Translations under genes and position numbers: made by a program
Source: Rheinheimera sp. MMS21-TC3
Lineage (GTDB): Bacteria; Pseudomonadota; Gammaproteobacteria; Enterobacterales; Alteromonadaceae
DNA: 64,000 nucleotides
Assembly (NCBI RefSeq): GCF_032229285.1
Contig: NZ_CP135084.1
Location: forward strand, 1,674,001 to 1,738,000
Direction: 5' to 3'
Shown here: positions 1-64,000 of the stretch, piece by piece
Layout: each line of letters opens with the position of its first letter
Position numbering within the stretch: position 1 is the first letter of the stretch
Notes under the pieces: model-generated
What the model saw: the letters and a program-made list of their open reading frames with translations, nothing else
What the model was told of the DNA's origin: nothing
The model's database searches: none

Positions 1-2790
1 TCTTATGTCGAAAGCACCTTTGGCCGTTATGCTGAATTAGCTAATTTAACGGTACAGTTGTTTAATAAACGTTTTTCACCGACAGATAAAGCATCTGCTA
101 AAGTTATTGAAAAGCTCGAAGAGCAAATTAGTGTTCAATTAGAGCAAGTAGCAAACTTAGATGATGACCGTATAATTCGTCGCTTTATTGATATGATAAA
201 TGCGGTTGTTAGAACTAACTACTTCCAAAAAGATGCTCAAGGTGTAGAGAAGTCTTATATCTCATTTAAAATTAAGCCTGAGCTTATTTCAGATATGCCA
301 TTGCCTGTGCCAATGTTTGAAATTTTTGTTTACTCACCACGTATCGAAGGTTCTCACTTACGTTTTGGCAAAGTTGCTCGCGGTGGTTTACGTTGGTCAG
401 ATCGTCGTGAAGACTTCAGAACAGAAGTTTTAGGCTTAGTAAAAGCACAAACGGTTAAAAATACTGTTATTGTACCTACTGGCTCTAAAGGTGGTTTTGT
501 CTGTAAAAAACTACCAGAAACAGGCGGTCGTGAAGCTTTTATCAATGAAGGTAAAGAATGTTATCGCACCTTTATTCGTGGTTTGTTAGATGTAACAGAT
601 AATATTAAACAAGGTGTTATTGTTCCACCAACAGATGTTGTCCGTTTAGACGAAGACGACCCATACTTAGTGGTTGCAGCTGATAAAGGTACTGCAACGT
701 TCTCTGATATTTCTAATGGTATTTCAGAGGAATATGGCTTCTGGATGGCCGATGCTTTTGCATCAGGTGGTTCTAATGGTTACGACCATAAAGGTATGGG
801 TATTACTGCTCGCGGTGCTTGGGAATCAGTTAAACGCCATTTCCGTGAAATTGGTATAGATTGCCAAACCACTGACTTTACTTGTGTTGCTATTGGTGAC
901 ATGGCAGGTGATGTTTTTGGTAATGGTATGCTGTTATCTAAACATAACCGGTTACAGGTTGCGTTTAACCATATGCACATCTTTATCGACCCACAACCAG
1001 ACGCAGCTAAAACTTGGCCAGAGCGTCAACGCTTATTTAAATTACCTACCTCTACATGGGATGACTTTGATAAGTCTCTTATCTCAGAAGGTGGTGGCGT
1101 GTTCTCTCGTAGCGCTAAATCAATTAAATTATCGCCACAAATTAAAGAAATGCTGGGCACCACTAAAGCTAGCATGACACCTAACGAATTAATCCGTGAG
1201 TGCTTAATGATGCCTGTGGATTTAATTTGGAACGGCGGTATTGGTACTTATCTTAAAGCTACAGATGAAACTCATGCTGAAGTAGGGGACCGTGGTTCAG
1301 AAGCTTTACGAGTAAATGGTAAAGATCTTAAGGCTAAAATCGTTGGTGAGGGCGGTAACTTAGGCGCAACCCAACGTGGTCGTATAGAATATGCCATGAA
1401 TGGTGGTCGTATTAATACTGACTTCGTTGATAACGTTGGCGGTGTAACTTGTTCAGATAATGAAGTAAATATTAAAATTTTACTAAATGCGCTGTTAACT
1501 AGTGGTGATTTAACCTTAAAACAACGTAATAAATTGTTATTTGATATGACAGACGATGTGGCGCGTTTAGTTATAACTGAATGTTATCGTCAAACTCAAA
1601 GTTTAAGTATTTCTTCAATTTTGGGTTCTGAACAAATTAAAGAGTACACTCGCTTCATTCATATGCTAGAAAAAGAAGGCAAACTAAACCGTGAGTTAGA
1701 GTTTTTACCTTCAGATGAGCAGCTTGCTGAACGTATGGTTAAAGGCCAGAGCTTAACGCGTCCAGAATTAGCTATTTTAACTGCATATGGCAAAATGGTG
1801 TTAAAAGAACAATTAGTGTTGCCAGAAATTACTAATAATAATTACTATAAACAGTTATTATTTAGTTCTTTCCCAACTCTGTTGCAAGAAAATTATGCGA
1901 CAGAAATTGAAAACCATCCGTTAAAAGCTGAAATTATAGCTACTAAAGTTGCCAATATGATGGTTAACGAAATGGGGCCTAATTTTGCACAACGAATGTT
2001 AGAAGAAACGGGTGCCGGTGTAGGTGAAGTCACTTTATGCTATACCATAGCGCGTGATTTATTCGACTTACCAACTATCTGGACTAAATTGGAACAGTTG
2101 GATAACGTTATCCCAGCACAATTACAAAGCCAGTTCTTGCATCAAATTCGTCGTACTATGCGCCGTGCATCGCGTTGGTTCTTACGTCACCGTAACAAGG
2201 CGTTAAGCATCGAGCAAACTATCGAGTTTTTCAAACCAACTTTTCAACAGTTGCGTGATAATTTAGCTTCATACTTAGTACCTGCAGAAGCCGAGCAATT
2301 AGCTAAGAAACAAGCGCAGCATGAAGAGCAAGCCGTGCCAGCAGAGATTGCACAATACTTAGCTCAGCTTAGTACCTTGTTCTCTACAATGGATATTGCT
2401 CAAGTAGCTGATACAGAAAAAGTTTCAGTAGCTTTAGCGGCAGAAATCTACTTTAAGTTAGGTGATAGTTTAGATTTACACTGGTTCTTAGAGCAAATTA
2501 CTAACCAACCTGTATCTAACCACTGGCAAGCTCTAGCACGTGCTTCTTATCGTGAAGAGTTAGACTGGCAACAACGCTCTTTAGCAGCGGTTGTGGTAAG
2601 AAGTTGTGGTAAAGTTTGTGCAGCTGATGAAGTTATTGGCACTTGGATTAGTGAGCATGATGCCTTATTAGAGCGTTGGCGTTTAATGCTAGCTGAGTTT
2701 AAAACCACCAAAAATCATGAAATGGCTAAGTTTTCAGTAGCATTACGTGAATTAATGTTATTAAGTCATAACTGTGACATTGTGAAATAA
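1..2790 (+). CDS. NAD-specific glutamate dehydrogenase, large type (5' end outside window)
   Basis: Oxidative deamination of glutamate to 2-oxoglutarate by the large NAD-dependent GDH class. The frame is open from base 1, so the gene starts upstream; about 929 residues are visible of a family that is usually about 1600. Seen: the substrate-binding segment with ARGGLRWSDR, the lysine-rich KAQTVKNTVIVPTGSKGGF stretch, IGDMAGDVFGNGML and NGGIGTYLKA, followed by the long helical C-terminal region typical of this class. A strong terminator follows, so it ends its own transcript before pyrD. The TTG at 58 is internal and not a start. Confidence 0.93.
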   Translation, partial: SYVESTFGRYAELANLTVQLFNKRFSPTDKASAKVIEKLEEQISVQLEQVANLDDDRIIRRFIDMINAVVRTNYFQKDAQGVEKSYISFKIKPELISDMPLPVPMFEIFVYSPRIEGSHLRFGKVARGGLRWSDRREDFRTEVLGLVKAQTVKNTVIVPTGSKGGFVCKKLPETGGREAFINEGKECYRTFIRGLLDVTDNIKQGVIVPPTDVVRLDEDDPYLVVAADKGTATFSDISNGISEEYGFWMADAFASGGSNGYDHKGMGITARGAWESVKRHFREIGIDCQTTDFTCVAIGDMAGDVFGNGMLLSKHNRLQVAFNHMHIFIDPQPDAAKTWPERQRLFKLPTSTWDDFDKSLISEGGGVFSRSAKSIKLSPQIKEMLGTTKASMTPNELIRECLMMPVDLIWNGGIGTYLKATDETHAEVGDRGSEALRVNGKDLKAKIVGEGGNLGATQRGRIEYAMNGGRINTDFVDNVGGVTCSDNEVNIKILLNALLTSGDLTLKQRNKLLFDMTDDVARLVITECYRQTQSLSISSILGSEQIKEYTRFIHMLEKEGKLNRELEFLPSDEQLAERMVKGQSLTRPELAILTAYGKMVLKEQLVLPEITNNNYYKQLLFSSFPTLLQENYATEIENHPLKAEIIATKVANMMVNEMGPNFAQRMLEETGAGVGEVTLCYTIARDLFDLPTIWTKLEQLDNVIPAQLQSQFLHQIRRTMRRASRWFLRHRNKALSIEQTIEFFKPTFQQLRDNLASYLVPAEAEQLAKKQAQHEEQAVPAEIAQYLAQLSTLFSTMDIAQVADTEKVSVALAAEIYFKLGDSLDLHWFLEQITNQPVSNHWQALARASYREELDWQQRSLAAVVVRSCGKVCAADEVIGTWISEHDALLERWRLMLAEFKTTKNHEMAKFSVALRELMLLSHNCDIVK

Positions 2791-2804
2791 CGGATTTAAT
2801 AGTT

Positions 2805-2836
2805 AAAATACCCCAGCTGGTCTGGGGTATTTTTTT
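2805..2836 (+). terminator. Rho-independent terminator after the glutamate dehydrogenase gene
   Basis: Perfect 11-bp stem, arms 2806-2816 and 2822-2832, with a 5-nt loop. The stem contains CCCCAG/CTGGGG and runs into a seven-T tract. It lies 15 nt after the stop codon. Confidence 0.9.
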
Positions 2837-2858
2837 GGTTACAAATAAAAGGTAAATT

Positions 2859-3869
2859 ATGTTTTATCCAATGGCAAAAAAATTAATGTTTGCATGTGAT
2901 GCAGAATGGTCGCATAACTTTGCACTAGGTAGCCTAAAGAAGTTAGCCCATACACCACTGTCAGCACTATGGCAGCAAACATTACCGGTTAAACCTATTA
3001 CTGTTGCCGGAATACGGTTTGATAACCTTTTGGGGTTAGCAGCAGGTTTAGATAAAAATGCAGACTGTATTGATGCCTTTGGTCAAATGGGTTTTGGCTT
3101 TATAGAAGTTGGTACTGTAACGCCAAAAGCACAAATAGGTAATGATAAACCGCGTATATTTCGCTTGCCTGCTTCAGAAGCCATTATAAATAGAATGGGC
3201 TTTAATAATAAAGGTGTCGACTATCTGGTAGAAAATGTCAAAAAAGCGCGCTATAACGGTGTGCTTGGTATCAATATTGGTAAAAATAAAGATACGCCTA
3301 ATGAGCAAGGTAAAGATGATTATATTCACTGTATGCGCAAAGTGTATATGCATGCTAGCTATATTACGGTAAATATTTCATCACCTAATACGCCAGGCTT
3401 AAGAGATTTACAGTTTGGTGATGCTCTTTTAGACTTATTGAACAGTATTAAAAATGAACAACTCGATTTACAAGTAAAACATGATAAATATGTGCCAATT
3501 TTTATTAAAATTGCTCCAGATATGGATCAGATAGCGGTTAATCAAGTCGCGCAAACCCTGTTAATGAGTAAAATGGATGGGGTTGTGGCAACCAATACAA
3601 CTTTAGATCGTACTGCAGTAACAGGGCAATTACATGCCAATGAAGCGGGCGGTTTAAGTGGTTTACCCGTTAAAGCGAAAAGTACCGAAGTAATAGGTCA
3701 GCTACGCCAAGCAGTTGGTAAAGATTTTCCTATTATCGGTGTAGGTGGTATTCATGATGCTAGTTCAGCCGCTGATAAAATAACTGCCGGCGCTAATTTA
3801 CTGCAAATTTATACTGGTTTTATTTATCAAGGCCCAGCATTAATTAAGCAGATCGTGACTAGCTTATAA
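2859..3869 (+). CDS. pyrD: Dihydroorotate dehydrogenase (quinone), class 2
   Basis: Oxidises dihydroorotate to orotate in pyrimidine synthesis, passing electrons to membrane quinone. At 336 aa it has the class 2 length, with the N-terminal amphipathic membrane-association segment. Seen: [12 protein letters not shown] near residue 60, the catalytic-loop [14 protein letters not shown] around 170, GGLSGLPVK near 265 and the phosphate-binding GVGGI near 295. It is followed by zapC, the same order as in E. coli and Shewanella. Confidence 0.97.
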
Positions 3870-3974
3870 TGATCAAATATAGATCTGTATTTTTTATAGC
3901 CAATTAATCTTTAATATATTGAACAATATAGTGTTATTGTATATTGTGCTATTTTTAAACTGCAAGGATTTGCC

Positions 3975-4490
3975 ATGTTAACGCCATCAGAATGTTGGCA
4001 ATGGAACTATTGCCAACAACGAGACCGTTTATTACTCGATCTTAATGATGAGTTACAATTCTGCTCGCCTTTTAGTGCAGCGCAATTGGTGGCAAAACCT
4101 ATGCAACAAGCCTTATCCATTACAGAAGCAGAAGCTTTTTGGGCAATAGATCACAGCCTGCAATCTATTGAGCTAAGTGATGCTGTACGATTTGAACTTT
4201 GTCTTACTGGGCTAAGTTGTGCTTTTTTACCGTTATTAGCTCATAAAAGCTGGCATTTTCAACAAGCTAGTGCTCATGTTGTAGCGCTTTATTCTGTTGT
4301 AGTGCTAAGAGGCATGAGTACCCAGCATGCGTTAGTTGTAGCTACTGATCAAGAATCTAGTACCTGTCTGTTACTAGACAGCATAACCACCTTATCGGGC
4401 AAAGTATTACCTCGGTTACATGTTGTTAGACTATTAAACAATAGAATTAGTCCGCTAACAAAAAACGATAAATTACGTTATATTGCTTAA
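3975..4490 (+). CDS. zapC: Cell division protein ZapC
   Basis: FtsZ-associated protein that promotes bundling of Z-ring protofilaments in the cytoplasm. The assignment rests on size (171 aa), the N-terminal pattern MLTPSECWQWNY followed by a short acidic LLLDLNDELQF segment, and its place directly downstream of pyrD, where enterobacteria carry zapC (ycbW). No signal peptide or membrane segment is visible. An AAGGA ribosome site precedes the ATG. Confidence 0.82.
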   Translation: MLTPSECWQWNYCQQRDRLLLDLNDELQFCSPFSAAQLVAKPMQQALSITEAEAFWAIDHSLQSIELSDAVRFELCLTGLSCAFLPLLAHKSWHFQQASAHVVALYSVVVLRGMSTQHALVVATDQESSTCLLLDSITTLSGKVLPRLHVVRLLNNRISPLTKNDKLRYIA

Positions 4491-4561
4491 TAACAGTTAA
4501 GGCTTTCCCTACTGTTCAGTTCAGTCTAAAATAGTACTTTTCCTGCTATGCTGCCTTTATT

Positions 4562-5779
4562 ATGTCTGACACTGCATTAAACCTAGATAAAACTAGTCAA
4601 TTTTTCGCTCAATTACACCTTGCTATTTCTAATCAAAGCTTACAAAAACTCGTGCTAAGTAAATATCAAGGCGCTGAAGCTTTAAAGCAAGTGCAAGTGC
4701 GGCCTGTATTAATAAAGCAGCAAAGATTATTAAGTTTTACTTATAAATATCAGACTAATGATATTACTAAAAATCTGTCAGTTGATGCTGCTATAGCTGA
4801 AGTAACCGCTGTACTGGGTAACACTTTTTTTGCCGTACATCTTTTTACTACAACAAGTGAAACTCAATTAACTATTAGTAAAAAAGGCAAGTGTTTATAT
4901 CAGCATAAATTGTTAGTTAAAGCCACAGCACAGCCTATAGTGCTTGAAAAACAGGCTATGCATAATAGAGAAAAAAAGCGCTATTTATCATTACAGCAAC
5001 CCTATTTACAAGCTTTGGGTGTGACAGATGCTGAGCATAAATTAATTCCCGCTATGTCGAGAAAGTGGAAGCAAATTAATAAATTTATTGAAATTTTCTC
5101 AGTAGCAATTCAAGAAGCGGGCTTAGCACAGTATAAAGATTTACATATAGCTGATTTTGGTTCTGGAAAAGCTTATTTAACCTTTGCTATGCATGATTAT
5201 GTTAGCAATAATTTATTAGCTACTGCTCAAATTACGGGTGTAGAGTTACGGCAATCGTTAGTTGATTTATGTAATAGTACTGCAGAAAGTCTGCATTTAT
5301 CAGGACTTAAATTTGAACAAGGTGATGTAAAGCATTTTCAAGCTAAAGGTATTAACGTGATGATAGCCTTACATGCCTGTGATGTTGCAACCGATTATGC
5401 ATTACATATGGGCATAGCGACCGGTGCTGAAGTAATAATGTGTTCACCTTGTTGTCATAAGCAAATTCGGCCACAAATTAAATTACCGCAGGTATTAGCG
5501 CCTATGCTGCAGCATGGTATCCACCTTGGCCAAGAAGCTGAAATGATTACAGACAGCTTAAGGGCTTTGCTGTTAGATGCTCATGGTTACCAAACTAAAG
5601 TGTTTGAGTTTATTTCGTTAGAGCATACCAGTAAAAATAAAATGATTTTAGCCACTAAACGCAAACAAGTTAAAGATCCTAGCAAAACCTTAGCTCAAAT
5701 TGCGGCTATAAAACAGTTTTATGGTATTGAACAGCATTGTTTAGAGCAACTCTTAGCCGAGCAAGCTATTAGCGTTTAA
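4562..5779 (+). CDS. Class I SAM-dependent methyltransferase (Methyltransf_32-like)
   Basis: 405 aa. The SAM-binding motif I is IADFGSGKAYLTFAM at about residues 196-210, followed by GVELR (motif II acidic residue), ALHACDVATDYAL and a cysteine-rich CSPCCHKQI. This combination is typical of the Methyltransf_32 group that includes eukaryotic METTL25-like proteins. The N-terminal 180 residues form a separate domain without a recognised motif. The substrate is unknown; RNA or protein is possible. It runs convergently into the dGTPase-like gene with only 7 nt between the stops. Confidence 0.75.
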   Translation: MSDTALNLDKTSQFFAQLHLAISNQSLQKLVLSKYQGAEALKQVQVRPVLIKQQRLLSFTYKYQTNDITKNLSVDAAIAEVTAVLGNTFFAVHLFTTTSETQLTISKKGKCLYQHKLLVKATAQPIVLEKQAMHNREKKRYLSLQQPYLQALGVTDAEHKLIPAMSRKWKQINKFIEIFSVAIQEAGLAQYKDLHIADFGSGKAYLTFAMHDYVSNNLLATAQITGVELRQSLVDLCNSTAESLHLSGLKFEQGDVKHFQAKGINVMIALHACDVATDYALHMGIATGAEVIMCSPCCHKQIRPQIKLPQVLAPMLQHGIHLGQEAEMITDSLRALLLDAHGYQTKVFEFISLEHTSKNKMILATKRKQVKDPSKTLAQIAAIKQFYGIEQHCLEQLLAEQAISV

Positions 5780-5786
5780 AGTTAAT

Positions 5787-7079
5787 CTAGCGCCATTGAG
5801 TTGCAAATAATTGCTGATACATATGCTCGGCATAATCATCTGTCATGCCAGAGATATAATCACAAATAACCCTAAGCCTAAGATTAACAGGTGCTTTTTG
5901 CCAGCGAACTTGTGTATTGGCCGGTAGCAAGCGTTGTGGATCTGATGCAAAAGCATCAAATAACGACATCAACATATTCTGACTACGAAAACGTGATTGT
6001 TGGATATCAGGCCGTGAAATCACACAATTATAAACTACTTTTTTTAAGCAGTTTAATAGGGTTTGTTCTGCGCTGGGCAGGGCGGCATTAAATCGAATTA
6101 ACGGGTTAGTCGCTTGTGGTAAACTGGTTATTAATTCTACTGAGCAAATTAATAAATTAACCAAATAACCAATAGCTTCTTTACGCAAATGATGTAATTC
6201 ACTAAACAAATTGCTGCTGATATTGTGTAAAGCCTCCTGAAACTCTGCTGGCAAGCTACTAAAGGTTTGTGCTGTATTAAGCTGCCATTGCTCTTGGCTT
6301 ATATTGCCTAATACTATGGCATCTTCTAGATCATGAACGCCATAAGCAATATCATCGGCTAACTCCATAATAGATGCATCTAAAGATTTAAAGCGCGACT
6401 TAAGATAAGGGCTGCAGGCAAATACATCTACCTGCTGAAAAAGCTCTTTATCATAAGCACTCAGTGGTGCCAAAATCCAATCTAAAATATCAGCATCATC
6501 GGCAAAAATTGCTTTAGCTGGTTTCCAGGCATTTAGGCTTAGTGGATTAGTTTCAGCAGGGGTAGAATGCTGTAAATCGGGTTGTAGTACTGGATACTTC
6601 AATAAACCCAGCAGTGTACGGCGAGATAAGTCCATACCATGCTCTAAGGTATAAGGCTCAAGCTTAGCTACAATGCGTAAAGTTTGGCCATTGCCCTCAA
6701 AGCCACCGGCATTTAGCATTTTATAGTTTAAAGCGGTTTCACCGCCATGACCAAAAGGCGGGTGGCCAATATCGTGGGCTAAACATAATGCTTCTATTAA
6801 GCTGTGATCGGGCAATAATAGCTGTTGTTCTGGCTCTAGTTTACTTTTTAATTGATTAACTAAACCTGTGCCTATCTGAGCTGCTTCTAATGAATGGGTT
6901 AGTCGAGTACGGTAGAAGTCATTTTGGCCTATGCCTAAAATTTGCGTTTTTGATTGTAAACGGCGAAAGGCAGCTGAATGCAAAATTCTTGCTCTGTCGC
7001 GCTGCCAAGGTGTACGTAAATCTTTAGGCCGGCTTATTACCGTATTAGAGCAACGCTCTGACCAAACGAGATCTGTCAT
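5787..7079 (-). CDS. dGTPase-like HD-domain triphosphohydrolase
   Basis: Expected to hydrolyse dGTP (or other dNTPs) to the nucleoside and triphosphate. At 430 aa it fits the dgt-like subfamily rather than the 500-aa E. coli Dgt type. Seen: PWQRDRARILHSAAFRRLQSK at the N-terminus, TRLTHSLEAAQIG, the HD metal motif AHDIGHPPFGHGGE near residue 110, and ELADDIAYGVHDLEDA near 240. An AAGGA site lies just upstream of the ATG. It diverges from yebG. Confidence 0.9.
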   Translation of the reverse strand: MTDLVWSERCSNTVISRPKDLRTPWQRDRARILHSAAFRRLQSKTQILGIGQNDFYRTRLTHSLEAAQIGTGLVNQLKSKLEPEQQLLLPDHSLIEALCLAHDIGHPPFGHGGETALNYKMLNAGGFEGNGQTLRIVAKLEPYTLEHGMDLSRRTLLGLLKYPVLQPDLQHSTPAETNPLSLNAWKPAKAIFADDADILDWILAPLSAYDKELFQQVDVFACSPYLKSRFKSLDASIMELADDIAYGVHDLEDAIVLGNISQEQWQLNTAQTFSSLPAEFQEALHNISSNLFSELHHLRKEAIGYLVNLLICSVELITSLPQATNPLIRFNAALPSAEQTLLNCLKKVVYNCVISRPDIQQSRFRSQNMLMSLFDAFASDPQRLLPANTQVRWQKAPVNLRLRVICDYISGMTDDYAEHMYQQLFATQWR

Positions 7080-7174
7080 ATATTTCCTTATTTACTCTCC
7101 TAACTAGACAATTTGATATTACGTTAAAGCTGGCTAAAGTTCGAGCAAAAGGAGTCGACAATTAATATCAATTA

Positions 7175-7190
7175 CTGTATAAAAGAACAG
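7175..7190. promoter_or_regulatory. LexA (SOS) operator upstream of yebG
   Basis: CTGTATAAAAGAACAG matches the gammaproteobacterial LexA box CTGT-N8-ACAG exactly in both half-sites. Its flanks (TA before, TTA after) extend the consensus. It lies 24 nt before the yebG ATG and 95 nt from the divergent dGTPase-like gene. yebG is an established SOS gene in E. coli. Confidence 0.88.
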
Positions 7191-7214
7191 TTAACTTAAT
7201 AAGTGGGGAATAGC

Positions 7215-7544
7215 ATGGCAGTTATTATTAAATATGTAGTCGAGCGTAATGGGGTGGAGAAGATGACTTTTACTTCTAAAGCAGAAGCAGATGCGTACGA
7301 TAAAATGTTAGATACAGCAGATGAGCTAACAGAATTATTAAGTGCCAGTCAACTGATTACCGATGAGCAACAAGTTGATGCTTTAGCTTTATATTTAGCC
7401 CAAAATAAAGATGATGTATTAATTGCCTTAGGTGCCAAAAAAAGGCCTAGCAACAAAACTAAAGCTGTAGCTAAAGTAACTAGTGAAGAAGTAGCTACTG
7501 ATGTTAAAGCTAAACTTAAATCAGCTGCAAAAGAAGTAGCATAA
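7215..7544 (+). CDS. yebG: YebG-family SOS-induced protein
   Basis: Small DNA-damage-inducible protein of unclear biochemical role. The N-terminus MAVIIKYVVERNGVEKMTF, followed by the KAEADAYDKMLDTADEL stretch, is the YebG signature. The C-terminal 40 residues are lysine/alanine-rich (KKRPSNKTKAVAK), suggesting nucleic-acid contact. The ATG at 7215 is preferred over the in-frame GTG at 7203 because GTGGGGA forms its ribosome site and family proteins start with MAV. The LexA box lies immediately upstream. Confidence 0.92.
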   Translation: MAVIIKYVVERNGVEKMTFTSKAEADAYDKMLDTADELTELLSASQLITDEQQVDALALYLAQNKDDVLIALGAKKRPSNKTKAVAKVTSEEVATDVKAKLKSAAKEVA

Positions 7545-7566
7545 CAATATAATTATTGCTGAACTA

Positions 7567-7593
7567 GGGTTGCAGCTACTTAAGCTGCAACCC
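7567..7593 (+). terminator. Intergenic hairpin between yebG and the symporter gene
   Basis: Perfect 11-bp stem (GGGTTGCAGCT paired with AGCTGCAACCC), 5-nt loop. There is no clear T-run on either side, so it may be a weak bidirectional terminator for the convergent genes. Confidence 0.5.
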
Positions 7594-7598
7594 ATGCT

Positions 7599-7646
7599 GT
7601 CACTTGTCACTTGTCACTTGTCACTTGTCACTTGTCACTTGTCACT
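7599..7646. repeat. Heptanucleotide tandem repeat (CACTTGT) about 6.6 copies
   Basis: Six perfect CACTTGT units from 7601 to 7642 plus a partial unit to 7646. The array overlaps the 3' end of the minus-strand symporter gene, whose last codons (TSDK) and TGA stop lie in the repeat. Seven is not a multiple of three, so any change in copy number upstream of the stop changes the reading frame of the C-terminal tail. Confidence 0.95.
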
Positions 7647-9055
7647 GCTACTTGTTCTATAACCTTACTTTTTTGTTTAGCCCAATATAAGGCTAAATCA
7701 CGTCTTACTTCTGGCAATAACATATATAAAGCTAAGATATTAGGCACTGCCATTAAAAAAATCATAGAGTCAATAAAGTTAAAGACGGCCATAATATTCG
7801 GTACAGCACCAATAGATACTATTAAGCAAAATAATACTTTATATATTGTTGTAGATTGTTTCCCAGTACCAAAAATATAGCGCCAACCCGTTAAACCATA
7901 ATATGACCAACTTACTACCGTAGAAAACCCAAATAACAATAATGCGATCATTAATACCCAAGGAAACCAACTAAATATTGAAGCAAAGGCGCTAGAGGTA
8001 AATTGCACACCATCTAAACCATCAACCTGATAAGCCCCGGTTAAGATAATTACTAAGGCTGTTATGGTACAAATAACAACAGTATCAATAAAGGGCTCTA
8101 GCAAGCCAACAAAGCCTTGGCTAATTGGGTTTTTAGTTTGAGCTGCGGCATGCGCTATGGGTGATGAACCTATACCTGCTTCATTGGAATAAGCTGCTCG
8201 TCTAAAGCCTTGAATTAATACACCAAGAAAGCCACCATAACCTGCTTCAGGGGTAAAGGCACTAGATACAATTAATGCAAAAGCAGCAGGGATTTCGCTA
8301 AAGTGGACATACATAACGGCAAATGCAGCAAAGAGATATATAGCACACATTAGTGGTACAAGTTTACTGGTTACTTTAGCAATGCTTTTTATGCCGCCTA
8401 TAATAACTAAAGCCACTAGTGCTGCATAAATAGCACCAAATAACCAAGCGTTATTGAAGCCTGTAACAGTTTCAACTTGGACAAAGCCTTGGTTTACGTG
8501 AACAAAACCTGCAGAGCCAAAGATAACAAATATAGAAAAAGCAATAGCTAAAATAGAACCAATGACAGGCAAGTTACACTTATCAAATGCTGCTTTTATA
8601 TAAAACATAGGGCCACCAGAAACGCTGCCATCAGCATTTATCTGGCGATATTTAACCGCTAGTGTACATTCTACAAACTTTGTTGACATACCAAGTAAGC
8701 CAGCGATGATCATCCAAAATGTTGCACCAGGGCCACCCAAACTAATAGCGAGTGCAACTCCTGCAATATTGCCGGTGCCGACAGTGCCCGACAAGGCTGT
8801 GGTTAAAGCCTGAAAAGGGCTAATTTCACCCTTTGCACCAGTGCTCTTATTGCCTTTTATTAACTTTATGGCATGCGTAAAACCGCGAATGTTAATAAAG
8901 CCTAAAGAAACAGTAAAAAACAAGGCGCCTAAAATTAGCCACACTAAGACTAAGGGCACATCAGTACCATTAATGTTAAAAGCAAAAAATACGATACTGG
9001 CTAAGGCGTCAGTGAGTTGTTCAAATAGCTGTTGGAAGTTAAAATTATTATTCAT
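7628..9055 (-). CDS. Alanine/glycine:cation symporter (AgcS family)
   Basis: Sodium-coupled amino-acid importer of the inner membrane, 475 aa with about ten hydrophobic segments. Family signatures: GTVGTGNIAGVALAISLGGPG near residues 90-115, GGPMFYIKAAF near 150, RAAYSNEAGIGSSPIAHAAA near 285-305 and the C-terminal FGFSTVVSWSYYG. The extreme C-terminus is encoded by the heptanucleotide repeat. The neighbouring alaA remnant would have used the same substrate, alanine. Confidence 0.92.
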   Translation of the reverse strand: MNNNFNFQQLFEQLTDALASIVFFAFNINGTDVPLVLVWLILGALFFTVSLGFINIRGFTHAIKLIKGNKSTGAKGEISPFQALTTALSGTVGTGNIAGVALAISLGGPGATFWMIIAGLLGMSTKFVECTLAVKYRQINADGSVSGGPMFYIKAAFDKCNLPVIGSILAIAFSIFVIFGSAGFVHVNQGFVQVETVTGFNNAWLFGAIYAALVALVIIGGIKSIAKVTSKLVPLMCAIYLFAAFAVMYVHFSEIPAAFALIVSSAFTPEAGYGGFLGVLIQGFRRAAYSNEAGIGSSPIAHAAAQTKNPISQGFVGLLEPFIDTVVICTITALVIILTGAYQVDGLDGVQFTSSAFASIFSWFPWVLMIALLLFGFSTVVSWSYYGLTGWRYIFGTGKQSTTIYKVLFCLIVSIGAVPNIMAVFNFIDSMIFLMAVPNILALYMLLPEVRRDLALYWAKQKSKVIEQVAVTSDK

Positions 9056-9077
9056 AAGTTATGCTTTAACCGTTGTA

Positions 9078-9335
9078 TTATTTTATTGTCGATAAGTAGC
9101 TAAATTGCGCGACTGCAACGCGAGCAGAGTAAATTCCTTGAGCAGCGGATAAATTATGAATAACGTGCTTTAAAATCTCATCTGGTGCAGCAAAGCCAAA
9201 TAAAGCAGGGTTACCAATATTCAATTTTAGAATACTTTGTCCTTCATCCTCCATTCTTTTTGCTTCTTTAGCTATGGGGCCACGAATGTCGTAACAGACC
9301 CCTGCTAATTTAGAGGATCGTAATATAGGTTGCAT
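9078..9335 (-). pseudogene. Remnant of AlaA-type alanine aminotransferase (N-terminal fragment)
   Basis: 85 codons that follow the N-terminus of glutamate-pyruvate aminotransferase AlaA: SSKLAGVCYDIRGPIAKEAKRMEDEG, LKLNIGNPALFGF, APDEIL. The usual AQG-Y-DSKG-YSAR segment is shortened to AQGIYSARVAVAQ, an internal deletion of about six residues. The reading then leaves the family after about 75 residues (FSYLSTIK) and stops. The whole PLP-binding domain (of about 405 aa) is missing, so no enzyme activity is possible. Read as a decayed gene rather than a functional small protein. Confidence 0.8.
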
Positions 9336-9577
9336 GATAATAAGCTGCCTTAATGATTTTACTCTATCCGTCTAGATAGCTAAAAGTTACAAGGCTATTT
9401 TTTACATAGTTTTACTAAATATGCAATAAATTTAATATGTTATTTTACAGAATAATTATTAAAACTAGCCTAATGCTGTTTTATGTCGTATTAGTTGACA
9501 TATCTAGGTAAAATAAACGGTTATAGTTAAATGTGCTTTAGTCGTATATATAAAATTGCAGTGGTATTGGGAGAAAG

Positions 9578-10441
9578 ATGTTTATCCGTAAGGTTATATT
9601 AAGCCTATTTTGGCTGTTTTTTATTGTTGCATTAATGAGTCCTTTTACAGAATTAGAATCGATAAAAGAACTTAATTCGTTAGAAGAATGGCACCAACCC
9701 AGCCGTCTAGCAGCTCTTAGTCAAGCCGATAAAAAGAAACTATTACAACGCCTTGCTTATACTCAGCCATTACCAGCAAAGCAGACGCTACCAGATTTTA
9801 ATGCTTTTACAGACACAGCAGAGAAAAAAAAGGCATTTTTTGCCTATTTACGGCCTTATGTAAAACGAGAAAATGCCAGGCTACTTAGCCTAAGATCACA
9901 ACTGTTAGAAATAACAAAAAAACAAAATAAAGGCCTAAAGCTAAGTATTACCGACTCTGCTTTTATTTATAGTTTATATGATGAATTTAGAATGGACGCG
10001 ATACAAATAGATCAAACAAACTTAACTGAACTATTAAGTCGTGTCGATATCATTCCAGAAAGCTTAGTGTTAATGCAAGCGGCAAATGAATCAGCTTGGG
10101 GCACAAGCCGTTTTGCCATAGAAGGCTTTAATTTTTTTGGCCAATGGTGCTTTAGTGAAGGCTGCGGTCTAGTACCTGCTTCGCGTAATGAAGGGCAGTT
10201 TCATGAGGTTACTAAGTTTCGCAGTGCAGCTGCTAGTATTAGCAGTTATTTTTATAATTTAAATACTTTTCATACCTATCAATCACTGAGAGATATCAGA
10301 GTACAATTGCATAAAGCTAATAAACCCTTGCGTGGCGAGGCATTAGCAGCAGGATTAGGGGCTTATTCTGAACGTGGCGATGAATATATTGCAGAAATTA
10401 GCAGTATGATCCGATATAACCGTAAATTTTTGGAACAATAA
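9578..10441 (+). CDS. Bax-like glucosaminidase-domain protein
   Basis: 287 aa, similar to E. coli Bax. An N-terminal hydrophobic segment (residues 5-22) is a signal or anchor. The C-terminal half is a mannosyl-glycoprotein endo-beta-N-acetylglucosaminidase-type domain with the likely catalytic glutamate in MQAANESAWGTSRFA near residue 168, then NFFGQWC and FRSAAASISSYFYNLNT. It probably cleaves peptidoglycan glycan strands in the envelope. GGGAGAAAG is the ribosome site. The 242 nt upstream hold only the divergent promoter region; a TTGACA is seen at 9495-9500 without a convincing -10. Confidence 0.83.
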   Translation: MFIRKVILSLFWLFFIVALMSPFTELESIKELNSLEEWHQPSRLAALSQADKKKLLQRLAYTQPLPAKQTLPDFNAFTDTAEKKKAFFAYLRPYVKRENARLLSLRSQLLEITKKQNKGLKLSITDSAFIYSLYDEFRMDAIQIDQTNLTELLSRVDIIPESLVLMQAANESAWGTSRFAIEGFNFFGQWCFSEGCGLVPASRNEGQFHEVTKFRSAAASISSYFYNLNTFHTYQSLRDIRVQLHKANKPLRGEALAAGLGAYSERGDEYIAEISSMIRYNRKFLEQ

Positions 10442-10442
10442 A

Positions 10443-11093
10443 ATGTACAAATTCTTTATGCTTGTGCTGCTATTTGCATTCCCTGCACAGGCAACTTTAA
10501 TGATTAGCTACGATAGTTTGTATCGTAAAATGAAAACACTGCAGCAACCAGAATACAGTGATTTAACCTTAGCTTTTTTATTAACCAATACTGAGCGCAA
10601 AACTGAGTGTCGTTATATTGATTTACGCTTGATAAGTGATCTACATAATATCGAACTTTATTTATCCGCTAATGGAGAAATTAGCTTGCCCTTTGATGAG
10701 GCACTTAAAGACAGTAAAGCCAGATTAGTGTTACAGCAGGCAGATAATCATGCTCGTTGTGAGCTTACTTTAGTGCTACGCAGCAGAATGCCGTTAGCTG
10801 CAACTATCCAACAGCAACAGCTTATACATTATCAACAGCAATTTAGGTTAGTTTTAACGGATTTAGCCGGTAGCGTGAGTAAACGTTGGCTACCTGAAGT
10901 AAAAGGGCTAATAGCCGTATTTAGTAATACTGTTAATCCAAGTGAAATAGTTAGCCAATTATCGTCAGAACAACAAGCTGTTACTCAATGTAAACAGAAT
11001 CGTTGTCAGATAGACTTAACGACAATAACTGCTAGTGAAGCACAGTGGACATTTGCAGAAAAGCCTGTTTATTTATTACCGCTAATGCAATAG
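10443..11093 (+). CDS. Exported DUF2987-like protein
   Basis: 216 aa with a cleavable-looking signal peptide (MYKFFMLVLLFAFPAQA). The mature part starts ISYDSLYRKMK and has paired cysteines (ECRYIDL, ARCELTL, QCKQNRCQ). It resembles the DUF2987 proteins of Shewanella-like bacteria; function unknown. One base separates it from the Bax-like gene, so the two are co-transcribed and may share an envelope role. Confidence 0.6.
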   Translation: MYKFFMLVLLFAFPAQATLMISYDSLYRKMKTLQQPEYSDLTLAFLLTNTERKTECRYIDLRLISDLHNIELYLSANGEISLPFDEALKDSKARLVLQQADNHARCELTLVLRSRMPLAATIQQQQLIHYQQQFRLVLTDLAGSVSKRWLPEVKGLIAVFSNTVNPSEIVSQLSSEQQAVTQCKQNRCQIDLTTITASEAQWTFAEKPVYLLPLMQ

Positions 11094-11108
11094 TTAAAGT
11101 CAATATAT

Positions 11109-11135
11109 AGCCAGTAAAAGGACTCTTTACTGGCT
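11109..11135. terminator. Hairpin between convergent genes
   Basis: Perfect 10-bp stem AGCCAGTAAA/TTTACTGGCT with a 7-nt loop, between the DUF2987-like gene and ttcA. Its A/T-rich stem base could serve both directions, though no long T-run follows. Confidence 0.6.
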
Positions 11136-11159
11136 GAATACTTAAGTTAAGCGGTTGTA

Positions 11160-12080
11160 TTAGTTTAAAGCTATATACTGTATATCTGAGACAGGCTCTG
11201 CGTCATCATTAGCTTCAAAACCAACTGGAATGGCAGAGATACTTGGCTTATCAAAAGCGATATCGCCCTCACTAATAGCGGTTTCTTTACTTAAATTAGC
11301 AAAATCAAATAAATTTCTATCCACCATGTGAGATGGCACTATGTTCTGCATAGATTGAAACATAGTTTCAATTCTGCCCGGAAAGCGCTTATCCCAATCT
11401 GTCAGCATCTCTTTTACCACTTGGCGCTGTAAGCCATCTTGCGAACCACATAAGTTACACGGAATAATAGGGAAAGCTTTAGCTATTGAATATTTCTCTA
11501 TATCTTTTTCTTTACAATAAACTAAGGGTCTAATAACCACATGTTCGCCATTATCGCTAACCAGCTTAGGAGGCATAGACTTCATTTTGCCGCCAAAAAA
11601 CATATTTAAAAATAGGGTTTCTAAAACGTCATCGCGGTGATGGCCTAAGGCAATTTTGGTTGCGCCTAATTCTTTAGCTGTACGGTATAAAATACCGCGG
11701 CGTAAGCGTGAACATAATGAACAGGTTGTTTTACCTTCCGCAACTTTATCCTTAACAATTGAATAAGTGTCTTCGTTAACAATAAGGTATTCAACTCCTA
11801 ACTCGCTTAGATAATTAGGTAATACCTCTTCCGGAAAACCAGGTTGCTTTTGATCTAAGTTGACAGCAATGATGCTAAATTGAATTGGTGCAGACTTTTG
11901 CAGGTTAAGTAAAATATCTAACATAGTGTAAGAGTCTTTACCACCAGACAGGCAAACCATGACCTTATCGCCATCTTCAATCATATTAAAGTCGGCAATC
12001 GCTTGGCCTATATTACGCCGTAAGCGCTTATGTAACTTATTAAAACTATATTGTGCTTTGGTTTGCGCTGCGTGAGTCAT
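11160..12080 (-). CDS. ttcA: tRNA 2-thiocytidine(32) synthetase TtcA
   Basis: Thiolates cytidine 32 of certain tRNAs in an ATP- and Fe-S-dependent reaction. Seen: PP-loop [12 protein letters not shown], the [10 protein letters not shown] pair and the C-x2-CGSQ region ([15 protein letters not shown]), [17 protein letters not shown]. The ATG at 12080 ([13 protein letters not shown]) is chosen over the ORF-extending upstream codon: AGGT lies upstream of it and the extra 17 residues do not look like the family. Downstream of uspE in the fnr-uspE-ttcA order seen in E. coli and Shewanella. Confidence 0.95.
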
Positions 12081-12167
12081 AATTGTCAACCTAAATCTAA
12101 AATGGCGCACATTATAACTAAGGCAACGCAAATACCAAAGTATCCCAGCATTAAAACAGGGTTAAGT

Positions 12168-13100
12168 TTAGCTTTTCTGTAGTGGGCTAATAAAATCAGC
12201 TGGTTTTACTGCAAGAACATCACAGTCTAACTGGTCAATAACATGCTCTGCTGTGTTGCCAATAATTGCCGCTGAAAGACCAGTACGACCTATAGTGCCA
12301 ATAACCACCATCAGGGCATCATACTCTTTAACAATATTAGGAATGGCATCCTCTGGCATGCCTTCAATTACATGGCATTGTTCAGCTGGTATATCAAATT
12401 GCTGGGCTAGTTTAGCGACAGAGTCAATGTGATGTTGCTTCATAGACTGACTGTATTCTTGTGGATTAAATTCGGGTATTTCAATGGCAATATTAACGGG
12501 AGTACCAGGGAAGGCATTAACCAAATGCACTTTAGCATCAAGCAGCTTTGCCACTTTAACCGCTTTACTAATAATACGTTGGTCAAGATTAAAGTGATGC
12601 TCCTGCTCGCTACCGGCGTGTACAGCCGCAATAATATTGCGGCGTTTAGGCCACTCATATTCTTTAATTAGTAATACAGGGCAGGGGCACTTGCGCAAGA
12701 TATGCCAGTCAGTTGGCGTGAAAATCATCGACTTCAACACATCATGGTCATGGGTTCCTTTAACCACTAAATCAATTTGTTGCTCAATAGCGGCATGGAC
12801 TATAGCTTCAAAAGGGCGATTATGCCAAACCACTAAAATTTCTATATCTAAATTATCGGTATTTTGCTTATTAATTAATTGCTTTATCCAATCTTCTCTA
12901 TCAGTAATGACGGCTTGGCGCATAGCTTCACGCTCTGTACCAGATAGCATAGTTGTCAATTCATAAGAAAAGTCATATACCGCTAAGAACACTGTTAAGC
13001 GACAAGCTTGAAGCTTAGCAAGTTGTATTGCGCGATTAAGCGCTTTTTGTTGCTCAGCGGCAGGATCTAACACTACTAACACTTTGCTATAAGCTGACAT
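12168..13100 (-). CDS. uspE: Universal stress protein E
   Basis: 310-aa tandem universal stress protein: two Usp domains, residues about 1-150 and 155-305. Seen: VLVVLDPAAEQQKALNRA and AVYDFSYELTTMLS, which match the UspE N-terminus, and the C-terminal domain with VVIGTIGRTGLSAAIIGNTAEHV (GxxGxxG-like nucleotide motif with S/N following). Cytoplasmic, linked to stress and motility. It lies beside fnr as in E. coli. Confidence 0.93.
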   Translation of the reverse strand: MSAYSKVLVVLDPAAEQQKALNRAIQLAKLQACRLTVFLAVYDFSYELTTMLSGTEREAMRQAVITDREDWIKQLINKQNTDNLDIEILVVWHNRPFEAIVHAAIEQQIDLVVKGTHDHDVLKSMIFTPTDWHILRKCPCPVLLIKEYEWPKRRNIIAAVHAGSEQEHHFNLDQRIISKAVKVAKLLDAKVHLVNAFPGTPVNIAIEIPEFNPQEYSQSMKQHHIDSVAKLAQQFDIPAEQCHVIEGMPEDAIPNIVKEYDALMVVIGTIGRTGLSAAIIGNTAEHVIDQLDCDVLAVKPADFISPLQKS

Positions 13101-13196
13101 CTTTGACTCCTAATCATAAAACACCTAATAGTATTTACTTTTAGTATAGCCACTCGTGTTACTTTTGCTGGTAAAAAAAATTGATATTAAGCTAAA

Positions 13197-13910
13197 TTAG
13201 CACCGTGCAGATAAGGATGCCAGCTCGGTTAACTGGTTGAGATTAATAATTTTAATTAATTTACCGTCAACAGCGATAAGTTGTTCTTTATTTAACTTAC
13301 TTAATAAACGACTAACTGTTTCTACGGTTAAGCCTAAGTAGTTGCCTATATCACTGCGGGTCATGGTTAGCCTAAACTCTGTACCAGCAAAACCTCGACT
13401 AGCATAACGTTGCGATAGTTGTTTAATAAAGCTTGCGAGCTTTTGTTCAGCAGACTTATGATTTAACAACAGCATCATTTGTTGATCTGCTTGAATATCT
13501 TGGCTCATCAAGCGCATCATTTGTTGTCTAAGCCTAGGAAGTTGGCCTAATAATACATCTAGATTAGTGAGAGGGATCTCGCATACCATAGCTGTTTCTA
13601 AGGCTTCTGCATAACTTGGATGATGTTGGCTATTAAAAGCATCAAAGCCAAGAATATCACCAGGTAAATGAAAGCCCGTAATTTGTTGTTCACCTTGATT
13701 GGTTAGGGTAAAAGTTTTAAACGTACCAGAACGTACAGCAAATAAGGATTTTTGTGGCATACCTGCTTCAAATAGCATATTGCCTTTATGAAATGGTTTT
13801 TTGCGTTGAATAATATCGTCAAGTTGGCTCATTTCAATTTCATTTAATGAAAAGGGTAAACATAACTGACTAAAACCACAGTCCTGACACTTTAATACAG
13901 ACTTTTGCAT
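13197..13910 (-). CDS. fnr: Oxygen-responsive regulator FNR
   Basis: 237-aa Crp/Fnr regulator. The cysteines expected to bind the [4Fe-4S] cluster are present: C8, C11 and C17 ([11 protein letters not shown]) and one near 109 (AMVCEIP). The C-terminal helix-turn-helix has [28 protein letters not shown] is the FNR recognition helix, so TTGAT-N4-ATCAA targets are expected. Its position next to the cbb3 operon fits anaerobic or microaerobic control of that oxidase. Confidence 0.96.
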
Positions 13911-13944
13911 GCTAGCCCCTTAGAAATTCACCTAGGTTATAAGA

Positions 13945-14619
13945 CTAAATAAATAGACGTGCCGCTGCAAGCCATATTGTATAAACACCATAACAGGCTA
14001 ATATAAATGCTGTTATGTATCTTAGGGTTAAATTGTTTTTTATCTGAGTTAACTTTTGTGCAGCAATACCTGAGAGTAAGATAGCCGGTAGAGTGCCTAA
14101 ACCAAAAGCAAACATCACCATAGCTCCCGAGCTAGCACTACCGCTTACTAAGCTCCAACTTAAGGCACTATAAACTAAGCCACATGGTAGCCAGCCCCAA
14201 CATAAACCATATAAATAAGCTTTTTTAGTCGAGTCTAAGGGTAAACAATGTTTAGTAAGAGGTTGAATATGGCGCCAGATCCCTTGGCCTAGTTGTTCTA
14301 ATTTAAGCAAGCCAAACCAAAGTTTACTGATGTAAAGTGCCATAGCAATTAATAAGCAACCTGCTATTAAGCGCAACCATAACATAGAGCCACCAGCAAC
14401 TTGCATAGCACTAGCGCCAAAATAACCAACAGCAGCGCCAAATAAGCTATAAGTAGACAGCCGGCCCAAACTCAATATAAATTGTAACCAAAGCCTTCGT
14501 TTCAGATTTGCGTTTGGCATTGCTAGTTGTAAGGCGGCGACTATACCACCGCACATGACTAAACAGTGGCCACTGCCTATAAAGCCGATTGCTATAGCCG
14601 CAATCAGATCACTATTCAT
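13945..14619 (-). CDS. SafE/DsbD_2-type membrane protein of the cco cluster
   Basis: 224 aa, about six membrane segments. The N-terminus has the GSGHCLVMCGGIVAAL motif typical of PF13386-type proteins commonly annotated 'sulfite exporter TauE/SafE family' in cbb3 clusters; the paired cysteines suggest copper or thiol handling. CLPLDSTKKAYLYGLCWGWLPCGLVYSAL marks the second half repeat. It overlaps the ccoS stop by one base (translational coupling). The actual substrate is unproven. Confidence 0.8.
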   Translation of the reverse strand: MNSDLIAAIAIGFIGSGHCLVMCGGIVAALQLAMPNANLKRRLWLQFILSLGRLSTYSLFGAAVGYFGASAMQVAGGSMLWLRLIAGCLLIAMALYISKLWFGLLKLEQLGQGIWRHIQPLTKHCLPLDSTKKAYLYGLCWGWLPCGLVYSALSWSLVSGSASSGAMVMFAFGLGTLPAILLSGIAAQKLTQIKNNLTLRYITAFILACYGVYTIWLAAARLFI

Positions 14620-14828
14620 TAATTATTCGACTGCTTGTTATTAGCAGTGCTCTTAGTAGCGGTATTGTTTTTGGGTTTTATGTCTGCGTTGTTATCATCA
14701 AATAAGATACTAAAACCTTGTTTTTCAAGATCATCAAATTGGCCTTTACGTACTGCCCAAAAAAATACCGTTAAACCAAACACAACAAAAACAATGGCAA
14801 TTGGAATTAAAATGTAAATTACATTCAT
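14619..14828 (-). CDS. ccoS: cbb3 oxidase maturation protein CcoS
   Basis: 69 aa: one N-terminal membrane helix (IYILIPIAIVFVVFGLTVFFWAVRKGQFDDLEKQG) then a short charged tail, the standard CcoS layout with the conserved WAVRxGQFDDL. Needed for cofactor insertion into CcoN. It overlaps ccoI by 4 nt (ATGA). Confidence 0.94.
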   Translation of the reverse strand: MNVIYILIPIAIVFVVFGLTVFFWAVRKGQFDDLEKQGFSILFDDNNADIKPKNNTATKSTANNKQSNN

Positions 14829-17206
14829 TTTTTTAATAGCCTTAAAGAGTTTGATACAACTAACAATGAGCTAAAGGACATACCTAGTACTGCGATATAG
14901 GGTGAAACAAAGCCGGCAACAGCTAAGGGTATTATAATGAAATTATAGCCAACAGCCCACGCAAGGTTTTGTTTAATTCGCCGTTTAGCAATAGTACTGC
15001 CCGTTAATAAAGTCGATAACAAACTAAGATCGGGTTTTAATAATACCACATCTGCTTGGTTTTTAGATAAGTCTGTGCCGGACTCTAGTGCAACAGAAAC
15101 ATGAGCGGCATGAAAAGCGGGGCTGTCATTAACACCATCACCTAACATCATAACCTTATGGCCTTGGGTAACTAAATTTTGAATTTCTGACACCTTTTGT
15201 TCAGGTGAGCAGCCTTTAAACATGAGGTCAAAACCCAGTTGTTGTTGTAATTGTTCGGCTTGGCTAGAACTATCACCGGTTAACATAATTAATTGATAAT
15301 TATCTGCTTTAAGCTGTTTTAATAAGGCTGGGATTTCAGGACGCAGCGCATCTTGCAGGCTAATGCTAGCTATTAAACGCTGCTCTATACTGACATATAC
15401 CATAGCATCAGAATAAATATCGACATTACAGAATTTAGCACTGCCTACTTTAATCTGTTGCTGTTGATAAATAGCACTAATACCGCCACCAACAGTGATA
15501 TTAATGTCTGTTAAATTAAGAGGCTGCACATAATGTTCAGCAAATGCCTTGCCTATAGGGTGTTCTGAATTCAGTTCTAGATTAGCAATTAAATTTAATA
15601 ATTGTTCACGGCTGTAACTGTCGTCGATTAAATTAACCTGGTTTAGTGAAAATTGACCCTGAGTTAAGGTACCGGTTTTATCAAAAACAATATGAGTAAT
15701 TTCGGGCAAGGCATCTAGTGCTTCACTATTTTTAACTAAAATACCTTGTCGATTTAATTGGGCTAAAACACAGGTTACAGCAGTAGGCGCAGCTAAACTT
15801 AACGCGCAAGGGCAGGTTGCAACCAACACGGATAAGGTAACCCAAAATGCCCGATCGGCATCTAACCAAAAATACCAAAGTACAAAAGTTAACACCGCAA
15901 TAATTAACAGCTTTTCAATAAAGTTTTGCGCCAGTTTATCGGTTTTTTGTAGTAAAGCGGGCTTTTGACTAAAAGTACGATACTGCAACGCAATAATTTG
16001 TCCTAAACGTGAACTGGCTAAGCCGGAGCTAACTTTAACTTGTAGCAAACCGTTATGATTTAAACTGCCCGCTAGTACAGTGTCATGACAAGATTTATCT
16101 ATAGCACGATATTCACCAGTTAGCATTGACTCATCAACAGTACTGTTACCACTAACGACTTGACCATCTGCAGCTATAGTTTCGCCTGGCCTAACTAAAA
16201 TTATATCGTTAGGATTTAAGCGCTTGGCAGATACAATACTAGGCTCACCTGCAACCATTAAAGTGGCGCTTATTGGCATGATTTTTAATAAATTACTGGT
16301 GGCATCTCGTGCTTTTGCTCTAGCGCGGTATTCAAAAAACTTGCCTAGTTGCAATAAAAAGGTAAACATACACACCGATTCAAAATAGACTTCACCGGTA
16401 TTAAATATAGTGGCATAAGCTGAAGCGCCAAAAGTATAGTAAATAGCTAAGCTTACTGGCACATCCATATTTAACTGACGGCTTTTTACACTGCGCCATG
16501 CACTATGTAAAAAAGGCACTGCAGCATAAGCCACTACAGGTATAGTTAGTAATAGACTAATCCAGCGTAAATAACCTTGATGTGATTGTTCAATACCAGT
16601 GTAGTCACCAAAGTATAAACCAAAGGCTATCGTCATTACCTGCATCGAGATAATGCCAGATACCGCTAAGCGTTTTAAATAAAGATTAAGTTCTTGCTTA
16701 AAACTTTGCTCTTCTGCATCAGCAATAAAAGGGCTGGCTTTATAGCCTATGTTTTGTAGAGCTGTGATTATATGGCTAAGCGGCAAGCTGTCGGCTTGCC
16801 AAAGTAAATAACAACGTTGAGTAGTAGAGTTAACATTTACTTTGGCTACCTCAGAAAATTGGCGTAACTGTTTTTCAATTAACCAAGCACAAGCAGCACA
16901 ACTAATACCTTCAATAGATAATTCAATTTCTGTTAAATCGCCATGCAGCTGGCTAATATCGGCAAGTACATCAGCAGAGTCATAATGCTCGAGTTCATTT
17001 TTAATAGCATCAGGTAAGGGGATCGCTTTAGCTGCGGGTTCAGTTCTAAAGCGATAGTAGTCAGCTAAGTTACTGTCAATGATGGTTTGAGCGACAGCTA
17101 AACAGCCCGGGCAACAAAAGTCCCGCGCTATATCATCAAATATAAGCGTAAAATCAGTCCCCTCAGGAACCGACTCATGACAATGAAAACAGCGAGTAAC
17201 ACTCAC
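14825..17206 (-). CDS. ccoI: Copper P1B-type ATPase CcoI (FixI)
   Basis: 793 aa. Exports copper across the inner membrane for cbb3 oxidase assembly. N-terminal cysteine segment CFHCHESV and CCPGC, an HMA domain with GISCAACAWLIEKQL near residue 97, eight predicted membrane helices, the TCPCALSLA ion-binding motif, the phosphorylation loop DKTGTLT near 515, and GDGVNDSPAFHAA. Between ccoH and ccoS as usual. Confidence 0.95.
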   Translation of the reverse strand: MSVTRCFHCHESVPEGTDFTLIFDDIARDFCCPGCLAVAQTIIDSNLADYYRFRTEPAAKAIPLPDAIKNELEHYDSADVLADISQLHGDLTEIELSIEGISCAACAWLIEKQLRQFSEVAKVNVNSTTQRCYLLWQADSLPLSHIITALQNIGYKASPFIADAEEQSFKQELNLYLKRLAVSGIISMQVMTIAFGLYFGDYTGIEQSHQGYLRWISLLLTIPVVAYAAVPFLHSAWRSVKSRQLNMDVPVSLAIYYTFGASAYATIFNTGEVYFESVCMFTFLLQLGKFFEYRARAKARDATSNLLKIMPISATLMVAGEPSIVSAKRLNPNDIILVRPGETIAADGQVVSGNSTVDESMLTGEYRAIDKSCHDTVLAGSLNHNGLLQVKVSSGLASSRLGQIIALQYRTFSQKPALLQKTDKLAQNFIEKLLIIAVLTFVLWYFWLDADRAFWVTLSVLVATCPCALSLAAPTAVTCVLAQLNRQGILVKNSEALDALPEITHIVFDKTGTLTQGQFSLNQVNLIDDSYSREQLLNLIANLELNSEHPIGKAFAEHYVQPLNLTDINITVGGGISAIYQQQQIKVGSAKFCNVDIYSDAMVYVSIEQRLIASISLQDALRPEIPALLKQLKADNYQLIMLTGDSSSQAEQLQQQLGFDLMFKGCSPEQKVSEIQNLVTQGHKVMMLGDGVNDSPAFHAAHVSVALESGTDLSKNQADVVLLKPDLSLLSTLLTGSTIAKRRIKQNLAWAVGYNFIIIPLAVAGFVSPYIAVLGMSFSSLLVVSNSLRLLKK

Positions 17207-17218
17207 AATATTGTCCCG

Positions 17219-17704
17219 TTAATAACCTAATTTAATTTCTTCGATAGAAGGTAGGGTTAAATTAGCGCGTAATTTCCACGCTTTTGAACTATCAGATACG
17301 ACTAAGCGCCATTTACCATCTAAAGTGTGGGGGAGTGTGGCAACATAAAGTAATTGGCCACTGCGTTGAGCTTCAACATCAAAATCTTTAATTGCCATAG
17401 TGGGATGGTAAAAAGCCAGCTGCATTACATCGCCAAGAGTTTCATTTTTAGCGAAACGGATAATAATCTGGTTACCAGCAATTAATACTTTGCCATCTAA
17501 ATTACGTAATTCAGCTTCACGATATAAGGCTAGCTGCTGATTAATAGCTTGGCCTTTTTTATAGTAATCATCAACCACTAAATCAGGTACATTACCTTGC
17601 ATTAGCATTATAGTATGTGCCGCTTTTAGTGCAGTAAAAACAGGGATAGCAATTAATAGCCAAGGCCAAAACTGCTTATACCAAGGCTTTATTTCTTGCG
17701 GCAT
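17219..17704 (-). CDS. ccoH: cbb3 oxidase assembly protein CcoH (FixH)
   Basis: 161 aa with one N-terminal membrane helix (WPWLLIAIPVFTALKAA), then VDDYYKKGQAINQQL, the FixH signature, and a periplasmic beta-rich domain. Required for stable cbb3 oxidase. Position between ccoP and ccoI fits; note that no ccoG (the Fe-S/copper protein normally found here) is present between them. Confidence 0.92.
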   Translation of the reverse strand: MPQEIKPWYKQFWPWLLIAIPVFTALKAAHTIMLMQGNVPDLVVDDYYKKGQAINQQLALYREAELRNLDGKVLIAGNQIIIRFAKNETLGDVMQLAFYHPTMAIKDFDVEAQRSGQLLYVATLPHTLDGKWRLVVSDSSKAWKLRANLTLPSIEEIKLGY

Positions 17705-17782
17705 AACAACCTCATTAACTTAAGATAGTAATAAGCCCCATTATTGGGGCTTAACATAACAACTAATTACAGTAAGGTACTA

Positions 17783-18763
17783 TTATTCAGCAGGTTTTTC
17801 AGGGTTAGCCAAACGGTACACATAAGCTGTTAAGATATGTACTTTATCTGCACCCAAGGTTTTTTGGAATGGCGGCATTTCGCCAAAACGACCTAAATGA
17901 ATACTCTCACTTACTGCTCTGGCGGAGCCGCCATATAACCAAATATTATCGGTTAAATTAGGTGCGCCAAAAGGTAAATTATGGGCTAGGCTACCTTTAC
18001 CATCCATACCGTGACAAGCAGCACATAAAGCAAATTTCGCTTTACCAGCATTGGCATCAACTTGATTAACTTCACGACCAGACAAGCTAAGTACATAAGC
18101 TGTCATTTCCTTAACACCTTGCTCACCTCCTAATGCCTCTGTCCAAGATGGCATAGCTGCTTTACGTCCAAACATAATGGTTTCTTTAATTTTGTCTGGA
18201 GTGCCGCCATATAACCAATCATTATCGGTTAAATTAGGAAAGCCTTTTTGCCCTCTGGCATCTGAACCATGACATAGCGAACAGTTTTGCAAAAATAAGC
18301 GCTGGCCTATTTTAATAGCATCATCATCATAAGCTAAGTCAATAACATCACGCTGGGCAAACTGTTGAAATATAGGGCCGTATTTTTCGGTAGCTATTTC
18401 AACTTCGCGATCTAACTGTACTCTATTACCTTCAGCTCTATTTAACTCAACCGCTGCACGAGACTCTTCTAAGCTTTTAATACCTTGGTTAGAGCTAGTC
18501 CAATTTAAAAGGCCTTTATAGTTACCCAAACCTGGATAAAGTGCTAAATAAAACACCGACCAAATAATGGTTAAATAGAATAAGTAAGTCCACCAGCGAG
18601 GTAGGGGATTATTTATTTCTTGAATACCGTCAACAATATGATCGGTCGCTTCACCTTCAGGTACGTTTACGTAGTTTTTAAGGCTCCACGTTAGTAGCCA
18701 AAAGCAACCAATAATAACGGGTAAGGTTAATACTATGACCCAAGCACTCCAAAAGCTACTCAT
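17783..18763 (-). CDS. ccoP: cbb3 cytochrome c oxidase diheme subunit III
   Basis: 326 aa. N-terminal membrane helix near residues 5-25, a second near 57-77 and two c-type heme sites, NCSLCHG near residue 162 and LCAACHG near 250, each in a cytochrome c domain with a downstream methionine ligand (AAMPSW, GEMPPF). It shuttles electrons to CcoO/CcoN. It overlaps ccoQ by 8 nt. Confidence 0.96.
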   Translation of the reverse strand: MSSFWSAWVIVLTLPVIIGCFWLLTWSLKNYVNVPEGEATDHIVDGIQEINNPLPRWWTYLFYLTIIWSVFYLALYPGLGNYKGLLNWTSSNQGIKSLEESRAAVELNRAEGNRVQLDREVEIATEKYGPIFQQFAQRDVIDLAYDDDAIKIGQRLFLQNCSLCHGSDARGQKGFPNLTDNDWLYGGTPDKIKETIMFGRKAAMPSWTEALGGEQGVKEMTAYVLSLSGREVNQVDANAGKAKFALCAACHGMDGKGSLAHNLPFGAPNLTDNIWLYGGSARAVSESIHLGRFGEMPPFQKTLGADKVHILTAYVYRLANPEKPAE

Positions 18764-18938
18764 GATCTAACTCCTGTTTGGTTTCTTGTTGTTGTTTTTG
18801 CGCTTCATCGCCGAAAACTAAGTTCGCAGCTTGATCAAAATCTGATTTGCGTTTTAAGACAAAAGTCCAAACGACAAAAGAGATAAAAGCAACAAACAAA
18901 ATTACCGTGTAAATACTGTGAATATCTGCATATGTCAT
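18756..18938 (-). CDS. ccoQ: cbb3 oxidase subunit CcoQ
   Basis: 60 aa with a single membrane helix (YTVILFVAFISFVVWTFVL) followed by a charged tail rich in Lys/Asp/Gln. Small stabilising subunit of the cbb3 complex. It lies 5 nt after ccoO and its end overlaps ccoP. Confidence 0.92.
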   Translation of the reverse strand: MTYADIHSIYTVILFVAFISFVVWTFVLKRKSDFDQAANLVFGDEAQKQQQETKQELDHE

Positions 18939-18943
18939 AGTGA

Positions 18944-19552
18944 TTACTTCAAATGTGTGCCAAGTGATTGTAGATAAGCGATTAAGGCTTCCATTTCTGT
19001 TTTACCTTTAACTGCGTCTACTGAACCTGCAATATCTTCATCCGTATAAGGCAAGCCTAACTGACGCAATACTTCCATCTTTTTAACGGTATGCTTACCA
19101 TCTAATAAGTTGGTTTCTAACCACGGAAACCCTGGCATATTTGATTCAGGTACTACAGAGCGAGGGTCAACTAAATGGGCATGATGCCAGTCATCACTGT
19201 AACGTTCGCCAACACGAGCTAAGTCTGGACCAGTACGCTTAGAACCCCACAGGAAAGGGTGATCCCAAACGCTTTCACCAGCCACAGAGTAGTGACCATA
19301 GCGCTCAACTTCGGCGCGAAATGGTCTAATCATTTGGCTATGACAACCGACACAACCTTCGCGGATATAAATATCCCGACCTTCCAGTTGTAACGCTGTA
19401 TAAGGCGTCATACCTTCTACAGGTTGGGTCATTTCGTCAATAAACAATAATGGCGTTAAGGATACTAAAGTACCAAATGAAATGGCCACACAAATTAAAA
19501 CTGTAAGTAAGCCAACACTTTTTTCAATCTTTTCATGATAATTTTTAGACAT
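18944..19552 (-). CDS. ccoO: cbb3 cytochrome c oxidase monoheme subunit II
   Basis: 202 aa, N-terminal membrane anchor then a periplasmic monoheme cytochrome c domain with [14 protein letters not shown] near residue 70 and the methionine ligand in [10 protein letters not shown]. Transfers electrons to the catalytic subunit. It starts 10 nt after ccoN. Confidence 0.96.
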
Positions 19553-19562
19553 GCTTTACCCC

Positions 19563-20993
19563 TTACGCAACTGCTGGCACTGGTTCGGCCAAACTTTCTT
19601 TAGATGCACGGATAGTTTTAAATACGTTGTATGCCATTATCAACATACCGGCAACAACAAATACACCGCCAACAAAGCGCATAAAGTAAAATGGCATAGT
19701 TGCTTCAAGACTTTGGACAAAGCTATAAGTTAAGGTACCGTCAGTATTTACAGCACTCCACATCATGCCTTGGGTAATACCTGAGATCCACATGGCTACG
19801 ATATACAACACAACACCTATAGTATGTAACCAGAAGTGAGTGTTAATTAAAGAGGTGCTAAACATACGAGTTTTATTATATAACACCGGAATAAGGTGAT
19901 AGATAGCACCGATAGAAATCATAGCCACCCAACCTAAAGCACCCGAGTGAACGTGACCTACAGTCCAGTCAGTGTAGTGAGATAAAGCATTAACCGATTT
20001 AATTGCCATCATTGGGCCTTCAAAGGTAGACATACCATAGAAAGACAATGAAACAATTAAGAAACGTAAAATAGGATCAGTTTTAAGTTTATGCCAAGCA
20101 CCAGATAAAGTCATAATACCGTTAATCATACCGCCCCAGCTTGGTACGAATAAGATAACCGACATCACCATACCTAAAGATTGAGTCCAATCTGGCAGCG
20201 CTGTATAAATTAAATGGTGCGAGCCTACCCAAATATATAAGGCGATCAAGGCCCAGAAGTGAACGATTGATAAGCGGTACGAGTAAACAGGGCGACCAGC
20301 TTGCTTAGGTACGAAGTAATACATCATGCCCAAGAAACCAGCAGTTAGTAAGAAACCAACCGCATTATGGCCATACCACCATTGCACCATAGCATCTACA
20401 GTACCAGCATAGATAGAATAAGATTTAAAGGCACTAACTGGAATGGCCATGCTATTAACCACATGCAAGGCAGCAATGGTTAAGATAAAACCACCGTAAA
20501 ACCAGTTTGCTACATAGATATGGCTAGTTTTACGTTTAACTAAAGTGCCAAAAAAGACAATAGCATAAGAAATCCAAACGATAGTCAGTAAAATATCGAT
20601 AGGCCATTCTAATTCTGCATATTCTTTAGTTGAGGTTAAGCCCATAGGTAAGGTGATAACGGCTGCAACTATAATTGCTTGCCAACCCCAGAAGGTAAAC
20701 ATTGCTAACTTCTCAGCAAAAAGTCGTACTTGGCAAGTGCGCTGTACAACATAATAACTGGTAGCAAATAAGGCACTAGTACCAAATGCAAAAATTACCG
20801 CATTGGTATGTAAAGGCCGCAGTCGACTATAAGTTAGCCAAGGGATATCAAAGTTTAATGCTGGCCAGTATAACTGGGCCGCGATAAAAACGCCCAACCC
20901 CATGCCAACAATACCCCAAATAACGGTAGTGATAGCAAAAAGGCGGACAACGCTATAGTTGTAATCAACATTTAACGATTTTGTCTGGCTCAT
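19563..20993 (-). CDS. ccoN: cbb3 cytochrome c oxidase catalytic subunit I
   Basis: 476 aa, about twelve membrane helices. Histidine ligands are visible in [14 protein letters not shown] (low-spin heme), [21 protein letters not shown] (CuB region with the cross-linked Tyr further on), [12 protein letters not shown], and [15 protein letters not shown]. High-affinity terminal oxidase reducing O2 under low oxygen. First gene of the minus-strand cco operon. Confidence 0.98.
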
Positions 20994-21262
20994 GTTGAGT
21001 TCCGCTGAAGTTTGTGCTGGTTACTAAAAAGCTGCCTAGGCAACCGTTGCTATTAACCCTGCTTTTTTAATACAAAGTATTATAAGTAAGGTTATTCTGG
21101 GTATATATACTAAGGTGTTTAGGCTGAAAAAGATAGCCGAAACCCAGAATTTATGGCTTGAAATCAATATCAGTTTAGTAAATAGTCATTTGTAATGTAA
21201 ATTTAGGCTTTTCAGCTAAAGCAGTTTACACTATCGCTAACATTCTAAATTTAAGGCTTATT

Positions 21263-21682
21263 ATGCCAGCCATATATTTAGCCCTTTTAGTGGCGCTATT
21301 TTTGACTGCTTGTGATAATCGAATTAATCTCAACCAATCGCCGTTAACTCTGTTAGAAACGGCTTCGTTGCAATTAGTGTTAAATAATCAGCAGGCGCCA
21401 GTAGAAACGCCTCTAGAATTAGTGCTAACGGTTGCTATAGATGAAAATAAAACACCTGTTACTATTACCGCAGATATTGTCGGTGTTTCCATGTATATGG
21501 GCAAAATCCCTTTACGTTTTGTTTCTGTCACCAACCCGACAAAGCATACTGCGTTATATAAAGCAGAATTTTTGTTAGGCGCTTGTAGTGAACCTAATAT
21601 GCAATGGCAACTAAATATGCATATTGTTTATAGTGATGGCAGTACTGAAACTAAAACCAGTAAATTTTATTCCAGTTGGTAA
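21263..21682 (+). CDS. Small lipoprotein divergent from ccoN (FixH/YtkA-like fold suspected)
   Basis: 139 aa with a lipobox (LFLTAC, Cys17), so probably anchored to a membrane. The mature part is beta-rich and contains ITADIVGVSMYMGKIPLRF, whose paired methionines echo the MxxMG motif of YtkA/FixH-type copper-binding domains, and a cysteine in LGACSEP. Copper delivery to the oxidase is an inference from motif and location. TTAAGG is the ribosome site. Confidence 0.55.
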   Translation: MPAIYLALLVALFLTACDNRINLNQSPLTLLETASLQLVLNNQQAPVETPLELVLTVAIDENKTPVTITADIVGVSMYMGKIPLRFVSVTNPTKHTALYKAEFLLGACSEPNMQWQLNMHIVYSDGSTETKTSKFYSSW

Positions 21683-21695
21683 TCACAAAAACTGT

Positions 21696-21740
21696 CGCTG
21701 TTAACTAGGCTAGGTAATATGCTTGGTTAAGTTAACAGCG
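21696..21740. terminator. Hairpin between convergent lipoprotein and gap genes
   Basis: Ten-base perfect arms CGCTGTTAAC (21696-21705) and GTTAACAGCG (21731-21740) enclose a 25-nt spacer. The long loop lowers the certainty that this is a classic terminator. Confidence 0.45.
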
Positions 21741-21771
21741 TACAAGTTTCAAGTTTTAAATTAAAATTAAC

Positions 21772-22782
21772 TTACAAATATTGTTTTAAAAATAAGCTGT
21801 TATCTAACATCCTATTACAAAATCCCCATTCATTATCGTACCATGCCATTACCTTCACTAAGCGACCTTTAACCCGAGTTTCATTAGCGTCAAAAATAGC
21901 AGACATAGGGTGATGGTTAAAATCAATAGAGACCAAGGGTATATCGTTTACTGCTAGCACTTCATTTAATGGTGCTGTGCTGGCAGCTTGTTTAATAATA
22001 TTATTCACTTCTTCTACACTAGTATCTCTTGAGGCTAAGAAACTTAAATCTATTAAGGATACATTTAAAATAGGCACCCTTACGGCTAAGCCATCAAATT
22101 TACCTTCTAACTCTGGTATCACTAAACCAACAGCTGCTGCTGCGCCAGTCTTGGTGGGGATCATCGACATAGCTGCTGCTCTGGCACGACGCGGATCTTT
22201 ATGGTGAACATCGGTCAGGGACTGATCATTAGTATAAGCATGAATAGTGGTCATTAAACCAGACTCTATTCCTAAAGCTTGATGTAAGGGTTGTACGACA
22301 GGGACTAAGCAGTTAGTGGTGCAAGAGGCGTTAGAAATAACTGTCATATCAGCGGTAATACTATGGTGATTAACCCCATAAACAATAGTCGCATCCGCGC
22401 CTTTAGCGGGTGCTGAAATTAATACTTTTTTGGCGCCAGCCGTTAAGTGGGCAGCCGCTTTAGTTCTATCATTAAAAGCACCACTGCACTCTAGTACTAT
22501 ATCTATTTGCAATTGCTGCCAAGGTAACTTGCTGGGATCAGCTTGGCTAAAGACTACAATTTTATCGTTATTAACAAAGATGTTATCAGCATCATGCTCT
22601 ACCGTTGCAGCAAAAATGCCATGCGCAGTATCATATTTTAATAGATGAGCATTCATTGCTGTATCGGTAAGATCATTTATAGCAATTACTTGAATATCTT
22701 TATATTTATCATTTTCGTATATGGCTCTGACAATATTTCTACCAATACGACCAAAGCCATTTATTGCAACTCTAATTGACAT
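21772..22782 (-). CDS. gap: Type I glyceraldehyde-3-phosphate dehydrogenase
   Basis: 336 aa. Converts glyceraldehyde 3-phosphate to 1,3-bisphosphoglycerate with NAD(P). Seen: [11 protein letters not shown]ossmann motif, active-site SNASCTTNC with the cysteine near residue 153, [23 protein letters not shown] and the C-terminal [12 protein letters not shown]. The residue after the first beta strands (INDLTD) suggests NAD use. Erythrose-4-phosphate dehydrogenase is the close alternative, but the [18 protein letters not shown] pattern favours Gap. A HexR-like operator lies 42 nt upstream. Confidence 0.9.
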
Positions 22783-22823
22783 ACTGACTCCAATTAACGA
22801 ACAAAACTTTTAAAAAGCAATAC

Positions 22824-22838
22824 TGTAGTTAAATTACA
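22824..22838. promoter_or_regulatory. HexR-like operator upstream of gap
   Basis: TGTAGTTAAATTACA differs by one base from the palindrome TGTAATTAAATTACA reported for HexR, the KDPG-responsive regulator of central sugar metabolism in gammaproteobacteria. gap-type genes are known HexR targets in Shewanella. Spacing (42 nt from the start codon) suits a promoter-overlapping site. Confidence 0.65.
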
Positions 22839-23012
22839 TTAAATATAGCGTTAAGCAAGATAAAGCCAGTAGTAAAGGCTAGTTTTTTATTAAGTGAGCT
22901 TAAGTCTGGCTAATGCCTTTTAATGCGTCACAAAAAGCACTTCTTGCCCTAGTTGTTAATACAATATAGTCGATTTAGCATCGGTTTAGCGCTAGAGTGT
23001 AGGCTTAATTGT

Positions 23013-23032
23013 TGTCATTTTGTATAATGACA
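23013..23032. promoter_or_regulatory. Palindrome overlapping the -10 of the gnd promoter
   Basis: Seven-base perfect arms TGTCATT and AATGACA around a 6-nt centre. A TATAAT (23023-23028) lies within it, so a protein bound here would block RNA polymerase. No good -35 is seen 17 nt upstream. The regulator is unknown; the sequence is not the HexR consensus. Confidence 0.5.
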
Positions 23033-23094
23033 TGGTCTTAATCGCGTTGCTCAGGCTTTAGCGCATTGTTGTGAATATTACTAAGGATTGTCAG

Positions 23095-24618
23095 ATGGCT
23101 AAGCCAAAATGTGACATCGGATTTATTGGTGCCGGTGTAATGGGCAAAAATCTTATTTTAAATCTAGCTGATAATGGTTATCGCGTAGCCGCTTTTGATT
23201 TAGACCATCAAAAGCTAACGCAATTATTGCAACAAGATAGTCAAGAGCGGGGGGAGCAGCCAGCAAGAATCATTGGCTGTAGTTCGTATACTGAATTGTT
23301 ATCTTGTTTATCTGCACCCCATTTAATTATTTTATCTATACCGGCAGGTAAAGCGGTAGATGATGTTTGTTACAAGTTAATTGATGCGGGTATTGGTGCC
23401 GATGATATTGTTGTCGACACCGGTAACAGTTTATGGACAGACACAGTTGCGCGTGAAAAAGCCTTTGAAAGTAAATTTATTTTCTTTTCTACCGCAGTAT
23501 CAGGGGGGGAAGTCGGAGCGCGTTTTGGTCCATCTTTAATGCCAAGTGGTGATCCTTATGCTTGGACACGTATTCAACCAATCTGGCAAGCAATAGCAGC
23601 AAAAGTAGATGCAGACACAGGCGAGCCTATTGAACGCTTTGAACCTGGCAAGCCCGTAACCGAAGGTGAGCCTTGTGCCGTTTATATAGGGCCTAGCGGC
23701 TCGGGGCATTATGTCAAAATGGTCCATAACGGTATTGAATATGCCGATATGCAGCTAATTTGCGAAGTGTATCAAGTTATGCGCGATACTTTACACATGT
23801 CTGCTGCTGAAGTAGCAGCGGTATTTAAACAATGGAATAAAGGTTTATTGCATAGCTATTTAATTGAAATTAGTGCCGAAGTTTTAGCCGCTAAAGATTC
23901 TGAAACAGGCTTGCCACTAGTGGATGTTATTCTTGACCAAGCAGCACAAAAAGGCACAGGGTTATGGACAGCTGTAAGTAGCTTACAATTAGGTAGCCCA
24001 GCGCCAACTATTGCCGAAGCAGTTTATGCTCGCGCTATATCGTCTTTAAAGTCTGAACGGGTTAAAGCCGCTACCGTCCTTGCTGGTCCAGCTGAAAATA
24101 TTATTTCAGCGACAGAAAAACAAGAAATCATTCAATCATTACATGATGCTTTATATTGCGCAAAAATTTGTGTCTATGCACAAGGTTTTAATTTAATGAA
24201 AACCGCAGCTGTAGAACATGGCTGGAAGTTAAACTTTGCCGAGATAGCCAAAATTTGGCGTGCAGGCTGCATTATTCGTGCAGTGTTTTTACAATCTATT
24301 AGCCAAGCCTATCAGCGGGATGATGAATTAGAAAACTTATTACTTGATACGTTTTTCGCTAAACAAATATCTAAATATCAGCAGAATTGGCGCAAAGCTG
24401 TTGCTAATGCCACTTTAGCGGGTATTCCAGTTGCTGCGCTTAGTTCAGCTTTAAGTTATTACGACTCTTATCGTACCGCTGTATTGCCTGCCAACTTATT
24501 ACAAGGCCAACGAGACTATTTTGGTGCCCATACTTTTGAGCGTACCGACAAGCCAAAAGGCCACAAGTATCATGTTGAATGGAGCTTAGCAAATAAACCT
24601 ATGGTGAAAATAAAATGA
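23095..24618 (+). CDS. gnd: 6-phosphogluconate dehydrogenase (decarboxylating)
   Basis: 507 aa. Oxidises 6-phosphogluconate to ribulose 5-phosphate with NADP in the oxidative pentose-phosphate pathway. Seen: [73 protein letters not shown] and the catalytic lysine region. The ATG at 23095 is chosen over a GTG 24 nt upstream because AAGGA lies 7-8 nt before it. Family length is about 470-510. It overlaps purT by ATGA. Confidence 0.95.
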
Positions 24619-25814
24619 TTCAGCAAGCAGTAAAAATTGGCACACCCGGCACCAACAGTAGTACTAAAGTATTATTATTAGGCTCAGGTGAATTAGGTAA
24701 AGAGCTTTGTATAGAATTAAAGCGCTATGGTTGTGAGGTAATAGCCGTTGATCGCTATGCCAATGCACCAGCCATGCAAGTAGCAGATAAAGCTGTAGTG
24801 ATATCTATGCTAGATAATGCGGCGTTAAGGCAACTTGTAATTACTGAAAAGCCCAACTTTATTGTGCCTGAATTAGAGGCTATTGCCACCTCAGTATTAG
24901 TAGAGTTAGAACAAAGCGGTTTTAAAGTTGTACCTAGTGCCAAAGCAGTAAGCTTAACTATGAACAGAGAAGGCATTCGTCATTTGGCAGCTGTAGAATT
25001 AAAACTGCCAACATCCGCTTATCAATTTGCCAGTGACAAAGCTGGCTTTTTTGCCGCAGTAAATAGTATTGGCTACCCTTGTATTGTTAAACCTGTGATG
25101 TCTTCATCTGGCAAAGGCCAAAGCTTATTGCGTGATGAAGCTGGTTTAGAGAAAGCTTGGCTTTACGCCCAAGAAGGCGGTCGAGCAGGTAAAGGCCGAG
25201 TAATAGTAGAAAGCTTAGTAGAGTTTGATTATGAAATAACCTTACTTACCGTTAACAGCATATCTGGTATTCAATTTTGTCAGCCAATAGGCCATCGCCA
25301 AGAAGATGGTGATTATCGCGAGAGTTGGCAGCCACAAGCTATGTCTAGCGCAGCATTAGAAAAATGTCAGCACTATGCTAAACAAGTGGTACAAGCTTTA
25401 GGTGGCTACGGTATTTTTGGTGTCGAATTTTTTGTTAAAGGCGATGACGTTTGGTTTAGTGAGGTGTCGCCACGGCCACACGATACAGGTATGGTAACGT
25501 TAATTTCTCAGCAACTTAGTGAGTTTGCTTTACATGCCAGAGCTATTCTTGGTTTGCCAATTCCTAATATTAAACAATACGGGCCAGCGGCCTCAGCGGT
25601 ACTATTAGTCAATGGCCAAAGCACTAACATTCAATATCAAGGTTTAGCTAAAGCCTTAATGCAACCCGATACAGAGCTGCGCATTTTTGCCAAGCCAGAA
25701 GTGCAAGGGGAACGCAGAATGGGCGTAGCATTAGCCTTAGCTGAAGATGTGCAAACGGCAACAGCTAAAGCCTTGCAGGTAATTAGTAATGTTAGCGTGA
25801 CCTTTAATGACTAA
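24615..25814 (+). CDS. purT: Formate-dependent phosphoribosylglycinamide formyltransferase
   Basis: 399 aa ATP-grasp enzyme making formyl-GAR from GAR, formate and ATP in purine synthesis. Seen: [35 protein letters not shown] at the N-terminus, [20 protein letters not shown] (ATP-binding loop) and [28 protein letters not shown] (metal site). Start overlaps the gnd stop by 4 nt, so the two are coupled, joining ribose-phosphate supply to purine synthesis. Confidence 0.95.
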
Positions 25815-25871
25815 GCATTTAATAGCTAAATCTACAATAAGCTTTAACCGGCAAAATATTTGGGGTTTTGC

Positions 25872-26666
25872 TTGTTAGCTTTACAAAATGTTGGTTTACA
25901 GCTTAGCGGTAAAACGATATTAAATAATATAAATTTTCGGCTGAAAACGTCTGAGTTTATTGGCATTATTGGCCCTAATGGTGCAGGTAAAAGCTCGTTA
26001 TTACGCTTAGTGCAGCGGGCCTTATTGCCTAGACAAGGCCAAATAATATTAAAGCAGCAAGACTTAAATAGTTACAGCCAAATTAGGCTAGCGCAATTAA
26101 TCGCTGTGGTGGCACAAAATGTCAGTCCAGTGTTTGCTTTAACCAGCACAGAAGTTGCCAGTATGGGCTTATTGCCTTATAAAAGCTGGTATCAAACCAC
26201 TACCGATCAAGACAGATCTAATGTTAGTCAGGCGTTAAGCACTGTAGGCTTAGCATCTAAAGCCAAGCAGCTAGTTGATACTTTGTCTGGTGGCGAGCAG
26301 CAGCGGTTATATATTGCCAAAGCCTTAGTTCAGCAGCCTGAGTTATTATTGCTAGACGAACCAACCAATCATTTAGATGTACTGTACCAACATCAAATTT
26401 TACAGCTAATCAGTGCCTTGAATATAAGTGTGTTAGCCTGCTTGCATGATCTTAATTTAGCCGCATTATATTGCGATAAATTGTTACTGCTAAACCAAGG
26501 CCAACAAGTGGCTTTTGGTAGCCCAGAGCAGGTTTTACAACCAGACCTGTTACAGCAAGTATTTGGCTTACCTTGTGAGCTATATCAGCATAGTAAACTA
26601 GCAAAACCTCAAGTTATGTTTTATCCCTGTCAAGTCTCAGTTGCGCCTGGGCAACAGGTGCTTTGA
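25872..26666 (+). CDS. btuD: Vitamin B12 ABC transporter ATPase (BtuD-like)
   Basis: About 264 aa ABC ATPase of the iron/cobalamin type. Walker A GPNGAGKSS, signature LSGGEQQRLYIAKAL, Walker B LLLLDEPTNHLD and switch histidine in ACLHDLNLA are all present. No ATG lies near the N-terminus; TTG at 25872 fits GGGG 6 nt upstream, with TTG at 25860 as the alternative. It heads the btuD-btuC-cobO-btuF set, overlapping btuC by 4 nt. No cobalamin riboswitch is visible in the short gap after purT. Confidence 0.85.
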   Translation: MLALQNVGLQLSGKTILNNINFRLKTSEFIGIIGPNGAGKSSLLRLVQRALLPRQGQIILKQQDLNSYSQIRLAQLIAVVAQNVSPVFALTSTEVASMGLLPYKSWYQTTTDQDRSNVSQALSTVGLASKAKQLVDTLSGGEQQRLYIAKALVQQPELLLLDEPTNHLDVLYQHQILQLISALNISVLACLHDLNLAALYCDKLLLLNQGQQVAFGSPEQVLQPDLLQQVFGLPCELYQHSKLAKPQVMFYPCQVSVAPGQQVL

Positions 26667-27691
26667 AAATGCTAAAAAATCATGCCAATGTGTTTTTTAT
26701 CTTAATAAGTTTATTACTGCTAATGAGTATAATGGCTAGTTTATTGTTAGGTACGGTTAATATTAGCGTTATTGAGCTATTTAAGGTGCTGCTATCTCCA
26801 GCAACAAGCAACCACCTAACGAATTCTGCTCCGGTTGTTAATAGCATTTATGATACCGTTATTTGGCAAATTCGCTTGCCACGCTTGTTGAGCGCTTGTT
26901 TAGTTGGCGCAGGTTTAGCTATAAGTGGCGCTATTTTACAAAATATCACCCGCAACCCGCTAGCCGATCCTTACCTGTTTGGTTTAATGGCTGGCGCAGG
27001 TTTAGGTGCGACTATTGTTAGTATTGTATTGCCAGCACACTTTATTAGTATTGCCGTTGGTGCTTTTATTGGTTCCTTACTGGCAGTGGTAATGGTATTT
27101 GCTGTTTGTATTGGCAGCAATTGGCGCAAACCCGAGTTAAGCTTACTAGCCGGTGTGGCCGTGTCTTTTATGTTAAGTGCCATGACCAGCTTTATTTTAT
27201 ATTTTGCCGAGCCTTTTGCTGCTAATAGGGTAATATTTTGGTTGCTAGGCAGCTTAAGCCCAACTGATTGGTTTAGCGTAAAGCTGCTAGCACCCATTTT
27301 TGTGTTAGTTTTATTGTTAGCTTTAGCTTTAAGGCGCCAGTTAGATGCTTTATTACTGAGTGATGAAAGTGCCCAAACCTTAGGGGTAAATACGGTAAAG
27401 TTACGTTTAGTGCTTATTATAGCAACAGCTTTACTAACAGCGGCTATAGTATCGCAAAGTGGGGGTATTGCCTTTGTAGGCTTAATGGTGCCACATATTG
27501 CGAGGTATTTATTTGGTGTGACGGCAACAAAACTGTTAATAGCCAGCGCTTTAATAGGGGCTTTATTTATGATCTGGGTAGATAATCTGGCCAGAATAGC
27601 TTTACCGCAACAAGAAATTCCTTTAGGCGTGGTAACGTCTTTTATTGGCAGTATTTTCTTTTTATTTTTAATGCGTAACCAAGCAAAGTAA
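26663..27691 (+). CDS. btuC: Vitamin B12 transporter permease (FecCD family, BtuC-like)
   Basis: 342 aa, about ten membrane helices. FecCD signatures: LPRLLSACLVGAGLAISGAILQNITRNPLADPYLFGLMAGAGLGA and GGIAFVGLMVPHIARYLFG. It would work with BtuD and BtuF to move cobalamin across the inner membrane. The vitamin rather than siderophore assignment comes from cobO and btuF next to it. Confidence 0.87.
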   Translation: MKMLKNHANVFFILISLLLLMSIMASLLLGTVNISVIELFKVLLSPATSNHLTNSAPVVNSIYDTVIWQIRLPRLLSACLVGAGLAISGAILQNITRNPLADPYLFGLMAGAGLGATIVSIVLPAHFISIAVGAFIGSLLAVVMVFAVCIGSNWRKPELSLLAGVAVSFMLSAMTSFILYFAEPFAANRVIFWLLGSLSPTDWFSVKLLAPIFVLVLLLALALRRQLDALLLSDESAQTLGVNTVKLRLVLIIATALLTAAIVSQSGGIAFVGLMVPHIARYLFGVTATKLLIASALIGALFMIWVDNLARIALPQQEIPLGVVTSFIGSIFFLFLMRNQAK

Positions 27692-27722
27692 ACGCGTAGC
27701 CAAGCAAAAAAGAGTGCAGTAC

Positions 27723-28328
27723 ATGACAACAGAGCAGCAAAAACAACAGCGACACCAGCAACGCCAGCAACGTTTAAAACAAAAAGTAGACCAAGCGATT
27801 AACGCCGCCGTTGCTGAAAAAGGTTTATTGCTGGTAATAACCGGTAATGGTAAAGGCAAATCTACATCTGGCTTTGGCACTGTTGCCAGAGCAGTAGGCC
27901 ATGGCTTAACTGCTGCTGTAGTGCAATTTATTAAAGGCAGCTGGGATTGTGGCGAGCGAAACTTACTTGAGCAACACGGCGTTGAATTTACTGTGATGGC
28001 CACCGGCTTTACATGGGATACACAAGATAAAGCAGCTGACATAGCCGCGGCCGAGCAAGTTTGGTTGCAAGCAGAAGCTTATTTGGCTGATGACAGCATA
28101 GATGTGGTTTTGCTGGACGAATTAACCTATATGCTGAGTTATCACTATATTGATTTAACTCGCATTGAACAGGCGTTAGTTAATAGACCTAAAAATCAAC
28201 ATGTTATAATTACTGGCCGAGCTTGCCATCGACGCCTTATAGAATTAGCCGACACAGTAAGCGAAGTGCAAAGCGTTAAACATGCGTTTGATAACGGTAT
28301 TAAAGCGCAACAAGGTATTGATTGGTGA
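27723..28328 (+). CDS. cobO: Corrinoid adenosyltransferase (CobO/BtuR type)
   Basis: 201 aa. Transfers the adenosyl group of ATP to reduced cob(I)alamin, making the coenzyme form. P-loop ITGNGKGKSTSGFGTVARAVGHG near residues 38-60, VVQFIKGSW, and VVLLDELTYML; the N-terminus is Gln/Arg/Lys-rich as in the family. ATG 27723 is preferred over the GTG at 27714 because AAGAG lies upstream. Overlaps btuF by one base. Confidence 0.92.
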   Translation: MTTEQQKQQRHQQRQQRLKQKVDQAINAAVAEKGLLLVITGNGKGKSTSGFGTVARAVGHGLTAAVVQFIKGSWDCGERNLLEQHGVEFTVMATGFTWDTQDKAADIAAAEQVWLQAEAYLADDSIDVVLLDELTYMLSYHYIDLTRIEQALVNRPKNQHVIITGRACHRRLIELADTVSEVQSVKHAFDNGIKAQQGIDW

Positions 28329-29173
28329 TGGCACTGCTAAAGTTTGTTCAATATGGACTATTGTTAGGCCTGTGCTTTTATTCGCTTAACCTACAAGCTA
28401 AGCCGCAGCGAATTATTAGTTTAGCCCCGCATATTACAGAGCTAATTTACGCTATCGGAGCTAACGAGCAATTAGTCGCGGTAAGTGATTTTAGTGATTA
28501 CCCCAAAGCTGCTTTAGCCTTACCCCGAGTTGCCAGTTATGCTGGTATAAATGTCGAAGCTATTATCGCTTTACAACCTGATTTAATAATTGCATGGCAA
28601 AATGGCAATTCAGCGGCTGATATTAAGCGCTTACAGCAGTTTGGTTTTAACGTGAAGTTTTCTAACCCCTTAACCTTAGATGATATTGCCACTGAATTAA
28701 TCTATTTTGGTCAACTAACCGGCCAGCAACAACAAGCTGAGCAACAAGCTGTATTATTTACTGAGCAACTTACGGCCTTGCGTCAACAATATCAGACTAA
28801 AAAGCGGTTAAAGGTATTTTTTGCTATGAGCACTAAGCCGTTAAGTACTGTTGCTAATAATGCCTGGCCGCAACAAATGCTAACTATTTGTGCCGCCGAT
28901 AACATTTTTGCCAACAGTAAAGGTGATTATCCGCAACTAGGTATAGAGCAAGTACTAGCTGCACAGCCAGATGTGATTATTCACGCCAAAGCGGGTACTA
29001 ACAACGCAGAGTTAGCTAGCGCTGAACGCAAAAATTGGCAAGGCTATAAGGCTATTCCAGCGGTTGCAAAACAGCAGTTTTTAACCGTTAATGCTGATTA
29101 CCTATACAGAACCACACCACGGACTGTAATAGGTATTCAGCAGCTTTGTCACGGTTTAGACTTATTTCGTTAA
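28328..29173 (+). CDS. btuF: Vitamin B12-binding periplasmic protein (BtuF-like)
   Basis: 281 aa with an N-terminal signal peptide (LLLGLCFYSLNLQAKP). The mature N-terminus PQRIISLAPHITELIYAIGANEQLVAVSDFSDYP is the BtuF pattern. The helical backbone protein captures cobalamin in the periplasm for BtuC/BtuD. ATG 28328 shares its A with the TGA of cobO. Ends convergently with the kinase gene, overlapping its stop by 4 nt. Confidence 0.9.
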   Translation: MALLKFVQYGLLLGLCFYSLNLQAKPQRIISLAPHITELIYAIGANEQLVAVSDFSDYPKAALALPRVASYAGINVEAIIALQPDLIIAWQNGNSAADIKRLQQFGFNVKFSNPLTLDDIATELIYFGQLTGQQQQAEQQAVLFTEQLTALRQQYQTKKRLKVFFAMSTKPLSTVANNAWPQQMLTICAADNIFANSKGDYPQLGIEQVLAAQPDVIIHAKAGTNNAELASAERKNWQGYKAIPAVAKQQFLTVNADYLYRTTPRTVIGIQQLCHGLDLFR

Positions 29174-31173
29174 CTATTTAAACTACTCATTAGTTCATTT
29201 GCCCGTCGCATTAACCGCTCTGCGGTTCTAACTTTATTTGTTTTTAATAACTCACTAGATTTTTCTAAATATTTATCTGCTAATTTACGGCGCATAGCAA
29301 CGTGTAAAGAAAAATCTTGCGGGAGAACTTCATCAAAAGCTTTTAACTGACTATAAATATTATCTATTTCAGAAATATTACTGCTTTGGACTAAGGCAAG
29401 CTCTAATTGATTAAAACTATGTTGATAAAATCTTTCTGCAGCAGCATAAGGAAAATTAATCATTTCTCCTTGAGCAGACTTCTCGCGATAAGCGGCTAGT
29501 TCAGCTACGGCTGACGCTAACTTTTCTCCTTGCAATACTAAGTTTGCTGTAGTGCTATAATTAGCAAAAATTAACTGGCCTATATTAATTAATTGATCTA
29601 GTGCAACTGCGTCATTGCTATCAACTGCGGCAGCAAAAGCATCAGCATAGACTGCAGCTTCAGCTTCGCTTGGCATAACAGTGTAATTAGCATCTACCCG
29701 CTGTAGGCTCGCAATAACCTTAAAAGGTGTTAGTTCATCACTGTGTTGTTGGTATTGCTTTGTCATTAATAATTGATTGAGCTGATCCCGTAACACTTCA
29801 ATAGCTGTATTTTTACTACGTTGCATATTTAAGGCTAAAGCACCTAATTGTTCAGAATCTGGATACAACAATTTTGCCGCTGCTAAAATTGATTCAATTT
29901 TTGGATAATCAGGATAGTCATAGCTACGATCACTCATAATACCGTCAACTTGGTGCTCGTACTCACGTAAAACGGCTGCTTGTTGCAAGCGAATTATGCC
30001 TGCTCGCTCAACTGGCGTTAATTGACTGGCATGTTTATTTAATTCAACAATAAATTCTGCAGCCGGCAATTGGGCTAATTGTTGGGTAAACTTTTGCTGC
30101 TGCTCAATAGTTACTGCTTTATTTTTAAATGTCGTGATATGTTGCTGCTGCGCATTGTAAAAATGCCATCCAGCGCTAATGGCAATAACAATTGATGCAG
30201 CTATTGCCGCTGGCTGCCAAATTGAGCGCTGTAATTTTTGCATTAAAATAGCAATAGACTTTGGTCTTTCTTCAGCTTTAAAGCTAAGCGCTTGCTTAAG
30301 AGCAAGCCATTGGATCAGTGATAAATGAGCAGGTTTAGTTAACTGTTTATTTTGTTGTTGAGCTAAATTCGCTGGTATACGATCAAAAGGATGCTTACTC
30401 GTGAGTAACTCATAAGTTAGGCAAGCAAATGAAAACACATCATCACTAACAGTAGGTGTATTATCAGCCAGTAATTGAGGGCTAGCATAGGCGGGTGTAT
30501 AACCGCTAAGTTGAGCATTATTCTGTTGGTTATCAGCTGCATACATGTCGTAATTTAACTGTAACTTTTGGGCTACACCAAAATCAAGCGTTTTAACTAA
30601 ACCGTCTCTATTTACCATTATGTTAGCCGGCTTTAAATCTGCATGCACAATACCTGAGCTATGAGCATAAGATAAAGCGTCCGCAATAGGATGCAAAAGC
30701 TTCAAAGCTGCGGTAAAGCTAAGTCCTTTAGGTTTATAGCGTTTAATGACTTGCTCTAAGGTCTCACCATCTAAATATTCCATAACAATAAAGCAATGAT
30801 CTTTATCATTATCAACATCAAAAACACGCACTATATTAGGGTGAGAGAGTTGTTTGGTACTATTTGCTTCATGTAATAATAATTGCCTAGCTTCAGGCTG
30901 AGATACAAACTGTGGCTGTAAAGCTTTAATTGCAACCGTATTATGACTAAGTCCGGCCTCTTTTAGAAATAAATCAGTTGCTCGGAAAATATCACTCATG
31001 CCACCAGAGCCAATTTTAGCTTCAAGTTTATAGCGTTGTTTAATAGTGATGTTTTCTGATAACGATTGCACATTATGTTTATTTAATGTTGCTGACTTTA
31101 CTGCATAACGAGTTTTGTCAGCATCAGAATCATTGTTTAATGATATACTGCTACTCCGATCCTGCTCTGACAT
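29170..31173 (-). CDS. Type VI secretion Ser/Thr kinase PpkA-like
   Basis: 667 aa. Kinase domain about residues 45-310: glycine loop IGSGGMSDIF, VAIKAL lysine, HADLKPANIMV catalytic loop, DFGVAQ, and YASPQLL in place of APE. A single membrane helix near 317-337 (IAASIVIAISAGWHFY) puts the long helical C-terminal part in the periplasm as a sensor. ATG 31173 is chosen for AAGGAG upstream over a TTG at 31212. Expected to phosphorylate the FHA protein; opposed by the PP2C phosphatase in the operon. Divergent from fha. Confidence 0.85.
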   Translation of the reverse strand: MSEQDRSSSISLNNDSDADKTRYAVKSATLNKHNVQSLSENITIKQRYKLEAKIGSGGMSDIFRATDLFLKEAGLSHNTVAIKALQPQFVSQPEARQLLLHEANSTKQLSHPNIVRVFDVDNDKDHCFIVMEYLDGETLEQVIKRYKPKGLSFTAALKLLHPIADALSYAHSSGIVHADLKPANIMVNRDGLVKTLDFGVAQKLQLNYDMYAADNQQNNAQLSGYTPAYASPQLLADNTPTVSDDVFSFACLTYELLTSKHPFDRIPANLAQQQNKQLTKPAHLSLIQWLALKQALSFKAEERPKSIAILMQKLQRSIWQPAAIAASIVIAISAGWHFYNAQQQHITTFKNKAVTIEQQQKFTQQLAQLPAAEFIVELNKHASQLTPVERAGIIRLQQAAVLREYEHQVDGIMSDRSYDYPDYPKIESILAAAKLLYPDSEQLGALALNMQRSKNTAIEVLRDQLNQLLMTKQYQQHSDELTPFKVIASLQRVDANYTVMPSEAEAAVYADAFAAAVDSNDAVALDQLINIGQLIFANYSTTANLVLQGEKLASAVAELAAYREKSAQGEMINFPYAAAERFYQHSFNQLELALVQSSNISEIDNIYSQLKAFDEVLPQDFSLHVAMRRKLADKYLEKSSELLKTNKVRTAERLMRRANELMSSLNS

Positions 31174-31302
31174 TGGTATTAAACTCCTTATCTGATTAAT
31201 TTTATTACTCAAAGCGCTAAAAATCCGTTTTATTTAGACAATTATTTCACATTAGCTATCTTTTGTCACGCCCATTGTTTACCTTAATTAACATTTTCAG
31301 GC

Positions 31303-31331
31303 TTGACGTAACAATTGATTTAACTTAATCT
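31303..31331 (+). promoter_or_regulatory. Candidate promoter of the T6SS operon
   Basis: TTGACG (31303-31308) and TAATCT (31326-31331) at 17-bp spacing, in the 174-213-nt gap between ppkA-like and fha. The -35 is good (5/6), the -10 weak. The start codon lies about 55 nt further on. Confidence 0.4.
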
Positions 31332-31386
31332 TTGCGGCCAATTTATAGTTAATGAATTGTTTATTGCATGCTAGTAGGAGTGTTTC

Positions 31387-32676
31387 GTGGTGCAAAGGGA
31401 TAAGTTACTGGAATTATCTGTGTTGAGTTATCACAGATTATCGCCGAAACAAGTATCAATAAAACGTTTTAATGCAAGTGGTGGAACTTTGGGGCGCTCC
31501 GAACAGGCAGACTGGTATTTACCTGATCCTGAAAGAGTAGTGTCAGGCACCCATGCTGAAATTAGCTTTCGCCAGGGTAATTATTATATTACAGACACCT
31601 CTACTAATGGTTTGTTTGTTAATAGAAGTATTGACGCTTTGGGTGCTAAGTCTCACCAGCTACAGTCTGGCGATATGCTTTGCTTAGGTGATTATGAAAT
31701 TCAGGTGGAATTGATTGCTGAACAAGCTTTACCTAATCCTAATAGTGCTGCTACCCATGATAATAATACAAACATTGGATTGGCGCAGGGGCAATTGATT
31801 GCAGATGCAGCGTTAGAAAAGCCGGTTAATAATGCGATTAAAACCAATATTGGCGGTGGTTTTAGTATTGACCAATTTACAGCTCCTTCGCCTGTAACAA
31901 CAGGTTCGAGTCGACAGCCGAATAATTTGGCGATGGACGATCATTATCTAGCGCCTGCAGCATTAATCCCCGATGACTGGGATAGTGGATGGACAAATAA
32001 TAACTCGCAAAAATCTGAGGCTATACCCACTCACACTCCTGTGAGACCAGAGCCTAGTTCAGTAAGCTTACCGACAAAACAAGCTATTAACGATAATAGT
32101 GAGCAGACTAATTTAACTGCTTTTTTAACTGGACTAGGTTTAACAGATCTTGATGCTACAACGTTAAATGCAGGGCAATGGCAACAGTTAGGTTCAGCAT
32201 TACAACAATCCATATTAGGATTAATTGATATTATGCGCTCAAGATCTAATCTGAAAAACAGTTTTAGAGTCAATCAAACGACATTTCAACAAAGAGAAAA
32301 TAACCCGCTTAAGTTTTCTGCCAGTATGGATGAAGCTTTTCATAATTTATTTAATCGACCAAATTCTAGTTTTATGCCTGCAAAGCAAGCTATAGCAGAG
32401 GCTTTTAAGGATATTACCCAGCACGAAGCTGCCATGCTGGCAGGCGTTTCTGGCATATCGTCTGGATTACTTGAGCAGTTATCGCCACAGAAGTTTGAGC
32501 AATCAGATTTTAATCAGTCGTTTGTAGATAAAATTAATCCTGCCCAGCGGCAAGCAAGGTTATGGCAAAGTTATCGGCTTACGCATAATTCATTAATGAA
32601 TGAGCTTAATAACACAAGCGGTGGGGTCAATACTGACTTTATAAGCGCTTACGAACAATATCTAGCTAAACGATAA
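31387..32676 (+). CDS. tagH: T6SS forkhead-associated protein (TagH/Fha type)
   Basis: 429 aa. FHA domain about residues 15-95 with GGTLGRSEQADW, VSGTHAEI and TDTSTNGLFV, which bind phosphothreonine. A poorly conserved linker (about 120-230) precedes the C-terminal type VI FHA domain with the TGLGLTDLD and LKFSASMDEAF segments. GTG 31387 has AGGAG 6 nt upstream. Substrate and effector of PpkA signalling; triggers system assembly in the Pseudomonas model. Confidence 0.88.
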   Translation: MVQRDKLLELSVLSYHRLSPKQVSIKRFNASGGTLGRSEQADWYLPDPERVVSGTHAEISFRQGNYYITDTSTNGLFVNRSIDALGAKSHQLQSGDMLCLGDYEIQVELIAEQALPNPNSAATHDNNTNIGLAQGQLIADAALEKPVNNAIKTNIGGGFSIDQFTAPSPVTTGSSRQPNNLAMDDHYLAPAALIPDDWDSGWTNNNSQKSEAIPTHTPVRPEPSSVSLPTKQAINDNSEQTNLTAFLTGLGLTDLDATTLNAGQWQQLGSALQQSILGLIDIMRSRSNLKNSFRVNQTTFQQRENNPLKFSASMDEAFHNLFNRPNSSFMPAKQAIAEAFKDITQHEAAMLAGVSGISSGLLEQLSPQKFEQSDFNQSFVDKINPAQRQARLWQSYRLTHNSLMNELNNTSGGVNTDFISAYEQYLAKR

Positions 32677-32706
32677 GCTAAACAGAGCCAATTAGGAGCA
32701 GTAAAA

Positions 32707-33189
32707 ATGCAACATATAAAAAGTTACTTATTCACTGTATTCATACTTATTTTACTTGGTGGATGTCAAACATTTTATAGCACATTTCCACCATCGACTA
32801 CGTTACATTTTAAAGTTGCACAAGACATTAATCCGGATTTTGAAGGTAGGTCTTCACCGGTGATTATTAAAGTGTATGAATTAGCATCGAAAACGATTAT
32901 TGAAAACCAAGATTTTTTTGCGATTTATGATAATGCAGATGAGGTGCTACGCACTGATTTATTAAAAAAAGATGAACTAATCTTTCAACCAGGAGAGCGT
33001 ATTAGCTACAAAATGGCCTTACAGCCGGCAACTAAAGCTGTAGCGGTTATTGCGGCATATCGTGATATTGAAGGTGCTAGGTGGCGTGCTGTTGTTGATG
33101 TAAAACCAACAGGATATGACGACTTTTATGTGTATGTTGATAAATTGGCTGTTTATATTCGTGAACATGATTTAGAGCGCAAACGCTAA
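32707..33189 (+). CDS. tssJ: T6SS outer membrane lipoprotein TssJ
   Basis: 160 aa with lipobox LLGGC at Cys20. The mature domain has the TssJ transthyretin-like pattern: VIIKVYEL, FFAIYDNADEVLRTDLLKKDELIFQPGE and AVIAAYRDIEGARWRAVVDV. Caps the TssJLM membrane complex in the outer membrane. A SD GGAG precedes the ATG. Confidence 0.93.
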   Translation: MQHIKSYLFTVFILILLGGCQTFYSTFPPSTTLHFKVAQDINPDFEGRSSPVIIKVYELASKTIIENQDFFAIYDNADEVLRTDLLKKDELIFQPGERISYKMALQPATKAVAVIAAYRDIEGARWRAVVDVKPTGYDDFYVYVDKLAVYIREHDLERKR

Positions 33190-33209
33190 TTCACAAGGAA
33201 ATTAAATAA

Positions 33210-34538
33210 ATGAGTGATTATAGTCGTGTTGCTTGGTCTGAAGGACTGTTTTTACGTCCTCAACACTTTCAGCAGCAAGAGCGGTCTATTGATTATCGTC
33301 TGCGTGAGTTTAATGCTCTTATTAATGCGTATGCTTGGGGAGTTAAAAGCATAGCTATTGATGAGCAGTGTTTAAAGTTTGGTCAGTTTGGCCTGTCTGA
33401 ATTGAACGCATTAATGCCAGATGGCACTTTAATTCAAGCACCTAGTGTTGAGACCTTACCTAATGCTTTACAGATCCCTAAATCTTGCCGTGATCAATTA
33501 GTTTATTTATGTATCGCTATTGATAAACCTCACAGCCAGAATATTACTGATGCAGCAGCAAACGATATTACTCGTTTTAGTTACGCTGATCATAATGTTA
33601 GTGATAATAGCTTAGCAGAAGAAGCAAGAGAGCTATTACAACTAGCAAAACTGAAGTTAATTTATAAGCTTGGCTCTGAAGACAGAGGCGGTTTTATTAG
33701 TTTACCAATAGCTAGAATTAAAGAGTTAACTGAGCAGGGAGAAGTTAAATTAGTCAAAAACTTTATTCCACCCGCTTTGTCAGTGCAACAAAATACTCAA
33801 TTAAGTGCTTTAGTTTCTGAAGCTTTAGGTATGTTGTGTCAACGTGCTGATGCATTATCTGACCGGCTAGGCCAAGGACAAGGTAGTGCAAATACCATAG
33901 CTGATTTTTTAATGTTACAAATATTAAATCGCTATGAACCTTTATTGCGGCATATAAAAGTCAGTGCACAAGAGCATCCGCATAATTTTTATCGATTAAT
34001 GATATCTATGCTTGGCGAGTTAGCTACTTTTACCAGCGCCAATAAACGCACACCAACTTTTCCACAATATGAGCATGAAGAGCTAACAACGGTATTTGGT
34101 AATTTAGGGGTAATATTAAATCAAACGTTAAGTGTTGTTTTAGAGCAAACTGCTCAAGCCTTACCATTAGAGCAAGCTAAATTTGGTATTTTAGTGACGC
34201 CATTGACAGATAAGTCGCTATTAGATTATGCGCAATTTGTTTTAGCTATCTCTGCAGATTTACCTACAGAAGATATACGTAAATTCCTTCCTTCCAGATT
34301 AAAAATAGGCCCTGTTGAGCATATTAGAGAGCTTGTTAATAACCAATTGCCAGGTATTTCTGTTACTGCATTACCCGTCGCACCAAGACAAATTCCTTAT
34401 CATGCGGGCTATCAGTATTTCCAGCTTGATAAAGGCAGTATTTATTGGGAGCGTTTAGCTAATAGTGGCGGATTAGCCTTACATCTATCTGGAAATTATC
34501 CAGGGTTAAAAATTGAATTATGGGCAATTAAAGTTTAA
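33210..34538 (+). CDS. tssK: T6SS baseplate protein TssK
   Basis: 442 aa, the family length. N-terminal VAWSEGLFLRPQHFQQQER and C-terminal YQYFQLDKGSIYWERLANSGGLALHLSGNYPGLKIELWAI are TssK signatures. Cytoplasmic connector between the membrane complex and the baseplate. Confidence 0.96.
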   Translation: MSDYSRVAWSEGLFLRPQHFQQQERSIDYRLREFNALINAYAWGVKSIAIDEQCLKFGQFGLSELNALMPDGTLIQAPSVETLPNALQIPKSCRDQLVYLCIAIDKPHSQNITDAAANDITRFSYADHNVSDNSLAEEARELLQLAKLKLIYKLGSEDRGGFISLPIARIKELTEQGEVKLVKNFIPPALSVQQNTQLSALVSEALGMLCQRADALSDRLGQGQGSANTIADFLMLQILNRYEPLLRHIKVSAQEHPHNFYRLMISMLGELATFTSANKRTPTFPQYEHEELTTVFGNLGVILNQTLSVVLEQTAQALPLEQAKFGILVTPLTDKSLLDYAQFVLAISADLPTEDIRKFLPSRLKIGPVEHIRELVNNQLPGISVTALPVAPRQIPYHAGYQYFQLDKGSIYWERLANSGGLALHLSGNYPGLKIELWAIKV

Positions 34539-34581
34539 CGCCTAAGATTGATAGCTTTAATTACAACACGGACGATACAGC

Positions 34582-35889
34582 ATGTCAGATAAAACGGTTT
34601 TAAAGCCGCAGCCAGGTGGTAGAGGTATTAAAAAAACAGCCGCCGTATCAGCAGAGCAAGCTGAAATTAATGTTGATAAAACACAAATATCATCAAGTGG
34701 CCGTAACAATGGCAATATACCAATATTATTGCCCTTATCTATCAGTGATAATGTGTTAATTGATGATGCCGCAGCGTTATTCTCATTAATCCCAGCTATG
34801 CGCAACACTCGTCAACATGCAGATGTTGCCGCATTAAAAACCCAATGTGTGCAATTAATTAATCAATATGAACAGCAATTAAGACAAAAAGAAATTAATA
34901 GCGAGTTAATTCAGAATGCACGTTATTGCATGTGTTCATTTCTCGATGAGGTTGTTCTTAATACCAGCTGGGGTGAAAACAGTGATTGGGCAACAGAAAG
35001 TTTACTTGCCACTTTTCACAACGAAACCTTTGGTGGCAGTTACTTTTTTACCTTGTTAGATAGCGCTATTGCAGAACCTAAAGCTCATTTATTGTTACTT
35101 GAATTACAGTATTTATGCTTGTCTTTTGGCTTTGCCGGCAAGATGCGAATTGAAGAGCGTGGCTACGAGAAGCTAGAGCAGTATCGAGAAAAAGCTTACA
35201 GCGCTATTCGTTCGCAAAGAGGAGAGCCTGCTCGGGAGTTATCTTCTAGTTGGCGCAGCCAAGTAGTGGCCAGTAATAAATTAAATGCTGATTTTCCACT
35301 TTGGGTTATTTGCTCTGTTATAGGTGCTTTTTTACTGGGTATTTATATGTATTTAAACTATCAGATTAATAGTTATTCTGATGTGGTGCACCGCAATCTT
35401 AATACCTTAGTAACTTGGCAACCTGATTTAACTGAAGTAGGTAGTGTAAAAGTTCAAGCCGATACACTGCGATTACAACAACTATTGCAAACTGAAATTA
35501 GGCGAGGCCTATTAGATATTATTGAACTACCTGATCGAGTACGAATTCGAGTGGCGTTAGATCAGCTATTTAATCCTGGCAGTAACGGAATTAACGAAAG
35601 TTTTCAGCCTGTTGCAGCTAAGATAGCGCGGGCATTGGAAGGAACAGAAGGGCGCATTTTAGTCAGTGGTTATACAGATAACCAGCCCATATTTACTAGT
35701 AAATACCCTTCGAATTGGCACTTATCTCTTGCTCGTGCAAACGCTATGGCAGAGTCGCTAGCAAAGGGCGCTGATCTTCGAGGCAGATTATGGCCTGAAG
35801 GGCATGGTGATGCCAATCCGTTAGCCGAAAATACGAGTGCTACTAATCGAGCACTAAATCGACGTGTCGAAATAGACCTATTACCATAA
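34582..35889 (+). CDS. tssL: T6SS TssL with C-terminal OmpA-like domain
   Basis: 435 aa. DotU/TssL cytoplasmic domain about residues 45-220 (VVLNTSWG, FHNETFGGSYFFTLLD, LCLSFGFAGKMRI), one membrane helix near 237-256 (LWVICSVIGAFLLGIYMYL), then an OmpA-like peptidoglycan-binding domain (VSGYTDNQPI, SNWHLSLARANAMAESL, NRALNRRVEI). The extended form supplies its own cell-wall anchor, so a separate TagL is not needed. Confidence 0.95.
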   Translation: MSDKTVLKPQPGGRGIKKTAAVSAEQAEINVDKTQISSSGRNNGNIPILLPLSISDNVLIDDAAALFSLIPAMRNTRQHADVAALKTQCVQLINQYEQQLRQKEINSELIQNARYCMCSFLDEVVLNTSWGENSDWATESLLATFHNETFGGSYFFTLLDSAIAEPKAHLLLLELQYLCLSFGFAGKMRIEERGYEKLEQYREKAYSAIRSQRGEPARELSSSWRSQVVASNKLNADFPLWVICSVIGAFLLGIYMYLNYQINSYSDVVHRNLNTLVTWQPDLTEVGSVKVQADTLRLQQLLQTEIRRGLLDIIELPDRVRIRVALDQLFNPGSNGINESFQPVAAKIARALEGTEGRILVSGYTDNQPIFTSKYPSNWHLSLARANAMAESLAKGADLRGRLWPEGHGDANPLAENTSATNRALNRRVEIDLLP

Positions 35890-35909
35890 TATTCAGCAAG
35901 GGATATGTT

Positions 35910-38900
35910 ATGAAGTTTAAAGCAGCGCTGCATGCTGTCGTGCGTTTTCTTAAGTCGCGTATTACTATTACAGTATTGGGCTTACTGGCGTTGGCACTAC
36001 TTATTTGGTTTGGTGGTCCCTTGTTGGCTATTGCCGGTTATGAACCTTTAGCAACTGTTACAGCAAGACTGGTTACCTTATTAGTTATCGCGATAATTTG
36101 GGGTGGCAGTCACTATATTAAAGGTTTAAAAGAAGCACGTTCACATCGTCAAGCTGTTGATACGCTATTAAATGGAGATGAACAGCAGCCACAAGATGAA
36201 TTAGCTAAACGTGATATTGCCGTTTTAAGAGAACGGATGCAAAAAGCCTTAGATATTTTAAAACATGCCCGTTTTAGTAAGTCTCGCGATATTTATCAAT
36301 TACCGTGGTACATGTTAATTGGCCCGCCAGGCTCTGGTAAAACAACGGCCTTGCAAAATTCAGGGCTAGAGTTTCCATTAAAAGAACAGCTAGGTGACGA
36401 TGCAATTGAAGGCATTGCCGGTACCCGACAATGTGATTGGTGGTTTACCAATCAAGCGGTGTTAATTGATACTGCAGGTCGATATACAACACAAGACAGT
36501 CACGCATCACAAGATTCAACTGCTTGGCAAGGTTTCTTAGGTTTATTAAGAAAATATCGTCCAAAACAGCCAATTAATGGCGTTATTATATTTGTTAGTT
36601 TGGCTGATTTGTTAAGCCAAACTAGAACGGAACGTCATTTACATGCTCGTGCTATTAAGCAAAGAGTACAAGAGTTACAAAATCAACTAGGCATGACGTT
36701 TCCGGTTTATGTCATGTTTACCAAAGCAGATTTGATTGCAGGTTTTACCGAGTTCTTCCGTAATATGAGTGAAGAAGAACGAGAGCAAGTTTGGGGCATG
36801 ACATTTACAATTGAGCACGATGAAAAAGGTGCTGTGTCATCATTTAATAAAGAATTTCATAATATGATTAACCGCTTAACGCAGCGGTTATTTCATCGAT
36901 TACAGTTTGAGCATGATCAAGATAATCGGGCAGCAATCTATGAGTTTCCACGGCAGCTTCGGTTATTACAAAGTGCAGCAGATGATTTTTTAAAAGAAAT
37001 ATTTGCGCCAAACCCTTTTGAGAAGCCAACTATGCTTCGCGGAGTTTATATTGCTAGTGCCACGCAAGAAGGGGTGCCTATTGATCGCGTAATGTCACAA
37101 TTAGGTAATAATTTTGGTTTAGCTGAACCACCAATGCGTCGGCAAACGGGGGAAGGAGAAAGTTATTTTATTAAGCGTTTTTTTGAAGAAATTGTTATTC
37201 CTGAACATGAGTTAGCCTCAGTAAATTTACACCATAAAAATAAGCATCGTTGGATCCGGCACGGTGTGTTAGCAAGCTCAGCTTTAATTTCTATTTGGTT
37301 ATTATTCTCTTGGTCTGGTAGCTATAGCTGGAATAAACAGCTTGTTGATGAGGTTTCAGGTTCGATATCGCAATACCAACATTTAGCAGATAGAGCTTCA
37401 ATAGATGAAAATATTGTAGATTTAAATCATCAGCTAAACTTGTTGCGAGATTTACCCGCGGGTTATTCTGGCGTTATTCCTGAGAGTGGACCGAAAAACT
37501 ATGGCCTTTATCAAGGTGATAAACTAGGTCAAGCAGGCAAGACCGCTTATCAAAATGGTTTATATAATAAGTTTGTTCCATTTTTATTAAACAGTTTAAT
37601 AGATGAAATGGAACATAATTCTGAACATCGTGATTATTTATATGAAACATTAAAAACCTATTTAATGTTATTTAACCAAGATAAATTTGATGCCATTCAA
37701 CTAAATACTTGGTTTGAAGTTTATTTAGAACACCGCTTTTCAGGTACGGTAAATAAAGACTTACGTTCGTCATTACAAAGCCACCTTGCTGCGCTGTTAG
37801 AAAGCCATATTAAAGGTGCTGTTTATAATGAATCTGCCGTAGTTGCTGCACGAGAATTATTATTAACAGTGCCATTAGCTGAGCGTGCATATCAGCGAAT
37901 TAAATCTGAACTTATTAAAAGCCATATACCTGACTTTAGAGTAATAGATGTGTTAGGTAGCGATAGTATTAAAATTTTTAAACGTAAAAGTGGGCTACCG
38001 TTACAACAAGGTATTTCTGGCTTGTATACCTATAAAGGCTTTCATGGTTTATTTAATATTGAAAAAAGACGCATCATTCGCAGTTTAATGGAAGATAGTT
38101 GGGTTTACGGTGAGGGAGTTCAGGATGGTAATGAACAACAAAGTACTGACAGCACTTTATCTAAGCAAGTTACTGCAAAATATTTTCGTGATTATATTTA
38201 TGTTTGGCAAGAGCTATTAGACGATCTTACTTTAGATCGAGTGGTTAACCTTGAAGACGGTGTGTTTGTTACTAAAGTGTTGACAGGTCCAGAGCAGCCT
38301 ATTCAAAATATTATTAAAGCTGTACAGGAAAACGTCAGATTAACTCATTTGCCGCAGTCTGACGAAGCTGATATGGCACTTGATGTTGCAGGTAAGGTGG
38401 CGGCAACAAGCTTTTCTTCGCAAAAGTCACGGTTAACTCGGATTATGCCAGATAATATGCCAAACCTGACAAAGTCATTACCAGGTAAAGAAGTTGAATA
38501 TGCCTTCGATACTATTTTAAAGTTAGGCGAAGCACAATTTATTCAAATTGAAAAAACAAGCCGTTTGTACCATGAATATCTAGAGCGATTATATATGCCA
38601 GGTGGTATTGCTAAGCAAGCTTATAGCAATCAGTTAAATGGTGAAGGCAGTAATGAGTTAAGTGTTGCTATACGTAGATTGAAAAGTGACATTCCACCAC
38701 CATTTTCTGATTGGCTTGGTGATATTTCAACAGAAACGACACAATTGTTTGCTCAAGGTAGCCGCCAACATATTAATGAGGCATGGAAAGGCACAGTATT
38801 GGCAGAATATAAACGTGCTATAGCGGGGCGATACCCGTTAAATAAAGCAAGTTCAGATGATATCAAACTGCGGGATTTTGAGCGATTTTTTGGCTATGGC

Positions 38901-39458
38901 GGTACTTTAGAACAGTTTTTTTCTGAATATTTAAAACCTTTTGTTAATACCAGCCGATCTACTTGGACCTTTAAAAAGGATATTGGTTTAGATCATAAAG
39001 TATTACGAACTTTTCAAAATGCTGAGAAAATTCGTACCGCATTTTTTGCAGAAGGTAGCCAAAAATTAAATGTTGGCTTTAGCTTAAGGCCGGTATATTT
39101 AGATCGGCACATTACCCATTTATTATTAGAGCTTGATGGTCAAGAGCTATCATATAGCCATGGCCCATCACGCTTTAGACAATTCTCTTGGCCGGGTGAT
39201 AGAAATAAACTGCAAACTCGAATTGTCTTTACGCCTGCTAAAGCTGGCTTACCTGCTAATACAAGTTACGCAGGTGAATGGTCATGGTTTAGATTTATAG
39301 ATAATGTCACTCAAAACAGAGCTGACACTAAAGACGATAAAATTTTACATCTGGCTGTTCAAGGTAATCATGCTCACGTCGAGCTAGTACCTGATACGGT
39401 AAATAATCCTTTTTGGAATAAAGCATTGGAGGCCTTCAGTTGTCCGGCAACTTTATAA
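35910..39458 (+). CDS. tssM: T6SS membrane protein TssM (IcmF)
   Basis: 1182 aa. Two N-terminal membrane helices (residues about 15-63), a cytoplasmic NTPase-like domain with Walker A GPPGSGKTT near 138-146 and DTAGRY near 190, a third helix near 450-470, then a long periplasmic part ending in the TssJ-binding domain. Walker A is intact, which is not so in every TssM. Its 3' end overlaps tagF by 19 nt. Confidence 0.96.
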   Translation: MKFKAALHAVVRFLKSRITITVLGLLALALLIWFGGPLLAIAGYEPLATVTARLVTLLVIAIIWGGSHYIKGLKEARSHRQAVDTLLNGDEQQPQDELAKRDIAVLRERMQKALDILKHARFSKSRDIYQLPWYMLIGPPGSGKTTALQNSGLEFPLKEQLGDDAIEGIAGTRQCDWWFTNQAVLIDTAGRYTTQDSHASQDSTAWQGFLGLLRKYRPKQPINGVIIFVSLADLLSQTRTERHLHARAIKQRVQELQNQLGMTFPVYVMFTKADLIAGFTEFFRNMSEEEREQVWGMTFTIEHDEKGAVSSFNKEFHNMINRLTQRLFHRLQFEHDQDNRAAIYEFPRQLRLLQSAADDFLKEIFAPNPFEKPTMLRGVYIASATQEGVPIDRVMSQLGNNFGLAEPPMRRQTGEGESYFIKRFFEEIVIPEHELASVNLHHKNKHRWIRHGVLASSALISIWLLFSWSGSYSWNKQLVDEVSGSISQYQHLADRASIDENIVDLNHQLNLLRDLPAGYSGVIPESGPKNYGLYQGDKLGQAGKTAYQNGLYNKFVPFLLNSLIDEMEHNSEHRDYLYETLKTYLMLFNQDKFDAIQLNTWFEVYLEHRFSGTVNKDLRSSLQSHLAALLESHIKGAVYNESAVVAARELLLTVPLAERAYQRIKSELIKSHIPDFRVIDVLGSDSIKIFKRKSGLPLQQGISGLYTYKGFHGLFNIEKRRIIRSLMEDSWVYGEGVQDGNEQQSTDSTLSKQVTAKYFRDYIYVWQELLDDLTLDRVVNLEDGVFVTKVLTGPEQPIQNIIKAVQENVRLTHLPQSDEADMALDVAGKVAATSFSSQKSRLTRIMPDNMPNLTKSLPGKEVEYAFDTILKLGEAQFIQIEKTSRLYHEYLERLYMPGGIAKQAYSNQLNGEGSNELSVAIRRLKSDIPPPFSDWLGDISTETTQLFAQGSRQHINEAWKGTVLAEYKRAIAGRYPLNKASSDDIKLRDFERFFGYGGTLEQFFSEYLKPFVNTSRSTWTFKKDIGLDHKVLRTFQNAEKIRTAFFAEGSQKLNVGFSLRPVYLDRHITHLLLELDGQELSYSHGPSRFRQFSWPGDRNKLQTRIVFTPAKAGLPANTSYAGEWSWFRFIDNVTQNRADTKDDKILHLAVQGNHAHVELVPDTVNNPFWNKALEAFSCPATL

Positions 39459-40165
39459 CAACAGAACTTGGCTATTCAGGTAAAATTCCTAGCCGAGGGG
39501 ACTTTTTGACGCACGGCTTAACTATGGGGTTTGTTGATAGCTGGAATGAATGGCTACAAGCAGTATTAGCTGTGAGTAGAGAGCAATTAACCGATAAATG
39601 GTTAGCTACCTATCTTACTAGCCCTATTTGGCACTTTGCATTGTCTGCTGATGTTTGTGGTGATAATGCGATGTTAGGTAGCTTAATGCCTAGTGTTGAT
39701 CAAGTAGGTCGGCACTATCCATTTACCTTAGCTAAGCAGTTAAATGCTCCAGTAATTCAAGCTCGGTTAAATAATGGCTGGACCGAACAGCATGAAGACT
39801 TAATTTTACAAACCTTAGAAGATAACTTTAAGTTAACTCCTTGGCAAGAAGCATTAGTTACCCAGAATATAGCATGGCCAACTGAGCAACAGATCCAATT
39901 AGGTCATACTAACCGGGCACAAGCGAAAGCTGCTATAGCGATAGAGGTAGATAATGAAGTGGATGCTTCTTTATTGCTACATCACAATTATCAGCAGCAT
40001 TATGGTCGCTATTGTATTTGGTGGACGCATGGCTCTGAACTGATACCTCCTTGTACGTTATTAACTGCAGGTCTGCCACAAGTAAGCCAATTTGCGGCTA
40101 TGTTAGATGGCGATTGGCAGCGCTGGGGCTGGCAGTTTAGTCAAATAAAATCTACAGGTAATTAA
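39440..40165 (+). CDS. tagF: T6SS accessory protein TagF
   Basis: 241 aa. N-terminal GYSGKIPSRGDFLTHGLTMGFVDSWNEWLQ is the TagF signature; the domain continues with SPIWHFALSADVCGD and RHYPFTLA. In Pseudomonas TagF is a post-translational repressor that acts in concert with Fha. The start is TTG with an excellent GGAGG 7 nt before it inside tssM, so tagF is translated in coupling with tssM. A stand-alone TagF (not fused to PppA). Confidence 0.92.
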   Translation: MSGNFITTELGYSGKIPSRGDFLTHGLTMGFVDSWNEWLQAVLAVSREQLTDKWLATYLTSPIWHFALSADVCGDNAMLGSLMPSVDQVGRHYPFTLAKQLNAPVIQARLNNGWTEQHEDLILQTLEDNFKLTPWQEALVTQNIAWPTEQQIQLGHTNRAQAKAAIAIEVDNEVDASLLLHHNYQQHYGRYCIWWTHGSELIPPCTLLTAGLPQVSQFAAMLDGDWQRWGWQFSQIKSTGN

Positions 40166-40167
40166 CC

Positions 40168-40932
40168 ATGAGCCATATCGTTTCCCATACACAAAGCCAC
40201 AAAGGTTTAGTGCGTAAGATCAATGAGGATGCCTGTGTTGATTTATATGATGCAGGTGTCTGGGTAGTTGCAGATGGGATGGGGGGGCATGCCGCAGGTG
40301 ACGTCGCTAGTCAATTAGTGGTTGAAACCATTAGTAGCGTTGTTAAAAGATGTCAACAAGTTTCAGTTCGAGTATTAACTGAAGCCCTTCATCAAGCCAA
40401 TAAAGAGCTTTGCCACTATAGTGAGCAAGAGTTAAACGGTAATACAGCAGGTTCTACAGTTGTTATTTTATTAGTTGATAAATTTCACTATCACTTTTTG
40501 TGGGTTGGTGACAGCCGTGGCTATATTTTAAGAGATAATGTGTTACGCCAATTAACACGGGATCATAGTCAAGTTAATGAAATGGTAGAGCAAGGTTTAC
40601 TAGATAGTTCAGAAGCCGAAAGTCATGAATTAGCTAATGTTATCACCCGTGCAGTTGGTGTTGATAACCATGTCTCGGTTGATGTGGTAAGTGGAGTCTG
40701 GCAGCCAGGTGATTTATTTTTGTTATGTACCGATGGTTTAAATAAAGAGTTATCCGATTCAGAAATTAAACAATACCTTAATAACAATATTGCTGATGCA
40801 AATAAAGCATTATTACATTCTACTTTAGTTGCGGGCGCTAGAGATAATGTAACCACCATTTTAGTTAAGTTAGCAGATCAAAATAATGTTAACGGAAAGG
40901 ATGTTACTATACCAAAATATTTAAAATTGTAG
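40168..40932 (+). CDS. T6SS PP2C-type phosphatase PppA-like
   Basis: 254 aa PP2C family phosphatase with metal-binding motifs VADGMGGHAAGDVAS near residue 35, GDSRGYIL near 114, LLCTDGLNKELSD near 188 and GARDNVTTI near 226. Expected to reverse PpkA phosphorylation of the FHA protein and so switch the system off. Follows tagF by 2 nt. Confidence 0.93.
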   Translation: MSHIVSHTQSHKGLVRKINEDACVDLYDAGVWVVADGMGGHAAGDVASQLVVETISSVVKRCQQVSVRVLTEALHQANKELCHYSEQELNGNTAGSTVVILLVDKFHYHFLWVGDSRGYILRDNVLRQLTRDHSQVNEMVEQGLLDSSEAESHELANVITRAVGVDNHVSVDVVSGVWQPGDLFLLCTDGLNKELSDSEIKQYLNNNIADANKALLHSTLVAGARDNVTTILVKLADQNNVNGKDVTIPKYLKL

Positions 40933-41008
40933 TTTTTAAAGTTAATGGTTGTGATTATAAAAACAATAAAGTAACATTGTAGGCATAAATATTTATGTTA
41001 TTGGCTTA

Positions 41009-42115
41009 ATGATGCTTTTTAGTAATCAAGTTGATTTTGAGTTGTTAATTAAAGCGGTGTCTGCTGATAGCCCTGCTGGGGTTGACCCTAGGTTTGATTC
41101 TTCACCAACATCACAATATTACCAATTAAAAGATATACGTGGTCAAGCGCGGGCCCATGAAAGAGCAATGTTAGCAGAAGATGATGATTTTCAATCTTTA
41201 TCTCTAGAATGGCGGCCACTTAGCGAAAAGTTACCACAAATTATCACTAATGAAGTTAAAGACCTTGAATATGCGGCATGGCTTATTGAAGCCTTATGTC
41301 GTACAGATGGATTTACTGGTTTAGCCGCTGGCTTTAAAGCAACTCGTTTATTAATAGAGCATTTTTGGGATCACCTTTATCCTTCACCTGATGAAGATGG
41401 CCTAGAATCACGTATCGCGCCTTTAATCGGTTTAAATGGCTATGAAGGTGATGGTGCATTAATTACGCCGATATTAAGTATCCCATTAACAGAGCAGACG
41501 GATGTCGGAGAGTTTGCTTGTTGGCAATATCAAAGAGCAGCGACTATCTCGCGTAAAGATGAAAAACGTCAACAAATTAAAGCTGATGCTGGAGTGGCAA
41601 GTTTAGAGCAAATAAAAGAGGCCGTCGCTAGCTCGAGTAGTTCATTTTATAAACAGCTTCTTGAAGATATTGATTTATCAATTTCAGAGTTTCAATTACT
41701 TGCTCAGGCAATGGATAAAGCTATGGCTAATGAGCCGCAGCCTACCAGTGCAATTAATTCAGCATTAATAAAATGCCGCGATGCTGTGCTGTATTTAGCT
41801 GCAGAAAAATTTACTAGTTTAGCAGCTGAAGCGGCTGAAGATGAAATTATAACAAAAGGCGATACTTCTGATGAGCAACAGAATATTGAGCCTGTTAAAA
41901 AACAATTACAAAGCCGTGAACATGTACTTGAGACGCTTAAGCAAGCGGCAGATTTTTTTCGTAAAACAGAGCCACATTCACCTATTTCTTATGCTTTAGA
42001 ACAAGTTCTGCATTGGAGCGGATTAACCTTGCCTGAGCTTTTACAAGAAATGATGGATGACAGTAATAGTCGAAACCAATTTTTCCGGTTAGCCGGTATA
42101 CCGCAAGAAAGATAA
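41009..42115 (+). CDS. tssA: T6SS TssA (ImpA N-terminal domain)
   Basis: 368 aa. ImpA N-domain: [31 protein letters not shown] and [21 protein letters not shown], and [20 protein letters not shown] near residue 125. The C-terminal part has [22 protein letters not shown], the short TssA type (with C-terminal ring domain). Primes baseplate and tail growth. Two ATG codons are adjacent at the start; no strong ribosome site. Confidence 0.92.
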
Positions 42116-42164
42116 TTATTTTGTATGCTGCCACCAACGACAGCTGAGTAACAGGAGAGACACC

Positions 42165-42665
42165 ATGGAGAGTATTCATAGTAAATTATCACGAGTGCGC
42201 AAGCCTCGTGTGCATATTACTTACGATGTTGAAACAGAAGGAGCGGCAGTTAAAAAAGAGTTACCTTTTGTTGTTGGCGTTATGGGTGATTTTGCAGGAC
42301 AGAACACTGAAGCGCTTAAACCCTTAAAAGATCGTCGCTTTGTTCAAATTGACCGCGATAACTTCGATGAAGTTTTAAAGCGAATGAATCCTAAATTAAA
42401 CTTTAAAGTTGAAAATAAGCTTGCTAATGATGGGACTGAATTCAATGTCGATTTGCAGTTTAAATCAATGCAAGACTTTGAACCTGCCTCGATAGTTAGA
42501 CAGGTTGAACCACTAGATAAGCTAATGGCTACACGTAATAAGTTACGTGATTTAATGACTAAAATTGATCGCTCTGAAGAGTTAGAAAATATTTTAGAGC
42601 GGGTGCTTAACAACGGTGAAGACTTACAAAGTTTAGCGCAAGATTTGAGTTTAGAGGATAAGTAA
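42165..42665 (+). CDS. tssB: T6SS sheath small subunit TssB
   Basis: 166 aa, the VipA/TssB family length. Seen: [34 protein letters not shown] and [25 protein letters not shown], plus [22 protein letters not shown]. Forms the contractile sheath with TssC. AGGAG lies 9 nt before the ATG. One base separates it from tssC. Confidence 0.97.
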
Positions 42666-42666
42666 T

Positions 42667-44160
42667 ATGAGTAGCGAAGCCTTAGTTGAACAACATGATA
42701 GCGGTGAAGTTTCTAGCCACTCATTATTAGAACAAGCTATTGGTGCCACTAAACAAACTGATGCATCACGTGCTGAAGAGTTGTTACGCACTTTAGCGGA
42801 AGAAGCTTTAAATGGCACTGTTAGCTGGAATAAAAACTTAACAGTTACGTTTAATGAAGCGATTAATCGTATTGATAAGCTTATTTCTGATCAATTAGCC
42901 TGCATTATGCACACGCCTTCTTTTCAGAAGTTAGAAGGAAGCTGGCGCGGTTTACATCATTTAGTTTCAAATTCTGAAACTAGTGCTTCACTTAAAATTC
43001 GCATGCTTAGTATGACGAAAAAAGAATTATATAAAGACTTAAGTAAAGCTGTTGAGTTTGATCAAAGCCAAACGTTCAAGAAAGTTTATGAGTCTGAATT
43101 TGGTACGCCAGGTGGTGAACCTTATGGCGCTATTATTGGTGATTATGAATTTACTAATCACCCTGAAGATGTTGAAACCTTAACGTATATGTCAAATGTT
43201 TCAGCAGCAGGTTTCTGTCCTTTCTTATCTAGCGCATCGCCGGCTTTATTTGGTTTTGATGAATGGACTGAATTGTCTAAACCACGAGATTTAGAAAAAA
43301 TATTTGAATCTTTAGAATATACCAAGTGGCGCTCATTCCGTGAGAGTGATGATTCACGCTTTGTTACCTTAACTATGCCGCGTGTTTTAGCTCGGTTACC
43401 TTATGGTGAGTCGACAAGCCCAATTGAAGAGTTTGGCTATGAAGAGTTTGAATTAGATAACAACAAAAATGTTGCTAAAACGACTGATCATAATAAATAT
43501 TGTTGGATGAATGCAGCTTATGTTATGGGCGCTAAGTTAACAAATGCCTTTGCTCAATACGGTTTCTGCACGGCAATCCGTGGTGCAGAAGGTGGTGGTA
43601 AAGTTGAAGGGTTACCAAGTCATATCTTTATGAGCGATGATGGGGATCCAGATTTAAAATGTCCAACTGAAATTGGTATCACAGATCGTCGTGAAGCCGA
43701 ACTAGGTAAATTAGGCTTTTTACCACTTTGTCACTATAAAAATACCGATTATGCGGTGTTTTTTGGTGCCCAAACGGCACAAAAACCTAAGAAGTATGAT
43801 TCTCCTGAAGCTACAGCCAATGCCGCTATCTCAGCACGTTTACCTTACTTAATGGCAACATCTCGTTTTGCGCATTATTTAAAAGTATTGGCGCGCGATA
43901 AAATAGGTAGTTTTATGGAGGCAGAAGATGTTGAAGTTTGGTTAAATCGCTGGATCTTAACTTACGTAAACGCTTCAGAGGGCAGCGGACAAGAAGTTCG
44001 TGCACGTTATCCATTAGCAGATGCAAAAGTTCAGGTACGTGAAATACCAGGACGTCCTGGTTCTTATAATGCAGTAGCTTGGTTACGTCCATGGCTACAA
44101 TTAGAAGAGCTTTCTACATCGTTACGATTAGTTGCAAAAATCCCAGAGATGGGTGGCTAA
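42667..44160 (+). CDS. tssC: T6SS sheath large subunit TssC
   Basis: 497 aa of the VipB/EvpB family. Seen: [48 protein letters not shown] segment, and the C-terminal [29 protein letters not shown]. Main sheath component, directly coupled to tssB. Confidence 0.97.
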
Positions 44161-44166
44161 TTAGCT

Positions 44167-44196
44167 TCGCGTATCTGTTCTATAACAGATACGCGA
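44167..44196 (+). terminator. Strong intercistronic hairpin between tssC and its paralogue
   Basis: A 13-bp perfect stem (CGCGTATCTGTT plus one outer T-A pair) with a CTAT tetraloop, 6 nt after the tssC stop. No T-run follows, so it may act as a 3' stabiliser or attenuator, lowering expression of downstream genes relative to tssBC rather than ending the operon. Confidence 0.6.
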
Positions 44197-44223
44197 GCCA
44201 AATTAATTTGTTGTAATGAGATA

Positions 44224-45780
44224 ATGATGTCAGACGCCGTAAAATTTATTAATGAAGATCTATTTAGGCAAGAAGCTTGTGTCGATAGTGCGCAAGCGCA
44301 AAAGATACAGCCTACTTATACTAAATTAGAGCGAAGCGGTGTTCTGGCTCGATTTTTACGTGAAGACAAAGCATTAAACGCTATTATGTATTGGTTAGAG
44401 CATATATCAGGTCATGAAGCACCTAATGTAACTGCTCTTTGTGCCATGTTATGTCGCGCTATAGCTGATATTGATCGGTTAATTAATTTACAATTAAATG
44501 AAATTATTCATCATGAAAAGTTTCAGCAATTAGAATCAAGTTGGCGTGGTCTTTTATACTTAACAGAGCAGACCGAACAACATGATCGCGAACAAAAAGT
44601 TAAAGTAAAATTAATCAGTCTATCTTGGCCTGAACTGACTAAAGATATTAAACGGGCTATAGATTTTGATCAAAGTGACTTTTTTAAACTCATTTATGAT
44701 AATGAGTTTGATATGCCTGGTGGTGAACCATTTGGCGTGTTAATTGGTGATTACCAAATTAGCCACAAAGTACGTCCTGAACAAGGTGGCAATGATCTAG
44801 ATACTTTAAAAGATGTTGTTCGTACTGCAGCCGCCGCTTTTGCTCCCTTTATTTGTGCAGCCCATCCTTCCTTATTTGGTGTCGATCACTTTAGCCAATT
44901 AGGTTTAGTTTCGGATATTGCTAGTCAATTCAAACAACCAGAATATATAAAGTGGCGGGCACTACGTGCCATGGAAGACTCACGATTTTTAGGTATGGTA
45001 TTACCCCAAGTTTTAATGCGCAGCCCTTATAGAGATGATGGTAGTCGCAGTGAAAGCTTTGTTTTTAAAGAGTCTTTGGCATGTCCTGAAAAAAATTATT
45101 TGTGGGGCAATAGCGCCTTTGCGTTTGCATCAGTATTAGTTAGAGCCTATAGCGAGTCAGGTTGGTTTGCTCAAATTCGAGGCATGAAATCAGGGCATTA
45201 CAACTTTGGTTTAGTTAGTCAGTTGCCTGTTAGCCAATATGAAACCGAAAAGTACCAAGCCTTAAATAAACCCTCGGTTAATTTATTAATAGGTCATAAA
45301 TTTGAGGCTGACCTGTCAGATAATGGTTTTGTTGCTTTATCCTCTGTGCCCTATAGTGATTATTTTGCCTTTTATAATAATGCTTCTGTGCAACAAGCCA
45401 AACAATATGATAATCAAATCACCTCACTTAATGCTCGGTTATCAGCAATGTTGCAATATATTTTGTGTGTGTCGCGTTTTGCTCATTATGTAAAAGTTAT
45501 CAGTCGTGACAAAGTGGGTGGCTATATTACTGCCCAAGAGTGCCAGCAAGATTTACAACGCTGGTTGCATCAATACACAACAGCTTCAACCGATGCTTCG
45601 TTAGATGTTAGAGCGCGCCACCCTCTGCGCGAGGCTCATATTCAAGTAAAAGAAAAGCGTGGTGAACCTGGAAGGTACTTTTCAATTATAAAGTTACAGC
45701 CGCACTTCCAGCTGGATCAAATGGTGACTACCGTGAAGTTAGTTGCTGAATTATCGCCTAAACAAACGGCACAAACGTAA
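44224..45780 (+). CDS. Second TssC-family sheath protein paralogue
   Basis: 518 aa, related to TssC throughout: LESSWRGLLYLTEQTEQ, FDMPGGEPFGVLIGDYQI, LRAMEDSRFLGMVLPQVLMRSPYRDDGS and C-terminal LREAHIQVKEKRGEPGRYFSIIKLQPHFQLDQMVTTVKLVAEL. The N-terminal 30 residues differ from TssC. Such second TssC-like genes occur in some T6SS clusters; their job (alternative sheath ring, baseplate-proximal part) is not established. Starts ATGATG. Confidence 0.88.
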   Translation: MMSDAVKFINEDLFRQEACVDSAQAQKIQPTYTKLERSGVLARFLREDKALNAIMYWLEHISGHEAPNVTALCAMLCRAIADIDRLINLQLNEIIHHEKFQQLESSWRGLLYLTEQTEQHDREQKVKVKLISLSWPELTKDIKRAIDFDQSDFFKLIYDNEFDMPGGEPFGVLIGDYQISHKVRPEQGGNDLDTLKDVVRTAAAAFAPFICAAHPSLFGVDHFSQLGLVSDIASQFKQPEYIKWRALRAMEDSRFLGMVLPQVLMRSPYRDDGSRSESFVFKESLACPEKNYLWGNSAFAFASVLVRAYSESGWFAQIRGMKSGHYNFGLVSQLPVSQYETEKYQALNKPSVNLLIGHKFEADLSDNGFVALSSVPYSDYFAFYNNASVQQAKQYDNQITSLNARLSAMLQYILCVSRFAHYVKVISRDKVGGYITAQECQQDLQRWLHQYTTASTDASLDVRARHPLREAHIQVKEKRGEPGRYFSIIKLQPHFQLDQMVTTVKLVAELSPKQTAQT

Positions 45781-45790
45781 GGGAATATAG

Positions 45791-46612
45791 ATGAAAAAAT
45801 TAGATGCCTTAATTAAACAAGCTGAACTTGATCCTGCCATCACTATGGCTAGCCAAGCATTGCGTGATGACCCATTAAACTCTGATATACGGGCGCGTTA
45901 TATAGAATTACTCTGCGTCCAAGGCGAATTTGAAAAAGCTGATCAACAACTTGATATTATGCTTCGCCAACATCCAGACTTTGTCACAGGTGCTGTTAAT
46001 TTACGTCAACTTATCCGAGCCGCTTCCGCGCGTAAAGATTTTTACCAAGCTGGCATGACTGCACAGTTATTTGATGAACCCGATGCTATGTTTAAAGCAC
46101 AACTTTCGTTACGTGTAGCATTAAATGCTAATGATCTTGCCACAGCAGTAAGCGCTGCTGCTGAATTGGAAAGCCTACGCCAAACGGTATCTATTGATAT
46201 TAATGGCCAATCTTATGAAACCGTTCGTGATTTAGACGATAGCCTTTGTGGTTATTTAGAGTTATTTGGTACTGATGGTCATTTTTATTTAGCCCGCTTT
46301 GATCAAATAGACAGCTTGCAGTTTAAAAAACCAGAATCTTTATTGGATACAATTTGGCGCCGAGCAGAAATTTATATTAAAGATGGACCGCAAGGTGATG
46401 TTTTTGTGCCCATGACTTACATTGCATGTGACAGTATTGATTCTCGGCTTGGTCGTGGTAGTGATTGGCAGCAGTTAGCTGAAGGTTTAGTTACTGGTAT
46501 TGGCCAAAAAATGTTGTTGGTGGGTGATGAGGCTATTGCACTTAGCGACATACAAGGTTTTTGCCTCAGTGATATTCCCCTTGCAGTTACCGACACAGTT
46601 GTAAATCAGTAA
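45791..46612 (+). CDS. tagJ: T6SS accessory protein TagJ (ImpE)
   Basis: 273 aa. N-terminal helical repeat region (LNSDIRARYIELLCVQGEFEKADQQL, residues 20-130) and C-terminal ImpE domain with LDTIWRRAEIYIKDGP and PMTYIACDS. Known to bind the TssB N-terminus and influence sheath handling by ClpV in Pseudomonas. Sits between the sheath and baseplate genes. Confidence 0.9.
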   Translation: MKKLDALIKQAELDPAITMASQALRDDPLNSDIRARYIELLCVQGEFEKADQQLDIMLRQHPDFVTGAVNLRQLIRAASARKDFYQAGMTAQLFDEPDAMFKAQLSLRVALNANDLATAVSAAAELESLRQTVSIDINGQSYETVRDLDDSLCGYLELFGTDGHFYLARFDQIDSLQFKKPESLLDTIWRRAEIYIKDGPQGDVFVPMTYIACDSIDSRLGRGSDWQQLAEGLVTGIGQKMLLVGDEAIALSDIQGFCLSDIPLAVTDTVVNQ

Positions 46613-46624
46613 TAAGGCAAAGTG

Positions 46625-47125
46625 ATGAGCACGACTAAGCTGAGCCGCAAGCAGCCTTTACAAATGTCGATCTTAGATCGGCTAATTGATGAAAACCCCG
46701 GGCATAAAGATAGTACTCGAAATCAACGAGGCTTTAATTTAACAGCCTTGCGTATGAGTGTTCGTCGTGACTTAGAAAACTTACTTAATAGCCGTGTGCA
46801 ATGGCACACTTGGCCTGAGAGTTATCATGAACTTGAATTGAGTTTACTAAATTATGGTTTACCTGACTTTTCAGTAATGGTGGTTGACTCAACTGAAGGA
46901 CGAGATCAACTTTGTCGCGCTGTAGAAAATACGATACGTCGCTTTGAGCCAAGATTTGTTGATGTAGAAGTATCCATTCCAGAAGTCAGGGAGATTTTGG
47001 ATCGTGTGTTGAAGCTACGTATTCAAGCTTTACTTTATGCAGACCCAGAGCCAGAACATATTATGTTTGATTCAGAAGTAGAGCCTGTGCATTTAGGATT
47101 GACGATAAAGGATTTTCAGCCATGA
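46625..47125 (+). CDS. tssE: T6SS baseplate protein TssE (gp25-like)
   Basis: 166 aa. gp25-like domain: MSVRRDLENLLNSR near residue 42 (RDLENLLN), SLLNYGLPDFSVM, and VSIPE at the C-terminal half. Joins the sheath to the baseplate wedge. ATG 46625 is preferred to the GTG one codon earlier. It overlaps tssF by ATGA. Confidence 0.94.
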   Translation: MSTTKLSRKQPLQMSILDRLIDENPGHKDSTRNQRGFNLTALRMSVRRDLENLLNSRVQWHTWPESYHELELSLLNYGLPDFSVMVVDSTEGRDQLCRAVENTIRRFEPRFVDVEVSIPEVREILDRVLKLRIQALLYADPEPEHIMFDSEVEPVHLGLTIKDFQP

Positions 47126-48954
47126 ATGACGACTTATTAAAGTATTATAATCGTGAGTTAACCTTCATGCGCCGAATGGGGGCTGAGTTTGCTGAACAGT
47201 ACCCTAAAATAGCTGGACGGCTGCGTATTAGCGAAGAAAACGTTGAAGATCCTCATGTTTCTAGGTTGCTTGAAGGCGTGGCCCTGTTAACAGCACAAGT
47301 AAGACAGAAGCTTGATGATAGTTTCCCTGAATTAACTGATGCCTTATTGGGCCAGTTATACCCAGACTATCAAGCCCCTATACCCGCAACAACTATTTTA
47401 AAGCTGACAAGTCAAAACTTATCTACTTCAGGCATTACCATAAAGCGCGGTACTGAGTTTGAATCTGAGGCGGATGGCCTTAAGCCTTGTACTTTTCAGG
47501 CATGTTACAACACTGAGTTATATCCTGTAGAAGTGATAGCTGCAGAATTTAAAAATGCCCCTTTTCATGCCCCCAAACCGCCTGGAATAAAAGTTGCTAA
47601 ATCATTACTTAAATTAACTTTAGCTTGTGAATTTGAAAATACCGCTATACGTGAGTTAGCTATTACCAATCTTAGGTTTTATTTAAATGGTCAGCGCCAT
47701 CATGTTTACAAGTTGTATGAGTTGCTACTTAGCAAGTTATTACATTTAGGTATTGCTCCAGAAGGTAAGCCAGAGTTAATGCGCTTTATCAATGCCGAGC
47801 AGTTACAAGCCGTTGGCTTTGCTGATGAGCATCAAGTGATCCCTTATAGTCAAAGAAGCTTCTCTGGTTATAGATTGTTAATTGAACAATTTGTTTGCCC
47901 TGAAAAGTTTTTATTTTTTGAATTAAAAGATCTCGATCCAACTTGGCCAGATATTGCTGATAAGTTTGAATTATATTTTTATCTTGACCAAACAGCCGAT
48001 GAATTAGAACGCCATATTACTGCCGATAGTGTATTACTAGGTTGCACACCAGTCATAAACTTGTTCAAACAAAAGCTTGAGCCGGTAAATATGGATACTT
48101 CGCAATATGAATACCGATTGGTTCCGCGCTATCTTGATGCTGATGTCTGTGAAGTAATTCGTATTGATAAAGTAGAAGCTTTTGATCCCTTTGGTAATGA
48201 AGTCAAACTTAATCCATATTATAGCCAAGGTCATCCCGATTACTTACAACAGCAAGATATGTTTTGGCATAGTCGCCGCGAATTTTCTGATTGGGCTGGA
48301 GGTTACTCAGAATCCGGCACTGAAGTTTATTTATCTGTTATTGACCGTAAGTTTAAAGGTGTCAATTCTGAACAAACCTCAAGTAATTGGGTATTACAAG
48401 TTACGGCACAGTGTAGTAATCGTAATTTACCTGCTTATTTACCTTTCGGGGGTGGCGAACCTAGGTTTAATATCCGTAAATATGCTGATGTTGTTAAAGA
48501 TATTCATTGCTTACATGCGCCCGGTCAAAGTGTTAGACCTGCATTACATGATGCAAGTAGATGGCAGTTAGTTAATCATCTGACGTTAAATCACTTCACA
48601 GCTGATAATGCCTTACAGCGGCTACAAGAGATCCTGCAACTATATGACTTTCGTTGTACACCTGAGTCTAAAGCACTGATAGAGGGTATTTGTGCGATTA
48701 AAATTACACCAAGCTCAGCACGAGTGGTGCAAAATGGTCGTGTGGCTGTGTGTAGTGGCAGTGATATTTTAATAGAGTTTAGTCAATCGTCTTATGCGGG
48801 TAGTAGCATTTATTTTTTTGCCAGTGTACTTAATGTGTTCTTTGCTCAATATGCCAGTATTAATAGTTTTACTAGGCTAGCCATAAAAATTAAATCCCAT
48901 GAACAAGTATATTATCAATGGCCTGCTCAGTGTGGCAGCAAGGTTTTGTTGTGA
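47122..48954 (+). CDS. tssF: T6SS baseplate protein TssF
   Basis: 610 aa. The N-terminus LLKYYNRELTFMRRMGAEFAEQYPKIAGRLRI and DPHVSRLLEGVALLTAQVRQKLDD are TssF signatures. Also seen: LTDALLGQLYPDY, ANRNLPAYLPFGGGEPRF-type segment. Forms the wedge with TssG and TssK. Confidence 0.97.
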   Translation: MNDDLLKYYNRELTFMRRMGAEFAEQYPKIAGRLRISEENVEDPHVSRLLEGVALLTAQVRQKLDDSFPELTDALLGQLYPDYQAPIPATTILKLTSQNLSTSGITIKRGTEFESEADGLKPCTFQACYNTELYPVEVIAAEFKNAPFHAPKPPGIKVAKSLLKLTLACEFENTAIRELAITNLRFYLNGQRHHVYKLYELLLSKLLHLGIAPEGKPELMRFINAEQLQAVGFADEHQVIPYSQRSFSGYRLLIEQFVCPEKFLFFELKDLDPTWPDIADKFELYFYLDQTADELERHITADSVLLGCTPVINLFKQKLEPVNMDTSQYEYRLVPRYLDADVCEVIRIDKVEAFDPFGNEVKLNPYYSQGHPDYLQQQDMFWHSRREFSDWAGGYSESGTEVYLSVIDRKFKGVNSEQTSSNWVLQVTAQCSNRNLPAYLPFGGGEPRFNIRKYADVVKDIHCLHAPGQSVRPALHDASRWQLVNHLTLNHFTADNALQRLQEILQLYDFRCTPESKALIEGICAIKITPSSARVVQNGRVAVCSGSDILIEFSQSSYAGSSIYFFASVLNVFFAQYASINSFTRLAIKIKSHEQVYYQWPAQCGSKVLL

Positions 48955-48975
48955 TTATAGACCTGAGTATTGATC

Positions 48976-49980
48976 ATGAGCATTAAGCAATTACAACAGG
49001 CGCCTTCAGAATTTGACTTCTATCAAGCGGTATACAGTGTCGAGCGACAATATAGTCGTGAGCAAAAACGTTGGTATGGTGTAGGTCGCGATGGTTTTCC
49101 GCATCAAGAGCTGATTCGTTTTAAGTCAGTACAGCATTTAGGTTTTCCAGGCCAGCCAATCACAAAAGTAGAAAACCGCGCTGGTACAACAGTATTTGCA
49201 CTAACGACAAGCATTAATATGCATGTTAGCTTTTTGGGGTTAACTGGTCCTAGTGGTGTTTTACCTCAGCACTATACAGAGTTAGTTCTTCATCGTATGA
49301 AGCAACGCGATAATACTATGCGCGACTTTTTCGATATATTTAATCATAGATTAGTGTCGTTATATTATCGAGCTTGGGAAAAATATCGTTTTGCTTGTCA
49401 ATATGAACTGATGCCAGAACAACAGGATAGCTTCAGCCAAGTACTAACGACTTTATCTGGTGCCGATAGTGAGTTAAGTCGCTATTTTGCGGGTGCTTTT
49501 AGTCAAAAAAATCGTAATGCAAAACAGCTAACAGCTATGCTTTCACATTTATTAGGTGTAAATGTTGAATTAGAACCGTTACGCGGCTGCTGGCTAACAC
49601 TTGATAAACCTGATCAATCTGCACTGGCTTCTAGTGAGCAACCTACAGGCTTAAACGCACGTTTAGGCTCTAGCGCCATGCTAGGATCACGCGTTTGGGA
49701 TATCAGTTCTGCTATTGAGTTGATTATTACCACAAATGACAAACAAGCCCGTGATTTGTTACCAGGTAGCTATAAAAACCAATTAATGCGCAGCTTATTA
49801 GCCGAATACTTACCTAATGGCTATAGCGTACGCGTTACTTTATGTGCGGCTCATCGGGTCTTTCCTGCGGTAAAATTAGGTCAACCATCATTAACTCTAG
49901 GTAAAGGCAGCTGTCTGTCTGTTCGTAAAAATCAACAACACAAAGTGACCCGTTTCAGCTATCAGCTGACCGGTTCTTAG
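48976..49980 (+). CDS. tssG: T6SS baseplate protein TssG
   Basis: 334 aa. Seen: FDFYQAVYSVER, RFKSVQHLGFPGQPITKV, FLGLTGPSGVLPQHYTELVLHRMKQRDNTMRDFFDIFNHRLVSLYYRAWEKYRF (in pieces typical of TssG) and RLGSSAMLGSRVWD. ATG 48976 is chosen over an upstream TTG. Confidence 0.96.
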   Translation: MSIKQLQQAPSEFDFYQAVYSVERQYSREQKRWYGVGRDGFPHQELIRFKSVQHLGFPGQPITKVENRAGTTVFALTTSINMHVSFLGLTGPSGVLPQHYTELVLHRMKQRDNTMRDFFDIFNHRLVSLYYRAWEKYRFACQYELMPEQQDSFSQVLTTLSGADSELSRYFAGAFSQKNRNAKQLTAMLSHLLGVNVELEPLRGCWLTLDKPDQSALASSEQPTGLNARLGSSAMLGSRVWDISSAIELIITTNDKQARDLLPGSYKNQLMRSLLAEYLPNGYSVRVTLCAAHRVFPAVKLGQPSLTLGKGSCLSVRKNQQHKVTRFSYQLTGS

Positions 49981-49999
49981 TAATGCATAGGAAGCAAAC

Positions 50000-52666
50000 A
50001 TGTCAAACACTACGTTAAAAAGTTTGGTAGAAAAATTAAATCAAACTAGCCGCGCGTCATTAGAAGCAGCTACTGCACGCTGTCAATCACGAAGTCACTA
50101 CAGTGTAGAAATAGAGCATTGGCTAGAAGCTATCTTAGAACAATCAGATAACGATATAAGCTTAATTTTACGTAGTTTTGATATAAATGTTGATGTCGTT
50201 AAACAGCAGTTACAGCAAGTACTAGAGCATCTAAAAACTGGCAATAACGGCTTACCGAGTATTTCGGTACAGCTAATTAACTTATTACGTGCTTGCTGGT
50301 TAAATACAACTATAGATTTTGCAGATCAACATGTTCGCTCGGCTTATTTGCTATATACACTGTTAAAAGACGAGAGTTTATCTGCTTTAATATTACGCCG
50401 TGTGCCTGCGTTAGAAAAAGTTGATCCAGCTGAGTTATTAAGAGTTTGGCCTGAATTACAGCGTCACTCTAGTGAACAACAGCAATTAGCCAACAGTGGT
50501 TCAGGTCAAATAGTCCAAGCTGGTAAAACGCCAGCTTTAGATCAGTTTACGACTGATTTAACCGCTCAAGCTTATGCAGGAAAAATAGATCCTATCGTTG
50601 GCCGTGATGATGAAATTCGTCAGATGATCGACATTTTAACTCGTCGTAGACAAAATAATCCTATATTAACTGGTGAAGCGGGTGTAGGAAAAACAGCTGT
50701 TGTAGAAGGTTTAGCCTTGAAAATTGCTGCAGGAGAAGTGCCAGATAAACTTAAAACAGTCAGCTTACGGGTATTAGATTTAGCCTTATTACAGGCTGGC
50801 GCTGGCATGAAAGGGGAGTTTGAAAATCGACTGAAAAACGTTATCAAAGAAGTTAATTCCTCTGCTGTGCCAATTATTTTATTTATTGATGAAGCTCATA
50901 CCATGATAGGAAGTGGTGGTGCTGCAGGGCAAAATGATGCTGCAAACTTATTAAAACCAGCCTTAGCACGTGGTGAGTTACGCACTATTGCAGCAACGAC
51001 ATGGGCAGAATATAAGAAATATTTTGAAAAGGATGCTGCTTTAACTCGTCGTTTCCAAGTGGTTAAAATTGAAGAGCCATCAGTTGAGCTAGCCGTTGTA
51101 ATGATGCGTGGTTTATTAACTGTAATGGAGCAACATCATAACGTTAATATTACTGAGCAAGCCCTGCAAGCGGCCGTAACCTTATCCGACCGTTATATTA
51201 ATGGTCGTCAACTTCCTGATAAAGCGGTAGGGTTGCTTGATACAGCTTGCGCCCGTGTAGCTATGAGTCAAGATACCGTTCCCGGAGTTGTAGAGGCTTT
51301 ACAGCGTAAAGTTAAACAATTAACCCAGCAAATAGAATTACTTGCTCGTGAAGCGCGTTTAGGTGTGGTTCATGATAGTAAATTAGTTGAGTTAGAACAG
51401 CTAAAACTTGAGGCTGAGATAAAACTAAAGCAAGTAACAGAGCAATGGCAATATGAAAAAGAGCAGGTTGCTAAAGCTAGGCTGTTAGCGCAACAATTAA
51501 CTGCACCTAAATCAGATACAGCGCTAAGCAGCAAAGTTATCGCCAGCTCAGATGCTACTGGAAACGCCGCTGAAACAGATGATAAAGCGGAATTACTACA
51601 GCAGTTAATGGCAATAAAAGATCAACTTAAGCAGATTGCCGAGCCTATGGTGCACTGGCAAGTTAGCGATGAATTGGTTGCTGAAGTAATTTCTGACTGG
51701 ACAGGGATCCCGTTAGGAAAAATGCAAGCTGATGAAATTAATACTATTTTAGCATTGAAAACGTATTTGGCTGAGCGTGTAATTGGTCAAGATCACGCTT
51801 TAGAACTTATAGCTCGTACGGTGCAAACTTCACGGGCCCAGCTAGCTGATGAAAATAAACCCAACGGTATCTTCCTACTTACTGGACCAAGTGGTGTAGG
51901 TAAAACTGAAACCGCTTTAGCTTTGGCAGAGCAAGTTTATGGCAGCGAAGCACAGCTAACAGTTATTAATATGTCGGAGTTTAAAGAAGAGCATAAGGTT
52001 TCTTTATTACTTGGTTCACCACCGGGTTATGTTGGTTATGGTGAAGGTGGCGTATTAACTGAAGCTGTTAGACGTAAGCCTTACAGTGTTATTCTTTTAG
52101 ATGAAATGGAAAAAGCCCATCCTGGTGTGCAAGATATCTTTTATCAAGTATTTGATAAAGGCACTATAAAAGATGGTGAAGGTCGTGATATCGACTTTAA
52201 AAATACCATTATTATTATGACATCGAATGTGGGTACTGATACCACTATGCGTTTATTTGAAGATCCTGATACTGCACCTTCTATTGATGGTTTAGCTAAA
52301 GCATTAAAAGAAGATTTATTACAGGTATTTAAGCCCGCATTCTTAGGGCGCTTAAATTTAATACCTTATATTCCATTAGATGATGCCAAGTTAGCCCGCA
52401 TTACGCAGCTGCAGTTAACTCGTATTGAAAAGCGTTTACAACAACATTATCAAGCTAGTTTTAAATATAGTGAAGATGTAATCAGCTTTATTGTTAATCA
52501 ATGCCAAGATGCGGGGACTGGAGCAAGAACAATTCATAATATTTTACAAAACCAGTTACTCCCTGAATTGTCTATTGGCTTGCTGCAAAATATTGCTCAA
52601 GCTATTGATATAAATCATATTAATATTGAAGTTAATGATGATTCATTTCAATATAGTATTCAATAA
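50000..52666 (+). CDS. clpV: T6SS ClpV ATPase (TssH)
   Basis: 888 aa AAA+ disaggregase that recycles contracted sheaths. N-domain about residues 10-150, first AAA module with Walker A GEAGVGKTAV near 225 and IDEAHTMIGSGGAAGQNDAANLL, a coiled-coil middle region near 430-510, second AAA module with GPSGVGKTET near 630 and LLDEMEKAHPGVQD, and arginine-finger segments (LTRRF). Follows tssG by 19 nt. Confidence 0.97.
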   Translation: MSNTTLKSLVEKLNQTSRASLEAATARCQSRSHYSVEIEHWLEAILEQSDNDISLILRSFDINVDVVKQQLQQVLEHLKTGNNGLPSISVQLINLLRACWLNTTIDFADQHVRSAYLLYTLLKDESLSALILRRVPALEKVDPAELLRVWPELQRHSSEQQQLANSGSGQIVQAGKTPALDQFTTDLTAQAYAGKIDPIVGRDDEIRQMIDILTRRRQNNPILTGEAGVGKTAVVEGLALKIAAGEVPDKLKTVSLRVLDLALLQAGAGMKGEFENRLKNVIKEVNSSAVPIILFIDEAHTMIGSGGAAGQNDAANLLKPALARGELRTIAATTWAEYKKYFEKDAALTRRFQVVKIEEPSVELAVVMMRGLLTVMEQHHNVNITEQALQAAVTLSDRYINGRQLPDKAVGLLDTACARVAMSQDTVPGVVEALQRKVKQLTQQIELLAREARLGVVHDSKLVELEQLKLEAEIKLKQVTEQWQYEKEQVAKARLLAQQLTAPKSDTALSSKVIASSDATGNAAETDDKAELLQQLMAIKDQLKQIAEPMVHWQVSDELVAEVISDWTGIPLGKMQADEINTILALKTYLAERVIGQDHALELIARTVQTSRAQLADENKPNGIFLLTGPSGVGKTETALALAEQVYGSEAQLTVINMSEFKEEHKVSLLLGSPPGYVGYGEGGVLTEAVRRKPYSVILLDEMEKAHPGVQDIFYQVFDKGTIKDGEGRDIDFKNTIIIMTSNVGTDTTMRLFEDPDTAPSIDGLAKALKEDLLQVFKPAFLGRLNLIPYIPLDDAKLARITQLQLTRIEKRLQQHYQASFKYSEDVISFIVNQCQDAGTGARTIHNILQNQLLPELSIGLLQNIAQAIDINHINIEVNDDSFQYSIQ

Positions 52667-52720
52667 TGCTAGCTGTCATCAATTAATTAAAAAACAATTA
52701 TACTTTCAGTTAATTTATTG

Positions 52721-52748
52721 TTGCCAATAAATTTGCAGAAGGTATAAT
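52721..52748 (+). promoter_or_regulatory. Candidate sigma-70 promoter of hcp
   Basis: TTGCCA (52721-52726), 16-nt spacer, perfect TATAAT (52743-52748). Lies in the 250-nt gap between clpV and hcp, about 160 nt upstream of the hcp start; the leader holds a small GCAAAG/CTTTGC hairpin near 52840-52858. Confidence 0.65.
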
Positions 52749-52916
52749 TTGTTGGCTTTTATCGCTTAGTATTAATAGTTATTATTTTTATGTTTTTTTA
52801 TTGTGCTTTGTGCGTAATGAAATTGTAGGCTTTAAATGCGCAAAGGGTAACACTTTGCCCAGATCCAATTTGTGTCCAACAATGGGCACTGTTTAAATAT
52901 GCAAAAGGAGCATAGC

Positions 52917-53396
52917 ATGCAAGCAAATACCTACTTAGAATATGGTTCTATTAAGGGTGAAACAACTGCGGAAGAATTCAAAGACATGATCACTGTATTG
53001 TCTATGGATTGGGGTACACATCGTGAACTTACTTCATTTACTGGTACCGCAATGGACCGTGAAGCAAGTGCTACTCGCTTAAATGATATCGTTATCACTA
53101 AGTTACAAGATAAAGCATCACCAGATTTATTCAAAGAAGCGACTATTGGTAAAGGTCAACCAGCTGTTTTTCATATCACCAAGCAAGGCGATAAAGTTGA
53201 AGAGATCATGAAAATTGAATTAACTGATGCAATGATCAGCAGCTATCAGATGTCAGTTTCAGGCGATCGTCCAATTGAAACAATCGTTATTAGCTACACA
53301 GAATTAATGATGACTGTTACACCTACAGACGACAAAAACAACGTTACTGCACCATTGGTATATGGTTACAGCGGCGTTAAAGGTTCTAAACTGTAA
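52917..53396 (+). CDS. hcp: T6SS tube protein Hcp
   Basis: 159 aa, the normal Hcp length. N-terminal MQANTYLEYGSIKGETT, middle RLNDIVITKLQDKASPDLFKEA and GDRPIETIVISYTELMMT are Hcp-type. Forms the inner tube as hexameric rings. ATG 52917 has AAGGAG upstream; the in-frame ATG at 52872 has none. Own candidate promoter upstream and a hairpin after it allow excess production. Confidence 0.95.
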   Translation: MQANTYLEYGSIKGETTAEEFKDMITVLSMDWGTHRELTSFTGTAMDREASATRLNDIVITKLQDKASPDLFKEATIGKGQPAVFHITKQGDKVEEIMKIELTDAMISSYQMSVSGDRPIETIVISYTELMMTVTPTDDKNNVTAPLVYGYSGVKGSKL

Positions 53397-53409
53397 TCAG
53401 TTTGCCTAT

Positions 53410-53440
53410 ACACTGGTGTGGTTCACACACCAGTGTTTAT
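53410..53440 (+). terminator. Hairpin between hcp and vgrG
   Basis: Perfect 11-bp stem ACACTGGTGTG/CACACCAGTGT with a 5-nt loop (53410-53436), followed by TTTAT and then another T-rich stretch. It starts 14 nt after the hcp stop. It overlaps the false N-terminal extension of vgrG. Likely a partial terminator that keeps vgrG below hcp. Confidence 0.7.
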
Positions 53441-53483
53441 TCACTTTTTTACCTATCAACTTAGTCTACTATTGAGGCAATGG

Positions 53484-55301
53484 ATGCAACAGGCTAGTCA
53501 AGACGAAAATAGCATCAAAATTGACACCCCTTTGGGTAAAGATGCTGTCATTCTTACGCGTTTTGTATATAAAGAAGCGCTATCTGATTTATTTAGTCTA
53601 AAAGCCGAGGTATTTAGTAATGGCCGGACGGTAAAACCTAATGAGTTAATAGGTAAGGAAGTGACAATCACCTTAGAGTTAGGTGGTAAAAAACAACGAT
53701 ATCTTCACGGTATGGTTGCTGATGTTCGTTTATTCGGCCATCGCGTGAAACCCGAAGCGGCCGGCGCTGAATATCGAGATATCAGTTTAACTATTGTGCC
53801 TAGTGCATGGTATATGCAGCATAAGATTAATAGCCGGATCTTTAGATCGTTAAGTGTTTTAAAGATTGTTGAAAAAATTGCTGGAGAGCATGGTGTTAAA
53901 ATTGATGCGGCCTCTAAAGTAAAAGCTGGGAATTATCCTAAGTATGACTTTAAAGTGCAGTATGAAGAAAGCGATATGGAGTTTGTACAACGCTTACTAG
54001 AACAAGAAGGTATTTTTTACTATTTTGAACACACTAGTGGTGGTCATAAGCTTATTTTAGCTGACAGCGCCTCAGCATACGAGCCAGGCACTGAAGCTAA
54101 AGTAGAGGTTTATAGCGGGAGTTTATCGCAGCCGCATATTCATTATTGGCAAGATGCTGTTGTTATGGCGCCAGGCAAATATACCCAGCGTGGATACGAT
54201 TTAAAAAAACCAACTGCTTTACCTACTGGGGAGGTGGCGAGTGGTGACTTAGTTAATGGCCATGCCGATTATGAAGTTTTTTGTTATGAAGCTGAATCAG
54301 AAGTCCATACCCGTGGTAAAAAAATAGCCGGTATCCGCTTAGATGCATTACAACGTGATTCACAACGTCGCCAAGGTGCTAGTAATTGTCGTTCTTTTAG
54401 TATTGGCAAAACTTTTACCATTACTAAGCATGAAGATAAAGCAGAACAAGGTAAACAATATGTATTAACCGAAGTTATTTTAACTGCGGCTATTGCTAGT
54501 CAAACGGGGGCCAGCAAGTCTGCTAAGCAAACTATTACCAACCAATTTTATTGTGTGCCCAAAGAGGTTTGTTACCGGCCTCAATTACGCTGCGTTAAAC
54601 CTATTATTCATGGTGTACAAACTGCTACTGTCACTTGTAAAGGTAATGAAGAAATCTCAATTGATGAACTAGGTCGTATTACGGTTAAGTTTCATTGGGA
54701 TCGCAGTGATATTACAGATAATCAGAGCTCTTGTCCTATCAGAGTTAGCCAAAATTGGGCGGGTAAAAAGTGGGGGGCTTTCTTTTATCCCCGACGTGAT
54801 CAAGAAGTCTTAGTAGAATTCTTAAATGGTGATCCTGATCAGCCAATCGTTATTGGTGCTGTTTATAACTCTGATCATATGCCGCCGTATGGTTTACCTG
54901 ATGAAAAAACTCAATCGGGTATAAAAACTCGCTCTACAGAAAAAGGCGGGGATGCAAACTTTAATGAAATTCGCTTTGAAGATAAAAAGGGCGAAGAACT
55001 ACTGTATTTACACGCCGAAAAAGATTTTGAACTGCAAGTTGAAAATGATCAGCAAAGGGTTATTGGCAATGATCGTAAAACAGCGATCACAGGCAATGAT
55101 ACCGTTAATGTTAAAAAAGATCGTAAAACCACTATCGATGGTGGTGATACCTTAAAAGTGGGCAAAAAGTTGGTAATTAATGCCGGTGACGCTATTACCA
55201 TTAAAACTGGCGCTGCATCTATTTCAATGAAAAGTGACGGTTCTATTGATATTAAAGGCACCAACATTACGATTAAAGGCTCTAAAGTTAGTATTAATTA
55301 A
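53484..55301 (+). CDS. vgrG: T6SS spike protein VgrG
   Basis: 605 aa from the preferred start. gp27-like domains (IDTPLGKDAVILTRF, EESDMEFVQRLLEQEGIFYYFEH near residue 170), gp5-like OB domain (GRITVKFHWDRSDITDNQSSCPIRVSQNWAGKKWGA in pieces; FYPRRDQEVLVEFLNGDPDQPIVIGAVYN) and a C-terminal beta-helix of alternating Gly/Asp/Lys repeats ending IKGSKVSIN. No C-terminal effector extension. ATG 53484 has TGAGG upstream; the GTG at 53418 lies inside a hairpin and adds an unlikely hydrophobic leader. Confidence 0.95.
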   Translation: MQQASQDENSIKIDTPLGKDAVILTRFVYKEALSDLFSLKAEVFSNGRTVKPNELIGKEVTITLELGGKKQRYLHGMVADVRLFGHRVKPEAAGAEYRDISLTIVPSAWYMQHKINSRIFRSLSVLKIVEKIAGEHGVKIDAASKVKAGNYPKYDFKVQYEESDMEFVQRLLEQEGIFYYFEHTSGGHKLILADSASAYEPGTEAKVEVYSGSLSQPHIHYWQDAVVMAPGKYTQRGYDLKKPTALPTGEVASGDLVNGHADYEVFCYEAESEVHTRGKKIAGIRLDALQRDSQRRQGASNCRSFSIGKTFTITKHEDKAEQGKQYVLTEVILTAAIASQTGASKSAKQTITNQFYCVPKEVCYRPQLRCVKPIIHGVQTATVTCKGNEEISIDELGRITVKFHWDRSDITDNQSSCPIRVSQNWAGKKWGAFFYPRRDQEVLVEFLNGDPDQPIVIGAVYNSDHMPPYGLPDEKTQSGIKTRSTEKGGDANFNEIRFEDKKGEELLYLHAEKDFELQVENDQQRVIGNDRKTAITGNDTVNVKKDRKTTIDGGDTLKVGKKLVINAGDAITIKTGAASISMKSDGSIDIKGTNITIKGSKVSIN

Positions 55302-55330
55302 AACTTCAAATAGCCTTAAGGAATGTAAAT

Positions 55331-55624
55331 ATGGGTAAACCTGCTGCTGTGATCGGTATGATGCATTTATGCCCTAAAGTGCAACCTGGGCCAGTACCTC
55401 ATGTTGGTGGTCCCATAATTGCTGGCTCACCTAATGTGAGTATATGCGGGATCCCAGCTGCAAGAAAAGGAGATAAATTAGTCTGTGTTGGCCCGCCAGA
55501 TACTATTAATAGCGGTTCTTCAACGGTATTTATTAATGGTAAAAATGCGGCTCGATTAGGAGACTCAACGGCCCATGGTGGCAAAATTATTTTGGGTATT
55601 CCAAATGTTTTAATTGGTGGTTAA
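55331..55624 (+). CDS. PAAR-domain spike tip protein
   Basis: 97 aa, one PAAR domain only (GKPAAVIGMMHLCPKV, HVGGPIIAGSPNVSICGIPAARKGDKL, INGKNAARLGDSTAHGG, GIPNVLIGG). Conserved His/Cys (MHLC, CVGPP, AHGG) are expected to hold zinc. Sharpens VgrG and carries cargo. AAGGA precedes the ATG. Being separate from the Rhs protein, it needs adaptors, which fits the two genes that follow. Confidence 0.93.
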   Translation: MGKPAAVIGMMHLCPKVQPGPVPHVGGPIIAGSPNVSICGIPAARKGDKLVCVGPPDTINSGSSTVFINGKNAARLGDSTAHGGKIILGIPNVLIGG

Positions 55625-55630
55625 CGCACT

Positions 55631-56728
55631 ATGTTAGTAGATGAAAGCCTAATTGATAATACCCGTTTACTACTAGCGCAACGTTTACAGTTAGTTGACA
55701 GCCGCTATGTTGGGCTGCAGCAAATTAGGCAGCATGATTTAAAGTTAATCACTAATATTAAATTGTTACTCAAGCGTGAAAACAGCTCAGAGTTACCGGC
55801 ATGGTTTAATTGGTTAGATCAAGACAATGTCACCCCCTTAGACCTTGCAGATCTAGATGAGTTTATCAACAATGATCGTGCTTGGTTGCTATTAACCGAA
55901 ATAAAAGTGTTACTGCAACCAACTTGGCTTGATGAATTTATTAAAGCCTTTCAACATAATCCAGAAGCTGAATACAGTCGTTTATTTTGGCAGCTAGCCG
56001 CTAGGTTGCAGCTAAAGTTAAACCCGTTTTGCTTTTCACAGCCATTAACCGGTCAAGCATTATGGTATATCGTTTGTTCAGCACAACCGCAGTTACAGCC
56101 TGAGCTGCAGCAGCTTTTAATTCGTTTATTACCAACTGATCCGCTAATGGTCTATACCAAAATGGCGCTACATAGTTACAACAATGGATTTAATGAAACC
56201 GCAAGTAATAACAAGCAATCAGAACGGTTTTGCGAGCTAGCCTTAATTAGTCAGTTAATTAAGACTGAACAACTTAAGCCAGAACATTTAATGTTATTAC
56301 TGATCTCTGCACCAGAGAGTAAACAAACGGAAATAATTAATTACCTGATTAATAATATTGCGACTCAATCTTTAGCAATTTTAGCTTTAGCTATCAGTGG
56401 TAAAGCTAAGTTTATTGCTTTATTACTTGAGTTAGCGCAACAAGCCGATACTAGTGAAGAAGCAACCGACAGTTTAGGTTGTATCCTTGGTGTTATTGAG
56501 GCTGACTCGTTATTATGTGACGTAAATTTACTAGCTAATTTACACCTGAATGCAAATAGCAAATACCTTGCGGGGCATACCTTAAATTCAACAGTTCTAG
56601 CTTTAGTATGGCAGCAGGGGAACCAGTTACAGCGTCGTATTGCAGCTTGTTATGCGCGTTTAGCTGATAATAATACTTACTGGCGTGAGCCAGATACCTT
56701 GTTGGGTGGTGCATGGCATTGCCAATAA
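55631..56728 (+). CDS. Unrecognised helical T6SS-cargo-associated protein
   Basis: 365 aa, Leu/Gln-rich, almost wholly helical. The N-terminus (ESLIDNTRLLLAQRLQLVDSRYVGL, then IRQHDLKLITNIKLLL) recalls TIGR02270-type T6SS-associated proteins, but only by pattern. Later segments such as LLALAISGKAKFIALLLEL and IAACYARLADNNTYWREPDTLLGG look like HEAT/TPR-type repeats. No signal peptide. Six nt after PAAR and overlapping the next gene by 16 nt, so co-translated with it. Possible cargo adaptor. Confidence 0.5.
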   Translation: MLVDESLIDNTRLLLAQRLQLVDSRYVGLQQIRQHDLKLITNIKLLLKRENSSELPAWFNWLDQDNVTPLDLADLDEFINNDRAWLLLTEIKVLLQPTWLDEFIKAFQHNPEAEYSRLFWQLAARLQLKLNPFCFSQPLTGQALWYIVCSAQPQLQPELQQLLIRLLPTDPLMVYTKMALHSYNNGFNETASNNKQSERFCELALISQLIKTEQLKPEHLMLLLISAPESKQTEIINYLINNIATQSLAILALAISGKAKFIALLLELAQQADTSEEATDSLGCILGVIEADSLLCDVNLLANLHLNANSKYLAGHTLNSTVLALVWQQGNQLQRRIAACYARLADNNTYWREPDTLLGGAWHCQ

Positions 56729-57687
56729 CGATTTGTGACTATGTAGTTGTAACCGGTAAAACCACCAATACCGACCATGCAATGACATTAGCAATAAATG
56801 AAATTCCAGCTAAGGACTATCGTTGGCAAAGTTATTCTTTACCAAGCAATTTTATTGACGATGAACAGCCTGCATCACAATTAGCGGATCGCATTATTAC
56901 GCTTCTTAATACCTTATGGCCCAGCATAGAACATCGCATTGCCGACAACGAAGTTTATTTATTGTTGCCAGAGTTTTCCGGAGTAGATAACCCTGAGCTA
57001 CAGCAATTATTGCAAGCCATTATGCGCCAGTTTCCGGCATTATTGCGCAATCAACATTGCAAAGTATTTCCCTTTGGCCGAGCGTCGGCATTAATGGCGT
57101 TTGCTGCTGCTAGAGCACGCTTAACTAGCCAAAATAGCAGCAAAGTTTGGTTAGTGGCTGTAGATAGCTTAGCTGTTATCAGCCGCTTACAAGCTTGGCT
57201 AGCAAGGCAATATTTCCAGCCAGAAGCGGTAGCCTCAGAGGCCGCTATTGCACTTTGCTTAACCGCTGCTAATACAGGCTTAATTAATAGCTTGCATGCA
57301 GCAGACGCTAATGTTGCAGCAGTGGGGGCTAATGCAAACTCAGCACAACAAGATGCCGCGTTAGCCCATTTGTTTTTGCATGTGGCTAAATCAATGAAAC
57401 AACAATTAGCCTATATTATGCTGCCCGATACCGGCGAGCCACAGTTAACTAGTTTTTGGTCAGAGCAATATCAACAGTTACATGGTGTTGTAAACAAACA
57501 AACTCAGTTTGAGTTTCCAGGTTACTTTACCGGTGAACTTGGTGCAGCAGGTGGCTTATATCGGTTGTTACATATGTATTTAGGTTTTGAACAACAACGC
57601 TTAACGGCGCCATTATTACACTGTGAAATCGCTGAGCGCTCCTATAGAGCTGTATCTGTTTTTAATTATCAATCTGTAGTTCAGTAA
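56713..57687 (+). CDS. Thiolase-fold-like protein of the PAAR-Rhs cassette
   Basis: 324 aa. The C-terminal TGELGAAGGLYRLLHMYLGF near residues 275-295 and ASEAAIALCL near 175 resemble beta-ketoacyl-synthase/thiolase folds (GHTLGAAG and the surrounding active-site segments), but the usual Cys and His catalytic signatures are not evident. Thiolase-like proteins are known next to PAAR and DUF2169 genes in T6SS cargo loci. Probably a non-catalytic adaptor or chaperone for the Rhs protein; this is inference. Confidence 0.5.
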   Translation: MALPITICDYVVVTGKTTNTDHAMTLAINEIPAKDYRWQSYSLPSNFIDDEQPASQLADRIITLLNTLWPSIEHRIADNEVYLLLPEFSGVDNPELQQLLQAIMRQFPALLRNQHCKVFPFGRASALMAFAAARARLTSQNSSKVWLVAVDSLAVISRLQAWLARQYFQPEAVASEAAIALCLTAANTGLINSLHAADANVAAVGANANSAQQDAALAHLFLHVAKSMKQQLAYIMLPDTGEPQLTSFWSEQYQQLHGVVNKQTQFEFPGYFTGELGAAGGLYRLLHMYLGFEQQRLTAPLLHCEIAERSYRAVSVFNYQSVVQ

Positions 57688-57705
57688 CAAGGACGTTAAA
57701 ATAAC

Positions 57706-60700
57706 ATGTCGGTGCAATCTGTTCAGTTACAAAATCAAAATGGCACAGTGTTTCAGCTTAGCACGCAGGCTGAGCCTAATGCTGGCGAGGCAAAAAGCTT
57801 CCCATCTGCAGCAGATGCAGCAGGTTTTTTACAGCAGCAGTTTCAATTTAATTTACAAACACCATTAAATGCTATTTTAGACTATTTGGGTGTACCCACG
57901 TTGCATAGTGGTGGTTCTATTGAAGCTACTAAGCAAGCCTATAAAGCTATTGCGAGTGCGGTTATGGCGCGCAAAGTGTTTATTTATGAAATTGCGCCTA
58001 AGCCAGTGGCTTTACCTGAATCGCAAACTATGGGCCCTGCGCCTACCACTAAAGCCAAAGCGGCCAATCAAGGAGGCCGTACAGATAACAGTGAAACGAC
58101 AAACGAAGACGCTACAGCAGTATCAGACCAAGCCGGTAGCAATGCTGCTGGTACGGCTATTACTGAAAATGCAAAGGTAGAAACCTGTGGCGATCCGGTT
58201 GCTATGGCAACTGGGGAAGAGATTTTAGAGTTAACCGACTTTAGCTTACCTGGTCCTGTGCCTTTAAACTTTATTCGAACGTATCGTTCAAGCCAAAGCC
58301 ATGAAAATATTGGCATGGGCTTTGGTTGGCGCAGTAACTTCCATGTCAAAATTGTCGCTATTCAATCAAAAGACGAGCCTGAACAAAATGGCTTATATTT
58401 GCATAATGAAGAAGGCCGACGGTTACACTTTGCTATTCCTAAGCTTGGTCAAACGAGTTATCAGCTTTCTGAAGACTTAGCCCTACGCTACGAAAAAAAT
58501 GGCAGTTTAGTGCTATTAAAGCCAGACAATAGCCAATGGGTGTTTGTGCCATCAGCAAAAGAACAACAACAATGGCAACTGCATCAGATCCTAGACAGCC
58601 TAGGTCATTTTTTACAGTGTTATTACGATAAACAAAATCGTCTAAGTCGCATAGATTATACCCGTAAACGTGGTATTGAACTGCATTATAATAGCCAAGG
58701 CTTATTGCAACGTATCGATGCTGTAGAGCAAGGTGAACACGGCTTAGTCCCCATACAACAGCAATTAGCGGCGTATGAATACGATACAGAGTTAGACTTA
58801 ACCCGCGCCATCAATATTGCAGGCCAAGTTGAACATTATCAGTACCAACAGCATTTAATTACCGAGCGTCAGCGTGCCAGTGGCTTTAAGCATTACTTTG
58901 CTTGGCAAGGCCAAGGCCCTGCGGCCAAGTGCATTCGTAACTGGGGGGATGACGGTTATTATGACTATCACTTCCAGTATGATGAGCAGCGTAATACTAC
59001 TACCAGCACCGACAGCCGCGGCCAGTGTTGGCAATATGTGCATAATGCACGTAATCAATTAGTTAAAAAAATGGGCCCAGATGGCGCAACTTGGCTATAT
59101 AGCTGGAATAGTGCCGGTAAAAAAGTCTCTGAAACCGAACCTAATGGCGCTGTAAACCGCTTTTACTATAACGAGCTAGGCCAGCTTAAAACGGTAGAGC
59201 AAGGTGATGGTGCTATTAGTCATTTTAGTTATAACGATCTTGGCCAACGTTGCGGTTTTATTGATGCCGAAGGCCATCATTGGCAACGTGAATATACCTC
59301 GGGGGGCTTATTAAAAGCAGAAATTAGACCCGACGGTAGCAGCACCCGTTATGAATATAATCTTGACGGTCAGCTAACCAAGAAGATAAATCCTGATGGC
59401 CAGTCAACTCTCTATCATCATAACGATGAAGGCCAATTGTTAGCGGTTAAACAACACCATGCTGTAGAGCGCTATAGTTACGATAAACTAGGGCGCTTAA
59501 ATGGCATATCAGACGCAGCTGGATTAATAACTGAGTTTAAGCGCAATAATGCGGGTCAAATTATCCAACAGCGCCAATACAGTAGTGCCCAACCCGAGCA
59601 AGTTAGCTGTATTGATTATCAATATGATATCGCTGGGCGCTTAATTAGCCAACAAAACCCGTTGCAACATAAAATACAATGGCGCTATGAAGGCTTAAGC
59701 CAACCGGTAACAATGTTACAAGCCGATGGCAGTGCCCTGAATTATGAATATGACAAAGAGCGCAACCTCACTGCCATTATGCGCAGTGACGGCGCCCGTT
59801 ACGCTATAGATTACGATGGCCAAGAGCGGCCTGTTGCCTTAACCGGCTTTGATGGTAGGGCGCAGCATTTTCAATACGACGCCAGCGGAAAAGTCAGCCA
59901 AGCAACTGATGCCGACCAACGGAAAATAAAGCTAAAACGTGATCAGCGTGGCCGCATAATCGAGCAAGTTGCCCAGCACCAACAGCAAATTCATAATAAC
60001 CATTTTCATTACAATAAATTAGGCCGCTTACTGCGCGCCAGTAATGGTCAGCGCAAGTTACGGTTTAATTATAATGGCAATGGCCAAATAACCGAGCAAT
60101 GGCAAGATGACTGGCGAAGTTGTTATCAGTATGACAGCAGTGGCCGTATTACCGCGCTAACATTAGCCGATGGCAATACGCTGAATTATGCTTACACCCC
60201 ACAAGGCCAGTTAGAAAGTCTTACATTAAACCAGCAACCGTTATTTACGTGCCAATACGATAACGCAGGCCGTGAAATATCACGCCAATACCAAAATGGC
60301 CTAGTGCTTAATCAGCAGTATGATGCTTTTAATCGCTTAACGCAGCAGCAGTGGCAGCCAGAGCCAACTAAAGACGCAAGCCAAAACACACGACAGCGTG
60401 AATATCAATACAGTGCTTTGCACCAAGTTATTGCCATAAAAGACAATCAAGAGGGTGAAATTAGCTATGGCTATAACGCCCTTGACCAACTAACCAGTAA
60501 ACAACACAACCAAGACAGCAGCCAAAACGAGCAACACCAATGGGACAGCTTCGGCAACCCGCAAGGTGATGATGTTGAAGTAAAACAAGACAGACTGCTT
60601 CGTTATCAGCAAAATCAGTATCAATATGATGCCAGTGGCAACCAAACCAGTTTTAGCACCAGTGGCAAACGCCAGCAACGCGAGTTTAATGGCTTTAATC

Positions 60701-61716
60701 AATTAACTAGTCTGTTTAATAGCGAAAATGGCCATGACTCAGTTACGCGTTACGAGTATGACGCCTTAGGCCGGCGCAGCGCTAAAATAACCGCCCAAGG
60801 CCGTACTGACTATTTATGGCAAGACAACACCTTATTAGGCGAACACCAAAATGGCGAGTTTACTTGGTACCTGTTCGAGCCAAATAGTAATAAACCTTTA
60901 GCGTTAATAAAACGCGGCAAGGTCTATTTTTATCAACTAGACCAACTGGGCACGCCATTAAGCCTAACCGACAGCGACAACAACATCGTCTGGCAAGCGC
61001 ATTACACTGTGTTTGGTAAAGCCACGCTGACGGTGAACAAAATCGACAACCCAATCCGCTTTCAGGGCCAGTACTATGACAGCGAAAGCGGGTTACACTA
61101 CAACCATTTCCGCTACTACGACCCACAAACCGGCCGTTTTATCAGCCAGGATCCGATAGGGCTGCTAGGTGGCATAAATCACTACCAATACGCGCCGAAC
61201 CATATCAACTGGATTGATCCGCTGGGGTTGTGTGCGAAGGAAAGCGGTGTAGATTTTTATGTTGGGCCGTCAGGCCCGCTTGCTACATTACCTTCTACAG
61301 CCTATCGCTATGACCGTTATTTAAATGATGACGGGACGTTGAACGAATGGGGAGATAAAATAATTCAATCAGGTGAAGGACGAGTAACATACTTTGGGTT
61401 TGAGAAATATGATTCTGGTACTAAAGCTGCAGATGCTTTTCAAATTAAGACTAAGCGACACGTGAATCCGCTAGATCCTGAGGATAGATCATGGAGTGAC
61501 AGCCGCTTACGAAGTGAGTTTGATACACTTCAGTTATTTGATAAAGGTGGGGTTCCGTCAGTACGGGTGCCAACAGCTTATGGTGATAAGCCTGGAGAGG
61601 CTCCTGAGCCGTTTACATCAGCTTATCCGGAATTTGGTGCGGGTGGTGCGCAACAACTTCATGCCGATGGTGCAATAATAAAATACAGGAACACAGAAGT
61701 GTTACCAGAGGATTAA
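57706..61716 (+). CDS. Rhs-family polymorphic toxin effector
   Basis: 1336 aa. N-terminal 150 residues carry no PAAR. A DUF6531-type start follows (ETCGDPVAMATGEEIL, LNFIRTYRSS near 165-200), then about 25 YD/Rhs repeats (YDxxGRL, YxYDxxGN) forming the toxin-enclosing shell, and the conserved cap PIRFQGQYYD near 1115, RFISQDPIGLLGG near 1145 and DPLGL ending at 1175. The 161-residue tip (from C1176) contains STAYRYDRYL, RVTYFGFEKYD and FGAGGAQQLHADG. An ADP-ribosyltransferase-type toxin is possible but not proven. The immunity candidate is 3 nt downstream. Confidence 0.9.
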   Translation: MSVQSVQLQNQNGTVFQLSTQAEPNAGEAKSFPSAADAAGFLQQQFQFNLQTPLNAILDYLGVPTLHSGGSIEATKQAYKAIASAVMARKVFIYEIAPKPVALPESQTMGPAPTTKAKAANQGGRTDNSETTNEDATAVSDQAGSNAAGTAITENAKVETCGDPVAMATGEEILELTDFSLPGPVPLNFIRTYRSSQSHENIGMGFGWRSNFHVKIVAIQSKDEPEQNGLYLHNEEGRRLHFAIPKLGQTSYQLSEDLALRYEKNGSLVLLKPDNSQWVFVPSAKEQQQWQLHQILDSLGHFLQCYYDKQNRLSRIDYTRKRGIELHYNSQGLLQRIDAVEQGEHGLVPIQQQLAAYEYDTELDLTRAINIAGQVEHYQYQQHLITERQRASGFKHYFAWQGQGPAAKCIRNWGDDGYYDYHFQYDEQRNTTTSTDSRGQCWQYVHNARNQLVKKMGPDGATWLYSWNSAGKKVSETEPNGAVNRFYYNELGQLKTVEQGDGAISHFSYNDLGQRCGFIDAEGHHWQREYTSGGLLKAEIRPDGSSTRYEYNLDGQLTKKINPDGQSTLYHHNDEGQLLAVKQHHAVERYSYDKLGRLNGISDAAGLITEFKRNNAGQIIQQRQYSSAQPEQVSCIDYQYDIAGRLISQQNPLQHKIQWRYEGLSQPVTMLQADGSALNYEYDKERNLTAIMRSDGARYAIDYDGQERPVALTGFDGRAQHFQYDASGKVSQATDADQRKIKLKRDQRGRIIEQVAQHQQQIHNNHFHYNKLGRLLRASNGQRKLRFNYNGNGQITEQWQDDWRSCYQYDSSGRITALTLADGNTLNYAYTPQGQLESLTLNQQPLFTCQYDNAGREISRQYQNGLVLNQQYDAFNRLTQQQWQPEPTKDASQNTRQREYQYSALHQVIAIKDNQEGEISYGYNALDQLTSKQHNQDSSQNEQHQWDSFGNPQGDDVEVKQDRLLRYQQNQYQYDASGNQTSFSTSGKRQQREFNGFNQLTSLFNSENGHDSVTRYEYDALGRRSAKITAQGRTDYLWQDNTLLGEHQNGEFTWYLFEPNSNKPLALIKRGKVYFYQLDQLGTPLSLTDSDNNIVWQAHYTVFGKATLTVNKIDNPIRFQGQYYDSESGLHYNHFRYYDPQTGRFISQDPIGLLGGINHYQYAPNHINWIDPLGLCAKESGVDFYVGPSGPLATLPSTAYRYDRYLNDDGTLNEWGDKIIQSGEGRVTYFGFEKYDSGTKAADAFQIKTKRHVNPLDPEDRSWSDSRLRSEFDTLQLFDKGGVPSVRVPTAYGDKPGEAPEPFTSAYPEFGAGGAQQLHADGAIIKYRNTEVLPED
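60538..61230 (+). repeat. Rhs core end, first copy of a direct repeat
   Basis: About 690 bp of the main rhs gene, from the FGNPQGD segment to DPLGL, repeated in the same direction at about 62412-63089 with clear nucleotide similarity (for example GTCTGGCAAGCGCATTACAC in both). It provides homology for toxin-tip exchange. Confidence 0.85.
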
Positions 61717-61719
61717 GTA

Positions 61720-61974
61720 ATGAGTATAAGGTCTGATTATCCCTGTAATGAAGCAATTAATGACTTAGAGGTTTTTTTTAGAAAGCATATTGCTAATGCT
61801 AAAGAGCTCCAGAGATTTCTTGATTATTTAGTTCAATTTAAGGCTGCTGGAAGAGTTAGCTTTCGCTTTTTACACGAAGAATTGATGGCATATAGAAAGA
61901 CTAATTCAGATTATTTTCCATTCAGTGATGAGGAGCGTAAGATGATAGATGAGATGTTTCACTTTTGGGGATAG
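61720..61974 (+). CDS. Candidate immunity protein for the first Rhs toxin
   Basis: 84 aa, acidic and helical, no signal peptide or membrane segment (DLEVFFRKHIANAKELQRFLDYL; SDEERKMIDEMFHFWG). Not recognised as a family. Placement 3 nt after the rhs stop is the usual immunity position. A cytoplasmic immunity protein implies the toxin acts in the cytoplasm. Confidence 0.6.
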   Translation: MSIRSDYPCNEAINDLEVFFRKHIANAKELQRFLDYLVQFKAAGRVSFRFLHEELMAYRKTNSDYFPFSDEERKMIDEMFHFWG

Positions 61975-62087
61975 GTGCTTGCTTTGTCATCATAACCGTC
62001 AAAAACAACGAAAAGACAGCTCTCATCGGTTAATAAGGGGGGGAAGTTATAGTGGTTTTATTATCGGCTATCACTAAACAGCTGTAC

Positions 62088-62402
62088 CTATTGCAACACC
62101 GACCTAACTGCAATCGAAAACGCCGCCACCATACCGATAATCCATATTGCGGAGCGGGTGGTGGCGTAGTCCAGCCAGTAACACACCAGATACGCCAGCC
62201 GGCTGACGATAAATACCCAAGCTAAAATCACTGTGGTGCTATCCACTGTTTCAAGTGCTATGGCGCTGAATACGGCGCAGGCATAAATCAGCAAGGCTTC
62301 AAAACTATTGTAATGCGCCGCATTAGCGCGCTGGCCAAAGCCGGTCAGGCTGGCTTGCTGTGCGCGCGGGTTATGGTTGTCATAACCGCCGGCTTTTTGC
62401 AT
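62088..62402 (-). pseudogene. MAPEG-family protein, N-terminally truncated
   Basis: 104 codons matching the MAPEG membrane family: KAGGYDNHNPR, QRANAAHYNSFEALLIYACAVFSA, SRLAYLVCYWLDYATTRSAIWIIGM. The first membrane helix (about 25 residues) that normally precedes KxxGYDNxxPR is absent: upstream sequence becomes Rhs coding sequence on the other strand near 62403-62415. Three helices remain. It looks like a gene cut by arrival of the orphan rhs segment. G+C-rich codons set it apart from the T6SS genes. Confidence 0.75.
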
Positions 62403-62411
62403 AGCAAAAGC

Positions 62412-63089
62412 CAGTGGCGCTTTGGTAACCCCACAGGTGACGGCATAGAGGTAAAGCAGGGCCGTTTACTGCGTTTTCACGAAAACCAATATCAATACGA
62501 CGATAACGGTAATCAGCTAGCTGCCACCGCACCGGGCAAACGTCAGCAACGCGAGTTCAATGGCTTTAACCAGCTAACGGCATTGCAGCAGAATGATGCT
62601 GTTACGCGTTACGAATATGACGCCTTTGGCCGGCGCAGCGCCAAAATTACCGCCGCCGGGCGTACTGATTATCTGTGGGAAGGCAACACGCTGATTGGCG
62701 AATACTGTCAGGGTGAATACCGCTGGTATGTGTTTGAGCCAAACACTAATAAACCGCTGGCACTGATAAGCGGCGGCCAGTTGTATTTTTACCAGTTAGA
62801 CCAGTTAGGCACACCGCTCAGCTTAACTGATAGCGAAAACAATATTGTCTGGCAAGCGCATTACACTGTGTTCGGTAAAGCCACTGTAACGGTTAATGAA
62901 ATTGACAACCCCATCCGCTTTCAAGGCCAGTACTATGACAACGAAAGTGGCTTACACTACAACCATTTTAGGTACTACGACCCCGAAACCGGCCGCTTTA
63001 TCAGCCAGGACCCAATAGGGCTGCTCGGTGGCATCAACCACTACCAATATGCGCCAAACCATATCAACTGGATAGATCCATTGGGGCTG
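62412..63089 (+). repeat. Rhs core end, second copy of the direct repeat
   Basis: Partner of 60538-61230. The similarity begins at QW-FGNP and ends at DPLGL, exactly the boundary before the toxin tip. Codons are more G+C-rich than in the first copy, so it is a diverged homologue, not a recent duplication. Confidence 0.85.
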
Positions 63090-63551
63090 AGTTGCAAAGA
63101 GAATGCTGTAAATGTCTTCAGTACCCAAGACCAAGCTGCTAATGCTGCTTTGAAGCTAGCTAATCCGTTATCAATTACTGACAATCTTGAATACGGAGGG
63201 TTAATATACAGAGATGAAAACGGCAATTACGGTTTTTCCGGCCCCGTAAAAGGGTCTGATCAAGGCGTCAACCCGCATGATGCAGTTATACCCGATGGCG
63301 CAACACTGGTTGGTGACTACCATACGCATGGTGATTATTCATTGATAGACAGAGTTAGCGGAGCTGCAATCAGAACAGGTGATCCTTTACGTGATGAGTT
63401 TAACAGTGATAACTTTTCAGCGGGCGATTACTCGGGGATCCGTGCGGATGCTCGCGGTATATCAGGCTATCGGGGCTATTTAGGAACACCCGGAGGGTTA
63501 TTTAAGGTATTCAATCCGGAAGACGGAACTGTTTCGGTGTTAAAAGAATGA
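62412..63551 (+). pseudogene. Orphan Rhs tip with JAB/DUF4329-like toxin domain
   Basis: The open frame extends from 62313, but Rhs similarity begins near 62412; there is no N-terminus or start of its own, so it is a displaced rhs-CT cassette. Core cap: PIRFQGQYYDNESG, RFISQDPIGLLGG, DPLGL (residue 259 of the frame). The 153-residue tip has LEYGGLIYRDENG, GDYHTHGDYS and NFSAGDYSG: Glu, HxH and SxxD as in JAMM/MPN metalloprotease folds, matching DUF4329-type toxins. Silent unless recombined into the main rhs gene. Confidence 0.75.
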
Positions 63552-63868
63552 AAATTTTATCGTCTATTGTACTACTTATGCTTATGGAGAATTCCACATT
63601 GTCAGAGATTAAAGCGCCTGTAGAAGTATTATCAATTAAAGCGTCGCATTTTGATGTTATTAAGCTTGCTGGTGAGCGGGTTGACGATGAGAGGCTGGGT
63701 ATATCGGGTTACAACATCACGCTTATGGAAGATGATAATAACTGGATTGTTTATTACCAACCTGCTGATTACCCTGCAGGTCAAAGAGGAAGTATTGGTA
63801 AAAAGACTTATGTTGTTGAACTTAGAAAAACTGACCTGAAAATTGTCAACGCATATTATGGCAGGTGA
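63548..63868 (+). CDS. Candidate immunity protein for the orphan Rhs tip
   Basis: 106 aa; start overlaps the orphan rhs stop by ATGA. A short hydrophobic N-terminus (MKILSSIVLLMLMENSTLS) may be a signal peptide, after which YVVELRKTDLKIVNAYYGR at the C-terminus is like the NTF2-fold immunity proteins that accompany polymorphic toxins. If exported, the toxin would be countered in the periplasm. Assigned by position; fold match is tentative. Confidence 0.55.
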   Translation: MKILSSIVLLMLMENSTLSEIKAPVEVLSIKASHFDVIKLAGERVDDERLGISGYNITLMEDDNNWIVYYQPADYPAGQRGSIGKKTYVVELRKTDLKIVNAYYGR

Positions 63869-63880
63869 AATATCTGGTTG

Positions 63881-64000
63881 TTAGTCATCATTAACCCCTG
63901 CAGGCTTGGTAGCATCTGTTTCCTCAGGATAGTCCGGCTTATGCGCCTCTACCCATTGCTCGTCCTGGCGCGGGTCCATTTGTGCCAGTGATGCACCTGA
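63881..64000 (-). CDS. C-terminal end of an unidentified gene (starts beyond window)
   Basis: The frame is open to the window edge and reads 39 residues to TAA: QMDPRQDEQWVEAHKPD, then a Glu/Thr/Asp-rich hydrophilic tail ending GVNDD. Codons are G+C-rich like the MAPEG fragment. Too short to identify; real because of coding-like composition, but not certain. Confidence 0.4.
   Translation of the reverse strand, partial: SGASLAQMDPRQDEQWVEAHKPDYPEETDATKPAGVNDD

What the first reader, a model, noticed from the sequence alone, without database searches (positions are those of the whole stretch)
55331..61974. PAAR - helical protein - thiolase-like protein - Rhs toxin - immunity cassette
Between a bare PAAR gene and an Rhs effector lacking its own PAAR lie two overlapping, unusual genes. 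One is all-helical; the other carries a thiolase-like TGELGAAGG segment without clear catalytic residues. Close packing and overlap suggest a dedicated loading set: adaptors that mount the Rhs shell on the PAAR/VgrG tip. Thiolase-like and TIGR02270-like genes are known beside T6SS cargo, but how this pair works is poorly described.
Basis: partly seen in the sequence, partly recalled or inferred. Interest (0 to 1): 0.8.

Follow-up and report, generated by a model that had tools for sequence, protein, structure and literature searches.

The report
DUF2169-free spike-loading pair for Rhs toxin
Between the tip of a bacterial toxin-injecting spike and its large Rhs toxin sit two genes, for a dead enzyme-fold protein and a helical scaffold, that are probably helpers preparing the tip and perhaps loading the toxin; relatives of both have been described beside other spikes together with a chaperone that this version lacks.

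Summary
In a complete 3.14 Mb Rheinheimera-like genome a T6SS cluster ends ClpV-Hcp-VgrG-PAAR-ARM-TLP-Rhs-immunity candidate. TLP (324 aa) has a full ketosynthase fold but not the catalytic Cys or TGH His, and is homologous to TvpD (PRK06147), the predicted PAAR co-chaperone of class II Tvp systems. ARM (365 aa) is a helical solenoid homologous to TIGR02270 proteins of such clusters. The parts are known; the assembly differs. Of 72 distinct TLP loci, 14 have DUF2169 (TvpA), all with a DUF4150/PIPY tip; of 58 without, 49 have a canonical PAAR upstream, none a PIPY. The window is of the second kind, outside the published Tvp classes, which DUF2169 defines. The Rhs lacks PAAR; its N-terminal domain (about 120 aa), followed by an autocleavage motif, was found in 13 of 394 genomes, all TLP-positive, and weakly resembles that of V. 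parahaemolyticus RhsP. Best reading: ARM and TLP chaperone the sole VgrG-PAAR spike and probably help seat the Rhs N-domain. No interaction was tested. Against an Rhs-only role, 10 of 42 PAAR-ARM-TLP loci lack an adjacent Rhs; ARM is missing in 7 of 49 PAAR-TLP loci.

The parts
50000..52666 (+). ClpV (TssH), start of the conserved run ClpV-Hcp-VgrG-PAAR-ARM-TLP-Rhs
   Evidence: ORF; named from its sequence and place, not run against a family library; homologues in the same place in related loci
52872..53396 (+). Hcp tube protein
   Evidence: PF05638 E 8e-31
53418..55301 (+). VgrG, the only TIGR03361 match of the genome
   Evidence: TIGR03361 564 bits; single match in G000
55331..55624 (+). canonical PAAR tip, 97 aa, the only PAAR_motif match of the genome
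   Evidence: PF05488 E 1.7e-28; single match in G000
55631..56728 (+). ARM: 365-aa HEAT/armadillo-type alpha-solenoid, remote TIGR02270 relative
   Evidence: NCBIfam TIGR02270 E 2e-4, below its cut-off; profile match to TIGR02270-type proteins of DUF2169 clusters, prob 97.7, E 2.5e-12 over 332 columns; AF2 pLDDT 90.1
56713..57687 (+). TLP: 324-aa ketosynthase-fold protein without catalytic residues, TvpD/PRK06147 relative
57706..61716 (+). Rhs effector without PAAR, 1336 aa, RhsP-like
   Evidence: RHS_repeat, DUF6531 and RHS; best solved relative 8h8a/8h8b, 617 bits, residues 7-1174
57706..58194 (+). Rhs N-terminal domain (about residues 1-120) and linker up to the N-terminal autocleavage motif PVAMATGE at residue 164
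   Evidence: profile A6: 13 of 394 genomes, all of them TLP-positive; motif position
61231..61713 (+). Rhs C-terminal variable (toxin) region after the DPLGL motif; toxin family not identified
   Evidence: DPxGL at residue 1171; no toxin family in Pfam or NCBIfam
61720..61974 (+). 84-aa candidate immunity protein
   Evidence: position directly downstream of the Rhs; no credible family match

Best explanation
ARM and TLP are a T6SS spike-tip accessory pair: a DUF2169-free relative of the TvpD plus TIGR02270 part of class II Tvp clusters, working on a canonical PAAR. Proposed steps: (1) ARM and TLP are made together from overlapping genes and form a complex. (2) TLP, a ketosynthase fold turned non-catalytic, packs against PAAR, as TvpD is modelled to do against the Tse7 PAAR domain, while the ARM solenoid clamps or bridges. 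(3) The complex helps to place PAAR on the genome's only VgrG and to seat the Rhs N-terminal domain, which autocleavage would free from the cage, beside it. (4) ARM and TLP leave before firing. Shown here: homologies, predicted folds, loss of catalytic residues, conserved gene order, link to canonical PAAR rather than DUF2169/PIPY, restriction of the Rhs N-domain to TLP genomes in the survey. Inferred: every physical contact, autocleavage, the order of steps, and release before firing.
For: Order PAAR-(ARM)-TLP-Rhs after ClpV-Hcp-VgrG recurs in Rheinheimera, Arsukibacterium, Shewanella and other families. Of 49 PAAR-linked TLP loci, 49 have VgrG upstream, 42 ARM, 38 Rhs within 100 bp downstream. 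TLP is homologous to TvpD and ARM to TIGR02270 proteins over nearly the full length, and 9 of 14 DUF2169 loci show the order DUF2169-PIPY-ARM-TLP, in L131 followed by an Rhs. TvpD is predicted to shield the PAAR domain (PMC13373197); transposon hits in each gene of a P. mirabilis type A cluster abolish killing, which the authors call only suggestive because of possible polar effects (PMC11883445, passages). Catalytic residues are lost in both branches: D or E for the TGH His in 18 of 18 TvpD-type and 28 of 28 TLP rows. No DUF2169 in the window's genome, nor in 13 of 21 TLP genomes of the family. The Rhs N-domain was found in 13 of 394 genomes, all TLP-positive, 12 with it directly downstream of TLP.
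Against: No complex was modelled or measured. ARM is absent in 7 of 49 PAAR-TLP loci and from the neighbouring genes of the 11 Vibrio-like loci fetched, so it is not universally needed. In 10 of 42 PAAR-ARM-TLP loci no Rhs lies next door, so the pair may serve PAAR alone. RhsP is reported to bind VgrG2 through its own region (PMC9980498). Eight of 21 TLP genomes of the family do have DUF2169, in 5 of them away from the TLP locus, so help in trans is not excluded there. The gene-distance test could not separate partners: Hcp correlates with ARM and TLP about as strongly as these do with each other. Canonical PAARs are said to bind VgrG on their own (PMC11883445 abstract), so why this one would need helpers is unexplained.
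Confidence: 0.55

Rival explanations
1. ARM-TLP are only PAAR/spike assembly chaperones; the Rhs reaches the spike by itself, parts of it binding VgrG, and is merely encoded next door.
For: Of 58 DUF2169-free TLP loci, 49 have PAAR upstream but 40 an adjacent Rhs. In the Moritella-type loci L103-L107 no Rhs or other recognised effector follows TLP. [quoted passage not shown] TseI's N- and C-terminal parts bind VgrG1 (PMC7170923, passages).
Against: The Rhs N-domain was seen only in TLP genomes, and in 12 of 13 directly behind TLP.
Confidence: 0.3
2. TLP is an active acyl-transferring enzyme that modifies the spike or the Rhs.
Against: The position of the catalytic Cys is S, R or A in 27 of 28 rows, the TGH His is E in 28 of 28, and no His is conserved in at least 80% of rows. 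Cys116 is conserved in 27 of 28 but does not align with the catalytic Cys.
Confidence: 0.03
3. ARM and/or TLP are secreted cargo (co-effectors) or immunity-like proteins rather than loading factors.
For: They lie in an effector operon.
Against: They are kept across loci with different or no adjacent effectors, homologues are part of Tvp accessory clusters, TvpAB and TvpB were not found secreted (PMC13373197, section 13), and no toxin family matched.
Confidence: 0.07
4. The genes are neutral passengers of the cluster.
For: TLP was found in only 30 of 394 genomes of the order; ARM is missing in some lineages.
Against: Kept between PAAR and effector over long divergence in many genera.
Confidence: 0.03

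Closest known systems
Class II Tvp accessory system (PA0096-PA0098 with Tse7; PMC13373197) = DUF2169 synteny type A (PMC11883445)
   Same: TvpD homologue (TLP) and TIGR02270/armadillo-like homologue (ARM) beside VgrG, a PAAR-type tip and an effector; in 9 of 14 DUF2169 loci the same order tip-ARM-TLP
   Different: No DUF2169 (TvpA), no separate DUF6484 gene (TvpC) next to VgrG, canonical PAAR instead of DUF4150/PIPY, PAAR-less Rhs effector
RhsP / T2Rhs-Nuc of V. parahaemolyticus T6SS2 (8h8a and 8h8b, taken to be RhsP from the citations in PMC11461821; PMC9980498)
   Same: PAAR-less Rhs with a homologous cage, weakly similar N-domain and the PVxxxxGE autocleavage motif; related Rhs of two-chromosome, inferred Vibrio, genomes lie behind VgrG-PAAR-TLP
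   Different: RhsP is encoded outside its main T6SS cluster; the window's Rhs lies inside it with an ARM gene. One 2026 paper (PMC13377157, passage) says RhsP contains a PAAR motif, citing the retracted work
Ketosynthase / thiolase superfamily
   Different: Catalytic Cys and TGH His lost, shorter (324 aa)
EagR (DUF1795) and Tap/Tec (DUF4123) T6SS adaptors
   Same: Comparable genetic position and proposed role
   Different: Neither protein matches any Pfam family at E 1

Membership tests
Class II Tvp accessory system | DUF2169 protein (TvpA), the defining part of all Tvp classes | tested here: not met
   PF09937: 0 matches in the complete own genome
Class II Tvp accessory system | DUF4150/PIPY-type PAAR | tested here: not met
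   Tip is PF05488 at 99.1 bits; Tox-PAAR-like PF13665 only 19.7 bits, cut-off 31
Class II Tvp accessory system | separate DUF6484 protein (TvpC) next to VgrG | tested here: not met
   29 bp between VgrG and PAAR; DUF6484 seen only as a sub-threshold match inside VgrG. Not searched for elsewhere in the genome
Class II Tvp accessory system | TvpD (PRK06147) protein | tested here: met
   Profile-profile prob 98.1, E 8e-14 over 319 columns; the NF004798 cut-off itself is not reached, 29.5 of 342 bits, nor is it by the DUF2169-linked L119 protein, 168.9 bits
TIGR02270 family | curated NCBIfam cut-off | tested here: not met
   20.7 of 206.8 bits; remote homology at prob 97.7
Ketosynthase (KAS) enzymes | thiolase-superfamily fold | tested here: met
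Ketosynthase (KAS) enzymes | catalytic Cys and His | tested here: not met
   Arg at the Cys position and Glu at the TGH His of the window protein
RhsP-like PAAR-less Rhs effectors | RhsP-like cage and autocleavage motifs without PAAR | tested here: met
   8h8a 617 bits; PVxxxxGE at 164 and DPxGL at 1171; no PAAR
RhsP-like PAAR-less Rhs effectors | RhsP N-terminal domain | tested here: inconclusive
   A6 profile against 8h8a residues 34-135: E 0.019, best PDB match but weak; window residues 1-160 alone did not hit it at E 0.1
RhsP-like PAAR-less Rhs effectors | binding to VgrG | not testable with these tools
   no interaction assay or multi-chain prediction available
DUF1795 / DUF4123 adaptors | Pfam domain match | tested here: not met
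   0 Pfam families at E 1 for either protein

The most novel reading that the evidence does not exclude
A fourth, DUF2169-independent class of spike-tip loading complex: ARM plus dead-ketosynthase TLP on a canonical PAAR, which reads a portable N-terminal recruitment domain present on PAAR-less Rhs effectors and, in a diverged form, on non-Rhs candidate effectors (one with VasX_N) and as stand-alone 117-118 aa genes between VgrG and PAAR.
Probability: 0.3. Interest if true: 0.75.

Novelty: new variant of a known kind. Interest (0 to 1): 0.55.

Why it matters
Tvp systems are defined by DUF2169, which stabilises DUF4150/PIPY tips (PMC13373197, PMC11883445). Here the TvpD-ARM half exists with canonical PAAR tips and, in 13 of 21 TLP genomes of the family, with no DUF2169 anywhere. 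That separates what TvpD/ARM do from PIPY stabilisation, and a species with one VgrG, one PAAR and one such pair makes the test clean. It also bears on how PAAR-less Rhs effectors such as RhsP are seated on the spike; the 2018 paper on RhsP secretion was retracted (PMC6420618, whole note).

Tried and rejected
Mirror-tree distances between VgrG, PAAR, ARM, TLP and Rhs (37 loci, 28 for Rhs): all pairs correlate, also given ClpV, and Hcp, an unlikely partner, about as much as the others; not informative. Sequence search of ARM and TLP profiles against solved structures gave no credible relative. Foldseek for ARM gave no match at E 0.001 or better, and VIA only middling Z (best 9.2) to unrelated solenoids, read as a common arrangement. 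A Foldseek list for TLP was not obtained; the VIA second look was. NF004798 as a survey model mostly hit ordinary FabB/FabF; only the 16 full-length matches with E below 1e-40 were used, and the 15 not already held were fetched. The toxin type of the Rhs was not found. The link of the Rhs N-domain with the N-domains of non-Rhs candidates is only suggestive: pairwise hhalign prob 47%, E 2e-4; A6 hits at E 0.007 and 0.04; the reverse search with the other domain's profile did not list any Rhs at E below 1. A metabolic role of TLP was rejected for lack of catalytic residues.

Rows dropped: L044 and L045 were left out of the tip/DUF2169 table because they came in through the DUF2169 search (both have DUF2169 and PIPY); 130 loci were collapsed to 74 at 98% TLP identity. 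The Vibrio-like loci are not in that table. The TLP tree has long branches that meet, so only the DUF2169 side (19 rows with 5 orphan TvpD-like genes, support 100/100) is used.
Full report
What is there. The window is part of a complete 3,136,108-base genome, Rheinheimera-like: genomes of its genus hold the loci of named Rheinheimera records (L008 with G017), and named protein hits are Rheinheimera. Nine of ten ORFs tested in 24-50 kb are T6SS core genes: FHA protein, TssK, TssL, TssM, TssA, TssB, TssC, TssF, TssG; the tenth is PurT. The cluster ends ClpV (named from its sequence), Hcp, VgrG, PAAR, ARM (365 aa), TLP (324 aa), Rhs and an 84-aa ORF. The genome has one VgrG and one PAAR_motif match, one TLP and one ARM.

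How widespread. A scan of one genome per species gave 18 loci: Rheinheimera, Arsukibacterium, Shewanella salipaludis and MAGs. L003-L019 (17 of 18) carry PAAR-ARM-TLP-Rhs in that order; L020 has a 51-residue TLP match and an Rhs. In the GTDB family TLP was found in 21 of 196 genomes, some of the TvpD type, in the order in 30 of 394, and in a two-chromosome, inferred Vibrio, genus in 14 of 148. Agarivorans and Moritella were named, where the names given read 'hypothetical protein'.

The tip rule. Neighbourhoods were fetched and annotated with profiles. Of 72 distinct TLP loci, 14 have DUF2169 in the stretch held; 14 of 14 have a PIPY tip, 0 a canonical PAAR. Of 58 without, 49 have a canonical PAAR upstream, 0 a PIPY; the other 9 have neither upstream, one of them (L111) a PAAR 4.4 kb downstream on the other strand. 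Limits: PAAR-type loci were found with a profile made from such loci and TvpD-type loci mostly with NF004798; the PIPY profile was built from DUF2169 loci; some stretches are short (L029, L030 under 3.4 kb); rows are related, so the Fisher p of 3e-14 overstates independence. On the TLP tree the 14 DUF2169 rows and 5 orphan TvpD-like genes form one side of a branch (100/100). In 9 DUF2169 loci the order is DUF2169-PIPY-ARM-TLP (L109, L119, L128, L129, L131, L132, L136-L138); the next gene is an Rhs in L131 and Tle1-like in L136, unidentified in the rest. The window has the same order with canonical PAAR and no DUF2169. L120, L126 and L133 have DUF2169-TLP-PIPY protein; L125 and L139 differ again. 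Genome-wide, 13 of 21 TLP genomes of the family have no DUF2169; of the 8 that have it, 3 (G038, G096, G135) have it at the TLP locus and 5 elsewhere.

How tight is the link to Rhs. Of the 49 PAAR-linked loci, 42 have ARM, 38 have Rhs within 100 bp downstream, 32 both, 10 ARM without Rhs, 6 Rhs without ARM, 1 (L101) neither. In 4 of the 10 (L112-L114, L116) the candidate effector lies between VgrG and PAAR instead. In one of the seven ARM-less loci, L118, a 342-aa gene of no known family sits in the ARM place. In 11 Vibrio-like loci newly fetched, among the genes listed, ARM and DUF2169 are in 0 of 11, PAAR in 9 (two also match the PIPY profile, more weakly), Rhs directly downstream in 9. So PAAR is the more constant partner, Rhs the usual one, ARM dispensable in some lineages.

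The Rhs N-domain. The Rhs starts with about 120 residues of no known family and has PVxxxxGE at residue 164; this motif is in 35 of 41 TLP-adjacent Rhs at positions 150-184 (motif as quoted in PMC11461821, passage). A profile of 24 such N-domains (A6) hit 13 of 394 genomes: 12 directly downstream of TLP, the 13th (G315, draft, E 7e-5) in a genome with TLP on another contig; 0 of the 364 TLP-negative genomes had a hit. Nine of the 13 genomes gave rows to the profile, so the useful part is the absence elsewhere. In ARM-less Agarivorans-type loci the match is marginal (E 0.02-0.05). Its best PDB match is 8h8a residues 34-135, E 0.019, and the whole Rhs matches 8h8a best of all solved chains. Rhs of two Vibrio-like VgrG-PAAR-TLP loci match 8h8a at 1093 and 1049 bits.

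A possible wider marker. Between VgrG and PAAR 7 loci carry stand-alone 117-118 aa genes (L089, L091-L094, L115, L118), and the same domain begins non-Rhs candidate effectors (L086 434 aa, L087 362 aa, L112 479 aa, L088 1360 aa). The L088 protein also has VasX_N (E 1e-17). The relation to the Rhs N-domain is suggestive only.

Known and new. TvpD as predicted PAAR co-chaperone, HEAT/armadillo-like proteins in the same clusters and a transposon phenotype in P. mirabilis are in print (PMC13373197: abstract, sections 9, 12, part 1 of 13 and passages; PMC11883445 and PMC7970981: passages). In the passages of PMC13373197 shown for 'HEAT' only heatmaps appear. The DUF2169-free canonical-PAAR arrangement was not met in searches (listings) of an open-access library; Liu 2020 (PRK06147 as adaptor; not held) and Tang 2022 (RhsP; not looked up) were not read, so absence from print is not established.

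Verdict. Real, conserved, and a variant of a known kind.

Noticed in passing
window 62313-63551 and 63548-63868: An Rhs C-terminal fragment (412 aa) with a different end (DUF4329, E 4e-18), followed by a 106-aa candidate immunity gene: looks like a displaced toxin cassette behind the main Rhs.
   Followed up: no
window 62088-62402, - strand: A 104-aa hydrophobic ORF resembling MAPEG proteins (recalled, not searched) overlaps the start of the Rhs fragment on the other strand.
   Followed up: no
L127, L130, L134, L135, L121: TvpD-like genes with no VgrG, PAAR, DUF2169 or ARM recognised within the fetched stretch: orphan dead-ketosynthase-like genes of unknown use.
   Followed up: partly
L088:8914-12993: 1360-aa candidate effector that begins with the stand-alone-type N-domain and continues with VasX_N.
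   Followed up: partly
L089:7552-7902, L091:8128-8478, L118:7692-8045 and similar: Stand-alone 117-118 aa genes between VgrG and PAAR that match the N-domain of non-Rhs candidate effectors; perhaps free tethers.
   Followed up: partly
L131: DUF2169 (cut by the contig end)-PIPY-ARM-TLP followed by an Rhs with a different N-terminus: the DUF2169-containing set can also sit before an Rhs.
   Followed up: no
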